DNA of 64,000 nucleotides, taken from the NCBI RefSeq assembly GCF_014203275.1, contig NZ_JACHIP010000002.1, positions 496,001-560,000 on the forward strand, written 5' to 3'. Below are positions 1-64,000 of the stretch, in pieces. The notes under the pieces were generated by a model, which worked only from the letters and a program-made list of their open reading frames with translations, was not told the origin of the DNA and did no database searches. The number at the start of each line of letters is the position of its first letter. Positions within the stretch are counted from its first letter, which is position 1. Source of the DNA: Granulicella aggregans (lineage in GTDB: Bacteria; Acidobacteriota; Terriglobia; Terriglobales; Acidobacteriaceae). Made by a program: the position numbers and the translations under genes.

Positions 1-551
1 TCCCAGGTGGTGCCAAAGGGAAACGCCTGCCAGAACAAGTGGTATTGACCCTTGTAGAAGATGGGGCCGTTGATATCGTTGCTCCAGCCACGCTTCACGG
101 TGAAATGGAACTGTGGACGATTGGGCTCTTTGTAGAGCGTGTCAGCACCTTCGATTGTGTCCGCCTGATAGATGGCGTCGAGAGCGGCCTGTGACGATGG
201 ACCTGAAAGGTGGATGGTCTTTCCCTTGAACTCGCTTATATCGAGGAAGATCCAATAGTCAGGCTGATGTTCTGCCAATTGCGTGGGAAACTCCCGTTTC
301 TCCACACCGTCGACCTTTATCTGAAACACATGCATCTTGCTCGCGCGGGAGACCGGGATGTTCAGGTAGCGCTTCGAGACGTTGATGTCTCTATCTTGTG
401 CGGAAAGCAAAGTAGAGACAGAGAGTAAAAGAATAACGAGGAACCCGAGTGCTAAGTGAACCCGATTTCGACGCGCGGTGCCGTCGATCTGTCGGACCTG
501 CCCGGCAGCCACGCCAAGAGTCGTACGGTTGGGCGGAGTCTTTGAATGCAC
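1..551 (-). CDS. GH32 fructan hydrolase (levanase/fructosidase-like), N-terminal part, cut by the left edge
   Basis: Only the first 183 codons lie in the window. Reading leftward from a GTG at 551 gives a positively charged n-region, a hydrophobic segment (about residues 33-49) and a likely cleavage site near residue 51, so the enzyme is exported. Residues about 52-140 resemble the small N-terminal domain that precedes GH32 in Bacteroidetes levanases. They are followed by RPQFHF and then WSNDINGPIFYKGQYHLFWQ, the GH32 signature in which the Asp of NDxNG is the known catalytic nucleophile. The expected role is hydrolysis of beta-fructosidic links in levan, inulin or sucrose outside the cytoplasm. 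The start is supported by GGAGG at 558-562, six bases upstream; no ATG is available in frame before a stop. The usual Pro of WMNDPNG is Ile here. The family call is firm; substrate cannot be told. Confidence 0.85.
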   Translation of the reverse strand, partial: MHSKTPPNRTTLGVAAGQVRQIDGTARRNRVHLALGFLVILLLSVSTLLSAQDRDINVSKRYLNIPVSRASKMHVFQIKVDGVEKREFPTQLAEHQPDYWIFLDISEFKGKTIHLSGPSSQAALDAIYQADTIEGADTLYKEPNRPQFHFTVKRGWSNDINGPIFYKGQYHLFWQAFPFGTTW

Positions 552-641
552 GGATATCCTCCAGGCAAGACTCTACCGAGAAATCCAAGCACCTTCAATG
601 GCAGGTGTGCAAACCGTTTGCAGAGCTTGCGCTAAGACACA

Positions 642-675
642 GGCTGCGGTCCCGACGATTTCCGCGACCGCAGCC
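642..675 (-). terminator. Stem-loop downstream of the TIG lipoprotein gene
   Basis: A perfect 10-bp inverted repeat (GGCTGCGGTC at 642-651, GACCGCAGCC at 666-675) with a 14-nt loop lies 13 bases past the stop of the lipoprotein gene. There is no U-tract on the minus strand, so it is a terminator-like or mRNA-end-stabilising hairpin rather than a textbook intrinsic terminator. Confidence 0.4.
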
Positions 676-688
676 CGTTTTGCCGATG

Positions 689-3600
689 CTAGTTGACAGT
701 GAGCGTAACCGCGTTCGACGCGGACGATCCCGGGTTCTGGCAGGTGATGCTGACGGTACCGGGCGTGCTCACGTCGGCTGCTCCCACGGCCACGGTGAGA
801 TGTTGCGTATCCACGAAGGTCGTCGTGTAAGCGACGCCGTTCCAAAGCACGCTCGCCCCCGGTATAAAGCCCGTTCCGACGACAGTAAGGATTTGATTGC
901 CACTGCCGGAGGTAAGTGTGCCGCTACCGGCAGAGGTCAGCGTAGGCGCACCGTTGGCGGAAGCTTCCGCCGGCAGCACGAAGGCGCCGCGCATCAGCAT
1001 CACCTGTGAGGGTGAGGATGAGCCGATACCTCCGGTGAGCAGCAGAGCGATACCATCCTGTCCCCAGCGAGTAGCTGGAACAGACTCAATAATGTTGTAG
1101 TTGGTCGGAAGGGTTACCGAGTCTTCGAGGATGAAGTGCTGGGTGTCAAAACGCTCCATCACCACCGCCCAGGTTCCAGCAGAGTTGATGCCGAAGACGA
1201 AACTCTTCTTGGTGGTCTGGTACGGAAGAGCTCCAGCTCCGCCGAGACCGTAACCGTACGGCCCTGGACCGAGCGGCAGAACGCCAAGCTGGGTCAGCGG
1301 CGTGGTGGTCGGATCAATGATGCCTCCGCCTGATGCGAAGAGCAGGCCCTGATCAAGCGCGAGAGAACCGCTGAAGCCACCCGTGCCGAGAAGCGTGCTG
1401 CCGTCAACATTGTGGACTCCGGTGGCGTCTACGGTGTAGCGGTAAATCTCCGCGCCGGTCGACTGGTTGTCGTAGGTGTAGGCGTGGCCGGAGTCCGGGA
1501 AGACTGCATCGTTATAACCGAGCGCCGAGTTCGGACGCAGCGTCGCCGAGGTTCCGCTGAAGTCCAGAATGCCCACATTGTCCACCGATACGCTATTCTC
1601 CAGGCCCGGAATGGAAGCCAGCGCAGTCGCCGCAACCGGACCGCTGAAGTAGCCTGGGCTGACCAGTGGAATCGTCGTGTCGACCGCCTGCGAAGCAACG
1701 TTGAATCGAGCGAGCGACTCTGCGCCGCTGAGACCAATGTAGAAGTACTTTCCACCCGGGCTCTCGGCGATCGTGTTGGGTTCGCTGCCCACCGTAATGG
1801 GCGTTCCCACCGTGCCGGTTACAGGATCGATTGAGACAAGGCTGTTACCCGCAGGAGATGTAGAGGTGCTGGGCAGGACAGTGAACAGTTTGCGGCTGTA
1901 CGGGTCGTAGACCATCGCGTTCGCGGGCACGGAGAGCAGGCTGTACACACTAACCGTGAGATTGCTGGAAGCACCGCCCCCGGGCGAAGGATTGGTGACC
2001 GAAACCGCCGCCCAGCCGATCTGAGTAAGCAACGAGCTATCAACAGTGGCCGTTAGCTGGGTGGCGCTGACGAACGACGTGGTCAAGGCGGTCCCGTTCC
2101 AGTTGACGACTGACCCTGAGTTGAAGCCTGCTCCATTGACCGTCAGCGTCGCCGAGGCCGTGCCGGTAGCAAGAGCGTTTGGCGAGAGGCTGGAGACGGT
2201 GGGCACCGGCGCATAGAGTGAGCCTCCTGCTGTGGTCGTGGAGACAACGATGTTATTGGACGCAACTGGATCGTAAGTCTGCGAATCGACCGTGGCGGAG
2301 ACCTGAACGGTTCCAGCGGTGGATGGCGTAGCCGTAACGGTAAGGGTTGCCGTAGCTCCGTTTGCGAGGCTGCCGAGGTTGCAATAGAGAACTCCACCTC
2401 CGTTGCAAGTCCCTTGGGTCACAGAAGCGGAGCCGTAGAGCAGAGTCGAGGGCATGCTCGTCGCAAGTACAACGCCGCTAGCGTCGCTGCTGCCAAGATT
2501 CTTCACCTGAACCTGGTAGGTAAAGGCGGTTCCGGTGGTGACAGTCGCCGGAAGTTGTGTGGTGACCTGCAGGTCCGCCGGGGTGGTGCTGGTGTCCTTG
2601 ACCGTGCTGCCATGCAGCAGGAAGAGCTGAGTTCCGGTGTGGAATGCGAGGCCATCCTGTCCCCAGCGAACCAGGTCCGCCGGATTCGAGGACGAGTAGT
2701 TGCTGTTCGCGACCGCACCAATCCCATTGAGTCCGATGGAGGTGACGGGCAGGAAGCTGGTCTCGTCGTAACCGATCAACTGGGTCGAAGCACTGCCGAA
2801 ATTGTTGACCACGATCCATGCGCGGTTCAATGAAGAGTCGGAGTAGATCGGCCCGGAGGCGGCGACGGTACCCGTTGAGTATGGGGATGCGGTCGAGAAC
2901 TGGCCCAGCGTGGCGCCGGTCGCGGGATCCGTAACCAGGCCATTCGGTGTGTAGAGGCGGCCATTGTCGTACTGGATCGTCGCTCCGGCGGCGCTGGAGG
3001 AGAGCTGTTGGAAGCCCGTCACGCCGGTGCTGTCGATAGTCAGCTGATACAGGTAGCTCGAGACGGTAGAGGCCGCAAGATAGAGCGTGGACGCGGAAGC
3101 GCCGAAGGTCATGGAGCCGCTGTTGGAGTAGAAATAGGTTGAGAGGCCACTGCTTGTCTTTGGCCGAGCAATACCTGAGTCGAAGATGGTGACCACGCCG
3201 TTGCTGCCGTACACCGCGACCGAGTTCGGCTGGCCGGGAAGGGCGGCGAGTCCAGCGGCGGTGAACGGCGGATCATAGACACCCTGACTTCCGCCCAGCG
3301 TGAACTGGACACCGGCGACTCCGCTGGTGAGATCCACCTGGCGCACTGCCCCGGCCCCATTGAGGCCGACGAAGGCCTGGGTTCCATCGGTCGACAAGAC
3401 CACACGAGTCGGTTCGCTGCCAACAAAGATCGTGCGCTGGATAGCGCCGGTGACGGGGTCGACACCTACGAGGCTATTGCCGAGCCCTGGCCCACCTGAA
3501 CCGGCGATGGTGGCATAGAGCAGACTGTCCTTAGCGTTGTAGACGAGGCCGTTGATCGGCAGCGCGATGTAAGTATTGAAGGCCGCCGTTGTCGAAGCGA

Positions 3601-5308
3601 TGCCCATGTTTTCAGGAGTCGCGACACTGAGGGTGGCATCGCCAGCCACCGCGAGGTCTCCGGCTGGTACGACGGCGGTAAGAGTGTTGCTCGACACGTA
3701 GGTCGTCACCAGGGGAGCACCGTTCCACTGAACGACGCTGTCGGCGAAGAATCCGGAACCCGAGAGGGTGATCTTCAGATCCGGGCTGCCCAACACTGCG
3801 GAGCTCGGGTTCAGGTTGAAGGAGGCAGAGGGACTGATTACATTGATCGACGCGGGCTGCGAAGTAATGGAAATGCCGCCCGCGGAGGGTGCCGGGTTCG
3901 TGACGTAGATCTGCACGGCACCGGTCTGATAGAGAGTCTGCGAGCTGACGGTGGCAACGATCTGCGTGCTGGTCTGCGAGACGACCGGCAGGGTATAGCC
4001 GTTGAAGGCTACCGTTGCGTTAGCTGCAAAGTTCGTGCCGGTTATGGTGATGTTCGTTGATGTAGTGGCTCCCGAAGTTGGGACCTGAACATAACCAGGG
4101 TTGACGCTGGAAATGGCTGGTGGCGCTAGTACAGGCAACGAAAGTGTGGAGCTGGTCGCGGCGTTCGGGGCCGGATTGCTGACCGCAATCTGACCCGCGC
4201 CCGCAGTGGCGAGATCTGTGGCGGGTACAGTGGTCCCAAGCGCGGTAGGGCTGAAATAGACAGTAGGAAGCGCCGTGCCGTTCCACGAGATGCTGGAGTT
4301 GGCGATGAAGCCGGTTCCGGTCAACGTGATCGCCGTGGCAGCAGCACCCTGCACCAGGCCGGTGGGATAAACGGTCGTCAGCACTGGTGTTGGGCTGTTC
4401 ACGGGAAAAGCTACGCTGGGCGAAAGCACCGGCACAGGAGTGGGATTCTGCACGGTAATCGATGCAGGCCGCGCATTGGCCAGTGCTGCAGCGGAGATCT
4501 GCGCCGTCAGCGTGGTCGCGCTGCCATAAGCCGTCGGCACGGCGGTGCCGTCCAACTTCACCACGGAGTCGGAGGAGAAGCTTGTGCCGGTGACGGTCAC
4601 GGTGGCTCCACTTGCCCCGGCCGATGCCGAGGAGGGAGAGAGCGAAGCGATCGCCGGAACCGCATAGACAGGTTCGGTCGCAGCCTGGGTATCCGAGCCC
4701 CCCGGCCCGGGGTTGCTCACCGCAATCTGCCCGTTGCCCGCGCTCGGCACATCGGCGGCCGTCAGAGCTACAGTCAGCGTGTTGGTGCTGAAGAAAGTCG
4801 TGGGTCGCGCCGATCCGTTCCACTTCACCACGGAGTTGGACTCGAATCCGCTGCCACTAATCGTGAGCGTTACTGCGAGCCCCTGCGGAATGTAAGCCGG
4901 CGAGATGGAACTCACCGACGGTGTAGGACTCATCACAGCAAAGGTGCTCGCCGGAGATGATCCGCCGCCCGGCGTGGGGTTGCTGACCGTCACGGAGACA
5001 TCTCCGCCTGCGGTAAGTGCCGACGCCGGAACCTGGGCCTGGAGCGAGGTCGCACTCGTATAGGTGGTCGATAGCGCTGCGCCATTGAAGTTAATAACGG
5101 AGGCAGCAACAAAGCCGGAACCGCTGACGGTGATCGTCTGCGGGGCTGCACCTGCGGTCACGCTCGCCGGGGTGATGCCGGTGACCGCGGGTACGGGATT
5201 GTCTGGCTGCGATTGCCCACCGCCGCCGGATCCCGAGCCGGCGCCAGCGCAACCAATTTGCAGAAAAAGAGCAGCAGAAAAAAAAACAGCAAGGATAACT
5301 CGACGCAC
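689..5308 (-). CDS. Large surface lipoprotein with about eight IPT/TIG repeats, two beta-propeller regions and a DUF11 domain
   Basis: This 1539-residue protein begins MRRVILAVFFSAALFLQIGC, a lipoprotein signal with a lipobox-like LQIGC, followed by a Gly/Ser linker. Six IPT/TIG-type Ig-like repeats fill about residues 40-560, recognisable by TITVSGSGF and then a (I/V)(V/N)xWNG or NFNG motif. A YVTN-like propeller stretch follows (about 560-850), then a DUF11-like domain (about 870-980), a seventh TIG repeat near 1010, a second propeller stretch (about 1080-1420) and a final TIG repeat at the C terminus. The two propeller halves share phrases such as LVYNAKDS/MVYDPYSR and NSLVGVDPVTG/NSLVSIDPVTG, so they look like an internal duplication. 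The GTG start has GGAG five bases upstream. It is probably an outer-surface adhesion or carbohydrate-contact protein; no enzyme motif is visible. Its relation to the GH32 gene downstream is only proximity. Confidence 0.75.
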   Translation of the reverse strand: MRRVILAVFFSAALFLQIGCAGAGSGSGGGGQSQPDNPVPAVTGITPASVTAGAAPQTITVSGSGFVAASVINFNGAALSTTYTSATSLQAQVPASALTAGGDVSVTVSNPTPGGGSSPASTFAVMSPTPSVSSISPAYIPQGLAVTLTISGSGFESNSVVKWNGSARPTTFFSTNTLTVALTAADVPSAGNGQIAVSNPGPGGSDTQAATEPVYAVPAIASLSPSSASAGASGATVTVTGTSFSSDSVVKLDGTAVPTAYGSATTLTAQISAAALANARPASITVQNPTPVPVLSPSVAFPVNSPTPVLTTVYPTGLVQGAAATAITLTGTGFIANSSISWNGTALPTVYFSPTALGTTVPATDLATAGAGQIAVSNPAPNAATSSTLSLPVLAPPAISSVNPGYVQVPTSGATTSTNITITGTNFAANATVAFNGYTLPVVSQTSTQIVATVSSQTLYQTGAVQIYVTNPAPSAGGISITSQPASINVISPSASFNLNPSSAVLGSPDLKITLSGSGFFADSVVQWNGAPLVTTYVSSNTLTAVVPAGDLAVAGDATLSVATPENMGIASTTAAFNTYIALPINGLVYNAKDSLLYATIAGSGGPGLGNSLVGVDPVTGAIQRTIFVGSEPTRVVLSTDGTQAFVGLNGAGAVRQVDLTSGVAGVQFTLGGSQGVYDPPFTAAGLAALPGQPNSVAVYGSNGVVTIFDSGIARPKTSSGLSTYFYSNSGSMTFGASASTLYLAASTVSSYLYQLTIDSTGVTGFQQLSSSAAGATIQYDNGRLYTPNGLVTDPATGATLGQFSTASPYSTGTVAASGPIYSDSSLNRAWIVVNNFGSASTQLIGYDETSFLPVTSIGLNGIGAVANSNYSSSNPADLVRWGQDGLAFHTGTQLFLLHGSTVKDTSTTPADLQVTTQLPATVTTGTAFTYQVQVKNLGSSDASGVVLATSMPSTLLYGSASVTQGTCNGGGVLYCNLGSLANGATATLTVTATPSTAGTVQVSATVDSQTYDPVASNNIVVSTTTAGGSLYAPVPTVSSLSPNALATGTASATLTVNGAGFNSGSVVNWNGTALTTSFVSATQLTATVDSSLLTQIGWAAVSVTNPSPGGGASSNLTVSVYSLLSVPANAMVYDPYSRKLFTVLPSTSTSPAGNSLVSIDPVTGTVGTPITVGSEPNTIAESPGGKYFYIGLSGAESLARFNVASQAVDTTIPLVSPGYFSGPVAATALASIPGLENSVSVDNVGILDFSGTSATLRPNSALGYNDAVFPDSGHAYTYDNQSTGAEIYRYTVDATGVHNVDGSTLLGTGGFSGSLALDQGLLFASGGGIIDPTTTPLTQLGVLPLGPGPYGYGLGGAGALPYQTTKKSFVFGINSAGTWAVVMERFDTQHFILEDSVTLPTNYNIIESVPATRWGQDGIALLLTGGIGSSSPSQVMLMRGAFVLPAEASANGAPTLTSAGSGTLTSGSGNQILTVVGTGFIPGASVLWNGVAYTTTFVDTQHLTVAVGAADVSTPGTVSITCQNPGSSASNAVTLTVN

Positions 5309-5700
5309 AGAAGCTCCGGTTCGACCACCTGCAAGGAATACGCAGGTTCGCCGCAGCGCATGGATTTAGGAAGACTTCGAGAGTCTAGCAAACTATGTAG
5401 ACACCTGGAAAGAATCGGACTCTTCTCGTCAACTTTTAATGTCCCATGTAGATCGATGCCTACATTAGAGCCGCGACGAAATGCGCGATCAACATCTTCA
5501 GCCTGCCAGGAAGACCAACCTCGCAATCACGCGAACTCGAAAAGCCGCCAAACCCGCTCTTTATTTCAAGAGTAGGTTTGGCGGCTCTTGTACTCCGTGG
5601 AATGGATTAATCAAGCAGGAAGCATCCGTAAAGTCTGGGCTGTAGTTAGAAATTCGCCGAGCCAGCCTGACTATTTAAGTCCAACAACGAAGTTGCCTGC
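5309..5700. other. 392-bp gene-free stretch
   Basis: It holds the upstream region of the lipoprotein gene and the end of the TIM-barrel gene. Apart from the strong terminator at 5543-5586, the only structure seen is a weak interrupted repeat, TGTAG(8 nt)CTACA at 5447-5464. No convincing small gene or clear sigma-70 promoter was found by eye. Confidence 0.5.
5543..5586 (-). terminator. Rho-independent terminator after the TIM-barrel gene
   Basis: A perfect 12-bp stem (AGCCGCCAAACC at 5543-5554 with GGTTTGGCGGCT at 5575-5586) has a 20-nt loop. Read on the minus strand, the second arm runs straight into TTTT, giving a normal intrinsic terminator 115 bases past the stop of the isomerase-like gene. 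Confidence 0.75.
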
Positions 5701-6666
5701 TTAGGAAAGTACTCCCGCCTGTTGGAGATCTTTCTTCATTCCTTCCCAACTGATGCGTGTCGAAGCTTCGGGTGTGCCGCCGCCCTTCCAGTGCGTCTCC
5801 AGGTTCACGGCATCCGAATAGCCGATCTTCTCGAGCGCACGGAACTGCGCTGCCCAGTCGATATATCCCTTATCGACCGGCGACCAGACGATCTTCCCTG
5901 AGTCGTCCTTGATGGCATTCTTCACATGGCAGTGATGGATGCGATCTTTGGGTATCGCGTCCCAACCGTTGGGGAACGCATCGAGCTCTCCGCGCATCAC
6001 CGCGTTACCGGGATCCCAGTTGAGCGAGAAGTTGCGCGAAGAAACGCCGGCAAGCGTCGCCGCAGCCTCCCGGCCCGTGGCGGTGTTGCATGCGAACTCG
6101 TTCTCGAGCACGAGCATTACCTTCTGGCTCGCCGCCTTCTCCGCCGCCTTCTGTAGCGTCTCGTTGATGGCGGCGCGGTAAGGCTTCACGTCATCGATAC
6201 GCCAGAAGTCGAAGCAGCGCAACTTGTTGGTCTTGAACTGTTTCGCCAGCGAGATCGACCGCTCCAGCACTTCATCCTGGTGCTTGAAATTGACCTCATC
6301 CGCTCCGTGCATATCCTCTTTGGTTCCAGACTGCGACACCGGCGCACCGGGCCAGTTGACCTTGTAAAGCGGACTGCTGATATCTGTCACCGTGAGGCTG
6401 TACTTCGCGAGGATCTTCTGCGCCTCTGCAATCTCGGCATCGGTGATCACTTGCAGATTCTTGCCCCACACCTCGCGCAGTTCAACATAATGAAGACCGA
6501 AGTCCTTCGTGATCACGGAGCAGGCGTGATCGAAGTCCTGTGATATCTCGTCGGAGATGACGCCGATCTTCAGCTTCGAAGTGGCGGCCCAGCCACGCAT
6601 AGGTGAGGCCAACGTAGCGGCGATGCCTGCCGCGCCTCCAACAAACTTTCTCCTGGAGAGATTCAT
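5701..6666 (-). CDS. Tat-exported sugar phosphate isomerase/epimerase-like TIM barrel (AP endonuclease family 2 fold)
   Basis: The 321-residue product opens MNLSRRKFVGG, a twin-arginine signal that continues through a hydrophobic stretch to about residue 28. The rest is a xylose-isomerase-like TIM barrel. Likely metal ligands stand in the usual order: Glu in LVLENEFAC, Asp in LNWDPGN, His in HHCHVKN and Glu in VNLETHWKGG. Members of this family isomerise, epimerise or beta-eliminate sugars and inositols; recently some have been tied to 3-keto-glycoside and C-glycoside cleavage. It is the downstream neighbour of an Oar-type receptor (143 bp away) and one of two such exported barrels within 6 kb, so a periplasmic sugar role is inferred. 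The Shine-Dalgarno AAGGA is distant (about 11 nt). A strong terminator follows. Substrate unknown. Confidence 0.8.
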   Translation of the reverse strand: MNLSRRKFVGGAAGIAATLASPMRGWAATSKLKIGVISDEISQDFDHACSVITKDFGLHYVELREVWGKNLQVITDAEIAEAQKILAKYSLTVTDISSPLYKVNWPGAPVSQSGTKEDMHGADEVNFKHQDEVLERSISLAKQFKTNKLRCFDFWRIDDVKPYRAAINETLQKAAEKAASQKVMLVLENEFACNTATGREAAATLAGVSSRNFSLNWDPGNAVMRGELDAFPNGWDAIPKDRIHHCHVKNAIKDDSGKIVWSPVDKGYIDWAAQFRALEKIGYSDAVNLETHWKGGGTPEASTRISWEGMKKDLQQAGVLS

Positions 6667-6808
6667 TATGGCAAATTCCTTTCTTGTCCCGTTGAAACGT
6701 TAGACGTTGACACCGGTCCGGAAGACCAACCAACCAGCAGCCGAAAGCGAGGCGGCGCGCAGCATCCCATCCCCTGAAGCCCCGTTGGAATAGGATGATG
6801 CGCCATGA

Positions 6809-9800
6809 CTAGAAAGCGAACTTCACTCCCGCCTGAAGAACGCGGGGACCGCCGACTCCGTTGACATTGCCAACGCCGCTTCCGAGCGTCCCGGAGATCT
6901 GTCCGAGGTGCGAGCCCAGCGAGCTATTCGGCAGTCCAAAAGCGGGCGTATTCGTTAGATTGAATGCGTCAAAACGCGCCTCCAGTGAGGACTCGCGGAA
7001 GATGGGGAACGTCTTGAAGAGTGAGAGGTTGTCAGAAAAGTAGCCAGGACCGCGGAACTGGTTGCGGCCCGTGTTTCCGAGGGCGCAGGCATTGGTGTTG
7101 GTCGATGAGTAGGCAACGCACGCGGCGGGTGCGACAAAAGCCGTCGGATCGAACCAGGCGACGTTCGCTGCCTGGGTCACGTTGTGAGTGACCTTGTAGG
7201 CACCGACCTTGTTGACGGTTTGGGTAGTTCCCGGAGTCGCGCTGCTGGTGGTGATCTGGAAGGGCAGACCGGAGACGGCAGAGAGAATGGCCGAGACCCG
7301 CCATCCACCGAGTGCGTAGGAGGCTGGCCCGGAATTGAGGAACTGGTGGCCGTGTCCGGCAGGCAACTCGTAGGTGACGGTCTGCTCGAAGTTGCGTGTC
7401 CGGTCGAAGTCCGCGACCGCGTAGTTTCGTTGAACGGGTCCCGCCCAGAAGAGCAGTCCGCCATCCTGCGGCCCGGTCTGATAGTTCTGCGCCTTGCCCC
7501 ACGTAAACGCGGAACTGAATGCAAGACCATTGGAGAAGCGGCGCGAGAGCTGGATCTGAAGCGACTGGTAGTTGGTGGAGTAGCCGAGGAAAAACTGGTT
7601 GACGGCGGCGGTCTTCTTGAAGGCGACGTTGAACGGATCATAGGCTGCGCTCTGGCCGTAGATCCGGGGCTGGTTGATGTTCTGGGAAACGTCGATGCGA
7701 GTGCCGTGGTTCGCTACATAGGCGATCTGTAGAGACATATCCTTCGGCAGCGCCTGCTGCAGCGCCACGTTCCAGCTTGAGACGTAAGCGTTCTTGAAGT
7801 TCAGCGGGATGTAGAGGTTAGCGAGGCCGATGGTCCCGTTTGCAGCGCTCTCGGTCAACGTTCCATCCGAGCCGAAGGCAACAGTGGGCGTAGCCGGAAC
7901 GCCGGTCTCGAAGTTGACAAGGCCGCCAACGGGATTGAGCGCCGAACCGTAGGTCGGGGTGTTGGTGTAGAAGGTACTGGTCTTAATGGGGTAGTTGTAT
8001 GCGTAAGTATTGTCGACAAAGGGGACGTAGCTGACGCCGTAGCCGGCGCGAACAACCGTCTGATCATTGACGCGATACGACGCGCCCAGACGAGGAGCGA
8101 AGTTGGTGTAGTCAGTCTTCATTCCCAGGTTTGAGGGATTTCCGTTGAGACCGGCGACCACGAGTTGATTGTTAGCCGGGTTGTAGTTGACGAATCCGCC
8201 CGCCTTACGTGGAGTTGCCGGAGGATAGAGCTCGTAACGAAGGCCGATGTCGACAGTGAGCTTGGGTGTCGCCTGCCATTTGTCAGAAGCGAAGAAGAAG
8301 AGCCACGTCTGGCGATACGCAGGGAAGGTGCTGTTGGTGTCCTGACCGACCTGGTAAGGAACGTTGAAGAGGATGCTGGCGATGTCGTTTGCCTGGCCGG
8401 TGGCGGAGCCGTTGAACTTGGTGGCTCCCGGTGCGGAGGTCTGGTTTTCGCTGAAGTTGAACTGGCCCGCAGCGGCATTGTTATTGCCTTGAAGAAGGTC
8501 GTCGCGTACGCGCCGGATGTCTGCACCACCCTTGATGGTGTGATTGCCCAGGATCTTGGTCCAGTTATTGGCGACATCGATGTTCGATTCGGCGCGAAGC
8601 CACGGCAGCGAGGCCGAATACCCTACCAGCGGAGAGGAGAAGTTATTGTTGTTGTTATTGACGGTAATGGCTACCTGGCCGCTGGTCGTAGGAGTGTTGT
8701 TCGTTCCGTTGGGACCGTTACCCGGAATACCAAGCGTGCGAGCGTCGTTCTTGCCATAGTCGCTCTGTTGGGCGGAGTTGCGAAGGTGTGCGACGCCGAA
8801 CCGGACCTCGGTCAGCAACTTGGGCGAGAAGGTGTGGTCGTAGTTTGCTCCGGTGCTGTAGGCGGTCGCGGTTCCGGTAGCTTCGAAGCCGCCGCCGGCA
8901 GGGCCGCCCAGGAAGCTGCCGAAGAGCGGAGCCTGGAAGGTGGTCGTCTTCTGGTGGCTGAAGCGTCCGCTGAGGTGGTCCCTCTCTGAGATCGCGTAGT
9001 CGGACTTGATGTCGTAGCTTATGGAATCCTTGGAGAAAGGTGAGTTCTGGCTGAAGTTGTTGGTGGTGGCACCGGCAGTGTACTTGCCTACCGCGAGGTT
9101 CTGCCTCGGGTCGCGGGCGACAGCATCGAGATCCTGCAGGACGGTGAGGCCAACCGTGCTGACACCGGGGTTGGACAGCGGAATCTGGTTGTTGGCGAAG
9201 GGCGTCCGACCGGTGCCGCAAGCCGTGCCCGCGCTGCCATTGCAGGTTGCGGTGACGCCGGTGTTGGGATCATAGACCTGGCCGCTGTAGCCGCTCAGAT
9301 CAAGAACGTTGTTGGTGACGTTGTAGTAAGGGACGCTCGCGTTTACCGTTGAAGCCTCGTGGTCTGAGACGCGGAGGAAGTCTCCGAAGGCAAACAGCTT
9401 GTCCTTCAAGATCGGGCCGCCAAGCGAGCCGCCCGTGTAGTTGTAAACAAGCCGTCCGTTCGGGCCGGTGGCGAAGTAGTTCCGCGCATTAACGCCGTTA
9501 TTTTCCATGCTCTGGAACGCGGACCCGTGGAAGTTGTTGGTTCCGGATTTCAAGGTTACGTTGACTACCGATCCGACCGCCCGGCCGAACTCGGCCTCGA
9601 AGTTATTGGTGGTGATGTCGACGTTTTGAATGGCGGCGGCTGGAGGAACCAGGATGATGTGGATGCCGGTGCGCTGGTCATCATCGATGCCTTCGATCTG
9701 GTAGAGGTTCACATAAGAAGACTGGCCGTTCGCATTCACCGACAGGTCATTATTCGCGTTGAAGAATTGCGAGTTATTGAAGACTACAGGCGCCATGCCC

Positions 9801-10297
9801 GGAACCGTGTTGAGCAAAGACTGGAAGCTGTTTCCGCTGCTGAGAGGAAGGCTCGCGATCTGGTGCGATTCCAGAGAGGTTGAGATGTCGGCGCGATCCG
9901 TCTGCAGCAGAGGAGGAGCGGACGTGACCGTAATCGTCTCAGAGGAGCTACCAGTCGACAGGCTGGCGTCGACGCGAGTCGTCTGATTGGTCAGGACTGC
10001 GATGTTCTCCCGGGTCTCCTTCTTGAAGCCTTGAGACACGATCGTGACCGTGTAAGTGCCAGAGGGAAGATTCGGTTCGGTAAAGTTGCCGCTCTCGTTG
10101 CTGACAGTCGTATAGGTGACGCTTTGGCCCGTAAGAATAATGGTGATCTGGGCGTTGGGGACGCTTGCACCCGTTGGATCGGTCACTGTACCGACGATGG
10201 TTCCGCTAACGGCCTGCCCATGAAGGAAGCCGCCTCCACAGAACAGGATCGACAAGACTACGAGAGATAAGGCAAGGCTTCGAGCACGTGCGAGCAT
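6809..10297 (-). CDS. Oar-like TonB-dependent outer-membrane receptor
   Basis: The mature protein starts after a signal peptide (MLARARSLALSLVVL, cleavage near HGQA) with a carboxypeptidase-regulatory-like domain (GTIVGTVTDPTGASVPNAQI, to about residue 95). A plug domain follows (about 110-230, including SLPLSSGNSFQSLL and the VEFG-type motif NNFEAEFGRAVGSVVNV) and then a long beta-barrel ending in GVKFAF, an aromatic C terminus typical of outer-membrane proteins. This is the large receptor class that dominates acidobacterial genomes and imports glycans or other large ligands using TonB energy. I place the start at 10297, not further upstream, because GGAGG at 10304-10308 lies six bases before that ATG; this gives 1162 residues. 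A candidate operator, TGGTCAGACCA, sits 41-51 bases upstream. Adjacent exported sugar enzymes suggest a carbohydrate ligand. Confidence 0.88.
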   Translation of the reverse strand: MLARARSLALSLVVLSILFCGGGFLHGQAVSGTIVGTVTDPTGASVPNAQITIILTGQSVTYTTVSNESGNFTEPNLPSGTYTVTIVSQGFKKETRENIAVLTNQTTRVDASLSTGSSSETITVTSAPPLLQTDRADISTSLESHQIASLPLSSGNSFQSLLNTVPGMAPVVFNNSQFFNANNDLSVNANGQSSYVNLYQIEGIDDDQRTGIHIILVPPAAAIQNVDITTNNFEAEFGRAVGSVVNVTLKSGTNNFHGSAFQSMENNGVNARNYFATGPNGRLVYNYTGGSLGGPILKDKLFAFGDFLRVSDHEASTVNASVPYYNVTNNVLDLSGYSGQVYDPNTGVTATCNGSAGTACGTGRTPFANNQIPLSNPGVSTVGLTVLQDLDAVARDPRQNLAVGKYTAGATTNNFSQNSPFSKDSISYDIKSDYAISERDHLSGRFSHQKTTTFQAPLFGSFLGGPAGGGFEATGTATAYSTGANYDHTFSPKLLTEVRFGVAHLRNSAQQSDYGKNDARTLGIPGNGPNGTNNTPTTSGQVAITVNNNNNNFSSPLVGYSASLPWLRAESNIDVANNWTKILGNHTIKGGADIRRVRDDLLQGNNNAAAGQFNFSENQTSAPGATKFNGSATGQANDIASILFNVPYQVGQDTNSTFPAYRQTWLFFFASDKWQATPKLTVDIGLRYELYPPATPRKAGGFVNYNPANNQLVVAGLNGNPSNLGMKTDYTNFAPRLGASYRVNDQTVVRAGYGVSYVPFVDNTYAYNYPIKTSTFYTNTPTYGSALNPVGGLVNFETGVPATPTVAFGSDGTLTESAANGTIGLANLYIPLNFKNAYVSSWNVALQQALPKDMSLQIAYVANHGTRIDVSQNINQPRIYGQSAAYDPFNVAFKKTAAVNQFFLGYSTNYQSLQIQLSRRFSNGLAFSSAFTWGKAQNYQTGPQDGGLLFWAGPVQRNYAVADFDRTRNFEQTVTYELPAGHGHQFLNSGPASYALGGWRVSAILSAVSGLPFQITTSSATPGTTQTVNKVGAYKVTHNVTQAANVAWFDPTAFVAPAACVAYSSTNTNACALGNTGRNQFRGPGYFSDNLSLFKTFPIFRESSLEARFDAFNLTNTPAFGLPNSSLGSHLGQISGTLGSGVGNVNGVGGPRVLQAGVKFAF

Positions 10298-10337
10298 CAA
10301 TTTCCTCCAAAAGTTTGGCAATGAAACTATGTGTCAT

Positions 10338-10348
10338 TGGTCAGACCA
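10338..10348. promoter_or_regulatory. Candidate GntR/FadR-type operator upstream of the Oar-like receptor
   Basis: TGGTCAGACCA is a perfect 5+1+5 palindrome 41 bases before the receptor start. The form TGGTCnGACCA matches the operator pattern known for FadR-subfamily GntR regulators. The same palindrome, differing only in the central base, occurs at 14294-14304. No GntR gene is in the window, so the binder is inferred. Confidence 0.5.
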
Positions 10349-10441
10349 CGAGGAATTTACTCGCTGTATAAAACGTCCGTCAAGCGTTTGTCTCTGGAAG
10401 GTCCTTGCTCGTCACCCTCACTTGACCGCGAGAGACACTAC

Positions 10442-10897
10442 CTAATCGATTACTTTCTGCAAACCCACGGCGACAACAAAATAATTGGCCGGAACACTTC
10501 CCACGTTTTTCAATCCATGTAGGACGCCGGACGCGGTGAAGATCACGCCGCCGGGTTCGACATAGCCATGTTGGCCATCGCTTGTCACCTCCAGCCTGCC
10601 CTCGCGAATCAGCAGCAGTTCAGAGTGCGTATGACGGTGCGGAGGATGAGGCATCTCGCCGGGAGGCAGCATCGTCTCGTGGACTTCGATGTATTCGCCC
10701 GTGGCCAGCGTACCGCGTATCACCGACCGTGAAGCCATGCCATTCTTCCCGGTGTTCACCGGCAGTTTGTCGAAAGCAAAGATCTCAGAGTGAGCAAGAG
10801 TCGAGCCCTCTCCCGACTGGCCCTCCGCCGATATACCGCCAAGGGCAGCGAACGCGGATAACGCAAGTCCTAACTCACGACGATCCATCTTCTTCAT
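10442..10897 (-). CDS. Exported single-domain cupin protein
   Basis: The 151-residue product carries a short signal-like N terminus ([18 protein letters not shown] from the second Met) and a single cupin fold. Cupin motif 1 is visible as [21 protein letters not shown] (two His of HxH, then Glu), and motif 2 as the [18 protein letters not shown] stretch with its His. Small cupins of this kind bind a metal and act as sugar isomerases, dioxygenases or ligand sensors, and the sequence alone does not decide. It lies 34 bases downstream of the second TIM-barrel gene on the same strand and upstream of the receptor, so it probably belongs to the same sugar cassette. Start is uncertain between 10897 and the Met three codons later. 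Confidence 0.75.
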
Positions 10898-10931
10898 TGA
10901 GAAACCGCTTTCTCGGCTTTTCTATTTCAGC

Positions 10932-11807
10932 TCAGCTGTGCGTTGCGTATCCGAGCCCTGCCAGCACACCGCGCATGTACGCGAAGCTGGCGATTACACC
11001 CGGCATCGGGTCGTCGCCATGGATCTCGTACTCAAGGTCCACGAAGCCCTGGTACTTCGTGGCGATCAGCGCCTCGAAGATCTCGCGGACGGGCATCTTT
11101 CCCTCGCCCACTGCGACCTGGCTCTCCTTCACCTTCATATCCGACAGGTCTTTCATGTGCATGTTGAAGAGACGCGGCCCGACCTCGTGAATGGCCTCCA
11201 CAACATCGGTACCAGCTCGCGCGGTGTGGCCTACGTCGATGCAACATCCGATACGCGGGTCCATATTCTTGATCAGCTTCAGGATGTCGAGCGGCGATTG
11301 CCACAGCTTGTCTTCGGGGCCATGGTTATGGATCGCGATACGGATGTCGTACTCCTTCACGAACTTCTCGACGCGAGGAAGACTCGCCGGACTTGGATCG
11401 CCGGCAACGATCACCTTGATACCCGCCCGCTTGCAGTACTCAAACTTGCTGCGGATATCGTCGTCTTCATCCTTCGGAAAGTAGATCGCGCCCGCAGCAT
11501 GAAGCTTGATGCCCGCGGCGGTGTAATCGGCGACCGCTTGCGCCTCCTGCGCGGGATCGATGGGCAGATGATCCTTCGTATCCTTCGTGTTCAGGTCAGA
11601 GACATTGATCTGCTTCAAATACCCGATCATCTGCGCCCGACTGAACTCGCGAAAGGTGTAGCTCGCAACCCCAAGTTTTAGCGGCAAAGGCTTACCAGTC
11701 TCTTCACGGGGCGCTGCAGCTGCAGAGAGGATAGCCGGGCTCGAGAGAGCAGCTCCCGAGAGGGCGGCGGTACGAAGAAAGTTGCGACGCGAAACCTGTG
11801 GCTTCAT
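10932..11807 (-). CDS. Tat-exported sugar phosphate isomerase/epimerase-like TIM barrel
   Basis: The start at 11807 is chosen because AGGAG lies just upstream of that ATG; it gives 291 residues beginning MKPQVSRRNFLRTAALSG, a clear twin-arginine signal. The barrel carries the family's metal-site residues in order: His in IAIHNHGPED, Asp and His in CCIDVGHTARAG, His in FNMHMKDLS and Glu in VDLEYEIHGDDP. It is only distantly similar to the barrel at 5701-6666, so the two are probably successive or alternative enzymes rather than a recent duplication. It lies 38 bases after the Gfo/Idh/MocA gene and 34 bases before the cupin, which looks like an operon. A periplasmic role in converting an oxidised sugar or glycoside is inferred from this pairing. 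Confidence 0.82.
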   Translation of the reverse strand: MKPQVSRRNFLRTAALSGAALSSPAILSAAAAPREETGKPLPLKLGVASYTFREFSRAQMIGYLKQINVSDLNTKDTKDHLPIDPAQEAQAVADYTAAGIKLHAAGAIYFPKDEDDDIRSKFEYCKRAGIKVIVAGDPSPASLPRVEKFVKEYDIRIAIHNHGPEDKLWQSPLDILKLIKNMDPRIGCCIDVGHTARAGTDVVEAIHEVGPRLFNMHMKDLSDMKVKESQVAVGEGKMPVREIFEALIATKYQGFVDLEYEIHGDDPMPGVIASFAYMRGVLAGLGYATHS

Positions 11808-11845
11808 GGTTCTCCTAAGAATGCTGACCAACGATGGTTGATGTC

Positions 11846-13165
11846 CTAGACCTTGGGCGCCCAGCCCTTTTCATACTCGCGATCCCAGTACTTCATCGCC
11901 TCCGCATCGTGCAGCACCTTGCCATCCGTCTGATCCAGGTGGAGCTCTCGCTTCGTCTCCCACGCGATATTGGAGAGCTGCAACATCGTCACCGCAACGT
12001 TGCCCTGAGCGACCGGCTGCTTCAGCTTCTCGCCCTTCTGAATGCCCGCGATGAAGTTTGCAAAGTGTGCGTCCGTCATCGAATCGCGGCCGACCAGGTC
12101 CGCCGATTCAGTCTTATTGCCGACCTTGAACTCGCTCGTCATCTTGCCCTTCAGGTCGTAGATCTCGTATCCATCACGATCCAACACGACGGTGCCGGTT
12201 GTGCCCATGATGGCCGAACCGCGGTCGCGTCCGTAGTACTTCATCCCGTTGCAGCACTTCCCTTCCCACGCGATCATCGCGTCGTCATAGGAGAAGCTTG
12301 TGCTCATCGTGTCGTAGAACTGCCAGTCATCCTTGAACTGATAGCGACCAGCAATCGAGGTGACGCTCTTCGGATAGTCGACGCCCAGCGCCCAGCGGCA
12401 GACATCGACCTCATGCGTACCGTTGTTCAGGGATTCGCCCGTACCCCAGACCTTGAACCAGTGCCAGTTGTAGGGCTGTACATTATCCCGATAAGCCTGA
12501 CGTGGAGCCGGCCCCTGGAACAGGTCCCAATCGAGCGTCGCTGGTACCGGAACTTCCTTGCCTGTCCCAATGGACTTCCGCACGTTGCTATACCAGGCCT
12601 TCGCGAAGTAAGCTCGCCCAATCGCGCCGTTGTGAATCTTGTCGACGATCTCGATGCTGTGCGGTGAGGAGCGCTGCTGCGATCCCATCTGCACCAGCTT
12701 CCCTGTCTTCTTCTGCGCTTCGATCAACATCGCGCCTTCGCCAGGATTGTGGCTGCACGGCTTCTCGACATAAACATGCTTGCCCGCCTGTACTCCCGCG
12801 ATCGCCATCGGAGCATGCCAGTGGTCGGGCGTCGCAATCGTGATCGCGTCTATCTCTTTCAGCGCGAGGACGTTGCGGAAGTCTTTCTCCGTCTTCGGAG
12901 CCTCACCCATCTCCTGTGTCGTGCTATCGGCAAACTTCTTCAGAATGTTGCTCTCCACGTCGCAGACGTAAGCGATGCGGGCATTCGCTTTATTTGCCTT
13001 GAGCGACGAAAGATGCGCGTAAGCTCGACCATTTAACCCGATCACCGCGAAGTTCAACCGGTTGTTCGATCCCATAATCTGGCCGTAGCTCTTCGCGGTC
13101 GATGCGATTGCCAGCCCTGCCGTCCCCAATGCAGCCTTATCCAGAAACTCACGCCGTGTCATCAT
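11846..13165 (-). CDS. Tat-exported Gfo/Idh/MocA family oxidoreductase
   Basis: The 439-residue protein starts MMTRREFLDKAALG, a twin-arginine signal. A Rossmann NAD(P) site follows (NFAVIGLNGRAYAHL), then the family motif HVYVEKPCSHNPGEG with the Lys of EKP, and the C-terminal alpha/beta domain with NNGTHEVDVCRWALG, whose His is the usual catalytic residue. Family members oxidise or reduce sugar carbons, often C3, and several exported ones carry a tightly bound cofactor. AGGAG seven bases before the first ATG supports the start. It sits between a propeller-protein gene and a TIM-barrel gene on the same strand. An oxidise-then-isomerise or eliminate pair outside the cytoplasm is the most economical reading, but substrate is unknown. 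Confidence 0.88.
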   Translation of the reverse strand: MMTRREFLDKAALGTAGLAIASTAKSYGQIMGSNNRLNFAVIGLNGRAYAHLSSLKANKANARIAYVCDVESNILKKFADSTTQEMGEAPKTEKDFRNVLALKEIDAITIATPDHWHAPMAIAGVQAGKHVYVEKPCSHNPGEGAMLIEAQKKTGKLVQMGSQQRSSPHSIEIVDKIHNGAIGRAYFAKAWYSNVRKSIGTGKEVPVPATLDWDLFQGPAPRQAYRDNVQPYNWHWFKVWGTGESLNNGTHEVDVCRWALGVDYPKSVTSIAGRYQFKDDWQFYDTMSTSFSYDDAMIAWEGKCCNGMKYYGRDRGSAIMGTTGTVVLDRDGYEIYDLKGKMTSEFKVGNKTESADLVGRDSMTDAHFANFIAGIQKGEKLKQPVAQGNVAVTMLQLSNIAWETKRELHLDQTDGKVLHDAEAMKYWDREYEKGWAPKV

Positions 13166-13249
13166 CTTGCTCTCCTGATCGTTAGCCTTGCCCTTAGTTC
13201 TTTGCTCGTAGAGACGAGCGTTATGGGATGAAGGACTCCCGAAGTAATG

Positions 13250-14254
13250 TCATTGCGCCCACGCCAGACCGTCCGCGTTCTTACCCGCCTGAATAAGTCC
13301 GGTGACAGCCCAGCTCCCGAGATCGATTGCGGCCACCTTGCTGCCGCATGAGACATACGCGACCTTACCGTCGGGCCGCACGAGTATCTCGGTAGGCGTG
13401 TCCGGCACGTCAATCGTGCGGGTTACTTTTGAAGCTTCCAGGTCAACGACAGCCACCTGATGCGTAGCCCTCAAAGCCACCAGCAGCCATCGCCCGTCCT
13501 GCGTCGGCGCGGTCCCATATCCAACCGCAGGCAAAGAAATCCAGCCCGCAACCTTATTGCTCGCCGTATCGATCACCGCAAGCTGCGGCTTCTTCTGGTC
13601 GGCGGTAAAGACCTTCTTGTCGTCGTTCGAGATCGAGATCCGCTGCGTCTCGCCGGAGATCGGAATCACCGCAACCGTCTTCTTTGCCGCAAGATCAAGC
13701 ACGGAGACAGTACCGGGCCCCACATTCGCCGTATAGCCGAAACGCCCATCATGCGACAGCACCAGCATGTGCGATTGCGCCTGCCCGGTCGGGATCGAGC
13801 CAACGATCTTCAGCGTCTCCGGATTGACGATACTGATGCTTTGATCAAGCTCCGTCGTAATATAGATCACGTTCCGGTGCTTATCAAAGACAGCGCAGTG
13901 CGGCCGAACCCCGTGGCCAAAATCAATCGTGCCTGAGACCTTGCGCTGATTGAGATTGACCACCGTAACGAGCTGGCCGTCAGTCCCGGGCTTGCCTACA
14001 CCGGAGTCACCATAGACCGGCACGAGCGCCATCCGTCCATCCGGAGTAGCCACCACCTCGTGGCCAGTGATGCCGCCCACATCGACTGCGAGTGTCTGCT
14101 TGCCGGATGCTGGATCGATGAAGCTGAGGTTATGGTCACCCTGATTCACCACCAGCAAGGTCGCGTGATCAGCCGCCGGAAGAGTCTGCCCGGGCGGCGC
14201 AAGAGCGAGGAAGGCCGCTGCGATGAAAACGGCAAGACTCGAGGTTCTGCACAT
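13250..14254 (-). CDS. Exported YVTN-type seven-bladed beta-propeller protein
   Basis: The reading frame is open upstream, but the signal peptide begins at MCRTSSLAVFIAAAFLAL, so I start at 14254 (334 residues). This also leaves an 88-bp divergent promoter region to the apbE gene. The mature part is a series of blades of about 40 residues with recurring phrases such as VSVLDLAAKKTVAVIPI, LAVIDTASNKVAGWISL and VAVVDLEASKVTRTIDV, the hallmark of YVTN/lactonase-like propellers. Such proteins act as exported binding modules or, in some cases, lactonases; no catalytic residues can be assigned here. It is the first gene of the minus-strand run leading into the oxidoreductase and isomerase genes. 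The Shine-Dalgarno before 14254 is weak. Confidence 0.75.
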   Translation of the reverse strand: MCRTSSLAVFIAAAFLALAPPGQTLPAADHATLLVVNQGDHNLSFIDPASGKQTLAVDVGGITGHEVVATPDGRMALVPVYGDSGVGKPGTDGQLVTVVNLNQRKVSGTIDFGHGVRPHCAVFDKHRNVIYITTELDQSISIVNPETLKIVGSIPTGQAQSHMLVLSHDGRFGYTANVGPGTVSVLDLAAKKTVAVIPISGETQRISISNDDKKVFTADQKKPQLAVIDTASNKVAGWISLPAVGYGTAPTQDGRWLLVALRATHQVAVVDLEASKVTRTIDVPDTPTEILVRPDGKVAYVSCGSKVAAIDLGSWAVTGLIQAGKNADGLAWAQ

Positions 14255-14293
14255 GGCCGGAAAGCATAGCACCACGAAACAACCATAAGGAAG

Positions 14294-14304
14294 TGGTCTG
14301 ACCA
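14294..14304. promoter_or_regulatory. Candidate GntR/FadR-type operator in the divergent propeller/apbE spacer
   Basis: TGGTCTGACCA, a perfect 5+1+5 palindrome, lies about 40 bases from each of the two divergent starts (14254 minus, 14343 plus). It matches the site at 10338-10348 at every position but the central one, so both sites may be read by one regulator. Confidence 0.5.
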
Positions 14305-14342
14305 TATCCCACAAAAATTGGTTTTGCGCGTAGCCTTGAAGC

Positions 14343-15452
14343 ATGGCCAGGCCGATGCCATTGACTCTGCGCGCGACCCTCCCCGGAGGTCAGATCTTGA
14401 CCTGTTTCGCCGCTTTTGCGCTGACTCTGGGTCAGGTTTTCGTTGCGGCCCAGACTCCCCCGGCCGCGACGCGGTTTCACCTCTCCCACGCAGCCATGGG
14501 CACCGAGTTCACCATCGACCTCTACGCAAAGGACCAGTCGACCGCCGAGCAGCAGGCAAACGTCGCCTTCGACGAGATCGATCGCCTCGAAGACCTGCTC
14601 AGTAACTACCGGCCATCCAGCGAGTTATCCCGAATCAGTCGCGATGCCGGGAATGGCCCCGTCGTCACTGATCCCGAGACCTTTCAATTTCTCGAGCGTT
14701 CCCTTTTCTGGAGCCAGCGCTCCAGCGGAGCCTTTGACATCACTGTCGGCCCGCTGCTGCGTGTCTGGGGTTTCTATCAGCATGGCGGCCGAGTACCTTT
14801 AGACACCGAACTGAAGTCCCTACGCGATTCCATCGGTTCCGAGAAGATAACCCTCGATGAAGAGCACCGTAGCGTCTCCTTCAAGAATCATCATGCGATG
14901 GACCTCGATCCCGGAAGCATCGGCAAAGGTTTTGCTGTGGACGCCGCCGTCCGCCTGCTGCGCGAAGCCGGAGTGCAGTCAGCGCTTATCTCCGCCGGCG
15001 GAAGCACGCTCTATGCAATCGGAGCCCCACCCGGAGAAAGCGGCTGGATCGTGAAGGTAGAAGACCCGCGATCCACCGGCATCACTGCGGCGACCGTCTT
15101 GCTCAAGGACACATCCCTCTCCTCCGGAGCCTGCACCCAGAAGTTCTTCATCAAGGACGGCCATCGCTACTGCCACATCTTTAACCCGCAGACCCTGCGG
15201 CCCATGGAAGGCGTCCTGCAAAGCACCGTCATCAGCCCAAGCGCGACCGACAGCGATGCACTTTCTACCGTAGTCTTCGTTCTTCCACCAGAAGCTTCTC
15301 GCCAGTTGCTGACGTCTATGCCCAACACCGAAGCTCTCCTCTTCCGTGGCCCCACCCCGGTCAGCGATTGCATTGCCATAAACTGGCAGGGCCAACCGTG
15401 TTCACCCAACCATAGCTCTTCGAAATCTCCCTCCCAGGAAAAAGGAAACTGA
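14343..15452 (+). CDS. apbE: Exported ApbE-type FAD:protein FMN transferase
   Basis: The 369-residue protein has a hydrophobic export signal (about residues 18-36) and then the ApbE core: MGTEFTI near residue 52, GAFDITVGPLLRVWGF, the FAD-site stretch LDPGSIGKGFAVD, ISAGGSTLYAIG, IFNPQTLRPM and the metal-binding SATDSDALSTVVFVL. ApbE enzymes attach FMN covalently through a phosphodiester bond to Thr or Ser of exported proteins. The usual glycine pair of the LDLGGIGKGY motif is changed to PGS here, a mild oddity. It is followed after three bases by an exported Gfo/Idh/MocA gene, so the two are almost certainly co-transcribed. No protein in the window shows an obvious flavinylation motif, so its substrate is unknown. 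Confidence 0.88.
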   Translation: MARPMPLTLRATLPGGQILTCFAAFALTLGQVFVAAQTPPAATRFHLSHAAMGTEFTIDLYAKDQSTAEQQANVAFDEIDRLEDLLSNYRPSSELSRISRDAGNGPVVTDPETFQFLERSLFWSQRSSGAFDITVGPLLRVWGFYQHGGRVPLDTELKSLRDSIGSEKITLDEEHRSVSFKNHHAMDLDPGSIGKGFAVDAAVRLLREAGVQSALISAGGSTLYAIGAPPGESGWIVKVEDPRSTGITAATVLLKDTSLSSGACTQKFFIKDGHRYCHIFNPQTLRPMEGVLQSTVISPSATDSDALSTVVFVLPPEASRQLLTSMPNTEALLFRGPTPVSDCIAINWQGQPCSPNHSSSKSPSQEKGN

Positions 15453-15455
15453 ACC

Positions 15456-16721
15456 TTGATCAGCCGCCGTCAATTCACCCAGAGTCTCTCTGCTCTTGCC
15501 GTATCTGCCTCCACCGGGGTGCTGAATGCTGCCACCGAAGCCTCGAGCATCGAGGCAGCTGAAACCGATGCGGCCCGTCAGATCGCCCCAGCAAAAGATA
15601 GCTCCCCGTTTCGCCTGGGAATCATCGGCGCAGGCAGCCGCGGACAGGAGCTCATCCGTAGCTTCCTGCGCGTCCCTGGCGTCTCCGTCGCTGCTGCAGC
15701 CGATGTCTACGAGCCCCGATTCGCGCAGCTCAATCGCATCTGCGGACACGAGGTCGCACCGCATAAGGACTACCGCGCTCTTCTCGACCGCAAGGACCTC
15801 GACGCTGTCATCGTTGCCACGCCGTTGGGCCTCCACGGAGAGCACGTCGTCGCAGCTCTTTCCAGTGGTCATCACGTCTATGGCGAGAAGGTCATGGCCT
15901 ACACCGTCGAACAGGCCAACGCCATCGTAGCCGCAGCCAGCGAGAACAAGCGCATCTATCAGATCGGCCACCAGTATCGCTACTCGCCCTGGATCCGTGC
16001 CGCGGTACAACGCGTCCAGCAGGGAGAGATCGGCGACGTCACCCACATCATCGGCTACTGGCACCGCAACAACGACTGGCGCCGCCCCGTGCCTGATCCA
16101 TCGCTCGAACACCTCATCAACTGGCGACTCTATCACCAGTGGTCGCTCGGACTCATCGCGGAGCTTGGCTCACATCACATGGACATCGCCAACTGGGTCT
16201 TCGGCGAATATCCCGAAGCCGCCCTGGCGTCAGGTTCGATCTGCCGCTATCACGATGGCCGAGAGACCGACGACAACGTGCAGGCGATCCTCAGCTACTC
16301 GGGCGGACGCCGCTTCATCTTCACATCGATCACCGACAACGCCAAGATGGGCGATCAACTTTGGCTCTATGGCACCAAGGGATCACTGAACCTGACTCTT
16401 CAGGATGCAACCTTCTTCTATGAGCCGAAGAAGATCACCAAGCCTGTAGTTGCCGCCAACGGAAAGGATGAAGGTGTCGTCACCAGTGCGTCTTACAATC
16501 CTTCGAACGAGATGCCCTATCGAGGCCCCGGCAAGCCTGTTGACGTATCGACAGCCGAAGATCCGACAACGGCAGCGACGCGGGCCTTCATCTACTGCGT
16601 CCGCACGGGCACGTCTCCGATTGCCGATGCAAAGGTCGGTTTAGGCTCTGCACTTGGAGTGATCCAGGCAAACGAGTCACTCAGATTGCGGAAGGAAATC
16701 CCAATCTCCTCAAAGGCGTAG
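15456..16721 (+). CDS. Tat-exported Gfo/Idh/MocA family oxidoreductase
   Basis: The 421-residue product starts with TTG (three bases after the apbE stop, with AAGGAAA upstream) and reads MISRRQFTQSLSALAVSAS, a twin-arginine signal. Motifs are a Rossmann site LGIIGAGSRGQELIRSFL, the EK pair in VYGEKVMAYTVEQA, and a C-terminal ELGSHHMDIANWVFG with the catalytic-type His. It is a different subgroup from the oxidoreductase at 11846-13165 (that one has EKP and HEVDVCRW), so the cassette holds two exported oxidoreductases. Coupling to apbE is striking because this family uses NAD(P), not FMN. The 3' end faces the Lrp-type gene with only 14 bp between stop codons. Confidence 0.87.
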   Translation: MISRRQFTQSLSALAVSASTGVLNAATEASSIEAAETDAARQIAPAKDSSPFRLGIIGAGSRGQELIRSFLRVPGVSVAAAADVYEPRFAQLNRICGHEVAPHKDYRALLDRKDLDAVIVATPLGLHGEHVVAALSSGHHVYGEKVMAYTVEQANAIVAAASENKRIYQIGHQYRYSPWIRAAVQRVQQGEIGDVTHIIGYWHRNNDWRRPVPDPSLEHLINWRLYHQWSLGLIAELGSHHMDIANWVFGEYPEAALASGSICRYHDGRETDDNVQAILSYSGGRRFIFTSITDNAKMGDQLWLYGTKGSLNLTLQDATFFYEPKKITKPVVAANGKDEGVVTSASYNPSNEMPYRGPGKPVDVSTAEDPTTAATRAFIYCVRTGTSPIADAKVGLGSALGVIQANESLRLRKEIPISSKA

Positions 16722-16735
16722 CACCGCAGCGATTA

Positions 16736-17218
16736 TCAGCGGCGACGCTTCGCCGTGGGCTTCTCCAACTCAAGGTTGAACTCGTGGCGCACGACCGTAT
16801 GCGAGAGCACAAGGCTGGTTGTGGGCACACCATAGCTCAGCAGCTTCATGATGAGCTGCTCCAGTTCTTCTATGGACGACACCAGCACCTTCATCATCAG
16901 GGCGTCGCCTCCGGTCACGTGGTCGCACTCACGCACCGCTTCAAGCGTCTTCACAAACTGCGTGAACTGGCGATAGCGCTCACCATCGCAGACCATGCGG
17001 ATATGCGCCTTGACCGCATAGCCCAGCGCCGCCGGGTCGATGTCGATCCTGTATCCACGAATGATCTTCGCCTCTTCAAGGCGATGAACGCGTTCCGCCG
17101 TCGCTGAAGGAGAAAGGCCAACACGCCGGCCAAGTTCGGCATAGGTAGCGCGCGGATCTTTCTGCAGTTCGACCAGGATCTTGCGGCCGATGTTGTCGAG
17201 AACGGAGCCATTGTCCAT
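16736..17218 (-). CDS. Lrp/AsnC family transcriptional regulator
   Basis: The 160-residue protein has an N-terminal winged helix-turn-helix (about residues 8-60, ATYAELGRRVGLSPSATAERV) and a C-terminal RAM ligand-binding domain (about 70-148, with HVTGGDALMMKVLV, the usual ligand-site Gly/Asp stretch). Lrp-type proteins bind amino acids and form octamers. GGGAGG lies seven bases before the ATG. It is the next gene after hutD on the same strand, separated by 334 bp, so it has its own promoter region. Control of the histidine operon by histidine or a product is a reasonable inference from position, not shown. No adjacent site could be assigned. Confidence 0.88.
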   Translation of the reverse strand: MDNGSVLDNIGRKILVELQKDPRATYAELGRRVGLSPSATAERVHRLEEAKIIRGYRIDIDPAALGYAVKAHIRMVCDGERYRQFTQFVKTLEAVRECDHVTGGDALMMKVLVSSIEELEQLIMKLLSYGVPTTSLVLSHTVVRHEFNLELEKPTAKRRR

Positions 17219-17552
17219 CTGAAGTCCTCCCAGGCAAAGAGTGCTGTGCAGCGGGTATCAGCGAAGCGACACGGGGTAAGGCGCAATTCAATTGAGTCGA
17301 TTGGCTTGAGGCAGGAGCGGCAGAAACGTTCGCGCGTGCAACAGGGACGCGGCAAAGTCTGCGGAGAGTTCGTCTGCTTTAACCGTATGCGATCACTGCA
17401 AATAGCCAAAGTACAAACATCCTGCATAAGCTGTATCTGAAGGTCGATCCAAGCTAATTCCAGGCTATAAGCACTTGAATCAATGGCTAAAACCCATCTG
17501 GCCGTGATTTTCTTATAACACAGCGGAGCCCGAGCTTGCGTTGCATCAACGG
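17219..17552. other. 334-bp gene-free stretch between hutD and the Lrp-type gene
   Basis: It must contain the end of the hut transcript and the promoter of the regulator gene. No strong hairpin with a U-tract and no clear promoter hexamers stand out. Open frames inside are short and have no family features. Confidence 0.5.
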
Positions 17553-18146
17553 CTACTCCAGCACCCGAACGGTGATCCCCACCAGCAAGGCATCGCCATT
17601 CGCAATGACCAACGCCTGATCTTCACCGACCTTCGAAGCCCGCAGAAAATGACCGGCTCCGATCTCGACAACCTGCCCGTTACCCGACTCTTCGAACTGT
17701 GCGTTTCCCGATGAACAGAGGACGAAGAAGTCATCACAGGCGGGCACGGAGTATCGCGTTTCATTGACGATCTCGAACGTCGCATCGACCTTGCCGCGCC
17801 GCACCATCAGGTTCAAGTCCTGCGTAGCCCCACCGAGCAGGTCGCATACAACCTCTTCTTCACCACGAAAGAAGAAAGGAGAGCGCGGTTCGTCGAGTCG
17901 ATGATCGGGCCACGCCGGTGAGCGAAGAACCACGCCGTCTCCCTGCCAGAGCAGGATCGTGCGATCGATCCCCGGAAACGCAGAGAACTCTCCCCGCGCA
18001 TCGATCTGCGCAATACTGAGGCGCCATAAGAAGTCGTTGGCCCCGGCCTCTGCGGGTGACATCGCAAGCTGCCGCGTGGTACCTCCACCGTTCTTCCACG
18101 GAATGGAGGCCACGCTATCAATCGCAATGGGCGCTTGAATCTCCAT
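17553..18146 (-). CDS. hutD: HutD family protein
   Basis: The 197-residue protein has the HutD/Ves signature near its N terminus (SIPWKNGGGTTRQLAM, then FLWRLSIAQIDARGEFSAFPGIDRTILLWQGDG). The fold is a double cupin. HutD is found in many histidine-utilisation loci; it is known in Pseudomonas to affect fitness on histidine and is thought to govern hut expression by binding a pathway compound such as formylglutamate. AAGGAA overlaps the end of hutU, eight bases upstream, so translation is probably coupled. It is the last gene of the hut operon. The family call is firm; the mechanism is unsettled. Confidence 0.9.
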   Translation of the reverse strand: MEIQAPIAIDSVASIPWKNGGGTTRQLAMSPAEAGANDFLWRLSIAQIDARGEFSAFPGIDRTILLWQGDGVVLRSPAWPDHRLDEPRSPFFFRGEEEVVCDLLGGATQDLNLMVRRGKVDATFEIVNETRYSVPACDDFFVLCSSGNAQFEESGNGQVVEIGAGHFLRASKVGEDQALVIANGDALLVGITVRVLE

Positions 18147-18153
18147 CAGTTCC

Positions 18154-19893
18154 TTATTCGACGGGCCTGTTCGGAAGCAGCGGCAGCTTCAGGTGCGCCT
18201 TGCGCGCAGTCTCTTCCGCCAGCGCATAGCCCGCGTCCGCGTGCCGCATCACACCAGTCGCGGGATCGTTGAAGAGCACGCGCTTCAGCCGTGCATCGGC
18301 ATCGGCGGTGCCATCGGCAACGATGACGACGCCGGAGTGCTGCGAATATCCCATGCCCACACCGCCGCCGTGATGCAGGCTCACCCACGTCGCTCCACCC
18401 GCGGTGTTCAGCATGGCATTGAGCAGCGGCCAATCCGACACGGCATCGGAGCCATCGAGCATCGACTCCGTCTCCCGATTGGGGCTTGCCACCGACCCCG
18501 TATCAAGGTGATCGCGGCCAATCACAATCGGAGCCTTCAGTTCGCCATTGCGCACCATCTCATTGAACGCAAGCCCTGCAAGATGACGCTGCCCCAGGCC
18601 CAGCCAGCAGATTCGCGAAGGAAGTCCCTGAAAAGCAATGCGTTCGCGCGCCATGTCGAGCCAGCGATGAACGTGATCTTCTTCCGGAAAGATCTCCTTG
18701 ATCTTCGCGTCGGTCTTATAGATATCTTCCGGATCGCCCGAGAGCGCCACCCAGCGGAAAGGCCCTTTGCCCTCACAGAACAGCGGACGAATATACGCAG
18801 GCACGAAGCCCGGAAAATCAAAGGCGTTCTTAACGCCTGCTTCAAGCGCAACCTGCCGAATGTTGTTGCCGTAATCGACCGTGGGAACACCCATCTCATG
18901 GAAGGCAAGCATCGCGCTCACATGCGCGGCGCAGCCCTCTGCCGCTGCATCGCGAAGCGCTGCATGTTGCGAAGAATCCTTGGCAGCATTCTTCCACTGC
19001 TCCACCGTCCATCCGACGGGCAAGTAACCGTTGATAAGATCATGTGCCGAGGTCTGATCGGTAACAAGATCAGGCCGCGGCCCACCAGCCTGTGCGCGGC
19101 GAACAAGCTCCGGCAGCATCTCCGCCGCGTTGCCCAAAAGTCCAATGGACACGGCCTCTTTGCGCTCGCAGTGGTACTGAATCAGCTCAAGCGCATGATC
19201 GAGGTCCCGAGCCTGCTTGTCGAGATAACGCGAGCGTAGACGGAAGTCGATGCGTGACTGCTGGCATTCGATGTTCAACGAACACGCATGGGCAAACGTC
19301 GCAGCAAGAGGCTGAGCTCCGCCCATGCCTCCAAGCCCAGCAGTAAGAATCCAGCGCCCGCGCAGATCGCCACCGTAGTGCTGCCGTCCTGCCTCTGCAA
19401 ACGTCTCGTAAGTCCCCTGTACTATGCCCTGCGAGCCAATGTAGATCCAGCTTCCCGCAGTCATCTGGCCGTACATCATCAGACCCTTGCGATCGAGCTC
19501 GTGGAACTTCGCCCACGTCGCCCACGCTGGCACAAGGTTCGAGTTCGCGATCAACACGCGTGGCGCGTTGGGATGCGTCTCGAAGACGCCGACAGGCTTG
19601 CCTGATTGCACCAGCAGCGTCTCATTGGCCTCAAGCTTCCGCAGGCAATTGAGGATCTCGTCGAAGCACTCCCAGTTACGCGCAGCGCGGCCAATGCCGC
19701 CGTACACCACAAGGCTCTCCGGAGCCTCCGCCACCTCGCTGTCCAGATTGTTCTGAATCATGCGATAGGCGGCCTCACTCAGCCAGTTCTTGCAGGTAAT
19801 CTCGGCGCCACGCGGTGCGCGGATCTGGCGCGAAGGATCGAAGCGGTTAGTGATGGCCTGCTCGGCTGGAGTCTCGATGACGGTAGATGACAT
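18154..19893 (-). CDS. hutU: Urocanate hydratase
   Basis: This 579-residue protein, slightly longer than the common 550-560, matches HutU along its length. Examples are [34 protein letters not shown], the NAD-binding glycine stretch [10 protein letters not shown] near 186-195, [18 protein letters not shown] and [18 protein letters not shown]. It adds water to urocanate to give imidazolonepropionate, using tightly bound NAD+ as an electrophile, in the cytoplasm. It follows the aminotransferase gene after 57 bp and precedes hutD by 7 bp. GAGG upstream of the ATG fits. Nothing appears damaged. Confidence 0.97.
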
Positions 19894-19950
19894 GGCTAAA
19901 TCCTCACGTACTTCTGAATAAATAAGTAATGGCCGGGACAGCGAACAAGC

Positions 19951-21084
19951 TCAACGCGCAAGCGCCTTCCATGCTGCAAGAAACTGATCATTCGCCTCAC
20001 GCGATCCAACACTGACACGGATGTGCGTGTTGAATGCAGGTTCCATCCACGGCTTTACGATGACCCCGCCAGGCAACAAACGCCGCGCTATCTCGGAGGC
20101 ATTGGTGCGAGCATCGAGAAAAAGAAAGTTCGTGAGCGAAGGCGCGGCGGTATCGCCCATCAACTCGAGCTCGGCGCGCATACGCTCACGCTCTGCAACC
20201 GTGCGTGTCACAACGCTGTCCACGTAGCCTCGATCTTCAAGCGCTGCAATCGCACCGATCTGCGCCAGCCGATTCACATTGAAGGGCGCGCGAACTCGGT
20301 CCATCAACTGGATAATCTCAGGGTCCGAGGCGATCGCGTATCCGATGCGAAGCCCCGCGAGACCATACGCCTTAGAGAAGGTCCGAAGCATCAGCCACGG
20401 AATATTGAACTCAGCGAGAATCGAGTGAAAGTCAGGATAGGACGGATCGGCCATCGCATATTCGAGATAGGCTTCATCGAACAACACAAGCGTCTCCGGC
20501 GTAAGGTGATTCAAAATGCTGCGCAAATCTTCGGCACTAATCGACGTGCCAGCCGGGTTCGATGGATTGCCGAAGAGCAGCATGCGGACGCCGGGCGTAA
20601 GCGCCGCCATCACCTCGTCCACGTCCATTTTGTAATCTACACCGATCGATACGGTCGCAACGTCTGCCCCGACAGACTGCGGCCAGATCACATGCAATCC
20701 AAACGAAGGAGCGAACGTAACGACCTGATCTCCGGGAGATAGAAACGTGTGGACCGCGACGGAGATAAGGTCCTCAGAGCCATTGCCAAAGATCAGCTGC
20801 TCCGGCGCAACCTGTAGATAGCCGGCGAGCACAGCACGCAGCGAGTCACAGGAGGCGTCAGGATAAAGACCAATCTCAGCCGCTGCACTAGCGACTGCAG
20901 CGATCACCTTCGGGCTGGGCCCATAAGGGTTCTCGTTGCTGCCAAGCTTGGCGATCTTCTCAACGCCGTAGTGCTTGCGAACGTAGTCGATGGAGAGGCC
21001 CGAGTTATAAAGCGGCAGCTCACGAATCGCCGCGCGAGTCGCGCCCAGAAAGGGCTTCAGTTCGTTCAGCGTTCCCGTGGTCAC
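19951..21084 (-). CDS. HisC-like class I/II PLP aminotransferase inside the hut operon
   Basis: The 377-residue protein has the histidinol-phosphate aminotransferase layout: KLGSNENPYGPSPKV (about 47-59), Asp-Glu-Ala-Tyr in LVLFDEAYLEYA and the PLP lysine in TFSKAYGLAGLRIGY (Lys 238). HisC normally exchanges imidazole-acetol phosphate and glutamate for histidinol phosphate in histidine biosynthesis; relatives act on phenylalanine or tyrosine. Here it lies between the TSUP permease and hutU in a catabolic operon, with a GTG start and AGGAG seven bases upstream. It may transaminate histidine, an aromatic amino acid or imidazole compounds, or it may be the genome's biosynthetic HisC. Context favours a role linked to histidine; the exact reaction is open. 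Confidence 0.85.
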   Translation of the reverse strand: MTTGTLNELKPFLGATRAAIRELPLYNSGLSIDYVRKHYGVEKIAKLGSNENPYGPSPKVIAAVASAAAEIGLYPDASCDSLRAVLAGYLQVAPEQLIFGNGSEDLISVAVHTFLSPGDQVVTFAPSFGLHVIWPQSVGADVATVSIGVDYKMDVDEVMAALTPGVRMLLFGNPSNPAGTSISAEDLRSILNHLTPETLVLFDEAYLEYAMADPSYPDFHSILAEFNIPWLMLRTFSKAYGLAGLRIGYAIASDPEIIQLMDRVRAPFNVNRLAQIGAIAALEDRGYVDSVVTRTVAERERMRAELELMGDTAAPSLTNFLFLDARTNASEIARRLLPGGVIVKPWMEPAFNTHIRVSVGSREANDQFLAAWKALAR

Positions 21085-21127
21085 AGGCTTCTCCTGAATA
21101 AATTACGCATCGGTCGACAGGCAATCA

Positions 21128-22030
21128 CTACGCCTCTGCGACGCTTGGCTGCACTTCCTTATTGAGCGTTTGCGCACGTTCCCTGCTGGCGGCGCGAAGC
21201 ATGTTGAAGCCGGTATAGATCATCACGCAGAAGACCAGCCAACGTAGACCGTAGAGCGGTAGCGAACGGACGAAGTACGCGGCAAGCAATACGCCGGGCA
21301 GACCACCGATCGTCATGCCAATGGCCGCGCGCCAGTTGTAGCGGCTCTGGCGAATGAAGCGAATGCTACCCACCGTGCCAAGAAAAGCGCACGAGCCCAT
21401 CATGATGGGAAACGCCGCGCGCGGGCTCATGCCCAGCATGTACACGACCATCATGCACGGCGCGAAGAATCCAATACCCAGCGTCATCAGCGCGCCAAGC
21501 AGCAGGTTCGCAGCGACGGCGATCAACAGGCGCGGCCCGTCGAGTCCGAGCAGTTCCCCGCCCAGTGGCAACAGGTCAAACTGCCTGCAGAGCAAAAAGC
21601 CAGCCGTGACAAACAGCGTTGTGCCCATGCCGATCTGGATCTTGCGGCGCGGCCAGCGGGAAACAATTCCCGCTCCAAACCACGCACCGGCAGCGGCTGC
21701 AATGATCATCAAGGTCAATGTCTTCGGGTCAACATCGACCACCGACATGTAGATGTATCCCTGCGCGACGGCCGGGATCGTAATGCCAATATTCAGCGTG
21801 CCGGGCAGGTCCTCATCCGCGACGAGGTTCCACACACGATACAGTGCAGTCGTAGTCGCAAAGGCTCCAATACCAAGCGTGTCGAGAAAGAGCGTGAACA
21901 GACCAATGCCGCATTCGCGCAGTCCCGGCCAACGGAGCGACTGCTTCCGTCGCGCCTCTTGATACCAAAGAACACAGAACACCACGGTACAGAGGGCAAG
22001 AGCGATAAAGAGCAGTTGCTTGATCGTCAT
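21128..22030 (-). CDS. TSUP family (TauE/SafE) membrane permease
   Basis: About 300 residues with roughly eight hydrophobic segments arranged as two halves. TSUP marks include GIGLFTLFLDTLGIGAFATT in the first half and LGIGFFAPCMMVVYMLGMSP in the second. TSUP proteins move sulfite, sulfonates and other small organic anions, usually as export or anion uptake systems. The gene lies between hutH and the HisC-like gene with small spacers (132 and 43 bp). Transport of a pathway anion such as urocanate, formylglutamate or formate is possible but only inferred. I take the ATG at 22030 as start; a TTG nine bases earlier is the alternative. Confidence 0.87.
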   Translation of the reverse strand: MTIKQLLFIALALCTVVFCVLWYQEARRKQSLRWPGLRECGIGLFTLFLDTLGIGAFATTTALYRVWNLVADEDLPGTLNIGITIPAVAQGYIYMSVVDVDPKTLTLMIIAAAAGAWFGAGIVSRWPRRKIQIGMGTTLFVTAGFLLCRQFDLLPLGGELLGLDGPRLLIAVAANLLLGALMTLGIGFFAPCMMVVYMLGMSPRAAFPIMMGSCAFLGTVGSIRFIRQSRYNWRAAIGMTIGGLPGVLLAAYFVRSLPLYGLRWLVFCVMIYTGFNMLRAASRERAQTLNKEVQPSVAEA

Positions 22031-22162
22031 GATCGCCAAAGCCTCGTTTCTTTCGAAAAAGATTGCGGTGACCCGACGCGGTCTCCTTGACGGAGCGTGA
22101 CCGAGCGATTTCTGTGGGCTTATTGCAAGTCTAGCGCCTGCGGGAACAATTCCTCAACGGCT

Positions 22163-23680
22163 TCATGCAGCGACCGAAGCCTGTACCTCGATATTGTTCA
22201 ATGATCCCGAGGCGATGAACTTCTCCGCTCCAGTCATGCGCGTCGAAAGAACGCAGTCCTTGGACCACGCGGGGACATACTCACGGAACCGGCGTATCGC
22301 CTCCTGCAGAACAGGAGTGGTCTCGCTTTCTTCGCGGAAGTCGAGTGCGCGCGTTGCCGCCATCAACTCAATCGCGACGATCATGCGAGCCAGCTTGACC
22401 GACTGCTCCAGCTTCAGCGCGGAGGTCATGCCCATGCTGACGAAGTCTTCCTGGTTGCCGCTGGTGGGCAGTGACCCAGTCGACGCAGGAGTAGCAAGCA
22501 CGCGCATCTCCGCGTAGAGACCAGCCGCAGTAACCTGCGCGATCATCAGCCCAGACTCGATGCCCGGGGCCGATGCGAGGAATGCTGGAAGCCCTTCGTT
22601 CAGCGTCGGATTCAGCAGGCGCTCGGTGCGGCGCTCGGAGATGCCAGCAATCTGGCAGATCGCGATCGCAAGGTAGTCGAGGTTCAGCGCAAGCGGAGCG
22701 CCATGGAAGTTGCCGCCGGAGAGGATGTCTTCCTCGAAGACGAGCGGATTGTCGGTAGCGCTGTTCAACTCAATCTCGAAGACTCGGCGAGCCTCTCGCA
22801 ACGTGTCCCACGCGGCCCCATGTACCTGGGGAATGCAGCGGAGACAGTAAGCGTCCTGAATCTTGCGATTCACACCCTGCGTGCGCGGAATGGGGCTATC
22901 GGCCAGCAGAGACCGCATGTGCTCCGCGCTGTGCAACTGACCGGGATGCGGTCGAACCTTGTGCAGGCGAGCATCGAAGGGGACCGGAGTTCCGCGCAGC
23001 GCCTCCATCGTGATGGCGGCGGATGTCTGCGCGGCAACAAACAGCGTCTCAATCTCCTTCAACTGCAGGCAGCCGATCGAAAGCATCGCCTGCGTGCCGT
23101 TCAGCAACGAGATGCCTTCCTTTGCCTGAAGCTGCAATGGCTCGAGACCCGCTAGCACGAGGCACTCCGATGCGGGACGAACCTTGCCTTCATACTCGGC
23201 ATCACCTTCGCCGATCAGGGCCAACGCCATGTGCGCCAGTGGCGCAAGGTCGCCGCTCGCGCCAACGCTCCCGCGCGATGGAATCACCGGCGTAACGCCG
23301 CAGTTCAGCAGGTCGCAGATTCTCTCCGCGATGACCGGCCGGATGCCCGAAACGCCCTTGGCCAGCACATTCGCTCTGATCGCCATCAGGCCGCGAACCA
23401 CCTCGCGCGCCAGCGGCTCGCCCACACCGCAGCAGTGCGAGCGCACAAGGTTGATCTGCATCTCTTCAATCTCTGCATGACCCAGCGCAATGTTCGCAAG
23501 CAGACCAACGCCTGTGTTCAACGCATACACCGGCTGCGTGCTCAGCATCGCTTCTTCCACGAAGCGACGCGAAATCGACATGCGCTCAAGGGCGGAGGGC
23601 GCAATCGAAACCTGGTCGCGACCATAGGCAATTGCAACAACTTCATCAACGCTGAAGCTCATTCCATCTAACTGGATCAT
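22163..23680 (-). CDS. hutH: Histidine ammonia-lyase
   Basis: The 505-residue enzyme carries VYALNTGVGLLANI (catalytic Tyr region) and GSVGASGDLAPLAH, whose Ala-Ser-Gly (141-143) cyclises to the MIO cofactor. Further family marks are IQDAYCLRCIPQVHGA and the NPLVFEEDILSGGNFHGAP stretch. It removes ammonia from L-histidine to form urocanate, the first step of the pathway. The length is normal. Flanking genes hutF and the TSUP permease are on the same strand with spacers of about 130 bp, long enough for an internal promoter or mRNA processing site. Confidence 0.97.
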   Translation of the reverse strand: MIQLDGMSFSVDEVVAIAYGRDQVSIAPSALERMSISRRFVEEAMLSTQPVYALNTGVGLLANIALGHAEIEEMQINLVRSHCCGVGEPLAREVVRGLMAIRANVLAKGVSGIRPVIAERICDLLNCGVTPVIPSRGSVGASGDLAPLAHMALALIGEGDAEYEGKVRPASECLVLAGLEPLQLQAKEGISLLNGTQAMLSIGCLQLKEIETLFVAAQTSAAITMEALRGTPVPFDARLHKVRPHPGQLHSAEHMRSLLADSPIPRTQGVNRKIQDAYCLRCIPQVHGAAWDTLREARRVFEIELNSATDNPLVFEEDILSGGNFHGAPLALNLDYLAIAICQIAGISERRTERLLNPTLNEGLPAFLASAPGIESGLMIAQVTAAGLYAEMRVLATPASTGSLPTSGNQEDFVSMGMTSALKLEQSVKLARMIVAIELMAATRALDFREESETTPVLQEAIRRFREYVPAWSKDCVLSTRMTGAEKFIASGSLNNIEVQASVAA

Positions 23681-23814
23681 AGTTTCATCCTACGTAAAAA
23701 TAGCTATCCCGGTGAATGGGGAATCAACGACACTTTTGCTTGCTACGGCTTGATTGCCTGCTTTTAACCGCTCTGAACCGGCGGATCCCCTGCCAAAATC
23801 GATCAGCTCCGAAC

Positions 23815-25203
23815 TTACGCTGGCAACGAAGACAGGCGACGAGCAACTGCGGTGTAACGTGTCACAATTTCTTCGGTCAGTGCGCTTTGCCTGTTTGAAA
23901 CCAGAACGCGCCCGTTGCTCACGACATCGCTAACAGCAGTCCTCTCTGAACCAAACACGATGGTTGAGAGCAACTCCTTCGGGGCCGCCCCAGCGATCGA
24001 AACATCGTTTAGATCAAGCGTGAAAAAGTCCGCAGGGTTACTGATCTTGAGTTCACCCGTGTTCATCCTAAGACTCTTCGCGCCCCCGGTCGTCGCATAG
24101 CCGAAGAGGCGCTGCGAGATCTCCTCCCCGTTGATTCCATCAAGCAACACGCGGCGTTCCCGCTTCAAGCGAAGGTGATAGTCAAGCTCACGTGCATCTT
24201 CGAGCAGATTGATATTTGCCTGGCTATCCGTACCGAAAGAGAACGGTACGCCCGCGCCACATGCTTGATCCGCATCGATGATGCCGTCGCCAAGATTACG
24301 TTCGGTCGTCGGACAGGAACATATGGTCGCACCCGCGCACGCCAGATGCGCGATCTCTTCCACCGTCACATGGATCGCATGGACCAGCGTGGTGTTGCTT
24401 GAGAGCAGATTGTTCTCCACCATCAGCTTGATCGGCGTGTACCCATACTCACGCACGCACGCGGCCAACTCCGCAGCCTGCTCGGCCATGTGCATGTGAA
24501 TAGGCAAGCCGCGCATCTCCGCCCACTCGCTGATCTTCCTCACTTCATCGAGCGTAACGGCGCGAATGCTATGTGGAGCTACCCCAAACGTAACGGTCGG
24601 ATCCAGGCCCTGGAGGTCTGCGGCAAGCCGCTCCATGCTATTGAGGTATTCGACGTTCGTCTCGTAAAACCGCGCCTGCCCCGGGTTCGGCGGCAGTTGA
24701 TAACCTGCGCGCGAATAAGCGACGCGCAGCAGACAGATGCGAAGACCAACGGAACGCGCTGCTTCAATCACCGCCATCGAGAGAAGATTCGGATCGTCGT
24801 AAGCCGTGCCATCAGGCTGGCGATGAAGATAGTGGAACTCGCCTACTGCTGTGATGCCTGTAAGCGCCATCTCGAGGAATGCCATCCGCGCAACATCATA
24901 AAGCTCTTCGGGAGTAAGCTGCGAAGCAGCACGATACATCGTATTGCGCCACGCCCAGAAGTCATCCCCGTTGGCTCCGCAGTGTTCCGCAACACCACGA
25001 ATGAGCCGCTGAAACGTGTGCGAGTGACCATTGACAAGCCCCGGCAGCATCGCCTTGCCCGGCATCCTGACGTTTTTTGCACCGTTCGCCTCCAGGTCCG
25101 CGCCGATGTTCAGAATTACACCATCGCCTCCAACGAGCAGCCCCATACCTGCATGGAATGCGCCTTCCATGTAGAGAAGTTCTGGGAGATAAAGTGTTGG
25201 CAT
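23815..25203 (-). CDS. hutF: Formimidoylglutamate deiminase
   Basis: About 462 residues of the amidohydrolase superfamily. The metal site appears as MLPGLVNGHSHTFQRL (His-x-His near 60-62), followed by FGVAPHSIRAV, the HMAEQ helix and FGTDSQANINLLE with the catalytic Asp. HutF converts N-formimidoyl-L-glutamate to N-formyl-L-glutamate and ammonia, one zinc per subunit. The ATG at 25203 is preferred over a TTG six codons upstream. Its presence defines the five-step (formylglutamate) variant of histidine degradation and requires a downstream deformylase. It follows the M20 hydrolase gene after 45 bp. Confidence 0.93.
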   Translation of the reverse strand: MPTLYLPELLYMEGAFHAGMGLLVGGDGVILNIGADLEANGAKNVRMPGKAMLPGLVNGHSHTFQRLIRGVAEHCGANGDDFWAWRNTMYRAASQLTPEELYDVARMAFLEMALTGITAVGEFHYLHRQPDGTAYDDPNLLSMAVIEAARSVGLRICLLRVAYSRAGYQLPPNPGQARFYETNVEYLNSMERLAADLQGLDPTVTFGVAPHSIRAVTLDEVRKISEWAEMRGLPIHMHMAEQAAELAACVREYGYTPIKLMVENNLLSSNTTLVHAIHVTVEEIAHLACAGATICSCPTTERNLGDGIIDADQACGAGVPFSFGTDSQANINLLEDARELDYHLRLKRERRVLLDGINGEEISQRLFGYATTGGAKSLRMNTGELKISNPADFFTLDLNDVSIAGAAPKELLSTIVFGSERTAVSDVVSNGRVLVSNRQSALTEEIVTRYTAVARRLSSLPA

Positions 25204-25248
25204 CTTATTGCTCGCTTTCAAGGTGTTTTGCGTGATTCGTGATGACGA

Positions 25249-26382
25249 TTAGCTAAGACCGTTCAGCAGCAGATGTTTGATGATGTTGGTCCACTCTTCA
25301 AGTTCGTCTATGGGCACGCGTTCGCGCTCGCTGTGCGCCGTCTCCATATCGCCTGGACCAACAACGACAGTTTCCTCAGCGAGAGAAGCGAAGCGAGTGG
25401 CTTCTGAGCCGAAGGAGATCCCGGTCTCTGCGCGGTTTAACAGGCTGCACAGCTTTGCTCCAAGCAGGTCTCCAGCAGGATTCGAGAAACCCGAGTCGGC
25501 GCGCAGGACGTTTATTTCGATCTCGCAGTTGGGATGGTCGAAGGAGGTGGCTCTAGCGAGGTCGTTCAGTATGCTGCCACCAAGCTGGGGATCTTCGCTA
25601 GGCAGTGGTCGCCATTCGACAAGGAAGCTGCAAGCACCGGCAACGATATTCTTGGCCGTTCCACCTTTGAGGACGCCAACGTTGAACGTCGTCACTGGTG
25701 GCGTGAAGCGGTCGTCGCCTTGCTCGTTCGCCTGCCGCTGCATCTGCTCCAGCCTGACGATGAGGCCTGCTGCTGCGTTGATCGCGGAGGCTCCGCGATA
25801 CGGGAAGGCACTGTGCGCTTCACGTCCACGCACGTTCACTTCCGCAAGCGCATAGCCTTTGCCCGCCGTCGCGGGACGTAGCGATGTAGGCTCGCAGACG
25901 ATGACATAGCGCGGCCGGATAGCTCCGCTTGCAGCGAGCTTTGTAGCGCCGATGCAGCCGATCTCTTCTTCCGCGGTAAAGGCAAAGGCCACGGGTCTCT
26001 TGATAGACGTTGTATCGACTTGAAGCGCAGCGGAGATTAACGCGGCAAGCGAGCCTTTAACATCGCACGATCCATTTCCATGCAGGAAGCCGCCCTTCTC
26101 CGTGAGAACCGTGGCATCCGTCCATTCGCTACGAAAAGGCACGGTGTCGGTGTGGCAAACAAAGAATAGCTCCACATCAGGCAGCGAGTCCTTGAACTGG
26201 CTGGGAACCGCGAGAAGGTTAGCCTTCTCAACACCGTCGGCAGCGATGTAAGGGAAGCGTTGAATAAACCACCCATGCGGTTCGAGCAGCGATTGAATCG
26301 CATCAAGTAACGGGCCATTCGAAAGCGAAGAAACGCTTTCAATGCCGACCAAGGCGCGCAATATCTCAGAGGTCGCGAGCAC
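25249..26382 (-). CDS. M20 family metallohydrolase (ArgE/DapE-like), candidate N-formylglutamate deformylase
   Basis: The 377-residue protein shows the M20 di-zinc site: His in FFVCHTDTVP (about 77), bridging Asp in GNGSCDVKGSLAAL (about 107), Glu-Glu in AFTAEEEIG (about 138-139), a Glu in VIVCEPTSLRP and His in VVGPGDMETAHSERERV. It resembles ArgE/acetylornithine deacetylase, which hydrolyses N-acyl amino acids and also accepts some N-formyl ones. The preferred start is a GTG two bases after the hutI stop, with AGGAGG inside the hutI end; a TTG at 26391 would overlap hutI. It lies between hutI and hutF. No HutG-type protein is visible, so removing formate from N-formylglutamate is the inferred task; acetylornithine deacetylation remains the alternative. 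Confidence 0.85.
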   Translation of the reverse strand: MLATSEILRALVGIESVSSLSNGPLLDAIQSLLEPHGWFIQRFPYIAADGVEKANLLAVPSQFKDSLPDVELFFVCHTDTVPFRSEWTDATVLTEKGGFLHGNGSCDVKGSLAALISAALQVDTTSIKRPVAFAFTAEEEIGCIGATKLAASGAIRPRYVIVCEPTSLRPATAGKGYALAEVNVRGREAHSAFPYRGASAINAAAGLIVRLEQMQRQANEQGDDRFTPPVTTFNVGVLKGGTAKNIVAGACSFLVEWRPLPSEDPQLGGSILNDLARATSFDHPNCEIEINVLRADSGFSNPAGDLLGAKLCSLLNRAETGISFGSEATRFASLAEETVVVGPGDMETAHSERERVPIDELEEWTNIIKHLLLNGLS

Positions 26383-26384
26383 AG

Positions 26385-27665
26385 CTAGCAAACCTCCTGT
26401 CCAGAGACGAAGACGCGAGGTCTCGAAGGCGTAGCGATAAAGTACGCAAGCTCGCGATAGTCATCAAACTCGTGGATGACGAAGTCGGCCTTCTTGCCAA
26501 CTTCCAGTGAGCCGATCTCATGCGCCAGATTCAGGCTTGCCGCAGCGTTGATGGTTGATGCGACCACCGACTCCGCAGGGAGCATCTTCATATAAAGAGC
26601 GGCAAGCGAGATGATGAAGGGCATCGAAGCAGTCGGCGATGAACCAGGGTTGAAGTCCGTTGCGATCACCGGCGCAAGCCCCGCTTCGATCATCGCTCGA
26701 GCGTTCGGATACTCCGTACGGCCAAGCGCGAAGACCGACGCGGGCAGCAGAACAGGCTGTACACCGGCGTCTTTCAGCGCGGGCATATCGTCAACAGCCA
26801 TGCACTCAAGATGGTCAGCAGTTGCCGCGCCAAGCTCAGCCGCAAGCTTCGCTCCGCCATCGGAGCGGAACTGCTCTACGTGCATGCGAAGCTCAAGGCC
26901 GCTCCGTTTCGCGTGTTCGAGGAGCGGGCGCGCCTCAGCGACAGTGAAGGCGTGATCGTCGCAGAAGATATCGCAGTAGCGTGCAAGCTTCTCTTCGCAC
27001 ACAGCGGGTATGATCTGCTTCGTGATCAGCGCAATATACGCGTCACGATCAGCACGGAACTCCGGTGGAATCGTGTGCGCGGCAAGCAGCGTAGGCACGA
27101 TCTTCATCGGCACCTGCTGTTGCAACGTTCGCAGCGCACGCAATATCTTCAACTCCGATTCAACGGAAAGCCCGTAACCAGACTTCGCCTCGATGGTCGT
27201 AGTGCCGCCGCGAAGAAACCACTCCGCGTGGCGCTGTCCTATTGCGACGAGATCCTCTTCCGATGCCTTGCGTGTGTTGCCGAGAGTGGACGCGATCCCC
27301 CCACCCGCGGCTGCGATCTCCTGATACGTCCGGCCCGCGATACGTTGTTCGAAGTCGCCAAGACGATTACCGCCGAAGAGCAGATGCGTATGCGCATCGA
27401 CGAAGCCCGGCATGACGGTGCGGCCTTGCGCGTTGATGATCTCCGCATCAGCCGGAGCGACCGCCCTGATCTCCGCGTAGCTGTCGACAGCTGCGATGCG
27501 GCCGTCCACAATCAGCATCGCCGCATCGTTGCGGATGCCGAGGTCCAGCAACTCAGCGCCGGTTCGCGCTCGTGAAGGGCCTGCGACCGTGACGAGCTGT
27601 CCGCAGTTCACGACGATCGATGTTGATGGACCTTGCGGGGCCGATGAATCTTTGCTGAAGCTCAC
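26385..27665 (-). CDS. hutI: Imidazolonepropionase
   Basis: About 426 residues. The metal site is in MPGFVDAHTHLLFGGNRLGD (His-x-His near 92-94), with further HutI marks RTYQEIAAAGGGIASTL, GTTTIEAKSGYGLS and ATDFNPGSSPT. The enzyme opens the imidazolone ring to N-formimidoyl-L-glutamate in the cytoplasm. I choose GTG at 27665 because GGAG stands five bases upstream; a GTG nine codons earlier lacks a good ribosome site. It is the first hut gene and starts 63 bp after the ankyrin-gene stop, so the operon may be read through from the exported genes upstream or start from a promoter inside that short gap. Confidence 0.95.
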   Translation of the reverse strand: MSFSKDSSAPQGPSTSIVVNCGQLVTVAGPSRARTGAELLDLGIRNDAAMLIVDGRIAAVDSYAEIRAVAPADAEIINAQGRTVMPGFVDAHTHLLFGGNRLGDFEQRIAGRTYQEIAAAGGGIASTLGNTRKASEEDLVAIGQRHAEWFLRGGTTTIEAKSGYGLSVESELKILRALRTLQQQVPMKIVPTLLAAHTIPPEFRADRDAYIALITKQIIPAVCEEKLARYCDIFCDDHAFTVAEARPLLEHAKRSGLELRMHVEQFRSDGGAKLAAELGAATADHLECMAVDDMPALKDAGVQPVLLPASVFALGRTEYPNARAMIEAGLAPVIATDFNPGSSPTASMPFIISLAALYMKMLPAESVVASTINAAASLNLAHEIGSLEVGKKADFVIHEFDDYRELAYFIATPSRPRVFVSGQEVC

Positions 27666-27728
27666 ACAATCTCCGGGCGGCAGGCTCGGCACTGCTGCCT
27701 GAACCTGGTTCCTGCGCGCACTTGAATC

Positions 27729-29594
27729 TTACCTGTCCGAAGAAGCTTTGCCTGCCGCAGGCTTCTTAGGGTCCTTTACTTCGGCCACGACAGGCTTCTT
27801 ATCTTCTTTCACGGGAGGCACGCAATCGCTGGAGCGGCAGTTATTCGAATTGACCGATCCGAGTTTTACCAGCAGAGTGACAGCTTCCGGGTTGGGAAGC
27901 GACTTCTCAAACGGCCCATTGGCGAGGTCGGCCACGGTGTCACCGGCCTTGGTCTTCGCATCGATCTTCGCGCCATGATCGACAAGATACTGGATGTTCT
28001 TCAGATCGCCAACGAATGCCGCCCCATGCAACGGCGTGTAGCCGAGAATGTCCTTCGCATTCACGTCCGCACCCTGACTCATGCAGTATTCGATCGCCGC
28101 AAGACGCGTGGGCGAAGTCGTACTGTAGTTTGCAGACCAGCCCAGCCCGGCCGCGACCATCAACGGCGTCGTGCCAATTTTCGAGGGCATCTTTGGGTCA
28201 GCGCCGCCAGCCTTTAGAACTTCCATCGCCTTCACATCATCCGCCTGCGCTGCGCGCCAGAAGGGCGTTGATCCAGTGGGATCGATCCAGTTGCGGTTCT
28301 CGCTCAAAATGCGCGACCAGACCTGCTTCTTGATCTGCGCATTTGGATTTGCGCCCTTCGCCAGCAGCAGCTTCATCAGCGTGAGGTAATCGGTCTTCTC
28401 CTGATCGACAATCGGCTCTGCGGACCACTCGTGCGGAGGCCAGCGAACGTCGATGGTCGCATACAGCGGAGCGACACCCATGTCATTTGCAAGATTCACA
28501 TTCGCGCCGCGATCGATCATCAGCTTCGCAAAATCGTAGTGTCCATTCGCGATCGCCAGCACCAGCGGCGTAGAGTGCTCACTGCCGCTCACTTCATCGA
28601 TCTTCGCTCCGCCATCGAGCAGCGCCGTCGCTGCGGCAAGATTGCCTTCGCGCGCGGCGTAGAGCAGCGGAGTCATGCCACCCATCACCTTGGCATTACG
28701 TTCGGCTGCTGCCTTGCGGTAGGCGGCGATCAATTCATCTTCCTTCGGCGCGTCGGCCTTGGCTGCTCCAGGCTTGGCGCCGTCAGATTTAGCTATGGCG
28801 GCAGACTTTTCAACCGGCGGTTCTTTGTAGTCCGGCTTGGTAGCATCGGCGCGGATACCCTCTGCCCTGGCCGTCGCTTCCTTCTTGCTGACCTTGCCTG
28901 TGTCTTCCTCTTTGCTCGCGACACTATCGCTGGCCTTCTCGGTCTTTCCGTCCGTCTTCTTCCCTTCCGCCTTCATTTCGCGGAAGTTGATCTTCGGAAT
29001 CTCGACGACCTTCGAGGACGCGTTCGGATCGGCTCCATGTGCGATCAACACCTTGATCGCGTCAGCGCGGTCGAGATTCGCGGCAAACATCAGCGCTGTC
29101 TGCTCATGAACATGCTCGCGCAGGTTGACGTCCGCGCCATGCTCGACCAACGCGGTAACGGCAGCGGCGCTTCCCGAAGCCGCAGCCATCATCAGCGGAG
29201 TCGTGCCGTGTCCATTGGCCTTATTGACCAGCACTCCATGCTTGACGAGCAACTCAACCATTGGAGCATTCCCACTCTGCGCAGCGAGGTGCAACGGCGT
29301 AAGTCCGGCAAGCCGCGTCTCAGCATCTACGTTCGCGTGAGACGCGAGCAGAAGCTCCGCAAGCGCTAGGTTGTCCGTGGTCACAGCCCAGTGCAGCGCG
29401 GTCGTGCCATCGCCTTCAGGGCTATCGACGGCAACATGCGCACGCAGCAGCTTCTTCACTTGAAGTGCATCCCCACTCTTGACGGCCTCGGGCAACCGGA
29501 TATCCGGCTGCGCCGCGGTGTCCGCTGCAAGGCTAGCAGGGGCCAGCAGAAGCGCGAGCATCGGGGTTGCAAGATTGAATCTCCGCTGAATCAT
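27729..29594 (-). CDS. Exported ankyrin-repeat protein
   Basis: The 621-residue protein has a signal peptide (MIQRRFNLATPMLALLLAPASLAAD) and two blocks of ankyrin repeats. The first covers about residues 30-200 (for example TALHWAVTTDNLALAELLLA and TPLHLAAQSGNAPMVELLVK). The second covers about 300-590. Between them is a charged Lys/Glu/Ala-rich linker (about 205-295) with low-complexity composition. A Lys-rich tail ends the protein. Ankyrin arrays bind other proteins, so it may scaffold the neighbouring exported DUF1592 and DUF1552 products in the periplasm; that is inferred from the order and tight spacing (54 bp). GGAGG six bases before the ATG gives a firm start. Confidence 0.88.
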   Translation of the reverse strand: MIQRRFNLATPMLALLLAPASLAADTAAQPDIRLPEAVKSGDALQVKKLLRAHVAVDSPEGDGTTALHWAVTTDNLALAELLLASHANVDAETRLAGLTPLHLAAQSGNAPMVELLVKHGVLVNKANGHGTTPLMMAAASGSAAAVTALVEHGADVNLREHVHEQTALMFAANLDRADAIKVLIAHGADPNASSKVVEIPKINFREMKAEGKKTDGKTEKASDSVASKEEDTGKVSKKEATARAEGIRADATKPDYKEPPVEKSAAIAKSDGAKPGAAKADAPKEDELIAAYRKAAAERNAKVMGGMTPLLYAAREGNLAAATALLDGGAKIDEVSGSEHSTPLVLAIANGHYDFAKLMIDRGANVNLANDMGVAPLYATIDVRWPPHEWSAEPIVDQEKTDYLTLMKLLLAKGANPNAQIKKQVWSRILSENRNWIDPTGSTPFWRAAQADDVKAMEVLKAGGADPKMPSKIGTTPLMVAAGLGWSANYSTTSPTRLAAIEYCMSQGADVNAKDILGYTPLHGAAFVGDLKNIQYLVDHGAKIDAKTKAGDTVADLANGPFEKSLPNPEAVTLLVKLGSVNSNNCRSSDCVPPVKEDKKPVVAEVKDPKKPAAGKASSDR

Positions 29595-29648
29595 CGGATA
29601 CCTCCTCCGCGCATCGGCTTGCTGTCCATGCGCACTTCAGACTGCTGG

Positions 29649-31016
29649 CTAGATGTTGATGACGCCCGTGCTGTCGCCCAGGTGGTCCAGGTTCATGCCA
29701 AGCTTGTTCATCATCGTCAGCAGCACGTTGGCCATCGGAGTCTCGTCGGCCACCTTGACGTGATTGTTGCCGCGAACGCCTCCACCCTTGCCCATCAGGA
29801 AGAGCGGCAGGCGCTTGTGGTTATGCACGTTTGAGTCACCCATCGGGCTGCCGTACAAGGTAAGCGAATGGTCCAGCAAACTGCCATCTCCATCAGGAGT
29901 GCTCTTCAACTTCTCGAAGTAATAGCTGAGCAGGCTGACGTGGTACTTGTTGATCTTCGCGAACTCAGCCACATGCGCGGGTGTCTCACCGTGGTGCGAA
30001 CAGCTATGGAACGGCGTGGTGACGCCACTCTCCGCGAAGACGCGCATGCAGACGTCGCGGCTCATCTTGAACGTGCTGACGCGGGTCACGTCCGTCATGA
30101 AAGCAAGCACCTGGAGATCGAACATCAACTTCACATGCTCGGCATAGCTATCGGGAACGCCAAGCGGAGCCGAGGGCAGCGACCGTGACTCACCACTGGC
30201 GTTGTACTTCTCGATGTGCTGAATGCGGCGCTCAATCTCGCGAACATTTTCGAGATAATCATTCATGCGGCTGCGGTCGGCCGAGCCAAGGTTCTTCTGC
30301 AGGCTCTGCACATCGCTACCGATCCAGTCGAGAATACTGGCGTTGACCTTCTGCCGCTGCAAGCGTTCGCCGGGGGTCGAGCCATCACCGAAGAGCGTCT
30401 CGAAGGCCATGCGCGGGTCCATGGTCATTGGCAGCGGAGTCGTGGGGTTGGCCCAGCTGATCGTGTCCGAGTAGACGCAGGCATAGCCGTAATCGCACGC
30501 GCCTGATGCGTCCGCGCTCTCGATGCAGAGCTGCAACGAAGGCAATGGCGTGTCCTGCCCGAAGCGCTTCGCATAGAGCTGATCGATCGAGGTGCCGTTG
30601 TAGATGTCGGCGCCTTCGGTCATCTTCGGGTGTGCGGCGGTCAGGTACGCTGCGGAGGAGCGCATGTGGTCCGCGCCCTCTTCCTCAGGTGTCGAAGCCA
30701 TCGCCGGACGTAGGTCCGTTCCAGTCACGATCGTCATGTAGTCGCGATAGTTTGCCAGCGGGCTCAATGTGTCGGACATCTCGAAGTTCGAGCCTTCGCC
30801 CGCAGGCGACCAGTAGTGCTTGTTGGTGCCGTCCATCGTGCTGCCAGCGGCGCCGTGCACCATCTCGATGCAGGTAAGTCGCGACGTGGGGCGAGCGGCA
30901 GTATCGGCAAGCGCCGTGCGCGCGGGAACCATTGCGTCCAGTAGGGGGAGACACACCGTCGCTCCCATGCTGCGCAACATTGTCCTGCGAGATAGATGCC
31001 GTTTTGTGAGATACAT
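29649..31016 (-). CDS. Exported DUF1552 family protein
   Basis: The 455-residue protein begins MYLTKRHLSRRTMLRSMGA, a twin-arginine signal, and matches the DUF1552 layout: YRDYMTIVTGTDLRP, GADHMRSSAAYLTAAHP, SIDQLYAKRFG, FHSCSHHGETPAHV and LTLYGSPMGDSNVHNHKRLPLFLMGKG. The family is related in outline to DUF1501 and the alkaline-phosphatase-like fold, but its reaction is not known. It is almost always next to a DUF1592/DUF1588 protein in planctomycetes and acidobacteria, as here (23 bp upstream). GGGAG precedes the start. Function cannot be stated beyond an exported partner of the DUF1592 protein. Confidence 0.88.
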   Translation of the reverse strand: MYLTKRHLSRRTMLRSMGATVCLPLLDAMVPARTALADTAARPTSRLTCIEMVHGAAGSTMDGTNKHYWSPAGEGSNFEMSDTLSPLANYRDYMTIVTGTDLRPAMASTPEEEGADHMRSSAAYLTAAHPKMTEGADIYNGTSIDQLYAKRFGQDTPLPSLQLCIESADASGACDYGYACVYSDTISWANPTTPLPMTMDPRMAFETLFGDGSTPGERLQRQKVNASILDWIGSDVQSLQKNLGSADRSRMNDYLENVREIERRIQHIEKYNASGESRSLPSAPLGVPDSYAEHVKLMFDLQVLAFMTDVTRVSTFKMSRDVCMRVFAESGVTTPFHSCSHHGETPAHVAEFAKINKYHVSLLSYYFEKLKSTPDGDGSLLDHSLTLYGSPMGDSNVHNHKRLPLFLMGKGGGVRGNNHVKVADETPMANVLLTMMNKLGMNLDHLGDSTGVINI

Positions 31017-31039
31017 GAACGCTCCCTTATTGCTAAATG

Positions 31040-33508
31040 CTAGTGATGTGCCGTATCGGTTGCAGTGGCCGCCTCGTTGAGATCGATCGCAGCCGTAAAC
31101 CGAGCGGGCAAAGCAGGCTCTGCAGTCCGCATCCGGAAGGGCTCGCTGTTGACGATGCCCATGACGAACGAGGAGAAAGTGTTGTCATGCCGCGCCGCAG
31201 ACGCTGCGATAGACCGCACCACCGGCATATCCGAAGGTGTAAGCACGCGCCCCATGCCGTAAGCGAAGAGGTTCTCGGTGAACGTTCCGAGGAACGCATC
31301 GGAGTGCGCCATAAGCGCGTTCCGCAGGCTGGCCGGACTGGAGAGCTTGGTGCCGTCGTAGAGGACGCCCGCCGAATCGATTGGAGCGCCGGAGTCGAAG
31401 CTGCGCCATGCGCCAATGGGATCGTAGTTCTCAAGCGCAAATCCGATGGGGTCCATGAATTTGTGGCAGGCCGCGCAGGTGGGGTTCTTGCGATGCTCTT
31501 CAAGACGCTCGCGCACGGTCGCCACCGAGCCGCCATCTCCATGCTCCTTCAGCGCCGGGATATTGGGCGGAGGAGGCGGTGGAGGCGTGCCGAAGAAGAT
31601 CTCCATCACGTACTTGCCGCGGATCACCGGCGAGGTACGATTGGATGCCGAGGTAAGCGTAAGAATGCTTGCCTGGCCGAGAAGGCCGAAGCGGTTCTGG
31701 TCCGTCAACTCAACGCGGCGGAAGCGATTGCCGGAGACGTTTGGAATTCCGTAGAGCCCGGCAAGCTGCTCGTTGACGTAAGTGTAGTGCCCATCGAGCA
31801 GGGTAAGCACGCTGGCGTCGTCATGCACCACGCTGCCGAAGAAGAGCTCGGTCTCCTTGCGCATCGAGTCGCCAAGCGTCTTGTCATAAGCGGGATACAG
31901 ATAACCATCCGGCTGTACGCCCTTCAGGTTCTGAAGATGAAGCCACTGCCCCGCGAAGTTCGCCGAGAGCGACTTCGAACGTGGATCGGCCAACATGCGC
32001 TTTACCTGCGCGCGAAGTGTGATGGGATTGTGAAGCTTGTTGGCCTCGGCAAAATCAAACAGCGTCTTGTCGGGAGCGGCGCTCCAAAGGAAGTACGAGA
32101 GCCGCGATGCAAGCTCGAGATCGCTGACCGGATAGAGCGAACCCGAAGGCGCTACAGTCTCCTTCACGTTCTTACGGACACCCTGCTGGCGACTGCGCTC
32201 GAAGCGATAGATGAACGAAGGGCTCGAAAGGATCGCCTGCAGCGAAACGCCCACGCCGCCTTCGAAACCGCCATTCTCATGGCCAAGCTCGTAGAGCTTC
32301 ATCAGCCGTGCAACTTCAACAGTCGTAACCGGCCGCCGATATGCCTGCGCCGCAAGCCGCGTCACGATACTCCGGGCACAGGGCTCTTCTTGCACGGCAG
32401 TGTCGGGGTGGCAGGAGAAGATCAGCTTGCGGCTGGGTGTCTCAGAGATGCCTTCGACCTTCGTCGGCCCCGTGACGGTGAACTCATGCACATGCGGCAG
32501 CGTCGTCAGACCGGGGAGATCCGCCTGGTTGAGATCGAGCAGCGAGAAGCCTACCGGCTGCACCGCATCTTCCACCGGGCCATCGTAGTTGTTGACGAAG
32601 GCGGCAGTGATTCGCTGCGGCCCAGCCTTGACCGCGATGGCCGGGGTGCGCAGCTCATCGAACTTGGTCATCGTCGGATTCAGCGTGAAGACGGCCGCGC
32701 GAGCTCCATTGACCGAGATCTCGATCTGCTGCCCATTCCCCTGCATCGCTCCGAAGAGCTGTCCCTCAAGCGAAAAGTAGAAGGTGACCTTGAAGGTATA
32801 GAGGCCGTCCGCAGGGAACGTATGGACGACCGAGATTCCGCCACGAGTCCCGCTAGGAGCTCCATCGACATGTCCCACCTGCGAGACGACGCGAGGAAGG
32901 CTATACGTCGAACTCAGAGGAGCTGCGCTGCGATCGCCAATGGACTGTCGGCTGATCTGCCCAGCGGCGCGGATGTACGCCTCCATCAAAGCAGGCGAAA
33001 GCGTCAGCACGTCCGACATGTTGTCGAAGCCATGGCTCATGGCATCGCTGGGAAGCAACTTCTCCGCGTCGACATCCACATCAAGCAACTCATGCACGGA
33101 GTTCGAATACTCGGAACGGTTCAACCGATGCAGCGCAGGATTGCCAATCGCAGGCCGAGTGGCCGCGTAGGTATCGACGTTGCTGGCCAACGACGTGGCG
33201 AAGAGCTTCATCGTCGCCGCATCAGGCCGCGCCTTGCCCGGAGGCGGCATCATGTTCACGCCCACGCGGCGGATCACCTTCTCCGCAAGATCGATGTTCT
33301 TCTCCGGATGCTGCAGGTCAAGATCGGTCAGCGTCATGCTGCCACGCTTCTCGTCCGGATTATGGCAGTCCGAACAGTACTGATCCACAAGCTGCTTCTG
33401 CTGGTCCACCGTCATGTGCGGCGTCGCCGTCGTGTGGGCCTTCGGCGCCTGCCCATAGGCGGTCACCAGACCCAGACTGCAGACGGCCATCATCATCCGA
33501 TTGCGCAT
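31040..33508 (-). CDS. Exported DUF1592-type multidomain protein with two cytochrome-c-like CxxCH motifs
   Basis: About 822 residues with a signal peptide. An N-terminal CxxCH (YCSDCHNP, near residue 45) and a second one (TCAACHKFMDPIGF, near 680) flank the domains of the DUF1587-DUF1592-DUF1588-DUF1585 group, recognisable by RLNRSEYSNSVHELLDVD, LASRLSYFLWSAAPD, FAGQWLHLQNL, GLLGQASILTLTSA and the C-terminal LFAYGMGRVLTPSD. Seven prolines in a row precede the second CxxCH. The architecture suggests a periplasmic haem protein, but its substrate is unknown. It is paired with DUF1552 downstream and a creatininase-fold gene upstream (32 bp). The ATG at 33508 has GGAG upstream. Confidence 0.88.
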   Translation of the reverse strand: MRNRMMMAVCSLGLVTAYGQAPKAHTTATPHMTVDQQKQLVDQYCSDCHNPDEKRGSMTLTDLDLQHPEKNIDLAEKVIRRVGVNMMPPPGKARPDAATMKLFATSLASNVDTYAATRPAIGNPALHRLNRSEYSNSVHELLDVDVDAEKLLPSDAMSHGFDNMSDVLTLSPALMEAYIRAAGQISRQSIGDRSAAPLSSTYSLPRVVSQVGHVDGAPSGTRGGISVVHTFPADGLYTFKVTFYFSLEGQLFGAMQGNGQQIEISVNGARAAVFTLNPTMTKFDELRTPAIAVKAGPQRITAAFVNNYDGPVEDAVQPVGFSLLDLNQADLPGLTTLPHVHEFTVTGPTKVEGISETPSRKLIFSCHPDTAVQEEPCARSIVTRLAAQAYRRPVTTVEVARLMKLYELGHENGGFEGGVGVSLQAILSSPSFIYRFERSRQQGVRKNVKETVAPSGSLYPVSDLELASRLSYFLWSAAPDKTLFDFAEANKLHNPITLRAQVKRMLADPRSKSLSANFAGQWLHLQNLKGVQPDGYLYPAYDKTLGDSMRKETELFFGSVVHDDASVLTLLDGHYTYVNEQLAGLYGIPNVSGNRFRRVELTDQNRFGLLGQASILTLTSASNRTSPVIRGKYVMEIFFGTPPPPPPPNIPALKEHGDGGSVATVRERLEEHRKNPTCAACHKFMDPIGFALENYDPIGAWRSFDSGAPIDSAGVLYDGTKLSSPASLRNALMAHSDAFLGTFTENLFAYGMGRVLTPSDMPVVRSIAASAARHDNTFSSFVMGIVNSEPFRMRTAEPALPARFTAAIDLNEAATATDTAHH

Positions 33509-33540
33509 CAATCCATCTCCAAACCTGTACCGTTGCGGTG

Positions 33541-34428
33541 CTACTTCGCGGGTGTTGACGTTGCTGCAGTAGCGAGAAGCTGGCGAATCTGCTCGACCGA
33601 CTCGCTGACATGAATGTCGTACCCGTATTTGCCGATCTCGGCCGTCGAGGCGCGTCCATCCCCGCTCACCCCGTTCGTCGAATGCTTCAGGTGCCCGGGC
33701 TGCGCGGGAGGAGCGCCGACCGGAATCTGTTCGATCGCTTCCGGCAACTTATCGCGACGCACCCAGGCATCGGGCGCGGGCTCAAGATACATCATCTCCG
33801 AAGTGTCGTTGATCGAGGCGTGGCCGCTTGGCGAAAGTCCCTTCGAGGCGATCCACTTGTCGTAATCATCGTTCGACTTCTTGTACGCGTCCTCGCAGTA
33901 AACAACGTGAATGCCCTCAGACGAATACTTCGCATCAAGCTCGGTCGCAAGTGCGGCAAGCTCCTTCTGCCCGCCGCCATGGTCGCCCATCAGCACAACA
34001 TTCTTGAAGCCGTTGCGAATCATCTGCTCGGCGACTTCCTTGTTGACCTCCTTGAAGGTCTCGGCCGTAATGCCGATAGTGCCGGGGAGTTCAGGATAAG
34101 CATTGTTCGGAGAGAAGGGCAGCACAGGAGCCGCTAGAGCGTTCCCAAGCTCGTGCGCAATGGCGACCACCTTGGCGTGCGCCACAAAGGTATGCCCGCC
34201 GTTGACAGCCTGCGGCCCGCGAGTCTCGGTACCACCGTTGAAGATGAGAGCGGTCGTCTTGCCACCAACGATCGCGGCCTTGACCTCGTTGGTCGTCATC
34301 AACTCCAGGTCGACGCGGTCTAGCTTCGCCGGGGCTGGCTTGGCCTTAGCCAGGGCACCGGTTGCGGATGCTGCAAGAATGGCTCCGGCGATCCAGACCC
34401 TGTGCTTTGAGAGATGAAATGCTGGCAA
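33541..34428 (-). CDS. Exported creatininase-fold amidohydrolase
   Basis: The 295-residue protein starts with TTG (GAGG five bases upstream) and a signal peptide ending near TGALAKA. Creatininase-family metal residues can be followed: Glu in FNGGTETRGPQAVNGGHTFV, an Asp/His pair in VVLMGDHGGGQKE, and Glu near EGIHVVYCED. The family cleaves cyclic amides or formamides (creatinine, and the formamido-pyrimidine deformylase of archaeal flavin synthesis). Export of a creatininase-like enzyme is unusual. It is the first gene of the tightly spaced minus-strand run that continues to hutD, which invites a link to amide or N-formyl chemistry, but the compartments differ and this is only a thought. Confidence 0.82.
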   Translation of the reverse strand: MPAFHLSKHRVWIAGAILAASATGALAKAKPAPAKLDRVDLELMTTNEVKAAIVGGKTTALIFNGGTETRGPQAVNGGHTFVAHAKVVAIAHELGNALAAPVLPFSPNNAYPELPGTIGITAETFKEVNKEVAEQMIRNGFKNVVLMGDHGGGQKELAALATELDAKYSSEGIHVVYCEDAYKKSNDDYDKWIASKGLSPSGHASINDTSEMMYLEPAPDAWVRRDKLPEAIEQIPVGAPPAQPGHLKHSTNGVSGDGRASTAEIGKYGYDIHVSESVEQIRQLLATAATSTPAK

Positions 34429-34652
34429 CGTTTCCTCACTTAAGTGCTTGCTACGAGCAGTTGTCGCGAAACAAAACGGAGGTGGTGACCACTGGTTAAA
34501 GAGTAGAGACTATGGGACAAAATGGGAACCGATGACCCGTGGTTTGCGCTGTTCTATGCCGTTGAATCCAGCTTTTTTCTTCAGATTGGGCGAGATACGT
34601 AAGAATTCTGAGCCAGATGCCGCAATGATGCAGATTCTACGAGGGTTTTGCG

Positions 34653-34686
34653 GTCTCGCCCCGAGTACCGATAGACGGGACGAGAC
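34653..34686. terminator. Stem-loop after the second Oar-like receptor gene
   Basis: An 11-bp stem with one G-T pair (GTCTCGCCCCG at 34653-34663 with CGGGACGAGAC at 34676-34686, 12-nt loop) lies just past the receptor stop at 34702. No U-tract follows, so it may act as an RNA-end hairpin or with Rho. Confidence 0.4.
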
Positions 34687-34701
34687 TGCGATAAGTTGAG
34701 G

Positions 34702-37700
34702 TTAGAACTCGTACCGAAGAGCCGCCTGAAAGACACGCGGGTCGATGAACTGTTGCGGTCCGAGATACTTGCCAAAGGTTCCCGGCGTGCTCAGGTTGAG
34801 GGACGCGGTTGAGATATCGAACCGGGCCGTATTGGTCAGGTTGAACCCTTCAAAGCGGAACTGAATTGAGTGCTGCTGGTCGTGGATGCTGTAAAGGTCG
34901 AAGCGCTTGGAGAGGCCGCCATCGAGCGTGATAAGACCATCGCCGCGGAGACTGTTGCGTGTACCCGACTCTCCGGCGAACGTTGGAGCGAAGGCAGCAT
35001 ACGCTGCGGACGAGCTTGAGAACATCTGCCCCTTCGGCCCCTTACCAGGGAGCTTTCCGGTCTGGGTTGCGTAGCCGGTGAAGTCCCAGATGGTGGGGTA
35101 ACCGACGCCGTTCGATACGCTGCCGGGGAAGCCGCTGGTGGTGCGGAAGAGCGTGGTAAGCTGCCATCCGCCGATGAGTGCATTTGTAAGCTTGTTGGCT
35201 CCCGCGCCATACGCCTTGCCCTTACCGAAGGGAAGTTCGGCGATCCCAAAAGCGGTGATCTGGTGGCGAAGATCGTAGTCGCAAACAGCGTGCATCTGGT
35301 TCGGGCTCCACGTGTTCAGGATAGAGCCGGTTGACGTGGTGGCACCCGTGCTCTCAGGCGAAGATCCGAGGTCCAGGCACTTCGAAAGAGAGTAGTTGAA
35401 GTCGAACTGATACCCCTTCGAGAACGATTTACGAACCAGCACCTGCATGCCGTTATAGCTTCCGGTTCCAATGGAGCGGAAGGCGTAGAGGGCAGCGAAC
35501 TGGGAGTTGAACATGGTGTTCTGTCCCAGCTTGCTGCACGAAGGAGTACAGAAGGCGTCGAAGTTGAGCAGGGCCGAGGTCCAATCGTTCTTGTTGGCGA
35601 CGAACTGCTGGTAGATGGCCTGGGTTGCGGTGGTGGTGGAGCTCGCGGCACCGGGCCAGAGGTTCTCCCAGTAGGCAACGGTCGGCACCGTTGCGGCGCC
35701 GGCTTGCGCAGCCTGGCTCAGAATCTTGGCAGCCTGGAAGTAATCCGTGTTGGACGCGGTGTCGTAGAGGTCAGAGGGAGCTGCGATGTCCTCGCCCGTG
35801 AGGGAACGGCGAGACTGGCGGCCGACCCACGATACTTGAACAAGATAACCACCCTTGAGTTCACGAGCGATGCTGAGGTTCTCGCTCATGCTGTAAGGCG
35901 ACCGGATGGAGGAGTCGACCGTGCTGGCCTGCGCAAGACCGCCAGCAGCAGGTGTCTGCGGGAAGCCGCCAGCTACAGCCTTCGGGAACAGGGAAGCATT
36001 GAACGGAACGTCGTAGAAGCCGGTGTAGCGCGGTACGTTTGCGACCTGCTGGCCGGGACCGTTCTGTGTGAGCGTGGAGAAGCCGACAGCGCTCGCATAG
36101 TCGCGCTCCAGGCCCTGACCGAAGGCGTCGTAGAAGAGACCGAAGCCACCGCGGATGGAAAACTGGTCCTGATCGCCGGTGATAGCGCGACCAATTCCAT
36201 GCTCAAACTTGGGCGACCACGCAAACGAGACGCGCGGTGCAAAGTCGTTCTGGAAGTTGTAGAGCGACTTCCCAAGCTTCGACGACAGGTCGTAGGTTAC
36301 GTTTCCTGCAAGCGCCTGCGACTGGCCGCTGGCAGCAAGCTGACCGCGCTTGGTGAGGTACGCGCCAAGCGACTGGGTGGAGCTGACGTTGAAGCCCTGG
36401 GTCTCAGTGAGGGGCGGACTCATGGTGTAGCGCACGCCAGCGGTAAGCGTCAGATTCGGACGAGCCTTCCAACTATCCTGAACGTAGAGGTCGAAGTGCT
36501 TCTCGGCGAAGTTGCGCTTGACCGTGGAGCCGTCAGCCAGCGTGTTGCCGCTCAGGTCATAGTTGCTGCGACGCTGTAGCTTTGCCTCGAGCCCGAGCAG
36601 GTTGGTGAATTGGAGTTCATACGCAGTCGTCTTCTTGGCGTCTGGAGCGAGAAAGTCGCCGCCATCGTTCACGAGGTAAAGGCCGTCGATGAAGGCGTTC
36701 GAGAACGATGCAGAGTTGGTGGCGTAGTGGTTGTGGAGGAAGAACATCTCTCCGCCGAAGCCAATGGTGTGGCGGCCCTTGCTCCATGTGAGGTCGTCAC
36801 GAATGTCATACACGGGAAGCTGCTGCGCGGTCGCATATCCACCGGCCTGCGTCGAGCTTGCCGCGCCCATCGCGTGCAGTGGGGTGATGGCATCGAAGTA
36901 TGCCGTGGATGCCTTCTGAGTACCGGTCGTCGAGACGCTTTGGCGGGTATAGCCGAAGCGCAGCGAGTTCACTACATTCGGCGAAACAATCCAGTTGTAA
37001 CCGAACGCGTAGCCCTTGCTGAAGTTCACGTAGACACTCGACGAAGGCTCACCGGGGAACTGCGGAGCTCCGTTGGCGTAGTTGTCGGTCTGCATGTTGC
37101 CGCGCCAGAAGATGGTGTGCTTACCCGCGCTGTCAATGTTGTAGTCAGCGCGGGCGATGTAGGTGTTGTAGGTCAGCGGCGTCTTGGCGTTGAAGGTGTA
37201 GCCGCCGGTATTGATGGTGTCGCCGCCAGCGATATTCGAATGCGGATACTTCTGGAAGTCTGCAAGAACAGCGGGGTTTTCGCCCATGCCCTGGGGGTCG
37301 AGCGCCTGGACTTGCGCGGGCGTCAAAGTATTGTTGCCACCTGTTGTCGTGGCATACGTAAAGGTACCGGCGCGGAAGGCATCGGTCGGAACCGTACGGT
37401 TCTGCGAGGTCGCGCTGGCATCGCGACGCCCTTCGTAGTTCATGAAGAGGAAGGCACGATCTCTCTTGATGGGACCACCAACCGCCGCGCCGAAGACGTT
37501 GCGGATGAGTGCCGGACGAGCAAGCACAGGCGTCGCGCGCTTATTCAGGAACTGGTTGGCTTCGAGCTCCGTGTTGCGGTTGTACTCATAGGCGCTGCCA
37601 TGGAAGGTGTTGGTCCCACCCTTGGTCACGAGCGTGACCTGAGCACCGGAGCTGTGGCCGAGGTCCGCGCTGGGGTTGCTCGTGATGGTGCGGAACTCCT

Positions 37701-38346
37701 GAATCGAATCAGGCGTAACCCGAAGCACACTGGTGAAGGACGTGCGATTCTGCTGGTCGTTCGCGTCCACACCGTCGAGCAGGACGTTGGCCTGGTCAGA
37801 CTTGCCACCGTTTACAGATCCACTACGATAGTCGTTCTTGGACCCGGGATTCGGCTCCTTGATGAACGTGACGCCGGGCTGGAGAGCGAGCAATCCAGTG
37901 ACGTTGCGGCCCTCAAGCGGAAGCTGAACGATCGGCTTGGTCGATATAACGTTTCCCAGGGAGGCGTCAGAAGTATTCACCTGGCTCGCGCTGCTCGTGA
38001 CGTCAACGACCACCTCACTGCTGGCGCTTTGAAGAGTGATATCGAAGGTAGAGGGCGTATTCACCAGCAACTGCACCTTGGCGATCGTCGCCTTACCGAA
38101 ACCCGCGGAATCCGCGGTAATGCTGTAGTTGCCGGGCGCAACCTGAGAGAACTGATAAACGCCCTGCTTGTTCGTCGCTCCAGTGCGCGCAGCAGCCGTA
38201 TCGATGTTGGTCAGCGTAATAGCCGCGTCCACAACGACCGCGCCGGTGGGGTCAGAGACAGTGCCGCTTACGGACGTTGCCTGGCCGAATGCGGCGGCTA
38301 CGAAACAAAAAGTGAACATAAGAAAACAAGACAGTCGTTGAATCAA
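34702..38346 (-). CDS. Oar-like TonB-dependent outer-membrane receptor
   Basis: About 1214 residues. TTG at 38346 is taken as start because AGGAG (38354-38358) stands seven bases upstream and a signal peptide follows at once (LSCFLMFTFCFVAAAFGQ). The mature part begins with a carboxypeptidase-regulatory-like domain (SVSGTVSDPTGAVVVDAAI), then a plug (QLPLEGRNVTGLLALQPGV, NVLLDGVDANDQQN, LGHSSGAQVTLVTKGGTN), and a large barrel ending in an aromatic residue (ALRYEF). It is distinct in sequence from the receptor at 6809-10297. Such receptors import large ligands; nothing beside it reveals which. A stem-loop follows the stop. The upstream region carries an 18-nt perfect inverted repeat. Confidence 0.87.
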   Translation of the reverse strand: MIQRLSCFLMFTFCFVAAAFGQATSVSGTVSDPTGAVVVDAAITLTNIDTAAARTGATNKQGVYQFSQVAPGNYSITADSAGFGKATIAKVQLLVNTPSTFDITLQSASSEVVVDVTSSASQVNTSDASLGNVISTKPIVQLPLEGRNVTGLLALQPGVTFIKEPNPGSKNDYRSGSVNGGKSDQANVLLDGVDANDQQNRTSFTSVLRVTPDSIQEFRTITSNPSADLGHSSGAQVTLVTKGGTNTFHGSAYEYNRNTELEANQFLNKRATPVLARPALIRNVFGAAVGGPIKRDRAFLFMNYEGRRDASATSQNRTVPTDAFRAGTFTYATTTGGNNTLTPAQVQALDPQGMGENPAVLADFQKYPHSNIAGGDTINTGGYTFNAKTPLTYNTYIARADYNIDSAGKHTIFWRGNMQTDNYANGAPQFPGEPSSSVYVNFSKGYAFGYNWIVSPNVVNSLRFGYTRQSVSTTGTQKASTAYFDAITPLHAMGAASSTQAGGYATAQQLPVYDIRDDLTWSKGRHTIGFGGEMFFLHNHYATNSASFSNAFIDGLYLVNDGGDFLAPDAKKTTAYELQFTNLLGLEAKLQRRSNYDLSGNTLADGSTVKRNFAEKHFDLYVQDSWKARPNLTLTAGVRYTMSPPLTETQGFNVSSTQSLGAYLTKRGQLAASGQSQALAGNVTYDLSSKLGKSLYNFQNDFAPRVSFAWSPKFEHGIGRAITGDQDQFSIRGGFGLFYDAFGQGLERDYASAVGFSTLTQNGPGQQVANVPRYTGFYDVPFNASLFPKAVAGGFPQTPAAGGLAQASTVDSSIRSPYSMSENLSIARELKGGYLVQVSWVGRQSRRSLTGEDIAAPSDLYDTASNTDYFQAAKILSQAAQAGAATVPTVAYWENLWPGAASSTTTATQAIYQQFVANKNDWTSALLNFDAFCTPSCSKLGQNTMFNSQFAALYAFRSIGTGSYNGMQVLVRKSFSKGYQFDFNYSLSKCLDLGSSPESTGATTSTGSILNTWSPNQMHAVCDYDLRHQITAFGIAELPFGKGKAYGAGANKLTNALIGGWQLTTLFRTTSGFPGSVSNGVGYPTIWDFTGYATQTGKLPGKGPKGQMFSSSSAAYAAFAPTFAGESGTRNSLRGDGLITLDGGLSKRFDLYSIHDQQHSIQFRFEGFNLTNTARFDISTASLNLSTPGTFGKYLGPQQFIDPRVFQAALRYEF

Positions 38347-38913
38347 TGGAGTTCTCCTGTATCCGCCGCATGTGCGTTGCTGGAAAAGAGGTAAGTTCGA
38401 CCGTCCTCCCAGCAAGGGGAAGCGGAGGCCACTTAGTGCGATTGAATCAATACGTTTTTGGAGCTGATTCCGCGGGCGCGGAATGGATACCGATGTAAAG
38501 TCGATCCGGCTCTCATCGTGGAGGCTCGGATGACCTTATAGCTCTGCTTGAAGTGAGTGTGAGTACTCCATAATTGTACGAAGAAAATCCCGTTTCGTCC
38601 CATGCACGATCGAGCGTATCGAGGCGGCTTAACCCTCGATCAACGGAAATTCACGCCCGCGAACCGCAAGATGAAGCACGATATGAGCCACAATCGCTTC
38701 GATTTACCGTGGAAACGCTTCTGACCGCAGGTCCGCGGAGAGCCTCGGAACGATGGCGATTCAGTCACTGCCCGGCATCTGCGGATCAAGCAAACGCCTT
38801 CTTGCCAAACATTAGTCAACCGCTCCGCGATCTTCGCTATCTAAAACGATAGGCGGCACACTTAACGATCGAGCAGCACCCAACGCAACGGAGCACTGGA
38901 AAGGTATCCTCGC
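38347..38913. other. 567-bp gene-free spacer between divergent receptor and aldo/keto reductase genes
   Basis: It must hold the promoters of both genes. Two palindromes stand out: ATTGAATCAAT at 38441-38451 and an 18-nt inverted repeat at 38467-38484. Open frames in it show no family features or ribosome sites and are taken as chance. Confidence 0.5.
38467..38484. promoter_or_regulatory. 18-nt perfect inverted repeat upstream of the second receptor
   Basis: ATTCCGCGGGCGCGGAAT is an 8-2-8 perfect inverted repeat about 120 bases before the receptor start. Size and placement suit a dimeric regulator site, though a GC-rich hairpin by chance cannot be excluded. Confidence 0.3.
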
Positions 38914-39963
38914 ATGCAATACAAGACCCTCGGCAACACCGGCCTCCTCGTCTCACACATCTGTCTCGGCACCATGACCTTCGCCGGCAAAGGCTTCTGG
39001 ACCGCGATCGGCTCACAGGACCAGGCCACCGCGGACTCCCTCATCAGCGCCTCCGTCGAGGCCGGTGTCAACTTCATCGACACCGCCGACGTCTACTCCG
39101 AAGGCGAGTCCGAGCTCACCCTCGGCCGCTCCCTCAAGAATCTCAACATCGCCCGCAAAGACATCGTGCTCGCCACCAAGGCCTACGGCCGCGTCGGCCA
39201 GGGACGCAACGATGTAGGCGCATCACGCGGCCACATCATGGACGCCGTCGACGCCAGCCTCCGCCGCCTCCAGACCGACTACATCGACCTCTACCAGATT
39301 CATGGGACCGATGTCGTCACGCCCGTCGAAGAGACCATGCGTGCTTTAGACACGCTCGTCCAGCAGGGCAAGGTCCGCTACATCGGCTGCTCCAACTGGC
39401 AGGCCTGGCGCATCATGAAGTCTCTCGGCATCTCCGAACACAAGGGCCTGGCAAAGTTCGACACCCTCCAGGCCTACTACTCCATCGCGGGCCGAGACCT
39501 CGAACGCGAGATCGTTCCCGTCCTCGAAGACCAGAAGACCGGCCTCCTGGTATGGAGCCCGCTCGCTGGCGGCCTGCTCTCCGGCAAATTCAGCCGCGAA
39601 AACCAGAAGCCCGAGGACTCCCGCCGCTCCGCCTTCGACTTCCCTCTTGTCGACAAGGAGCGCACCTGGAAGATCCTGGACGCCATCGAGCCCATCGCCA
39701 AGGCCCACAGCGTCTCCATAGCGACGATCGCCCTCGCATGGATCCTGGCGAAGCCCTTCGTCACCTCCGTCATCATCGGAGCCAAGCGCCTCGACCAGCT
39801 GCACCAGAACCTCGCCGCAGACTCGGTCATCCTCACGGCCGATGAGATGAAGACCTTAGACGAAGTCAGCGCTCTCCCACCGGAGTACCCCGGCTGGATG
39901 ATCCCGTTCCAGGGCAGCGACCGCCTCGGCCCGGTGCAGCGTGTCCTACCTAGTCAGTCGTAA
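38914..39963 (+). CDS. Aldo/keto reductase
   Basis: The 349-residue protein has the AKR barrel with its tetrad in place: Asp and Tyr in FIDTADVYSEGESE, Lys in VLATKAYG and His in DLYQIHGTD. NADPH-binding residues are suggested by SVIIGAKRLDQLHQNL near the C terminus. Such enzymes reduce aldehydes or ketones, or oxidise sugars, with NADP(H). AAAGG lies nine bases before the ATG. It is a single gene with a bidirectional terminator after it. Substrate unknown. Confidence 0.9.
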   Translation: MQYKTLGNTGLLVSHICLGTMTFAGKGFWTAIGSQDQATADSLISASVEAGVNFIDTADVYSEGESELTLGRSLKNLNIARKDIVLATKAYGRVGQGRNDVGASRGHIMDAVDASLRRLQTDYIDLYQIHGTDVVTPVEETMRALDTLVQQGKVRYIGCSNWQAWRIMKSLGISEHKGLAKFDTLQAYYSIAGRDLEREIVPVLEDQKTGLLVWSPLAGGLLSGKFSRENQKPEDSRRSAFDFPLVDKERTWKILDAIEPIAKAHSVSIATIALAWILAKPFVTSVIIGAKRLDQLHQNLAADSVILTADEMKTLDEVSALPPEYPGWMIPFQGSDRLGPVQRVLPSQS

Positions 39964-39984
39964 ACAATCGCGCACCTGCAAACA

Positions 39985-40022
39985 GAAAGTGGCAGCAAGC
40001 CAATCGGCCTGCTGCCACTTTC
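39985..40022. terminator. Bidirectional terminator between convergent genes
   Basis: A perfect 13-bp stem (GAAAGTGGCAGCA at 39985-39997 and TGCTGCCACTTTC at 40010-40022) lies between the convergent aldo/keto reductase and peroxiredoxin genes. The loop can extend the helix through GCC/GGC. The A/T-rich ends of both arms let it serve either strand. Confidence 0.75.
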
Positions 40023-40037
40023 GCTTAGAGCGAGCAA

Positions 40038-40670
40038 TTACTGAGGCTGGGCAACCACCCGCAGATACGGCTTCAAAGTCTTCCATCCCGCAGGAAACTT
40101 CTCCTTCGCCTGCTCATCCGAGACCGCCGGAACGATGATCACATCCTCGCCGTTCTTCCAGTTCACCGGAGTCGCCACCTGGTGCTTCGCTGTCAGTTGC
40201 AGCGAATCGATCACGCGCACGATCTCGTCGAAGTTCCGCCCCGTCGAAGCCGGGTAGGTCATCGACAACTTCAGCTTCTTGTCCGGCCCAATCACAAACA
40301 CGCTCCGCACCGTCGCACTGTCCGAAGCATTCGGATGGATCATGTCGTAGAGGTTCGCAATCGTCTTGTCGGTGTCGGCGATCAGCGGGAAGTTCAGCGC
40401 CGTTCCCTGCGTCTCTTCAATGTCCTTCGACCACGGCTCGTGCGACTCGAGCTTGTCCACGCTCAGGCCGATCACCTTCACGCCGCGCTTATCGAACTGC
40501 GGCTTCAGGTACGCCGTGTAGCCCAGCTCCGTCGTGCAGACAGGCGTAAAGTTCTTGGGGTGCGAGAACAGCACCGCCCACTTGCCATCAATGTAGTCGT
40601 AGAAGTGAATCTCGCCTTCGGTAGTCTGCGCCGTGAAATCAGGCACAATATCGCCAAGCTGCAGTGACAT
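40038..40670 (-). CDS. 1-Cys peroxiredoxin (Prx6 type)
   Basis: The 210-residue protein has the peroxidatic cysteine in SHPKNFTPVCTTELG (Cys 45) and the Prx6-type C-terminal extension (TPVNWKNGEDVIIVPAVSDEQAKEKFP). No resolving Cys is seen at the 2-Cys position. It reduces hydrogen peroxide and organic peroxides in the cytoplasm, with an external thiol donor. AAAGGAAG before the ATG fixes the start. It is divergent from the YggS-like gene, with 234 bp between. Confidence 0.93.
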   Translation of the reverse strand: MSLQLGDIVPDFTAQTTEGEIHFYDYIDGKWAVLFSHPKNFTPVCTTELGYTAYLKPQFDKRGVKVIGLSVDKLESHEPWSKDIEETQGTALNFPLIADTDKTIANLYDMIHPNASDSATVRSVFVIGPDKKLKLSMTYPASTGRNFDEIVRVIDSLQLTAKHQVATPVNWKNGEDVIIVPAVSDEQAKEKFPAGWKTLKPYLRVVAQPQ

Positions 40671-40904
40671 ATCGGTCTTCCTTTTCTGGTGGATTACAAA
40701 GAGGTGGTGCCCCGGCGCCTCGCCTTCGAGACATGGGTTTCGGGACTGAAACCGGAACTAAAAATTCACAGGAGGGGTCGTGCCTGTCGCCGCGCCTAAG
40801 CGCAACAACACGCATCCGTACAACATCGGGAATCGTTCATCGGGCAAAACGGCATTCTGCTCATCGCTGCTTCCAAATCCCTATAGAGATAAGATGCAAC
40901 AAGC

Positions 40905-41606
40905 ATGACCATAGAAGCAAATCTCGCCCGCGTCCGCGAAGACGTCACCGTCGCCTGCCGCCGCGCCAACCGCCCCGAATCCTCGGTCTCCCTGATGGCC
41001 GTCAGCAAGGTCCATCCCGTCGAATCCCTCCTCGAAGCCTACGCCGCCGGCCAGCGCCTCTTCGGAGAAAACCGCGTCCAGGAGTTCGCCGGCAAGTTCC
41101 CCTCGCTCTCCGCCTGCACCGAAGGCGAATATCACCTCATCGGCCCCTTGCAGTCCAACAAATCCAGCAAAGCAGCCGAATTATTCCACTCTATCGACAC
41201 CGTCGACTCGGTCAAACTCGCCCAGCGCCTCGACAGCGCCGCCGCAACGCTCGGCAAGAAACTCCCCATCTACATCGAGGTCAAACTCTCCCACGAAGAT
41301 TCCAAGCACGGCATCTCCCCCGAGGAACTCCCCGCCCTGCTCAACGCCATCGCTCCCCTCGAAAACCTCACCGCCGTCGGCCTGATGACCGTTCCGCCCT
41401 GGAGCGAGGACGCCGAGACCGCCCGCCCCTACTTCCGTCATCTCCGCGAACTCCGCGACGCCCAGCAGCGCCTCCACCCCACCCTTACCCGGCTCTCCAC
41501 CGGCATGTCCAACGACTTCGCCGTCGCTATCGAGGAGGGCAGCACCTGCGTCCGCATCGGCACCGCAATCTTTGGCCGCCGAATTTCACCCGATCAACAA
41601 GCCTGA
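40905..41606 (+). CDS. YggS/PLPBP family pyridoxal-phosphate homeostasis protein
   Basis: The 233-residue protein is an alanine-racemase-like barrel without the second domain. The PLP lysine is in LMAVSKVHPVE (Lys 35). Other family marks are FGENRVQEF, YHLIGPLQSNKSSKA, LSTGMSNDFAVAIEEGST and VRIGTAIFGRR. PLPBP proteins bind PLP and keep vitamin B6 and amino-acid pools in balance, with no accepted enzymatic role. It is followed after 47 bp by the XRE/cupin regulator gene, probably in one transcript. The ribosome site is weak. Confidence 0.92.
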   Translation: MTIEANLARVREDVTVACRRANRPESSVSLMAVSKVHPVESLLEAYAAGQRLFGENRVQEFAGKFPSLSACTEGEYHLIGPLQSNKSSKAAELFHSIDTVDSVKLAQRLDSAAATLGKKLPIYIEVKLSHEDSKHGISPEELPALLNAIAPLENLTAVGLMTVPPWSEDAETARPYFRHLRELRDAQQRLHPTLTRLSTGMSNDFAVAIEEGSTCVRIGTAIFGRRISPDQQA

Positions 41607-41653
41607 AGGTCGTTCCCCTCCAGCTTGGCCTCCGGGATCATCCTAGGAGGTAC

Positions 41654-42319
41654 ATGCCAGAGATCAAGCAAGCCGAACTCGACTCCCCCCTGAACGAGGA
41701 CGCAGCCGTCAGCCACGACTTCTCCGTCGTCGATCCCACCCGCGTCGAGCAGCAGATCGACGAAAAGCTCATCGGCGAACGTATCCGTTCCATGCGTTTG
41801 AAGCGCTCCATGGGCCTGGTCGAACTGGGTCGCCTCTCCGGCCTCTCCGCCAGCTTCCTCTCGCAACTCGAGACCGGTCGCGTCGTCCCCACCATCCGCA
41901 ACCTCGCCCGCATAGCCCTCGTCTTCCAACGAGACCTCTCCTGTTTCTTCACCGTCGACAAGAAAGTCTCCTTCCGCCGCCTCTCAAAGAGCGATCGCAT
42001 TCCCATCACCAGAAAGCAAAAGCAGAACTCCCGCTTCGTCTCGCAAAGCCTGAGCGCCCTCATCCCCGACCGCCACATGGTCCCCTGCCTCGCCGAGTTC
42101 CTCCCCAACGGCGAAGAGTGCGAGTTCACCCCCAAAATCTTCCGCGGCACCGAGTTCGTCTACGTCCTAGACGGCGAACTGGAAATCGCGCTCCCCAACG
42201 AGCGCCACTGGCTCTGTAAAGGCGACGTCGTCTGGATCGACGCCAACACCACGCGTCAGTACCTTTGCAACGGCGACCGCACCGCCCGTGCCCTCATCGT
42301 CACCGAACACCCGAAGTAG
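41654..42319 (+). CDS. XRE-type regulator with C-terminal cupin domain
   Basis: The 221-residue protein combines an XRE helix-turn-helix (about residues 38-98, with LGRLSGLSASFLSQLETGRV) and a small cupin (about 150-218, FRGTEFVYVLDGELEIAL, then GDVVWIDANTTRQY). Regulators of this type bind a small ligand in the cupin and often control amino-acid, polyamine or phosphonate genes. The frame is open far upstream, but AGGAGG just before the ATG at 41654 and the domain boundary settle the start. Co-direction with the YggS-like gene suggests it may regulate B6 or amino-acid metabolism; this is inference. Confidence 0.87.
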   Translation: MPEIKQAELDSPLNEDAAVSHDFSVVDPTRVEQQIDEKLIGERIRSMRLKRSMGLVELGRLSGLSASFLSQLETGRVVPTIRNLARIALVFQRDLSCFFTVDKKVSFRRLSKSDRIPITRKQKQNSRFVSQSLSALIPDRHMVPCLAEFLPNGEECEFTPKIFRGTEFVYVLDGELEIALPNERHWLCKGDVVWIDANTTRQYLCNGDRTARALIVTEHPK

Positions 42320-42370
42320 GCCAGGCTCTGGAGAGAGCCAAAGAGGTCCGACCTCTAGTAGACTCCCCCC

Positions 42371-44320
42371 ATGCCGATCCAGCGTCTTCTCGCCGCGCCA
42401 AAACTTCGTTCCTCTAAGAAAGAAATCGTCATCTCAGCCGAAGCGGCGGACGGCACCATCGTCCGTCGCGCAGTGCAGAGACCCCCGCATCTCGCCTTTG
42501 CCGTTGTCTTTGCCTTGATAGCTCTAGCAGCCCCGGCCCAGCAAAAGGTCGACGTCACCACCAACCACAACGACCTCGCCCGCACCGGCGCAAACACCCA
42601 CGAGACCGCCCTCACCCCGGCCAACGTGACCGCGTCCACCTTCGGCCTACTGACAAAGTTCCCGGTAGACGACCAGGTCTACTCCCAGCCCCTCGTCGTC
42701 ACCGACATCAAGCTCAAAGACTCGAGCTTCGGCACCGGCACCCACGACCTCGTCTTCATCACCACCGTCAACAACAGCGTCTACGCCTTCGACGCCAACG
42801 ATCCTAAAGCGACAAAGCCCATCTGGCACGTCAACTTCGGCGCTCCCGCCAACCTCTACGACGCCGACTTGGGCTGCCTCGACCTCAACGGCAGCATGGG
42901 CATCATCGGCACCCCGGTCATCGACAAGCCGCACAACGCCCTCTACGTAGTCGCCCTCACAAGAGTCGGTGACAAGTTCACCCAGCGCCTCCATGCGCTT
43001 GACCTGGCCAGCGGCGCAGACCTCGCAAACAGCCCGGTCACCATCACCGCCCCCGCCTTCGATCCCCTGCTCCAGAATCAGCGCCCGGCGCTGCTGCTCA
43101 CCAACCACACCGTCTACGTCGGCTACGCCTCGCACTGCGACAAGGAGCCGTACCACGGCTTCCTGCTCGGCTACGACGCCCGCACCCTCCGCCAGACCGC
43201 CGTCCTCAACACCTCGCCCAAGGGCGGCCAGGCCAGCATCTGGCAGTCCGGCCAGGCGCCCGCCGTCGATGCCGCCGGCAACATCTACATCGTCACCGGC
43301 AACGGAACCTGGAACGGCGTGACCGACTTCAGCGAAAGCTTCATGAAGCTCAGCCCCTCGCTCAAGCTCCTCGACTGGTTCACCCCCACCAACCACCGCG
43401 AACTCGACGCGAAGGACAACGACCTAGACTCCTCCGGCGCAACCCTCATCCCCGGTACTAATCTGGTCGTGGGCGGCGGCAAAGAAGGCGTGCTCTACAC
43501 TCTAGACACGCGCAAGCTCGGCCATCTTGGCGACCAGCACGCCATCCAGCACTTCCAGGCCACCGGCTCGCACCTGCACAGCGTTGTCTTCTGGCAGAGC
43601 GCCAAAAACGGCGACCTGCTCTACATCTGGGGCCAGCGCGACAAGGAACGCGTCTACAAGATCACCAACGGCAAGGTAGGCGAAACTCCCATCATCACTC
43701 GACCCGAGTCGAACGAAGGTCATCCCGGGGCGATGCTCTCGCTCTCGGCTAACGGTGGTCACGATGGCATTCTCTGGGCCGCCATCCACGCCAGCGGCGA
43801 CTCCTGGCACGAGACCCGCCCCGGCATCCTCCACGCCTACGACGCCGACGACATCAACCACGAGCTCTGGAACTCCTGGCAGAACCGCGGTCGCGATGAC
43901 TGCGACGGCTACTCCAAGATGGCCCCGCCCACCGTCGCCAACGGCAAGGTCTTCCTCGCCAGCTTCGGCAAGGAGAACATCGGCACCGGCGGCCTCTGCA
44001 TCTACGGCCTTTTGCCGGACAGCCAATCTCCTGCTGCACCCACCAACATCTCCCCAGAGATCAAAGGCGGCAGCGTAACCCTGACCTGGCCCGCAGTTTC
44101 CGACGCAGTCACCTATACCGTCGCCGCTTCCGACAAGGCCGACGGCTCCTTCCACACCATCGCCACAGGTCTGACCACGGCCATCTACTCCGGCATCCAG
44201 GCCCCAATCGGCATGAGCTACTACACCGTCACCTCCAGCAACTCCCACGGCGAAGGCCCACCCTCAAAACCCATCCCAGTAAGAATCGAGAATCCCACCG
44301 CCAAAGGCCGCATGCACTAA
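42371..44320 (+). CDS. Exported PQQ-like beta-propeller protein with C-terminal fibronectin III domain
   Basis: The 649-residue protein has a hydrophobic export segment at about 43-58 (LAFAVVFALIALAAPAQ), preceded by an unusually long charged leader; a GTG about 39 codons in would give a normal signal peptide, so the start is uncertain. The body is a quinoprotein-like propeller (VYSQPLVV, FITTVNNSVYAFDAND, GIIGTPVIDKPHNALYVVAL, GNIYIVTGNGTWNG). The last 95 residues form an FN3 domain (SVTLTWPAVSDAVTYTV). It may be a surface-binding or dehydrogenase-like module, but no PQQ-site residues can be confirmed. No Shine-Dalgarno is visible. Confidence 0.78.
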   Translation: MPIQRLLAAPKLRSSKKEIVISAEAADGTIVRRAVQRPPHLAFAVVFALIALAAPAQQKVDVTTNHNDLARTGANTHETALTPANVTASTFGLLTKFPVDDQVYSQPLVVTDIKLKDSSFGTGTHDLVFITTVNNSVYAFDANDPKATKPIWHVNFGAPANLYDADLGCLDLNGSMGIIGTPVIDKPHNALYVVALTRVGDKFTQRLHALDLASGADLANSPVTITAPAFDPLLQNQRPALLLTNHTVYVGYASHCDKEPYHGFLLGYDARTLRQTAVLNTSPKGGQASIWQSGQAPAVDAAGNIYIVTGNGTWNGVTDFSESFMKLSPSLKLLDWFTPTNHRELDAKDNDLDSSGATLIPGTNLVVGGGKEGVLYTLDTRKLGHLGDQHAIQHFQATGSHLHSVVFWQSAKNGDLLYIWGQRDKERVYKITNGKVGETPIITRPESNEGHPGAMLSLSANGGHDGILWAAIHASGDSWHETRPGILHAYDADDINHELWNSWQNRGRDDCDGYSKMAPPTVANGKVFLASFGKENIGTGGLCIYGLLPDSQSPAAPTNISPEIKGGSVTLTWPAVSDAVTYTVAASDKADGSFHTIATGLTTAIYSGIQAPIGMSYYTVTSSNSHGEGPPSKPIPVRIENPTAKGRMH

Positions 44321-44363
44321 GGTCTGTTCACGTGCCCAAAGCTCAACACCTTCACTTCTAGCC

Positions 44364-44400
44364 GGGTGCCCCATTCATGCGGCTTCATCGCATGAGTGGG
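44364..44400. repeat. GTGCCCCAT hairpin repeat, copy 1
   Basis: This starts GGGTGCCCCATTCATGCG and ends CGCATGAGTGGG, forming a 12-bp stem with one G-T pair and a short loop. It lies just after the propeller/FN3 gene. Five more copies of the family occur to the right. Confidence 0.75.
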
Positions 44401-44446
44401 ACATTCGTGCGAAGCATGAACCGCTTTCCTCCCTCCACCAATCCCC

Positions 44447-44502
44447 GTCATCCTGAGCGGAGGCGCGTGCAGTTTCATCGCACGCGCCGAAGTCGAAGGA
44501 CC
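44447..44502. repeat. GTCATCCTGAGCG repeat, copy 1
   Basis: It begins GTCATCCTGAGCGGAGGC and ends GCCGAAGTCGAAGGACC, with an inner stem GGCGCGTGC/GCACGCGCC. It matches 51347-51400 along its length and resembles a dispersed repeat seen in many bacterial genomes. Confidence 0.75.
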
Positions 44503-44614
44503 TGCATCGCCATTCCCTCGCCAAAACAGCTCAAACCTTTCAGCCACCACAAACAGAAACGGCCCGGAGTCTCAAACCGAGACCCCGGGCCACTCACATC
44601 ATTTTCAAAAACTC

Positions 44615-45496
44615 TTACTTCGCCGAATCCTCAATCTCTTTCCACTCAGCCGCGCTCAACTCCACCTGCCCCGCACCAATATTCTCCTCCAAATGCGCCA
44701 CCGAAGTAGTCCCCGGAATCGGCAGGATCACCGGCGATTTCTGTAACAGCCACGCCAGCGAGAGTTGCGACACCGTCGCTCCATGCTGCTTCGCCGCCGT
44801 ATCCAGCTTGCCGCCCGGCTGAGCCAGCTTACCCGCCGCCACCGGATACCAGGGAATGAACGCGATGTTGTTCTTCGTGCAGTACTCCAGCGTATCGTCG
44901 TGCTTCCGATCACCAATGTTGTACTGGTTCTGCACGCTGACGATATCGATCACCTTCCGCGCCTGCTCGATCTCATGCGGCTTCACTTCAGACAAGCCCA
45001 CATGGCGAATCTTCCCAGCCGTCTGCAATTTCTTGATGATGCCGAGCGACTCCTCAACCGGAACCTTCGGGTCGATCCTGTGCAGCTGCCAAAGCTCGAT
45101 CCGCTCCAGCTTCAGACGCCGCAGGCTCATCTCCACCTGCTGCTGAAGATACTCAGGACGCCCAACCGGCAGCCACTTGTTCGGCCCCTGCCGCGTCAGG
45201 CCGCCCTTGGTCGCAATCACTACGCCGTTCGCATACGGTGCCAACGCCTCGCCGATTAGCCGCTCACTCACGTCCGGCCCATAGGCATCCGACGTGTCGA
45301 TAAAGTTCACGCCCAGCTCCACAGCGCGCTTCAGAACCTTCTTCGCGCCCTCAATGTCCTTGGGCTCGCCCCACACGCCTTCGCCCGTGATGCGCATCGC
45401 GCCGAAACCCAACCGGTGTACCGGAAGGTCTCCACCCAGCGAAAACGTTCCACTCGCCGCTGCATTTACGTTGTTCAAAACCGCCGAATTAGCCAT
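44615..45496 (-). CDS. Aldo/keto reductase (YajO/Tas-like oxidoreductase)
   Basis: About 293 residues from the second ATG of a closely spaced pair (45502, 45496). The active-site tetrad is seen as Asp and Tyr in FIDTSDAYGPDVSE, Lys in VVIATKGG and His in LWQLHRIDPK; the cofactor site includes ILPIPGTTSVAHLEEN. It is an NADP(H)-dependent oxidoreductase of unknown substrate. Its start overlaps the end of the MBL-fold gene upstream by eight bases, so the two are translationally coupled. It shares the fold but little sequence with the reductase at 38914-39963. Confidence 0.9.
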   Translation of the reverse strand: MANSAVLNNVNAAASGTFSLGGDLPVHRLGFGAMRITGEGVWGEPKDIEGAKKVLKRAVELGVNFIDTSDAYGPDVSERLIGEALAPYANGVVIATKGGLTRQGPNKWLPVGRPEYLQQQVEMSLRRLKLERIELWQLHRIDPKVPVEESLGIIKKLQTAGKIRHVGLSEVKPHEIEQARKVIDIVSVQNQYNIGDRKHDDTLEYCTKNNIAFIPWYPVAAGKLAQPGGKLDTAAKQHGATVSQLSLAWLLQKSPVILPIPGTTSVAHLEENIGAGQVELSAAEWKEIEDSAK

Positions 45497-46505
45497 GCCC
45501 ATACGATGCAGCCAAAGATGAGGAGGATTCCCTCTCATTGATCGCCGGACGAGCGGCCATCACTGAACCCTCTCGCGATAAGAGCATCGTCTCACCCTCG
45601 GTCAGCACCCGGACCTTGTCCGTAATTCCCAGCCGTGAAGCATCCGCATTCAATCGTTCGACCGGCTCTTCCATGGGTTCACGTCCCAGCCGGAATGTCC
45701 CGAAGTGCATCGGAATCATCCACTTCGCACCACACTCCATGAACCCGCGCACCGCCTCTTCAGGCGACGTATGCACCGTCCTGTACGTGTCAGGAAAATA
45801 CGCCCCAATCGGCAACAACGCCACATCCGGCCGCAGCCGCTCACCCACCTGGCTAAACCCCTCGAAATAAGCTGTGTCACCGGAGTGATACACCGTCTGC
45901 CCACCATCCGTCGGCGCGATGAAGTACCCGCCGTACTCCCGGTGCATATCGCGGAACATCCTCGCTCCCCAGTGCTTGCAAGGAGTCATCACGATCTTCA
46001 GTCCCAGCGTCTCAATCTCGTTCCACCAACTCATCACGTGCAGCTTCTCGAAGCCCATCCACTGCACGAGATCCTCCACGCCATTCGGCACCACGACTTC
46101 CGGTGTCGTTCCCCGCAGCCGCCGCGTAGCCCGGATCACCCGCCGCAGAGACGCCTTATCCAGATGGTCCATGTGCGCATGCGTCAACAGCACCAGATCG
46201 ATCGGCGGCAAATCCCGCACCATCACCCCCGGCGCGCGTTGCCGCCGCAACACAACCAGCCGTGTAGAAAAGACCGGATCTACCAGGATATTCTTCCCAC
46301 CCACCTGCAGCAGAAAGGAAGAGTGCCCCAGAAACGTGATCCCCGTCTCTCCGGCCTCAGCGATCTCGGGCAGCCGCGGCTCGCCGGTAATCGGCTGCTC
46401 ATGGCTCTCACGCACCAGCCGGACAAGCTGCTCCAGCTTCTGTATCTTGAACGGACGCCTGCGGCGCACAGAGACTCTTTTCACCGGCCTGTTCTCCCTG
46501 GACAT
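45489..46505 (-). CDS. MBL-fold metallohydrolase (NAPE-PLD/UlaG-like)
   Basis: The 338-residue protein carries the metallo-beta-lactamase metal motif LTHAHMDHL, then CKHWGARMFRD, VYHSGDTAYFEGF (metal Asp) and WMIPMHFGTF (metal His), plus an early ITFLGHSSFLLQVGGKNILVDPVF strand pair. This matches the group containing N-acyl-phosphatidylethanolamine phospholipase D and UlaG lactonase; many members hydrolyse phosphodiesters. There is a basic N terminus and no export signal. It is divergent from the YihY/BrkB gene with 107 bp between and runs into the aldo/keto reductase gene. Phospholipid or cyclic phosphodiester chemistry is likely but unproved. Confidence 0.87.
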   Translation of the reverse strand: MSRENRPVKRVSVRRRRPFKIQKLEQLVRLVRESHEQPITGEPRLPEIAEAGETGITFLGHSSFLLQVGGKNILVDPVFSTRLVVLRRQRAPGVMVRDLPPIDLVLLTHAHMDHLDKASLRRVIRATRRLRGTTPEVVVPNGVEDLVQWMGFEKLHVMSWWNEIETLGLKIVMTPCKHWGARMFRDMHREYGGYFIAPTDGGQTVYHSGDTAYFEGFSQVGERLRPDVALLPIGAYFPDTYRTVHTSPEEAVRGFMECGAKWMIPMHFGTFRLGREPMEEPVERLNADASRLGITDKVRVLTEGETMLLSREGSVMAARPAINERESSSSLAASYGHG

Positions 46506-46612
46506 TGGATGCGGACACGCCCACTTCGATCACTCAACTTCCTAACCTTAGCCCATCGGCCCTCTGATTCCGTTAACGGCGCATCTATCTCTGGGCGAAA
46601 GGTACCGCACAG

Positions 46613-47659
46613 ATGCCGCACATCGATCCCCCCGATCCGAAACAGGACGCCCCGCGCGCCCAACCCGCCTCGCCGCAAATCATCGACCCCGCCCGACTCG
46701 CCGCAGCCCGCCAGCGAACCGTATGGGCCATCGTCTCCGCCTCGCCCATCGGATCGCTCTGGGACCTGCAAGGCACGCCCCTGTTCACCGTCGTCAAGCG
46801 CACCGCAAAGTCCTTCCTCGCCGATAACCTCCTCGGCCGCGCTGCTGAACTCGGCTTTTACTTCCTCTTCGCGCTCTTTCCCACATTGGTCAGCGCCAGC
46901 TCCCTGCTTGGCCTTGCGGCGCGCTCCGCTTCACACATCTACAGCACCCTCCTCGCTTACCTATCGGTCGTCATCCCACCCTCCGCGATGGGAATCGTCC
47001 TCGAGACCTTCAACCAGACCACGGCGGCATCCTCAACCGGAAAAGTCACCTTCGGTCTCGTCGCCGCCATTTGGTCCGCTTCGGTTGGATTCTCCGCCAT
47101 CCAGGACACCCTGAACCTCGTCTACAAGGTCCCCGAAACCCGCCCTTACTGGAAGGCACGCCTCTCCGCCATCGGCGTCACGACGGCTCTCTCTGTCCTG
47201 GTCACCGGACTCCTCGCATCCATGCTCGGCGGAGACATGCTCGCCGCGTTCGCCCACAAGATGATCTACCACCACCCTCTGGCCATCGCCGCCGCCATCC
47301 TCAGCCGTCTCGTAGGATGGATCGTAGCCACCGCTCTCCTCGCGATCATCTTCGCCGTCATCTACTTCTTCGCGCCGGACGTGAAGAAGAGCCGCTGGCA
47401 CTGGCTCTCACCCGGAGCCGCCATCGGCATCGTCGCCTGGCTACTCGCCTCCTTCGCCCTCCGCCTCTATCTCCACTTCTTCAACAACTACTCCGTCACC
47501 TACGGCTCACTCGGCGCGGTCATCATCCTGCTCACGTGGTTCTACATCACCGGCGTAGTGCTCCTGCTCGGAGCCGAGGTCAACAGCGAGATCGAAGCCG
47601 CCGTCACCGAACGCCGCCTCTGCGGCGGCACACCCCAGACCGCCCCCACCGCCGCCTGA
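46613..47659 (+). CDS. YihY/BrkB family inner-membrane protein
   Basis: The 348-residue protein begins with a charged cytoplasmic part and then shows about six hydrophobic segments: LGFYFLFALFPTLVSASSLL, VTFGLVAAIWSASVGFSAI, GVTTALSVLVTGLLASM, WIVATALLAIIFAVIYFFAP, AAIGIVAWLLASFALRLYLH and LGAVIILLTWFYITGVVLLL. The ending GAEVNSEIE is typical of the family (formerly annotated ribonuclease BN in error). Role unknown: proposed transport or envelope function. AAAGG precedes the ATG at a long distance. It stands alone between an MBL-fold gene and a symporter gene. Confidence 0.9.
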   Translation: MPHIDPPDPKQDAPRAQPASPQIIDPARLAAARQRTVWAIVSASPIGSLWDLQGTPLFTVVKRTAKSFLADNLLGRAAELGFYFLFALFPTLVSASSLLGLAARSASHIYSTLLAYLSVVIPPSAMGIVLETFNQTTAASSTGKVTFGLVAAIWSASVGFSAIQDTLNLVYKVPETRPYWKARLSAIGVTTALSVLVTGLLASMLGGDMLAAFAHKMIYHHPLAIAAAILSRLVGWIVATALLAIIFAVIYFFAPDVKKSRWHWLSPGAAIGIVAWLLASFALRLYLHFFNNYSVTYGSLGAVIILLTWFYITGVVLLLGAEVNSEIEAAVTERRLCGGTPQTAPTAA

Positions 47660-47690
47660 TCCCGCCCCTTCGGACCCCCCGCAGAGAATC

Positions 47691-47746
47691 GTCATCTCGA
47701 CCGGACTCTGAACCTGTCGAAGGGGAAGTGAGCCACCGCATTTCGC
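47691..47746. repeat. CGTCATCT...CCACCGCATTTCGC repeat, copy 1
   Basis: It shares GTCATCT, a middle part CTGAAC/CTGAGC...TCGAA, GGGAAGTG/GGGAGTG and the end CCACCGCATTTCGC with 49796-49854. The order of blocks is the same in both copies. Confidence 0.55.
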
Positions 47747-47764
47747 TCACATCGCCACATGTCC

Positions 47765-47801
47765 GTGCCCCATTCATCGCAGTCTCACCGCGGTGAGTGG
47801 G
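47765..47801. repeat. GTGCCCCAT hairpin repeat, copy 2
   Basis: It starts GTGCCCCATTCATCGC and ends GCGGTGAGTGGG, pairing over 12 positions with G-T pairs. It lies between the YihY/BrkB and symporter genes. Confidence 0.7.
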
Positions 47802-47840
47802 CCGCCACCGCACCATCACGTAAACTAACCCCCAACCAAC

Positions 47841-49268
47841 ATGAATCCATACGCCGCAGTCCTGGCCGTCATCAGCATCACTCTTCTCGCCGTCTCGCTA
47901 AGCCGCGTCAACAAAACAAAAACCAAGGCCGACTACCTCGTCGCCGGCCGCAGCTTGCCCGCGTTCGTCCTCATCTTCACCCTGCTCTCCTCCTGGATCG
48001 GCTCCGGCTCGCTCCTAGGGGGCGCGGAGAACGCCTACAAACACGGCTTCGCCGCCCTCTGGCAGTCCGCCGGGGGCTGGGCCGGACTCATCCTCATCTA
48101 CTTCATCGCTCCCCGAGCCCGCAAGTTCGCCCAATTCACCATCCCCGACCTCCTCGAAGCCCGCTACAACCAGACCGCCCGCGTCCTCGGCGTCATCGCC
48201 ATCCTCTTCACCTACACCGCCATCACCAGCTACCAGTTCATCGGCGGCGGCGACATCCTCCACCTCGTCTTTCCCGAGCTCATCACCGCCGACCTCGGCA
48301 AGTACATCATCGCCGCCTTCGTCATCGTCTTCACCGCCATCGCCGGCATGTCCTCGGTTGCCTACATGGACGTCGTCATCGGCCTGCTCGCCACCGCCGC
48401 CCTGCTCGGCTCGCTGCCCGTCCTCATCCATCTGGCAGGCGGCCTCAGCGGCATCCACAACGCGCTTCCCGCCACCCACTTTCAGGTCCTGGGCGACCTA
48501 ACACTGGCGCAAGGTCTAGAACTCTTCCTCCCCACCTGCCTGCTCATGCTCGGCAACCAGTCCATGTATCAGAAGTTCTTCTCAGCCAGATCCGAGAAGG
48601 ACGCAAGCCGTTCCGTCATCGGCTGGTTCATCGGCGCCGTCATCCTTGAGGTCGCCATCGCCGCCATCGCCGTCACCGGCTCCGCCCTCTTCCCCACCGG
48701 CGAAGTCCATGCCCACCCCCGCGAGATCCTCGCGTACACCGGCATGAACGCTCTGCCGAAGTGGCTCGGCATCTTCCTCGTCGGAGCCATCTTTGCCAAG
48801 ATTATCTCCACCGCGAACAACTACCTCTTCTCCCCCGCCACCAACCTCGTCAACGACGTCTTCGTCCGCTACATCGCCCGCGACGCTTCCAACAAACGCA
48901 TCCTCATCGTCAGCCGCCTCATGGTCGTCCTATTGGGCCTCTGGGCGCTCTACCAGTCGCTTCACACTGAGTCCGTCCTCAAAAAATCTCTCTACGCCTA
49001 CACCATCTACTCCGCCGCATTAACGCCTGTCATCCTCGCCGCCTTCTTCTGGAAGCGGACCACAGCGACAGCGGCGGTAATCTCCATCGCTCTCGGAACG
49101 CTGGTCACCATCACCTGGGACTCCGCCTTCATCCACACCCATCTCCCCGCCATCCTCACCGACCGCGACGCCATCTTTCCCGCACTCCTCACCTCACTTT
49201 TTTCGCTCGTCCTCGTCAGTCTCATAACTCCCCCGCCCTCGGCGAGCCAGCTCGCTCCCTTTGCATAG
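47841..49268 (+). CDS. Sodium:solute symporter family transporter
   Basis: The 475-residue protein has about 12-13 hydrophobic segments and the SSS pattern: TKADYLVAGRSLPAFVL, SSWIGSGSLLGGAENAY, an ARKFAQFTIPDLLEARYN loop, GMSSVAYMDVVIGLLA, FLPTCLLMLGNQSMYQKFFS and AKIISTANNYLFSPATN. These proteins take up solutes such as sugars, amino acids, carboxylates or pantothenate with sodium. No Shine-Dalgarno is visible before the ATG. It has no pathway neighbours that would reveal its solute. Confidence 0.92.
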   Translation: MNPYAAVLAVISITLLAVSLSRVNKTKTKADYLVAGRSLPAFVLIFTLLSSWIGSGSLLGGAENAYKHGFAALWQSAGGWAGLILIYFIAPRARKFAQFTIPDLLEARYNQTARVLGVIAILFTYTAITSYQFIGGGDILHLVFPELITADLGKYIIAAFVIVFTAIAGMSSVAYMDVVIGLLATAALLGSLPVLIHLAGGLSGIHNALPATHFQVLGDLTLAQGLELFLPTCLLMLGNQSMYQKFFSARSEKDASRSVIGWFIGAVILEVAIAAIAVTGSALFPTGEVHAHPREILAYTGMNALPKWLGIFLVGAIFAKIISTANNYLFSPATNLVNDVFVRYIARDASNKRILIVSRLMVVLLGLWALYQSLHTESVLKKSLYAYTIYSAALTPVILAAFFWKRTTATAAVISIALGTLVTITWDSAFIHTHLPAILTDRDAIFPALLTSLFSLVLVSLITPPPSASQLAPFA

Positions 49269-49270
49269 GG

Positions 49271-49298
49271 TTGAAACTTCACACAGGATATTTACAAT
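49271..49298 (+). promoter_or_regulatory. Candidate sigma-70 promoter of the acidic-protein gene
   Basis: TTGAAA (49271-49276) and TACAAT (49293-49298) are separated by 16 bp, close to consensus. This would give a leader of about 75 nt before the ATG at 49381. Confidence 0.5.
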
Positions 49299-49380
49299 CA
49301 CACTTCTGACCGCGATTCCTCAAACGACAACCGCCAGGCAGGAAGGCGCATCCACCCGAAGCAAGATCAGGAGACGATAG

Positions 49381-49692
49381 ATGACACAAGTTACGGAAAA
49401 CCTCACCCTCGGCGCGGAAGTTCTCTTCCTCAACCCGGCATCGCTAAACCTCGAAGCCAGCGCCACGCCCTTCCTCTTCGAGCCATCACTCGACACTCTC
49501 TTCGCAGCCTCCGTGGATGAGGAGGAGGAAGACGACGAAGATGAGGATGAGGATGACGACGAAGACCTAGACGAAGAGGACGACTTCGACGAAGACGAAG
49601 AAGAGGATGACGACGAGGACGAGGATGAAGGCGAACTCGAGTACGACGATGACGACGAGGACGAAGAAGAAGAGGATGAAGACGAGGAATAG
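49381..49692 (+). CDS. Small protein with an almost purely acidic C-terminal tail
   Basis: The 103-residue product has a mixed N-terminal part (residues 1-45, MTQVTENLTLGAEVLFLNPA and on) followed by a 58-residue tail in which all but five positions are Asp or Glu. AGGAG stands seven bases before the ATG and a good promoter lies upstream, so this strand is the coding one and not the long Ser-rich frame on the other strand. I do not recognise the family. Acidic tails of this type bind cations, basic proteins or ribosomal/nucleic-acid-binding proteins; none of these can be chosen from sequence. It is probably cytoplasmic, with no export signal. The gene is monocistronic, flanked by a symporter gene and hairpin repeats. 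Confidence 0.7.
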   Translation: MTQVTENLTLGAEVLFLNPASLNLEASATPFLFEPSLDTLFAASVDEEEEDDEDEDEDDDEDLDEEDDFDEDEEEDDDEDEDEGELEYDDDDEDEEEEDEDEE

Positions 49693-49719
49693 CCTTTAGT
49701 CTTCCTTCGTAAAGATGCC

Positions 49720-49751
49720 GGGTGCCCCACATCTCGACTTTGAGATGTGGG
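49720..49751. repeat. GTGCCCCAT hairpin repeat, copy 3
   Basis: It has GGGTGCCCCACATCTC and GAGATGTGGG, a perfect 10-bp stem with a 6-nt loop. It lies 28 bases past the acidic-protein stop and could serve as its transcript end. Confidence 0.7.
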
Positions 49752-49795
49752 AGTCCGCCCTACCCAGAAGCGCTATCCTCCCACCGTAAAGATGC

Positions 49796-49854
49796 GTCAT
49801 CTTAACCGAACCCTGAGCTTATCGAATGGGAGTGGAGAGACCACCGCATTTCGC
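49796..49854. repeat. CGTCATCT...CCACCGCATTTCGC repeat, copy 2
   Basis: It matches 47691-47746 in block order, ending CCACCGCATTTCGC. It abuts the 3' end of the histidine kinase gene. In both places it is within about 50 bp of a GTGCCCCAT hairpin copy. Confidence 0.55.
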
Positions 49855-49860
49855 AACTCC

Positions 49861-51249
49861 CTACCCCACCAGCGGTATCCGCACCTCGGCCACACACCCT
49901 CTCCCATCCCCCCGGTTCGTCAAACTCACACTCCCCTTGTGCACGATCAGAATCTGCTGCGCCAGCGCCAGCCCGATCCCCGTGCCCTTCGGCTTCGTCG
50001 TATAAAACGGCACAAACAGATTCACAGGATTCAATAGCCCCAACCCATTGTCCGTAATGCGCACCGTCGCCTGGTTCGCATCGACCTCCCACATCACAGC
50101 CACCTCCGCTGCGCCACCCTCCTGCTCTGCCGCTTCCAGCGCCGCGTCGACAGCGTTCTGCAGAAGATTGATGAACGCCTGCTGTATCTGGTCGGAGTCA
50201 ACCCGCAGCTCCACCTCGGGCCCGGTCTCAATCCGCACCGCGATCCTCTGCTCCAGCAACGCAACCCGCTCCATCACCAGCCGCAACGAAACCCACTCCA
50301 GCCGCGGCGCAGGCAGGCTCGACAACTGCTGATAAGCCTGCAGAAACCTGTTCAGCGAAGCAGCCCTGTCTTCAATGATCGCCAACCCACGCTGCAGATC
50401 GCGATTGAGATTTGGCGCGGCCTCAACGCTCTCCGGCAGCCGTCCCCGCAGACTTCCGGCGATCGACTTGATCGGCGTCAACGAGTTGTTGATCTCATGG
50501 CCCAGCACCCGAATCAGCCGCCGCCACGCCAGCCGCTCCTCCTCGCGCAATGCCGCTCCCACATCGGACAACACCAGCAGCACATGCGGAGCCCCACGCA
50601 GCCGGAACGTCGCCCGCCGCACCACATATCGCGCAGCATCATTCGACTTCGCCCCCGAGTACTGCCCCTCGTCCCGCACATCGAGCAGCACCCCCAGCCC
50701 CAGTTCCTCCGCACTCCTGCCATCGGACGAGGGCCTCGTCAGGCCAAACGCACGATCAGCCGCGACGTTGTGCAGCCGCAACCGGCTCTGCGCATCGAAC
50801 GCCAACACTGGCGACTGCATCGAGCTCATTACGCGTTCCACCAGCGTCAGCGCCTCCAGCGCCGAAGACCGCTGCGACTGCAACGTCCCCGCCAGCGCAT
50901 TGATCTCAAGCGCGAGATCGCCCAATGCATCTCCCCGCCGCGCCCCTCGCGCGCGAAACGAAAAGTCATCCTCTCGCAACGCCGCCACCACGTTCGCAAG
51001 CGTCTGCATCGGCCGAGTAATCAGCTCCACAAACGAGCTCGATACCAACATCCACACCAGCGCAAACACCACTGCCGCCGAGACCATAGCAAACGCAGAG
51101 GCCCCACTCACCTCCATCAGCCAGCCGCCGAGAACCACCGCAGGCAGCGCCAGCGCCGTCATCCACAGAAACAGCCGCCGCTCGAAGCTCAGCCGCTTGC
51201 CGGTCTTGCCAAGCGGCACCCTCCGTAGCGGCTTCGAATTGGGAATCAT
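49861..51249 (-). CDS. NtrY-like membrane histidine kinase
   Basis: The 462-residue protein has two membrane segments (about 26-46 and 52-72), a HAMP-like linker, a PAS-like domain (about 135-230) and the kinase core: H-box LGHEINNSLTPIK (His 251), N-box QIQQAFINLLQNAVDAAL, G1 ITDNGLGL, F-box LFVPFYTTK and G2 KGTGIGLALA. All catalytic boxes are intact. The very short loop between membrane segments suggests it senses the membrane or a cytoplasmic signal rather than a periplasmic ligand. It lies downstream of the NtrC-like regulator gene on the same strand, its obvious partner. A 220-bp gap with a repeat lies between them. The start lacks a clear ribosome site. Confidence 0.9.
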   Translation of the reverse strand: MIPNSKPLRRVPLGKTGKRLSFERRLFLWMTALALPAVVLGGWLMEVSGASAFAMVSAAVVFALVWMLVSSSFVELITRPMQTLANVVAALREDDFSFRARGARRGDALGDLALEINALAGTLQSQRSSALEALTLVERVMSSMQSPVLAFDAQSRLRLHNVAADRAFGLTRPSSDGRSAEELGLGVLLDVRDEGQYSGAKSNDAARYVVRRATFRLRGAPHVLLVLSDVGAALREEERLAWRRLIRVLGHEINNSLTPIKSIAGSLRGRLPESVEAAPNLNRDLQRGLAIIEDRAASLNRFLQAYQQLSSLPAPRLEWVSLRLVMERVALLEQRIAVRIETGPEVELRVDSDQIQQAFINLLQNAVDAALEAAEQEGGAAEVAVMWEVDANQATVRITDNGLGLLNPVNLFVPFYTTKPKGTGIGLALAQQILIVHKGSVSLTNRGDGRGCVAEVRIPLVG

Positions 51250-51346
51250 GTCAGAGATGGCGCGCCCGCTACTTCGCTTCCTCAGCTTAGAGTTCGTTCA
51301 AGAGTAAATCCCTCCAGCCTGAGCGGAGATTCCTCCGATGAAGCCC

Positions 51347-51400
51347 GTCATCCTGAGCGAAGGCACTTGCAGCTTTATCGCGAGTGCCGAAGTCGAAGGA
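51347..51400. repeat. GTCATCCTGAGCG repeat, copy 2
   Basis: It begins GTCATCCTGAGCGAAGGC and ends GCCGAAGTCGAAGGA with an inner stem GGCACTTGC/GCGAGTGCC. It lies in the gap between the kinase and regulator genes. A shortened piece of the same element (CTGAGCGGAGATTCCTCCG) stands at about 51319-51337. Confidence 0.75.
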
Positions 51401-51469
51401 CTCCGGTTCCGTCCGTACAGCCACAACCGCTCGAACCTTTCTCCCAACCAAGCTCAGGCGCGGCGTCGC

Positions 51470-52852
51470 TCAGATCCCATACTTCTCAATCCGCCGATAC
51501 AACGCCCCTCGACTCAACCCCAGAGCATCTGCCGCATGGCTCACATTGCCCTGGCTCCGCGCAAGCGCCTTGCGAATCAGCACCGCCTCCACCTGCTCCA
51601 GCGACATCTCATCCAGCCCCTGCGACGCTACCTTGACCGTCTGCAGCCCAAGGTCCGCCAGCTCTATCCGGCTGCTCCGAGCCATCAGCACCGCGCGCTC
51701 CATCGTATGATCCAGCTCACGCACGTTGCCCGGCCATCCATAGCTCATCACCATCTGCAGCGCCGCCGGCTCGAACCCCTCCACCGCCCGACGATACCGC
51801 GCCGCATAACGCGAAAGAAAATGCGCCGCAAGCGCCGGTATGTCCTCGCGCCGCTCGCGCAGCGGAGGCACATGAATCTCAACCGTATTCAATCGAAAAT
51901 AAAGGTCGCTGCGAAACGTTCCCGCTTCAGACTCCGCACGCAGGTCCGCATTCGTAGCGGAGATCATCCGTACATCCACCTTTCGTGTAGTCGAAGACCC
52001 CACCCGCTCCAGCTCGCCCGTCTCCAGCACCCGCAGCAGCTTCGCCTGCTGACGCAGCGGAATGTTCGCGATCTCATCCAGAAACAGCGTCGACCCGTTC
52101 GCCAGCTCGAACCGCCCAATGCGGTCCGTCCGTGCATCCGTAAACGCGCCCTTCACATGCCCGAAGATCTCGCTCTCAAACGTCCCCTCGGGCAATGCTC
52201 CGGTGTTCACCGCTACCAGCTGCCGGTGTGCTCGCGGCGACAGCCGATGCAGCGTTTGCGCCACCACTTCTTTGCCCGTGCCATGCTCGCCCGTCACTAG
52301 CACGTTCGCGCCCGAAGGCCCAATCCGCGCCAGCAGCTCCACCACCGGCCGCATCGCCGCCGCTGTCGCAATAAACTCCGGCGCGCCTTCCGCCCTGCTC
52401 TCTGCGCGCAGGATACGGTTCTCCGCCTCGAGCCACTGTGACCGCTTCTGCGCCGCATACAGCTCAAGCTGCGTCCGAACCACAGTCAACACGCGCGCGT
52501 TATCCCAGGGCTTCTGGATGAAATCCCTTGCGCCACGCCGCATCGCCTCCACCGCCAGGTCGATGTTCGCCCACGCCGTCATCACGATGATCGGCAGCTG
52601 CGAGTCACGCTCCTGGATCGCCGCAATCAGGTCGAGTCCTTCGCGCCCCGACGTCGTATCCCGCGTATAGTTCAGATCGATCAGCACGCCATCAACCTGC
52701 TCATGCGACAACAGCTCCAGCACCGCCGCCGGACTATGCGCGGTCAGCAGCTCGAAGCCCTCAGGCTCCAGCAACAAGCCCAGCGCGTCAAGAATCTGTG
52801 GCTGGTCATCGGCCACCAATAGGCGGCATTTACTTATCGAAACTCCGGTCAT
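51470..52852 (-). CDS. NtrC-like sigma-54-dependent response regulator
   Basis: The 460-residue protein has a receiver domain (phosphoacceptor Asp 59 in GVLIDLNYTRD, Lys in FIQKPW), an AAA+ domain with Walker A GEHGTGKE (188-195) and Walker B STLFLDEI, and a Fis-type helix-turn-helix at the end (GNVSHAADALGLSRGALYRR). It would activate sigma-54 promoters when phosphorylated by the adjacent kinase. The sigma-54 contact loop reads GAFTDA instead of GAFTGA (235-240), a variant found in some lineages. AAAGG precedes the ATG. Its position beside the TolC-ATPase-permease genes suggests these are its targets. Confidence 0.93.
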   Translation of the reverse strand: MTGVSISKCRLLVADDQPQILDALGLLLEPEGFELLTAHSPAAVLELLSHEQVDGVLIDLNYTRDTTSGREGLDLIAAIQERDSQLPIIVMTAWANIDLAVEAMRRGARDFIQKPWDNARVLTVVRTQLELYAAQKRSQWLEAENRILRAESRAEGAPEFIATAAAMRPVVELLARIGPSGANVLVTGEHGTGKEVVAQTLHRLSPRAHRQLVAVNTGALPEGTFESEIFGHVKGAFTDARTDRIGRFELANGSTLFLDEIANIPLRQQAKLLRVLETGELERVGSSTTRKVDVRMISATNADLRAESEAGTFRSDLYFRLNTVEIHVPPLRERREDIPALAAHFLSRYAARYRRAVEGFEPAALQMVMSYGWPGNVRELDHTMERAVLMARSSRIELADLGLQTVKVASQGLDEMSLEQVEAVLIRKALARSQGNVSHAADALGLSRGALYRRIEKYGI

Positions 52853-52881
52853 AAGACCTTTCTAAAGATGTTCTGCCAGAC

Positions 52882-53035
52882 GGGCGCCCTGCGCGGGCAG
52901 CGGGCACTTCGTGACTTGTATACCGCTTCGCGTGGCTCGCCAACAGAATTCAAATCCCGACCAACGGTCGGGCCAAGCGAAGCCCAATACATGTCACGAA
53001 GTGACCGCCCCGCGCGCAGCGGGCCTTTAGCGCCC
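52882..53035. repeat. 154-bp imperfect long inverted repeat
   Basis: Outer arms pair GGGCGC (52882-52887) with GCGCCC (53030-53035). CACTTCGTGAC (52905-52915) pairs with GTCACGAAGTG (52993-53003), and the centre is CCCGACC-AAC-GGTCGGG (52956-52972). The structure fills the gap between the regulator and TolC genes and takes in the last TolC codons. It has no coding capacity and no U-tract. Confidence 0.65.
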
Positions 53036-55036
53036 TTGCGAACTCCCGGTCCTAGCCGATTCTACCGAAATAGAATTCTCCTCAAGCGTCGTCCCCACCG
53101 ACCGCGACAGCTCGATCTTCGCCTTCTGATAAGCCGTCCTCGCCGCCAGCAGCGCCGACTCCGCCGTCGCCAGATCCTTCCGGCTCGTCAACGTCTGAAA
53201 CGCCGACCCCGCACCAAGCTGCTGTTCCTTCGACGTAATCTCAAACGTTTTCTGCGCCAGCTCCCGAGCCTTGTTCGCCGCCACCACTCGAGCCACGCTC
53301 TGGTCCAGCGCATACTGCGCGTTGCGCACTTCAATGCGTATCTGCTTCTTCAATTGCTGCTCACGCAGATCCGCCTGCCGCGACTCCAGCTCCGAACGGT
53401 ACTGGTCCGACTTAGCAATCCTGTTGCGAATCGGAATGTTCATCTGGAACCCAACATAGTAGTCCGGCGAAGAGTTATTAAACGCATTGCTCAGCGCTCC
53501 CCCAAACCCCACCGGAGCATTCGAGGCCACACCAGCGCTTGGGTTCCCGATGCCCGCCAATCCAGCCCCGCCATACTGCCCCACCAGCGCCAGTGACGGC
53601 AGCAGGTTATTGTTCGCCGCCTTCTTGCTGATGTCGCGATTCTGCAAGTCGATACCCGAGATCGCCACCTCCACGCGATGCGCCAGCGCCTGCCCCACAA
53701 TGTCCTCCGTGGCAGCGCCTCCCGGTGCCGTTGTCCCATCATCCGTCGAAATATTCACCGGCTTCACCGGCATCGCCTCAAGAATCGGGTCGTCGAGATT
53801 CTTCGTCAGCGCATTCTTGATCAGCAACTCCTGGAACTTCAACGTGCTCTTCGCGATGCTCACATCCTGTTCGCGATTGGCCACCTCGGCCTCATCCTTC
53901 ATCACATCCATCGCCGGAATCGCCTGCAACTCAAGCTGCTTGCGCCCCTTCGTCAGCGTCTCGTTAGCAAAGTCCAGCGACTGCGACTTCACCTGTTCAT
54001 CCTCATAGGCCGCCACCAGATCCCAGTACATATCCGCGATCTGCGTGACCGTCGTGATCACCTGCAGCTTGAAGGATTCGTCGGAGATCTTCTGGTTGTT
54101 CCGCGCAATCCGCAGATACCGCAGATTCGGCCCCAGGCCAAACCCCGCCAGCAACTGCTGCTGAAACGTCAACGTGTACGACGAATCCAGCTCCGGCTTC
54201 AGATAGGTAAACGGACTGTTGTTCACATTCCGCTGGTTGGAGAACTGCGCCTGAAACGACGTCCCGGTTGGAAACGCCTCGTAGTATCCGAAGTTCCCGG
54301 TAAACGTGATCGACTTCAGCGCCTGCACTCCATACACGGTCGTGTTCGAAAGCGGCTGCGCCACATCGCTGTAGTTGATGTTTCCCGTGATCGCTGGATC
54401 GTACGAAGACACCGCCGAACCAGTACCCAGCGTCGACTGCACCAGTCCCGAAGCTCCCGCACCCGCACCGCCCGCGCCGCCCGACGTGCCGCCAGCGCCC
54501 GCGCCCGATCCGCCTGATCCAAAGCCTCCGACACCACCGCCCGGCGTATTCTGCACCACGCCGGTATTGACGCCGCGAAACACGCCGCCGGCCTTGGTAC
54601 GGAGCACGTCAGCCTGCGCGATCGGTATGTTGTACCGCGCAATCGCAAGATCAAGATTGTTCTCGAGCGCCAGCGCAATCGCATCCGTCAGCGAGAGCTC
54701 CAGCACGCCGTCATGCACCATCGTATCGATGCGCGCGGAGTTCGCTAGATCTGGCAGCGGCACGCTCGCCGGCCGATACGCATCGATCGGATTGTAAGAA
54801 TGCGGCACATCCAGCCTCAGCGTCCGATGCGGCGCATTCGCCTGTGTAGTGACCGGAGCATTGACCTGCGCATAGCTCTTCACCGGCACGGCAACAAGTG
54901 CCCCCGCGACACCCAGAACCGTCGTCATTCTGAGCGCAGCGAAGAATCCCCGCATTCCGCTCGAAGCGTCCACAACACTCGCTGTATCCGGCCCCAACTG
55001 CCCGCCCATTTCAAACTCTCTCATCGTCTCAACCAT
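53027..55036 (-). CDS. TolC-type outer-membrane efflux protein
   Basis: The 669-residue protein has a signal peptide (LGVAGALVAVPVKSYAQ) and the outer-membrane efflux fold: ALALENNLDLAIARYNIPIA in the first repeat and a C-terminal half with YRSELESRQADLREQQLKKQ and LDQSVARVVAANKARELAQK coiled helices. It would form the outer-membrane duct of a tripartite exporter. Two oddities: residues 28-38 (MRGFFAALRMT) are encoded by a dispersed repeat element, and about 40 Gly/Ala/Ser-rich residues are inserted near 165-205. The gene begins two bases after the ATPase stop, so the two are coupled. ATG at 54955 or 55024 are alternative starts. Confidence 0.9.
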   Translation of the reverse strand: MVETMREFEMGGQLGPDTASVVDASSGMRGFFAALRMTTVLGVAGALVAVPVKSYAQVNAPVTTQANAPHRTLRLDVPHSYNPIDAYRPASVPLPDLANSARIDTMVHDGVLELSLTDAIALALENNLDLAIARYNIPIAQADVLRTKAGGVFRGVNTGVVQNTPGGGVGGFGSGGSGAGAGGTSGGAGGAGAGASGLVQSTLGTGSAVSSYDPAITGNINYSDVAQPLSNTTVYGVQALKSITFTGNFGYYEAFPTGTSFQAQFSNQRNVNNSPFTYLKPELDSSYTLTFQQQLLAGFGLGPNLRYLRIARNNQKISDESFKLQVITTVTQIADMYWDLVAAYEDEQVKSQSLDFANETLTKGRKQLELQAIPAMDVMKDEAEVANREQDVSIAKSTLKFQELLIKNALTKNLDDPILEAMPVKPVNISTDDGTTAPGGAATEDIVGQALAHRVEVAISGIDLQNRDISKKAANNNLLPSLALVGQYGGAGLAGIGNPSAGVASNAPVGFGGALSNAFNNSSPDYYVGFQMNIPIRNRIAKSDQYRSELESRQADLREQQLKKQIRIEVRNAQYALDQSVARVVAANKARELAQKTFEITSKEQQLGAGSAFQTLTSRKDLATAESALLAARTAYQKAKIELSRSVGTTLEENSISVESARTGSSQGR
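54924..54955. repeat. GTCATTCTGAGCGCAGCGAAG repeat, copy inside the TolC gene
   Basis: GTCATTCTGAGCGCAGCG and the following GAAGAATCCCCGCAT match the dispersed element related to 44447 and 51347. On the minus strand it is read in frame as MRGFFAALRMT at the head of the TolC signal peptide. Confidence 0.65.
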
Positions 55037-55038
55037 CT

Positions 55039-55728
55039 CTAGCCCTTCACTTCCTTGTTGCCCGTGTCCATCGTCAACCAGCCATCCCGCAGCTCGATCG
55101 TCCTTGTCCCATAAGTCGCATTCAAGTCCGAGTGAGTCACCTGCACAATCGTCGTGCCCTCGTTGTTGAGTCCGCGAAACAATTCCATAATCTCCGCCGC
55201 CTGCGCCGAGTGCAGATTTCCCGTAGGCTCATCCGCCAGCAGCAACGCAGGCTTATGAATCACCGCCCGCGCGATCCCAACAAGCTGCTGCTGCCCGCCC
55301 GATAGCTGCGAAGGGAACAAATCCTTCTTGCCCACGATCTGAAACTTGTCCAAGGTATCCGCCACCAACGACTGCCGGTCCGAACGCGAGATGTCCTTGT
55401 AAGAGAGCGGCAAGTCGATGTTCTCCGCCACCGTCAGATCATCCAGCAGGTGATAGCTCTGAAACACCATCCCAATCTGCTTCCGCGCCAGGTCTGCCCT
55501 CTGCTTGCGATTCATCGCATGGACGGCGAGGTCCTTGAAAAAGAACTCCCCCTTCCACGAGTCATCCAACATCGCCAGGATATTCAGCAGCGAAGACTTA
55601 CCTGCGCCGCTAGGCCCCATCACCGTAACGAACTCACCTTGCTTGATCGTCAGGTTGATCCGCCGCAGGATGAAGTTCTCCGTGCTACCCGTCTTGTAGC
55701 TCCGTTCCAAACTGCTTAGTTCAATCAT
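55039..55728 (-). CDS. MacB/LolD-type ABC transporter ATP-binding protein
   Basis: The 229-residue ATPase has Walker A GPSGAGKSS, Q-loop GMVFQSYHLL, signature LSGGQQQLVGIARA, Walker B ALLLADEPTGNL and the switch His in VTHSD. The signature helix has Leu-Val-Gly where LSGGQQQRVAIARA is usual, a small deviation. The frame is open upstream, but that part is encoded by hairpin repeats, so the ATG at 55728 is the real start. It would drive MacB/FtsX-type permeases; four such permease genes lie directly upstream on the same strand and the TolC gene directly downstream. No membrane-fusion (MacA) gene is seen in the window. Confidence 0.93.
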   Translation of the reverse strand: MIELSSLERSYKTGSTENFILRRINLTIKQGEFVTVMGPSGAGKSSLLNILAMLDDSWKGEFFFKDLAVHAMNRKQRADLARKQIGMVFQSYHLLDDLTVAENIDLPLSYKDISRSDRQSLVADTLDKFQIVGKKDLFPSQLSGGQQQLVGIARAVIHKPALLLADEPTGNLHSAQAAEIMELFRGLNNEGTTIVQVTHSDLNATYGTRTIELRDGWLTMDTGNKEVKG

Positions 55729-55781
55729 CTCTTTCCCTTTTCTCCAAAGCCAAATCGCCCTGCAAACCCATGTTTTCTTGC

Positions 55782-55840
55782 TTAAGGGCACGGCTTCGGC
55801 CGTGCCCTTAATATCTCCGTAGCCACGCGGCTTTAGCCGC
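55782..55840. repeat. Two adjacent perfect hairpins in the ATPase-permease gap
   Basis: TTAAGGGCACGGC-TTCG-GCCGTGCCCTTAA (55782-55811) is a perfect 13-bp stem with a stable TTCG tetraloop. GCGGCTTTAGCCGC (55827-55840) follows. The pair resembles repeat elements common in acidobacterial genomes. Confidence 0.75.
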
Positions 55841-55861
55841 TGAGGTACGGTCTTCAAATCT

Positions 55862-58303
55862 TTACTGCGACCGTAGCGTCTCCATCGGATCCAACCTCGA
55901 AGCCCGATACGCCGGCACCAGACAAGCAATCACCGACACCCCAAACAACAACGCCGTCATCCCAGCAAACGTCCCCGCATCCACCGCCTTCGTCGCAAAC
56001 AGAAGCGTAGCCATATACCGAGTCAGCGCAAACGAAGCCCCAAGCCCGACCACCAGCCCGGCAACCGCCAGCGCCATCCCGCGATTCAAGATCAGCGTCA
56101 GCACATTCCCGCGCTGCGCTCCCAGCGCAATCCGCAGCCCAAGCTCCATCGTCCTCTGCTCCACCATGTAGCTCAGCACCGCATACAACCCAATCGCAGA
56201 CAGCGCCAGCGCAATCACCGCAAACCCCGAGATCAGCAGCGTCTGGAACTTCTGCTGCGCTGTACTCCTCGTAAGCAGGTTCGTCCTCACGCCGAACACC
56301 GGCAGCGACGGATCAATCTCCGCCACCACCGCTCTTACCGTGTCGACATACTTTACTGGATCGCCCGTCACTCGCAGCGCAAACACCGGCGGCCCCAGCG
56401 GCACCTGCTCAAACGGGATGAAGTACTCCGGCTTCGGCTCCTCTGCAAGACTCGTCCGCACCACGTTCCCCACCACGCCAACAACCTCCCGCGACTGCGA
56501 TTTATCGTCCGACGACAACCCTGAGGCAATCCGCTTACCCAGCGCATCCTCTCCAGGGAAAAACCTGTTCGCAAACGCCTGGTTCACAATCATCGTCGGT
56601 GCGCTTCCCTTCCGCGCATCGAGCTCCGAGAATAGCCGTCCCCGTCTCAACGGCATCTGTAGCGACTGAAAGAAGTTCGCCGCCACCACGCTCGCACGCG
56701 CTGTCGGGTCCTCGCCCTGCGCGTTCGGTCTTCCATCGATCGTGAAACTGATGCTCATGTCGCCTCCCGCCAGGGGCAGCGGAAAGCCATACGTTGAACT
56801 CGCCACTCCGGGCACCTTCGCGAACCGCTCCTGCAAACGCTGCGTCAACTGAAGCAGACGATCGTCCTGAAATCTCTTCGGCGGCATCCCCACGCGAAAC
56901 GCAATCAAGTGATCCTTGTTGAATCCGGGATCAACAGACATCAGCCGGTCAAAGCTGCGAATCAACAATCCCGCCCCAATCAGCAGCATCAACCCTAGTG
57001 CCGTCTCGCCAATCACCAGCAGGCTGTGCAGCCGGTTCTGCCCCCGGCTCGCAGTGCTCGATCTCGTGCTGTCATTCAGCGCCAGCGCCGGATCAAGCCG
57101 CGACGACCTCCACGCCGGCAACACCCCAAATAGAATTCCCGTCACCAGCGAAGCCGCCAGCGAGAAGCCAAACACCCTTGCATTCAACGCAAGCTCGTTC
57201 AGCCTCGGCAGATCATTCGGTAAAAATTGCGACGCAACCCGCAGCGCTGCCGAAGCCAGCGCCAGCCCGGCTGCGCCGCCGAGGAAGCTTACAGCCAACG
57301 ACTCCACCAGCAGCTGCCGCACAATCTCCAGTCGCGTCGCTCCCAGCGCCGACCTCAGTGCCAGCTCCGACTTCCGCGCCGCTGTCCGCGTCAACAGAAG
57401 CCCAGCGACATTCGCGCACGCAATCAATAGCAGGAAGCACACTGCGCCAAACAAAATCCCCAGCGGCCGATGCACATCCCCCACCAACTCCTCGAGCTGC
57501 GGCTTCACGCTCACCGCAGTCTCCAGCTTGTTATCGTCCGGATACTGCGCGGCAAGCGCCAGCTGGATCGTCTGCATCTCCGCACGCGCCTGCGCGATCG
57601 ACACGCCATCCGCCAGCCGCCCAATGGCGCTCAACTGGTTCCATCCGCGCTGCGTCCCGGAAGCATTCTTCCCCTCCATCGCCTGCGATGGCGTAACCCA
57701 CACCTTCGCATCCGGAGCGTTCGGGAACTCAAACGACGACGGCATCACCCCAACGACCGTATATGTCTCATCGCTCAACTGGATCGTCTTTCCGATCGCT
57801 CCCGCATCGCCATTCAGCGCGCTCTGCCAGAGCCCGTGGCTCACGATCACCGACCGGTTCCCCGCCCGTTCCTCATCCCGCGCGAACTCGCGCCCCAGCG
57901 CCGGCCCCACGCCCAACACGCGAAAGAACTCCGCCGACACCGCCATCCCATCGATACGCTGTGCCTGCCCATTGCTGGAGCTGAGCGTGAAGCTCTGCCC
58001 CTGCCAGGATGCCATCGACCTAAAGCTCTTCGCCTTATCGCGCCAGTCGAAGAAGTTTGGATACGATACATCGTTCGGCATCACCGCGCCTTCACCACTG
58101 GTCTGCCGCAGCGAGTCCAACGCCACGATCCGCTCCGGCCGAGGGAAGTTCAGCGGTCGCAGCAGCACTGCATCCACCAGCGAGAACACAGCCGTAGCCG
58201 CCCCTATCCCAAGTGCCAGCGTCAAAGTGGCCATCAACGTAAACCCGAGGCTCTTGCGAAGCTGCCGGAAGGCGAATCGAACATCCTGCATCACTGTAAA
58301 CAT
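55862..58303 (-). CDS. ABC transporter permease of the acidobacterial duplicated orphan permease type (ADOP 1)
   Basis: About 813 residues from the ATG at 58303 (GGAG six bases upstream). It has the duplicated MacB architecture: an N-terminal VRFAFRQLRKSLGFTL motif and first membrane helix (LALGIGAATAVFSLVDAVLL), a periplasmic core, three FtsX helices ending VLPAWRSSRLDPALALN, then a second set ending LVPAYRASRLDPMETLRSQ. The RTMELGLRIALGAQRGNVL stretch is the ATPase coupling segment. MacB-type permeases work by mechanical transmission and do not move substrate through the membrane. It is the permease nearest the ATPase gene, so most likely its functional partner. Confidence 0.9.
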   Translation of the reverse strand: MFTVMQDVRFAFRQLRKSLGFTLMATLTLALGIGAATAVFSLVDAVLLRPLNFPRPERIVALDSLRQTSGEGAVMPNDVSYPNFFDWRDKAKSFRSMASWQGQSFTLSSSNGQAQRIDGMAVSAEFFRVLGVGPALGREFARDEERAGNRSVIVSHGLWQSALNGDAGAIGKTIQLSDETYTVVGVMPSSFEFPNAPDAKVWVTPSQAMEGKNASGTQRGWNQLSAIGRLADGVSIAQARAEMQTIQLALAAQYPDDNKLETAVSVKPQLEELVGDVHRPLGILFGAVCFLLLIACANVAGLLLTRTAARKSELALRSALGATRLEIVRQLLVESLAVSFLGGAAGLALASAALRVASQFLPNDLPRLNELALNARVFGFSLAASLVTGILFGVLPAWRSSRLDPALALNDSTRSSTASRGQNRLHSLLVIGETALGLMLLIGAGLLIRSFDRLMSVDPGFNKDHLIAFRVGMPPKRFQDDRLLQLTQRLQERFAKVPGVASSTYGFPLPLAGGDMSISFTIDGRPNAQGEDPTARASVVAANFFQSLQMPLRRGRLFSELDARKGSAPTMIVNQAFANRFFPGEDALGKRIASGLSSDDKSQSREVVGVVGNVVRTSLAEEPKPEYFIPFEQVPLGPPVFALRVTGDPVKYVDTVRAVVAEIDPSLPVFGVRTNLLTRSTAQQKFQTLLISGFAVIALALSAIGLYAVLSYMVEQRTMELGLRIALGAQRGNVLTLILNRGMALAVAGLVVGLGASFALTRYMATLLFATKAVDAGTFAGMTALLFGVSVIACLVPAYRASRLDPMETLRSQ

Positions 58304-58345
58304 TTGTAACTCCAAAAGTGCCAAATCTCTCAACCAATAAACTCC

Positions 58346-58381
58346 GGGTGCCCCATCCATCGCGCTTTTGCGATGGGTGGG
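58346..58381. repeat. GTGCCCCAT hairpin repeat, copy 4
   Basis: GGGTGCCCCATCCATCGC with GCGATGGGTGGG forms a 12-bp stem with one G-T pair. It fills the 88-bp gap between permeases 1 and 2. Confidence 0.75.
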
Positions 58382-58391
58382 ATGTAAACCT

Positions 58392-60878
58392 TCACTCCGT
58401 CCTCAAGGCCTCCATCGGCTCCAGTCTCGACGCTCTTCTCGCCGGCAGCCACGCCGCAAACGTCCCAACCGCCAGCAGCAACACCGGCGCTCCAATCAAT
58501 GACACGAGGTCATACTCCTTCACCCCAAACAGAAAGCTATGCAACAGTCTCGCGGCCACAAGGCTGATCCCAACACCAACCACCGTACCCGCGATCAACA
58601 GCCTCCCCGCCCCGCGAAGCACCAGCGACAAGATGTCTTCCCGCTGCGCCCCCAGCGCCAGCCGCAATCCAAGCTCCCGCGTCCGCAACGTCACCAGGTA
58701 GGCAAGCAGGCTGTATAGGCCCGCCAGCGCGACAACCAGCGCCAGTCCACCCAGTGCCTCCAGTAGATGTGCCGCCAGTATCTGCGATCCCATCGCATCC
58801 TCAACAATCTGATCCATAGTCCGAATCTCCGCGTCCGCAAGATCGGGATTCATCTCACGTATTACGCGATTGATCTCCGGCACCAGGCTCTCCGCGTCGC
58901 GGTCAGACCGCAGCGCAATCTCCGCATATCCCTGCAGCGTCGGCTGATAGAAGGCATCCGTTGGATTCATCTGCGCCGCATTCACATCGATCTCAGGCAT
59001 CGCCGATTGCGCGATGCCTATCTGATGTACGTCATCAACGACTCCCACGATCTTGAAGGTTCTAGGCGTCTCTCTGCCCGGACTCGAGAAGTCCAACTTG
59101 AAGTTGCTGACATCTCCATTACCAATCTCATACTGCTTTGCAAACGCCCTGTTCACCACCGCAACCAACTGCGAGCCAGGGGTGTCCCGCGCATCGAAGT
59201 AACGCCCGCGCGCCATTCTGAATCCCAACACCTGCTGCAGTTCCGGACCAGTCGCTCGCATAGTGGCCTTTAGCAGCTTCGCCTTCAGGTCTGGCTTACC
59301 TTTGCTTATCCCAAGCGTTAGCACCATGTTGAACTTGTTCTCAAGCGGCGCGATCGTTGTGATCGCTGCAGACCCAACCCCAGGCAACTCCTTCAACCGG
59401 GCAAGCAGCGGGCGGTACACGGTCATATTCGGGTCAACTTTGTCCTGGCCGTACTTGTATCGCGGCAGCTTTGGATCGATGACAAAGACATGCTCGGTTC
59501 TGAAGCCCAGCGGCACATGACGCAAAGCGAATACCGTCCGCAGCAGCATCCCGCACCCCACCACCAACATCAGCGTCAACGCCAGCTGGCCAACAACCAG
59601 CATCCTCTGCAGTCTAGGCTGTCCCCGCCCTGTACCCGACTGCACTCCGTCTCCGCGAAGCGTTGCTTCAATGTTCGTCTTGGCCGCCAGTCGAGCCGGC
59701 ACTATCGCAAACAGAACTCCCGTGATCAGACTCAACACCAGCAGGGCCCACAGCACCCTCCCATCCGGGCTCAGGTTCAGGGTCTCGTCAACACTCGTGA
59801 GCAACCCATGCCGGAAAAACCTCAAGGTTGCTTGCGCAATCCCCAACCCTGCTACTCCTCCGCATAGGCTCAGCAGCAAGCTCTCCACCATGGTCTGCTG
59901 TGCCAACCGCGCCCGGCCAGCACCCAGCGCCGCTCGCACCGCCAGCTCTCTGCGGCGGGACGTCGTTCGCGCCATCATCAGGCACGCGACGTTCGCGCAC
60001 GCTATCAGCCACAGCGCTGCTACCGCTCCCAGGAGCGCCAGCAGCGCCGTCTTCCGGTCGCCGCTGTTCAAGCTATCTCGATAGCTCACCGCCTGCAGCC
60101 GATTCGTAGCCATCAGCGTCGAGTAAGGAGGCTCATAAAGAGGAATCAGCACGTTCTGGATCGAGCTCAGTTCCGTACTTACCTCACCGGTATCTACGCC
60201 ACGCTTCATCCGGGCAATCACGAAGTAGCCGTTCGCGTCGAAGTTCCTGCTAAAAGCGTTCTTCCCGATCGTTCCCGGCGTCCAGATCTGCGCCCGCGAT
60301 CCGTCGGCGGGAAACGCAAATCCCTGCGGCATCACTCCTATGACATAAAAATCGTCATCATCAATCCGAATTACCTGGCCCAGTATCTTTGCGTCCCGAT
60401 GAAACTGGTTCGCCCATACGCTATCGCTCAGCAGCGCGACGTTACTTCGCCCCGCCACCATCTCTTCCTTGGAGAACATTCTGCCCAGCGCAGGCTTCGC
60501 TCCCAGAGTCTGCAAGAGATTGTCACTGGCTTGAACATGAACGATCTTCTGCTCTGCATTCTGCGCCAGAACGTATGCTTCTCCACTGTTCCAATACGCG
60601 GAGTCTTCCAGGGTTCTCGTACGCTCGCGCCACACCGTGACGTCTGCCAGGGTCGGGATCGTTGGCTCCCCACGGGCGGTGATCGCATTAAGCTGCACTA
60701 GCTTCCCCGAATCCCTATATGCCAGCGGCCGAAACAAAGTCCCTTCGAGCACCGTGAACATCGCCGCATTCGCACCAATCCCCAGCGCCAGCACGACGAT
60801 CACGCTGACCGAGAATCCCGGCGCGTGCCGCATCTGCCGAAGCGCGTATCTCAGGTCCTGCAGCAAAGCTCGCATCAT
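58392..60878 (-). CDS. ABC transporter permease of the ADOP type (ADOP 2)
   Basis: About 828 residues. The start at 60878 is preferred because GGAGGG stands six bases upstream and the family N terminus begins there (MMRALLQDLRYALRQMRHAP). First helix VSVIVVLALGIGANAAMFTV, a periplasmic core, FtsX helices ending IVPARLAAKTNIEATLRG, then the second half ending WLPARRASRLEPMEALRTE. TRELGLRLALGAQREDIL is the coupling segment. It differs widely from permease 1 in the periplasmic parts, so the two probably contact different ligands. It sits between two hairpin-carrying gaps. Confidence 0.9.
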   Translation of the reverse strand: MMRALLQDLRYALRQMRHAPGFSVSVIVVLALGIGANAAMFTVLEGTLFRPLAYRDSGKLVQLNAITARGEPTIPTLADVTVWRERTRTLEDSAYWNSGEAYVLAQNAEQKIVHVQASDNLLQTLGAKPALGRMFSKEEMVAGRSNVALLSDSVWANQFHRDAKILGQVIRIDDDDFYVIGVMPQGFAFPADGSRAQIWTPGTIGKNAFSRNFDANGYFVIARMKRGVDTGEVSTELSSIQNVLIPLYEPPYSTLMATNRLQAVSYRDSLNSGDRKTALLALLGAVAALWLIACANVACLMMARTTSRRRELAVRAALGAGRARLAQQTMVESLLLSLCGGVAGLGIAQATLRFFRHGLLTSVDETLNLSPDGRVLWALLVLSLITGVLFAIVPARLAAKTNIEATLRGDGVQSGTGRGQPRLQRMLVVGQLALTLMLVVGCGMLLRTVFALRHVPLGFRTEHVFVIDPKLPRYKYGQDKVDPNMTVYRPLLARLKELPGVGSAAITTIAPLENKFNMVLTLGISKGKPDLKAKLLKATMRATGPELQQVLGFRMARGRYFDARDTPGSQLVAVVNRAFAKQYEIGNGDVSNFKLDFSSPGRETPRTFKIVGVVDDVHQIGIAQSAMPEIDVNAAQMNPTDAFYQPTLQGYAEIALRSDRDAESLVPEINRVIREMNPDLADAEIRTMDQIVEDAMGSQILAAHLLEALGGLALVVALAGLYSLLAYLVTLRTRELGLRLALGAQREDILSLVLRGAGRLLIAGTVVGVGISLVAARLLHSFLFGVKEYDLVSLIGAPVLLLAVGTFAAWLPARRASRLEPMEALRTE

Positions 60879-60900
60879 CAGTGGCCCTCCCTCCATCCCT

Positions 60901-60941
60901 GTGCCCCATTCATCGCGCCGTTGTCTCACGCGATGAGTGGG
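60901..60941. repeat. GTGCCCCAT hairpin repeat, copy 5
   Basis: GTGCCCCATTCATCGCG with CGCGATGAGTGGG forms a 13-bp stem around a 12-nt loop. It fills the 71-bp gap between permeases 2 and 3. Confidence 0.75.
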
Positions 60942-60949
60942 CCTCGGCA

Positions 60950-63487
60950 CTACTCCGTCCGAAGTGCTTCAATCGGATCCACATTCGCCGCACGCCGCGC
61001 CGGCAGCAGCGCCGACACGATCGCAACAAATGCAACCAGAATAGTTACAACTGCAAACGTCACCGGGTCGGCCGCCGAGACTCCAAACAACTGGCTCTTC
61101 AAAAGTCGTGCCAGCCCGAGCGCCGCCGGTATCGCGATCGCAATGCTGATCCCCGCCAGCTTCAACACATCCGACAGCACCATGCCCGAGATCGCCGCCC
61201 GGCTCGACCCCAGCGCGATCCTCACGCCAATCTCCCGCGTCCGCTGCGCCGTCACATATGCCAGCACGCCGTACAGCCCGATCCCCGCCAGCAGCGTCGC
61301 CAGCAGCCCGAAGCTGATCGCCAGCAGTTCCGTCAACCGATCGTTCGCCAGGCTCTGATCGATCTGCTCGTCCATCGTCCTCAAATTGTCGAGCGCCAGC
61401 GCTGGGTCAAGCTGCTGCATCGCGCGACGTAGCGCAGAGATCGTCTCCGCTGTCGGCAGCGCCGTCCGCACGTGAAAGTAGAGCCGCGCCGGCGCACGCA
61501 TGGCGGGGATCTGCTCCAGCGGCAGAAACAGACTCGGATCAACAGCGCTGCGAAGGTCCGTCTGCTTGAAGTCCGGGACCACACCCACAATCTCCGTGTC
61601 GTAGACCGGCTTGTTCGAGCCCCCATCCGCAAGCCGCTTCCCCACCGCGTTCCGGGCCGAGCCATAGTACCGCTTCGCCAACGCCTCGTTCACAATGGCC
61701 ACCAGCGGCGTCGTCGCACTGTCGGCCTCGCTGAAGCTCCGCCCCGCCAGTAGTGGAATCCGCATCGCCGCAAAGAAGCCGGGGTTGATCATGCTCTTCT
61801 CCGCATCCACCTCTTCTTCAGGCGCCGGCGTATATCCCTCCAGCGTAATGTTGCCGCCTGATGAACTCCCCTGCAGGATCGACGAGTCATCCACCGCCAC
61901 GCTCCGCACTCCAGGCAACGCACCCACCGTCTCCTCAACGTGCTTCGCCAGCGCGGCCACGCGGTCTGGCGTATACCCCGCAAGCTGGGGCGCAATGGTG
62001 AACCCCACCAGGCGCGTCGCGTCGAAGCCAGGATCTACCGCGCGCAGCTTCTGCATCGTCCGGACAAACAGTCCTGAAGCAATCAACAACAGCACGCTCA
62101 ATCCAATCTGCAGGCAAACAATAACTCGCCGCAGACTCAGCATCCCGCCCGAAGCACTCGCATTCGACCCGCGCAACGCGATGGTCAAATTCGGCTTCCG
62201 CAACTGTAGCGCCGGGGCCATCGAAAAGATCAGGCTCACCCCCACCGCAGCGGCGAAGTTGAAGGCCAACACGCGAGCATCCAGCGACGACGAGAACATC
62301 GACACGTCATCGCCGCCCGCAAGTTGACGCACCAGCGCCCGCAGCGCAATCGGTGCCAGCAGCAGCCCCACCCCGCCACCAAAGGTCCCAATCAACAGTC
62401 CCTCCAGCAGCAACTGCCCAAGAATCCGTCCCTGGTTCGCTCCCAGCGCCGACCGAAGCGAGAACTCGCGCACCCGCCCCGCAGCCCGCACCAGCAGCAG
62501 GCTGCCCACGTTCACCGACGCGATCACCAGCACCAGCAGCGCCATCGCCATCACCACCAGCAGAGGAGTCCGCAGCCCTCCACGCTGATACGAAAATCCC
62601 TGCGCACCCGGCAGCACCAACAACCTGCTGTTGGTCAAAAATCCATCCGTAAACCGCTGCGACCGCTTCCCCAGCGCCTTCAACTCTTCAGCACGAAGCG
62701 CGTGCCACAGAGGCGCAAGCGAGTTCTGCGCAGCCTCCGTCGTCACCCCCGGAGCCATCCGCCCCAGGATATTCATCCACCGATCCTTGTGGTTCGTAAG
62801 CCGAGCGCCCCTCCCGGGAATTGCCTGGTCGAGCATTGACATAGGCACAAACAGCGCCGGCAGCTCTCCCCACACCGCGGAGTGAAACTCCGGCGCGGCA
62901 ATCCCGACGACCTGGAACGGATGGCCGTTCAGAGTAATCGTCTGTCCCACCAGCGATGAGTCCCCGCCCAGGTGCGCCTGCCAGAAGTTGTAAGAGACCA
63001 CCGCAACCGGGTTCGCTCCCGGGGCAGTATCGTCAGAGGCGACCAGCAGCCTTCCCTTGAAAGCACGCGCGCCCAGCAGTGTGAAGTAGTTCCCCGAAAC
63101 AACCTCGCCGCTCGCGATCTGCGACGCATTCTTGAACGTGACATCGAAGTCCGAGGGCGAGGTCCCAATCAATCCAGCCATCACCTTCGGGCTCACCTGG
63201 GCCGCGAGGTCGCGATACATCGGGTAAGAGAAGTAAGCCTCAGTATCGCCGCCGTGGCTGCTCGAGTGCCCCTCCCACGCCTTCCCTGTCCCTTCAAGCA
63301 CCACCAGTTGCTCCGGATGCTCCACCGGCAAAGCCCGCAGCAGAGCCTGATCCAGCAGCGAGAAGATCGCCGTGTTCGCCCCAATGCCCAGCGCCAGTGT
63401 CATCACTGCCACCGCCGCAAACCCCGGGCTCCGCCGCAACTGCCGCAGCGCATACGTCAAATCCTGTCGCAGATTCTGCATGATCAT
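60950..63487 (-). CDS. ABC transporter permease of the ADOP type (ADOP 3)
   Basis: The 845-residue protein has LRQDLTYALRQLRRSPGFAA and a first helix VAVMTLALGIGANTAIFSLL. FtsX helices follow in the middle (LVVMAMALLVLVIASVNVGS, VREFSLRSALGANQGRIL) and at the end (TREIGVRIALGSSRAAIS, LLPARRAANVDPIEALRTE). Two periplasmic core domains lie between. GAGGGAG upstream of the first ATG supports the start; a Met two codons later is an alternative. It is the third of four tandem copies. Divergence between copies is large, so the duplications are old. Confidence 0.9.
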   Translation of the reverse strand: MIMQNLRQDLTYALRQLRRSPGFAAVAVMTLALGIGANTAIFSLLDQALLRALPVEHPEQLVVLEGTGKAWEGHSSSHGGDTEAYFSYPMYRDLAAQVSPKVMAGLIGTSPSDFDVTFKNASQIASGEVVSGNYFTLLGARAFKGRLLVASDDTAPGANPVAVVSYNFWQAHLGGDSSLVGQTITLNGHPFQVVGIAAPEFHSAVWGELPALFVPMSMLDQAIPGRGARLTNHKDRWMNILGRMAPGVTTEAAQNSLAPLWHALRAEELKALGKRSQRFTDGFLTNSRLLVLPGAQGFSYQRGGLRTPLLVVMAMALLVLVIASVNVGSLLLVRAAGRVREFSLRSALGANQGRILGQLLLEGLLIGTFGGGVGLLLAPIALRALVRQLAGGDDVSMFSSSLDARVLAFNFAAAVGVSLIFSMAPALQLRKPNLTIALRGSNASASGGMLSLRRVIVCLQIGLSVLLLIASGLFVRTMQKLRAVDPGFDATRLVGFTIAPQLAGYTPDRVAALAKHVEETVGALPGVRSVAVDDSSILQGSSSGGNITLEGYTPAPEEEVDAEKSMINPGFFAAMRIPLLAGRSFSEADSATTPLVAIVNEALAKRYYGSARNAVGKRLADGGSNKPVYDTEIVGVVPDFKQTDLRSAVDPSLFLPLEQIPAMRAPARLYFHVRTALPTAETISALRRAMQQLDPALALDNLRTMDEQIDQSLANDRLTELLAISFGLLATLLAGIGLYGVLAYVTAQRTREIGVRIALGSSRAAISGMVLSDVLKLAGISIAIAIPAALGLARLLKSQLFGVSAADPVTFAVVTILVAFVAIVSALLPARRAANVDPIEALRTE

Positions 63488-63520
63488 GCTTCTCCCTCGG
63501 CCCTTCTCCCCTGCTTATCT

Positions 63521-63558
63521 GGGTGCCCATCTATGGCTCGCATTTGGCCATGGGTGGG
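63521..63558. repeat. GTGCCCAT hairpin repeat, copy 6
   Basis: GGGTGCCCATCTATGGC with GCCATGGGTGGG forms an imperfect 12-position stem. It fills the 81-bp gap between permeases 3 and 4 and is the most diverged copy. Confidence 0.65.
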
Positions 63559-63568
63559 ACGTAAAATC

Positions 63569-64000
63569 TCACTCGTTCCTTAGCGCTTCCATTGGTTCGA
63601 TACTCGCAGCACGCCGCGCCGGAATCAGGCTCGCGGCCATCGCCGACACGAGCATCGCAAAGGCGGCAATCGCAATCGCCAACCCCTCGTTGCCCAGCAG
63701 CGAAGCTGCTTCCGAAGCATTGACATAAATCGTGCTCGACAGCAGCGAAGCGACCACTCCCCGCACCGCAAATCCTCCCATCGCTCCGGCAGCCAATCCA
63801 ATCGCCGTCAACGCAAGCCCGCTCCCTAACACCAGTCCAAGTACCTGCCCTCGTTGTGCCCCAAGCGCTATACGCACGCCAAGCTCGCGCGTTCGTGAGC
63901 CGACTTGATAGCTCAGCAGACCGAAGAGACCAACCACCGTCAGCAGCAGCGAGAATCCGGCAAACCCTCCCGCCAGCCATGTGAAAAATCGTGGCGCGGC
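63569..64000 (-). CDS. ABC transporter permease of the ADOP type (ADOP 4), C-terminal part cut by the right edge
   Basis: The last 143 codons are in the window and the frame is open to base 64000. They hold the final FtsX domain: LLLTVVGLFGLLSYQVGSRT, RELGVRIALGAQRGQVL (coupling segment), two more hydrophobic stretches and the family ending SLIPARRAASIEPMEALRNE. The remainder of the gene, and any further permease or membrane-fusion gene, lies beyond the edge. It is the first visible gene of the run leading to the ATPase and TolC genes. Confidence 0.88.
   Translation of the reverse strand, partial: AAPRFFTWLAGGFAGFSLLLTVVGLFGLLSYQVGSRTRELGVRIALGAQRGQVLGLVLGSGLALTAIGLAAGAMGGFAVRGVVASLLSSTIYVNASEAASLLGNEGLAIAIAAFAMLVSAMAASLIPARRAASIEPMEALRNE

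Follow-up and report, generated by a model that had tools for sequence, protein, structure and literature searches.

A predicted M20-family substitute for HutG in the histidine operon of Granulicella aggregans and related bacteria

The hut pathway of histidine degradation is known to end in several ways. The formiminoglutamase of COG0010 and FTCD both act on N-formiminoglutamate, making HutF unnecessary. HutG2/formiminoglutamase and FTCD are given as other known ends of the pathway (PMC5343134, PMC3223725), and two types of HutG are described in Proteobacteria (PMC5343134). In Pseudomonas, the HutF product N-formylglutamate is the substrate of the FGase-type HutG (PF05013, COG3741). The idea that an M20-superfamily protein encoded in a histidine-degradation context replaces HutG has been put forward before, as a SEED prediction of an “alternative form of N-formylglutamate deformylase” (COG0624, At5g43600; PMC3223725, Table 3, case 20); the Streptomyces avermitilis protein tested for it had no deformylase activity, and the prediction is listed there as invalidated (PMC3223725). 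The SEED family, however, is of the ureidoglycolate/allantoate type, another subfamily than the M20 protein described here. In the open-access literature we found one paper holding the M20/HutG idea, PMC3223725, and no assay of the M20 clade studied here; a term search of PMC9007349 found no mention of formylglutamate.

We analysed a window of 64,000 nucleotides from Granulicella aggregans (the term denotes the whole stretch of DNA) and found on its minus strand a hut operon in the head-to-tail order hutI, ArgE-like M20 hydrolase, hutF, hutH, TauE-type transporter, aminotransferase, hutU and hutD. The imidazolonepropionase gene hutI (26385..27692; TIGR01224 423 bits, cut-off 298) is followed by the M20 gene (25249..26382) and by hutF (23815..25221; TIGR02022 480.5 bits, cut-off 413), encoding the formimidoylglutamate deiminase whose product is N-formylglutamate. 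Further along lie hutH for histidine ammonia-lyase (22163..23680; TIGR01225 623 bits), a gene for a TauE/SafE-type (TauE/TSUP) membrane protein (21128..22039; PF01925 78.7 bits), a gene for a HisC-like class I/II aminotransferase (19951..21084; TIGR01141 294.5 bits, cut-off 276.6; PRK05166 470 bits, under that model's cut-off of 540), hutU for urocanate hydratase (18154..19893; TIGR01228 926 bits) and hutD (17553..18146; PF05962 158 bits). The reading frames and gene order of the original prediction were confirmed, with the models for HutH, HutU, HutI and HutF all matched, and the operon extends beyond hutI-hutF to include the TauE/TSUP protein, the HisC-like aminotransferase and HutD. An Lrp/AsnC-type regulator gene (16736..17218, minus strand; PF13404/PF01037) adjoins the operon; other hut operons (L017-L022, L061, L062, L065, L097, L111) are headed by a related, divergently oriented Lrp gene.

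As had been proposed, the M20 gene lies between hutI and hutF, two bases past the hutI stop codon (26387-26385, minus strand), and its ribosome-binding-like site, AGGAGG at 26398-26393 of the same strand, is located within hutI, both being read directly from the sequence. Translation would start at a GTG at 26382 and stop at 25249. An alternative TTG start at 26391 overlaps the hutI stop.

The 377-aa product matches PF01546 (84 bits) and the M20_dimer domain PF07687 (68 bits) and has no match to PF05013; it would share with the FGase-type HutG the reaction catalysed and the position in the pathway, but is an M20A hydrolase. The claim of a complete di-zinc site is borne out by the metal ligands H77, D107, E140, E164 and H350 and the catalytic residues D79, E139 and H190, which are invariant in every clade row covering them (63-65 of 65 rows). 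An AlphaFold2 model (pLDDT 94.3) has the two-domain ArgE/DapE fold, and its top structural matches are 8UW6 and 7RSF, both of the M20A enzyme E. coli ArgE (VIA Z 42.7, rmsd 2.9 over 368 residues, identity 30-31%). All zinc-site and catalytic residues are common to the two proteins, whereas E. coli ArgE differs at clade-invariant positions that include A90, Y177, A192, S199, E256, W257, R294 and F324, and at K244, present in 95% of the clade. The positively charged, clade-specific K244 and R294 are candidates for contacting the gamma-carboxylate of the substrate. AtUAH, which we take to be At5g43600, is structurally farther from the window M20 than ArgE (Z 28.9, 14% identity), and E. coli AllC gave no BLASTP match to it at E 1. 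A plasmid search returned 375 records, the best 30 of them at 32.6-34.6% identity, with 22 of these 30 annotated argE.

ErtE, the N-carbamyl-L-glutamate amidohydrolase (NCBIfam NF058540) that ends the hut-like ergothioneine pathway, is also a hydrolase of the M20 type, with a name that refers to an N-acyl-type glutamate. Its model is matched by the allantoate/hydantoinase-type M20s of the genome and does not appear in the list of the top 25 families for the window M20. Ergothioneine degradation, considered on account of ErtE, was rejected because the scores of the window HutU are those of a true urocanase; models of the thiourocanate type give it less than TIGR01228 does and stay under their own cut-offs.

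The NCBI equivalog model TIGR01892 names the window M20 acetylornithine deacetylase (ArgE; 305.2 bits, cut-off 297.7), with 325-484 bits for the four other clade members scanned. This call counts against a deformylase role and, with E. coli ArgE as the best structural match at about 30% identity, would fit a genuine N-acetylornithine deacetylase of arginine synthesis that stands in the hut operon by chance. We regard that reading as very improbable, since ArgJ is encoded in this genome (PF01960, 422 bits) and in 20 of the 20 relatives searched alongside, so that arginine synthesis does not need the window M20; furthermore, eight of the 13 other genomes of the genus lack the M20 at E 1e-30, and the association of the M20 is with hutF. 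Unlike E. coli ArgE, the protein belongs to a hut operon in a genome that has ArgJ. The genome holds 16 M20 matches, and among those scanned with the NCBIfam models (10 of the 15 others, the weak matches L012-L016 being left out) the window M20 alone exceeds the TIGR01892 cut-off. With ArgJ encoded, however, the genome does not depend on it as an ArgE, and the refuting condition of a role as the only ArgE did not overturn the prediction.

The original prediction called for a search of the whole genome for HutG, and none of the FGase type was found, PF05013 giving 0 matches in all 7.3 Mb at a completeness of 99.85%. The most likely product of the gene at 25249-26382 is an N-formyl-L-glutamate deformylase, which would be a non-orthologous replacement of HutG on the ArgE fold. 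Observed here are the operon, the intact catalytic residues, the absence of FGase, the presence of ArgJ and the clade-wide bond with HutF; what the M20 acts on, which reaction it catalyses and which way the flux runs are inferred. HutH, HutU, HutI and HutF take histidine to N-formylglutamate, whose formyl amide would then be hydrolysed to glutamate and formate at the M20A di-zinc site, by a zinc-bound water with E139 serving as general base. The PF05013-type HutG performs this step in Pseudomonas.

Across 247 Acidobacteriota genomes, HutF was found in 30 and the M20 in 18, adjoining HutF in 15 of the 18. No hutF cluster held both the M20 and FGase (0 of 30); 15 had the M20 only, six FGase only and nine neither, as judged within the stretch fetched, which for two of the nine stops at a contig end. 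This exclusion (Fisher p = 0.008, ignoring relatedness) is the pattern expected for the Acidobacteria, in which the clade co-occurs with HutF and never with FGase in a hutF cluster. The nine clusters with neither partner indicate that HutF does not always have a recognisable deformylase as its neighbour, a point against the deformylase role. Three genomes with a more distant M20 (G015, G024, G050) have no HutF at the threshold used, and these also count against the deformylase role.

Often the HutF-M20 pair is separate from the other hut genes; its position apart from hutU in three f21 Acidobacteria and in G008, G067, G200, G238 and G246 ties the M20 to the product of HutF, not to histidine itself. 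An M20 that acts before HutH, freeing histidine from compounds such as N-acetylhistidine or carnosine-like dipeptides, would be in keeping with a family that includes dipeptidases and aminoacylases, as described in PMC11511702, and with the different, secreted-looking M20 (PRK09133) that adjoins several hut loci. We consider such a role quite unlikely, because the clade M20 stays paired with HutF in genomes whose hutHUI sit elsewhere, because an upstream enzyme is not expected to avoid FGase and yet no M20 match at E 1e-30 occurs in the six acidobacterial genomes whose hut cluster contains FGase, and because no signal sequence is visible by eye at the N terminus of the clade M20s. The PRK09133 protein, a third M20 type beside HutI (family f47, L033), was not counted as a deformylase, since its N terminus looks signal-peptide-like by eye and its relatives occur in Edaphobacter/Granulicella loci already holding the clade M20.

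The co-occurrence with HutF, proposed for the Acidobacteria, extends to the Myxococcota. Clade loci were taken from the best 80 listed, so that the clade comprises at least the 60 named genomes considered here and may be larger; at least three of the 60 (L074, L097, L111) share their contigs with members of the 247-genome set. HutF lies in the M20 locus in 53 of the 60, in all 53 on the strand of the M20 and less than 300 nt from it (measured between alignment envelopes) in 36, and is found elsewhere in the genome in three to four more; among the more distant M20 loci, 0 of 20 have a hut gene. Urocanase is present in 57 and FGase above 200 bits in two of the 60 genomes, for which completeness was not told. 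Both FGase genomes are Archangium and have the M20 away from HutF, and in Archangium lansinium the sole HutF above the cut-off adjoins FGase. That they keep the M20 despite a HutF with FGase suggests that the M20 may do something else too. ArgE-like enzymes are known to act on several N-acyl amino acids, and the M20 could cleave another N-acyl glutamate or by-product, such as N-acetylglutamate, formed while the hut pathway runs; we find this extremely improbable, as genomes negative for both FTCD and FGase would then have the N-formylglutamate step unfilled.

The main rival to the deformylase assignment is the formiminotransferase route, of which the window genome has a homologue (FTCD_N, PF07837; one protein). 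This homologue would drain N-formylglutamate by transferring its formyl group onto tetrahydrofolate, leaving the M20 with some other role in histidine use. FTCD_N is found in 225 of the 247 Acidobacteriota and in 14 of the 15 acidobacterial HutF-M20 genomes, the window genome included, where it could in principle take the formyl group; COG3643 members are reported to offer another route for metabolising 5-formyltetrahydrofolate (PMC3223725); and in three of the 60 clade genomes (G272, G277, G287) the M20 is present but HutF is missing, and FTCD lies near the M20 or the hut genes. These three genomes and the presence of FTCD_N beside the HutF-M20 pair in the same genomes weigh against the deformylase role. 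However, FTCD_N is near-universal in the phylum, occurring also in eight same-genus genomes that have no full-strength urocanase match, and does not track HutF. It is absent from 13 of the 15 Myxococcota clade genomes though the M20 is kept, and from G200, which has a second M20 clade; eight Myxococcota genomes have HutF and match neither FGase nor FTCD_N. On balance we consider the formiminotransferase route unlikely.

Phylogenetic trees place the window M20 in one clade of Acidobacteriota and Myxococcota (65 sequences on one side of the branch, SH-aLRT 100), the near-duplicate loci L021, L074, L097 and L111 and the fragment L112 being left out of the M20 trees and column counts. A pseudogene reading of the M20 in L112 was rejected, its apparent break being a run of N in the contig. 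In the HutF tree, from which HutF rows shorter than 250 aa were dropped, HutF with an M20 partner splits from HutF with an FGase partner at a branch of support 100. The Acidobacteriota/Myxococcota clade is probably a further non-homologous hut finishing enzyme, with HutF and M20 inherited together as a two-gene module that has its own HutF lineage. Apart from this clade stand five acidobacterial M20s of weaker similarity (28-31% identity to the window M20), which group with L050 of G015; a possible common origin of the two groups has a support of 64. This second, deeper clade has HutF as its partner in further acidobacterial families and may belong to the same ancient module.

Taken together, these results reopen the replacement of HutG by an M20 enzyme, after a listing as invalidated that came from a negative assay on another subfamily (PMC3223725). 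That failed assay counts against the deformylase role; the idea is supported for the present clade, and its general form has prior art in the other subfamily. As a strong genomic prediction, some soil bacteria appear to end histidine breakdown, in place of the usual HutG, by a zinc hydrolase that databases label as an arginine-pathway enzyme. If true, the annotation of a set of database “acetylornithine deacetylases” is wrong and would mislead predictions of both the arginine and histidine pathways, and a missing step of a textbook pathway would be filled in two common soil phyla by a specific, named enzyme clade.

The histidine degradation genes of the window form an operon that runs in one direction on the minus strand (17553-27692), in the order hutI, ArgE-like M20 metallohydrolase (25249-26382), hutF, hutH, TauE-type membrane protein, HisC-like aminotransferase, hutU and hutD, with an Lrp-type regulator immediately past it. 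ORFs and family matches bear out the gene content and arrangement of the original prediction, with M20 between hutI and hutF. Two bases separate the hutI stop from the M20 start codon GTG (26382) and, as read in the sequence, the AGGAGG for the M20 gene sits inside hutI. The aminotransferase (19951-21084) and TauE-type (21128-22039) genes embedded in the operon recur as a pair in L053 among the loci examined, and a different TauE-family gene comes after hutF in L026 (8413-9192). Adjoining the operon, at 14343-16721, are an ApbE-like ORF and a Gfo/Idh-like oxidoreductase ORF, both named by eye.

Because HutF yields N-formylglutamate, a deformylase is expected. The claimed absence of HutG agrees with our search for the HutG-type family PF05013 (FGase), which found no match in the whole 7.3-Mb genome (estimated completeness 99.85%). 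Furthermore, we found that the window M20 passes the NCBI ArgE model (305 versus a cut-off of 297.7 bits) and is the sole protein to do so among the 11 M20 proteins scanned of the genome's 16, the other five being weak hits. A role as the only ArgE had been raised as a competing function; ArgJ is present in this genome (422 bits) and in 20 of 20 relatives searched with it, so that arginine synthesis does not require ArgE. Thirteen further genomes of the set belong to the same genus, and eight of them have no match to the window M20 at E 1e-30. Three M20 proteins of the genome (L005, L007, L009) are of the hydantoinase/carbamoylase type (TIGR01879 over cut-off), and L009 also passes an allantoate amidohydrolase model.

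Next, we examined 247 Acidobacteriota genomes, of which 18 matched the M20 query (E 1e-30 or better), 30 HutF (E 1e-60 or better) and 23 FGase. As anticipated by the original prediction, M20 adjoins HutF in 15 of the 18, ten belonging to the window's own clade (at least 42% identity, window counted) and five to a second, deeper clade (28-31% over the alignment); the remaining M20 matches (G015, G024, G050) had no HutF at this threshold. FGase lies within the hutF cluster in six genomes (G096, G123, G139, G152, G165, G191), and none of the 30 HutF genomes, all with urocanase, has M20 and FGase together in one hutF cluster (Fisher's test on the split, p = 0.008, relatedness ignored). A weak FGase match (80.6 bits) does occur in G067, an M20 genome, on a different contig. 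The hutF cluster holds neither enzyme in 9 of the 30, with hutF at a contig end in two (G172, G110). Seven acidobacterial hutF loci away from contig ends (L026, L030, L032, L033, L034, L039, L045) lack FGase and an ArgE-like M20 of either clade.

We also searched genome contigs with nine clade sequences; M20 alone served as query, so the search was unbiased towards HutF. Among the best 80 loci, 60 have at least 40% identity and come from Acidobacteriota and Myxococcota (Corallococcus, Archangium, Myxococcus); after a drop in identity to no more than 34% come 20 loci of mixed phyla. HutF shares the locus with M20 in 53 of the 60, always on the same strand, with a gap to M20 under 300 nt in 36 and hutU and hutI intervening in seven more. 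The 20 distant loci are devoid of hut genes, and no HutF in their genomes exceeds the cut-off (nearest G342, 384 of 413 bits). Urocanase is found in 57 of the 60 clade-locus genomes. Two of the seven exceptions have HutF elsewhere in the genome (L087, L110), and two, from Archangium, have HutF beside FGase (L098, L106; a contig-edge fragment in the latter's genome). These are precisely the two of the 60 genomes with FGase above 200 bits; three further genomes have matches at 28-45 bits. For the other three exceptions (L103, L108, L112), HutF over the cut-off is missing from the genome; FTCD is close to the clade M20 in L103 and L108 and beside hutU in the genome of L112, and here M20 may clear N-formylglutamate formed by the formiminotransferase.

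Eight genomes (three f21 Acidobacteria, G008, G067, G200, G238 and G246) also pair HutF and M20 without HutU, HutI or HutH in the fetched stretch; their HutU is on another contig in six, about 600 kb off in G025 and about 13 kb off in G075. Four Corallococcus genomes carry hutF on different contigs from hutU-hutI. This pairing with HutF alone argues for M20 acting on HutF's product. A branch of support 100 sets the 65 rows of the M20 clade apart, and the HutF tree likewise splits at support 100 into an M20-partner side (59 HutF, plus three with neither partner) and an FGase-partner side (7, plus six with neither). Over 50 loci, M20 distances correlate with those of HutF (r = 0.883), a value matched by 0 of 2000 permutations and partly fed by shared species history.

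Alternatively, a route through a glutamate formiminotransferase homologue (FTCD_N, PF07837) could take care of N-formylglutamate instead of M20. FTCD_N occurs in 225 of 247 Acidobacteriota including the window genome, whose gene content alone is therefore compatible with this route. In Myxococcota, however, only 2 of 15 clade genomes have FTCD_N, and eight (G264, G268-G271, G273, G274, G278, including Corallococcus sicarius, C. interemptor and C. exercitus) combine HutF over cut-off and urocanase with zero FTCD_N or FGase matches. M20 is their only candidate among the enzymes searched for (FGase and FTCD_N besides M20). We regard the formiminotransferase route as very improbable.

The eight M20A zinc and catalytic residues, as given in PMC11511702, are invariant across every clade sequence covering them. 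The AlphaFold2 model (pLDDT 94.3) best matches E. coli ArgE (Z 42.7, rmsd 2.9 over 368 residues, 30% identity); clade-invariant residues including A90, Y177, A192, S199, E256, W257, R294 and F324 differ from that enzyme, as does K244, kept in 95% of the clade. From sequence, K244 and R294 are candidates for gripping the side-chain carboxylate of formylglutamate; they are not common to the second clade.

Another M20 family, PRK09133 (NF006596), adjoins hut genes in Edaphobacter/Granulicella loci, G110 and family f47 (L018:16360-17787, L044:4561-5931 and L033:6744-7973 by NCBIfam; L019:2414-3943 and others by similarity). The L033 protein has a signal-peptide-like start, and the family may free histidine from peptides outside the cytoplasm.

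AtUAH, which we take to be At5g43600, matches the window M20 model at Z 28.9 with 14% identity, and E. coli AllC gives no BLASTP match to the window M20. An alternative N-formylglutamate deformylase was predicted in COG0624/At5g43600 by PMC3223725, where a Streptomyces avermitilis protein is reported to have shown no activity. The general idea of M20 for HutG is therefore not new, and the family concerned there is a different M20 branch. We found no paper on the window's clade in the open-access literature searched.

Collectively, the original account of the sequence was right, and its functional claim, which stood up to the two refuting checks run (a hutG gene elsewhere, a role as the only ArgE), is probably right as a prediction from genomes: the window M20 is likely the N-formylglutamate deformylase in place of HutG. 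What seems new is the clade, with its distribution, and the HutF-M20 module.
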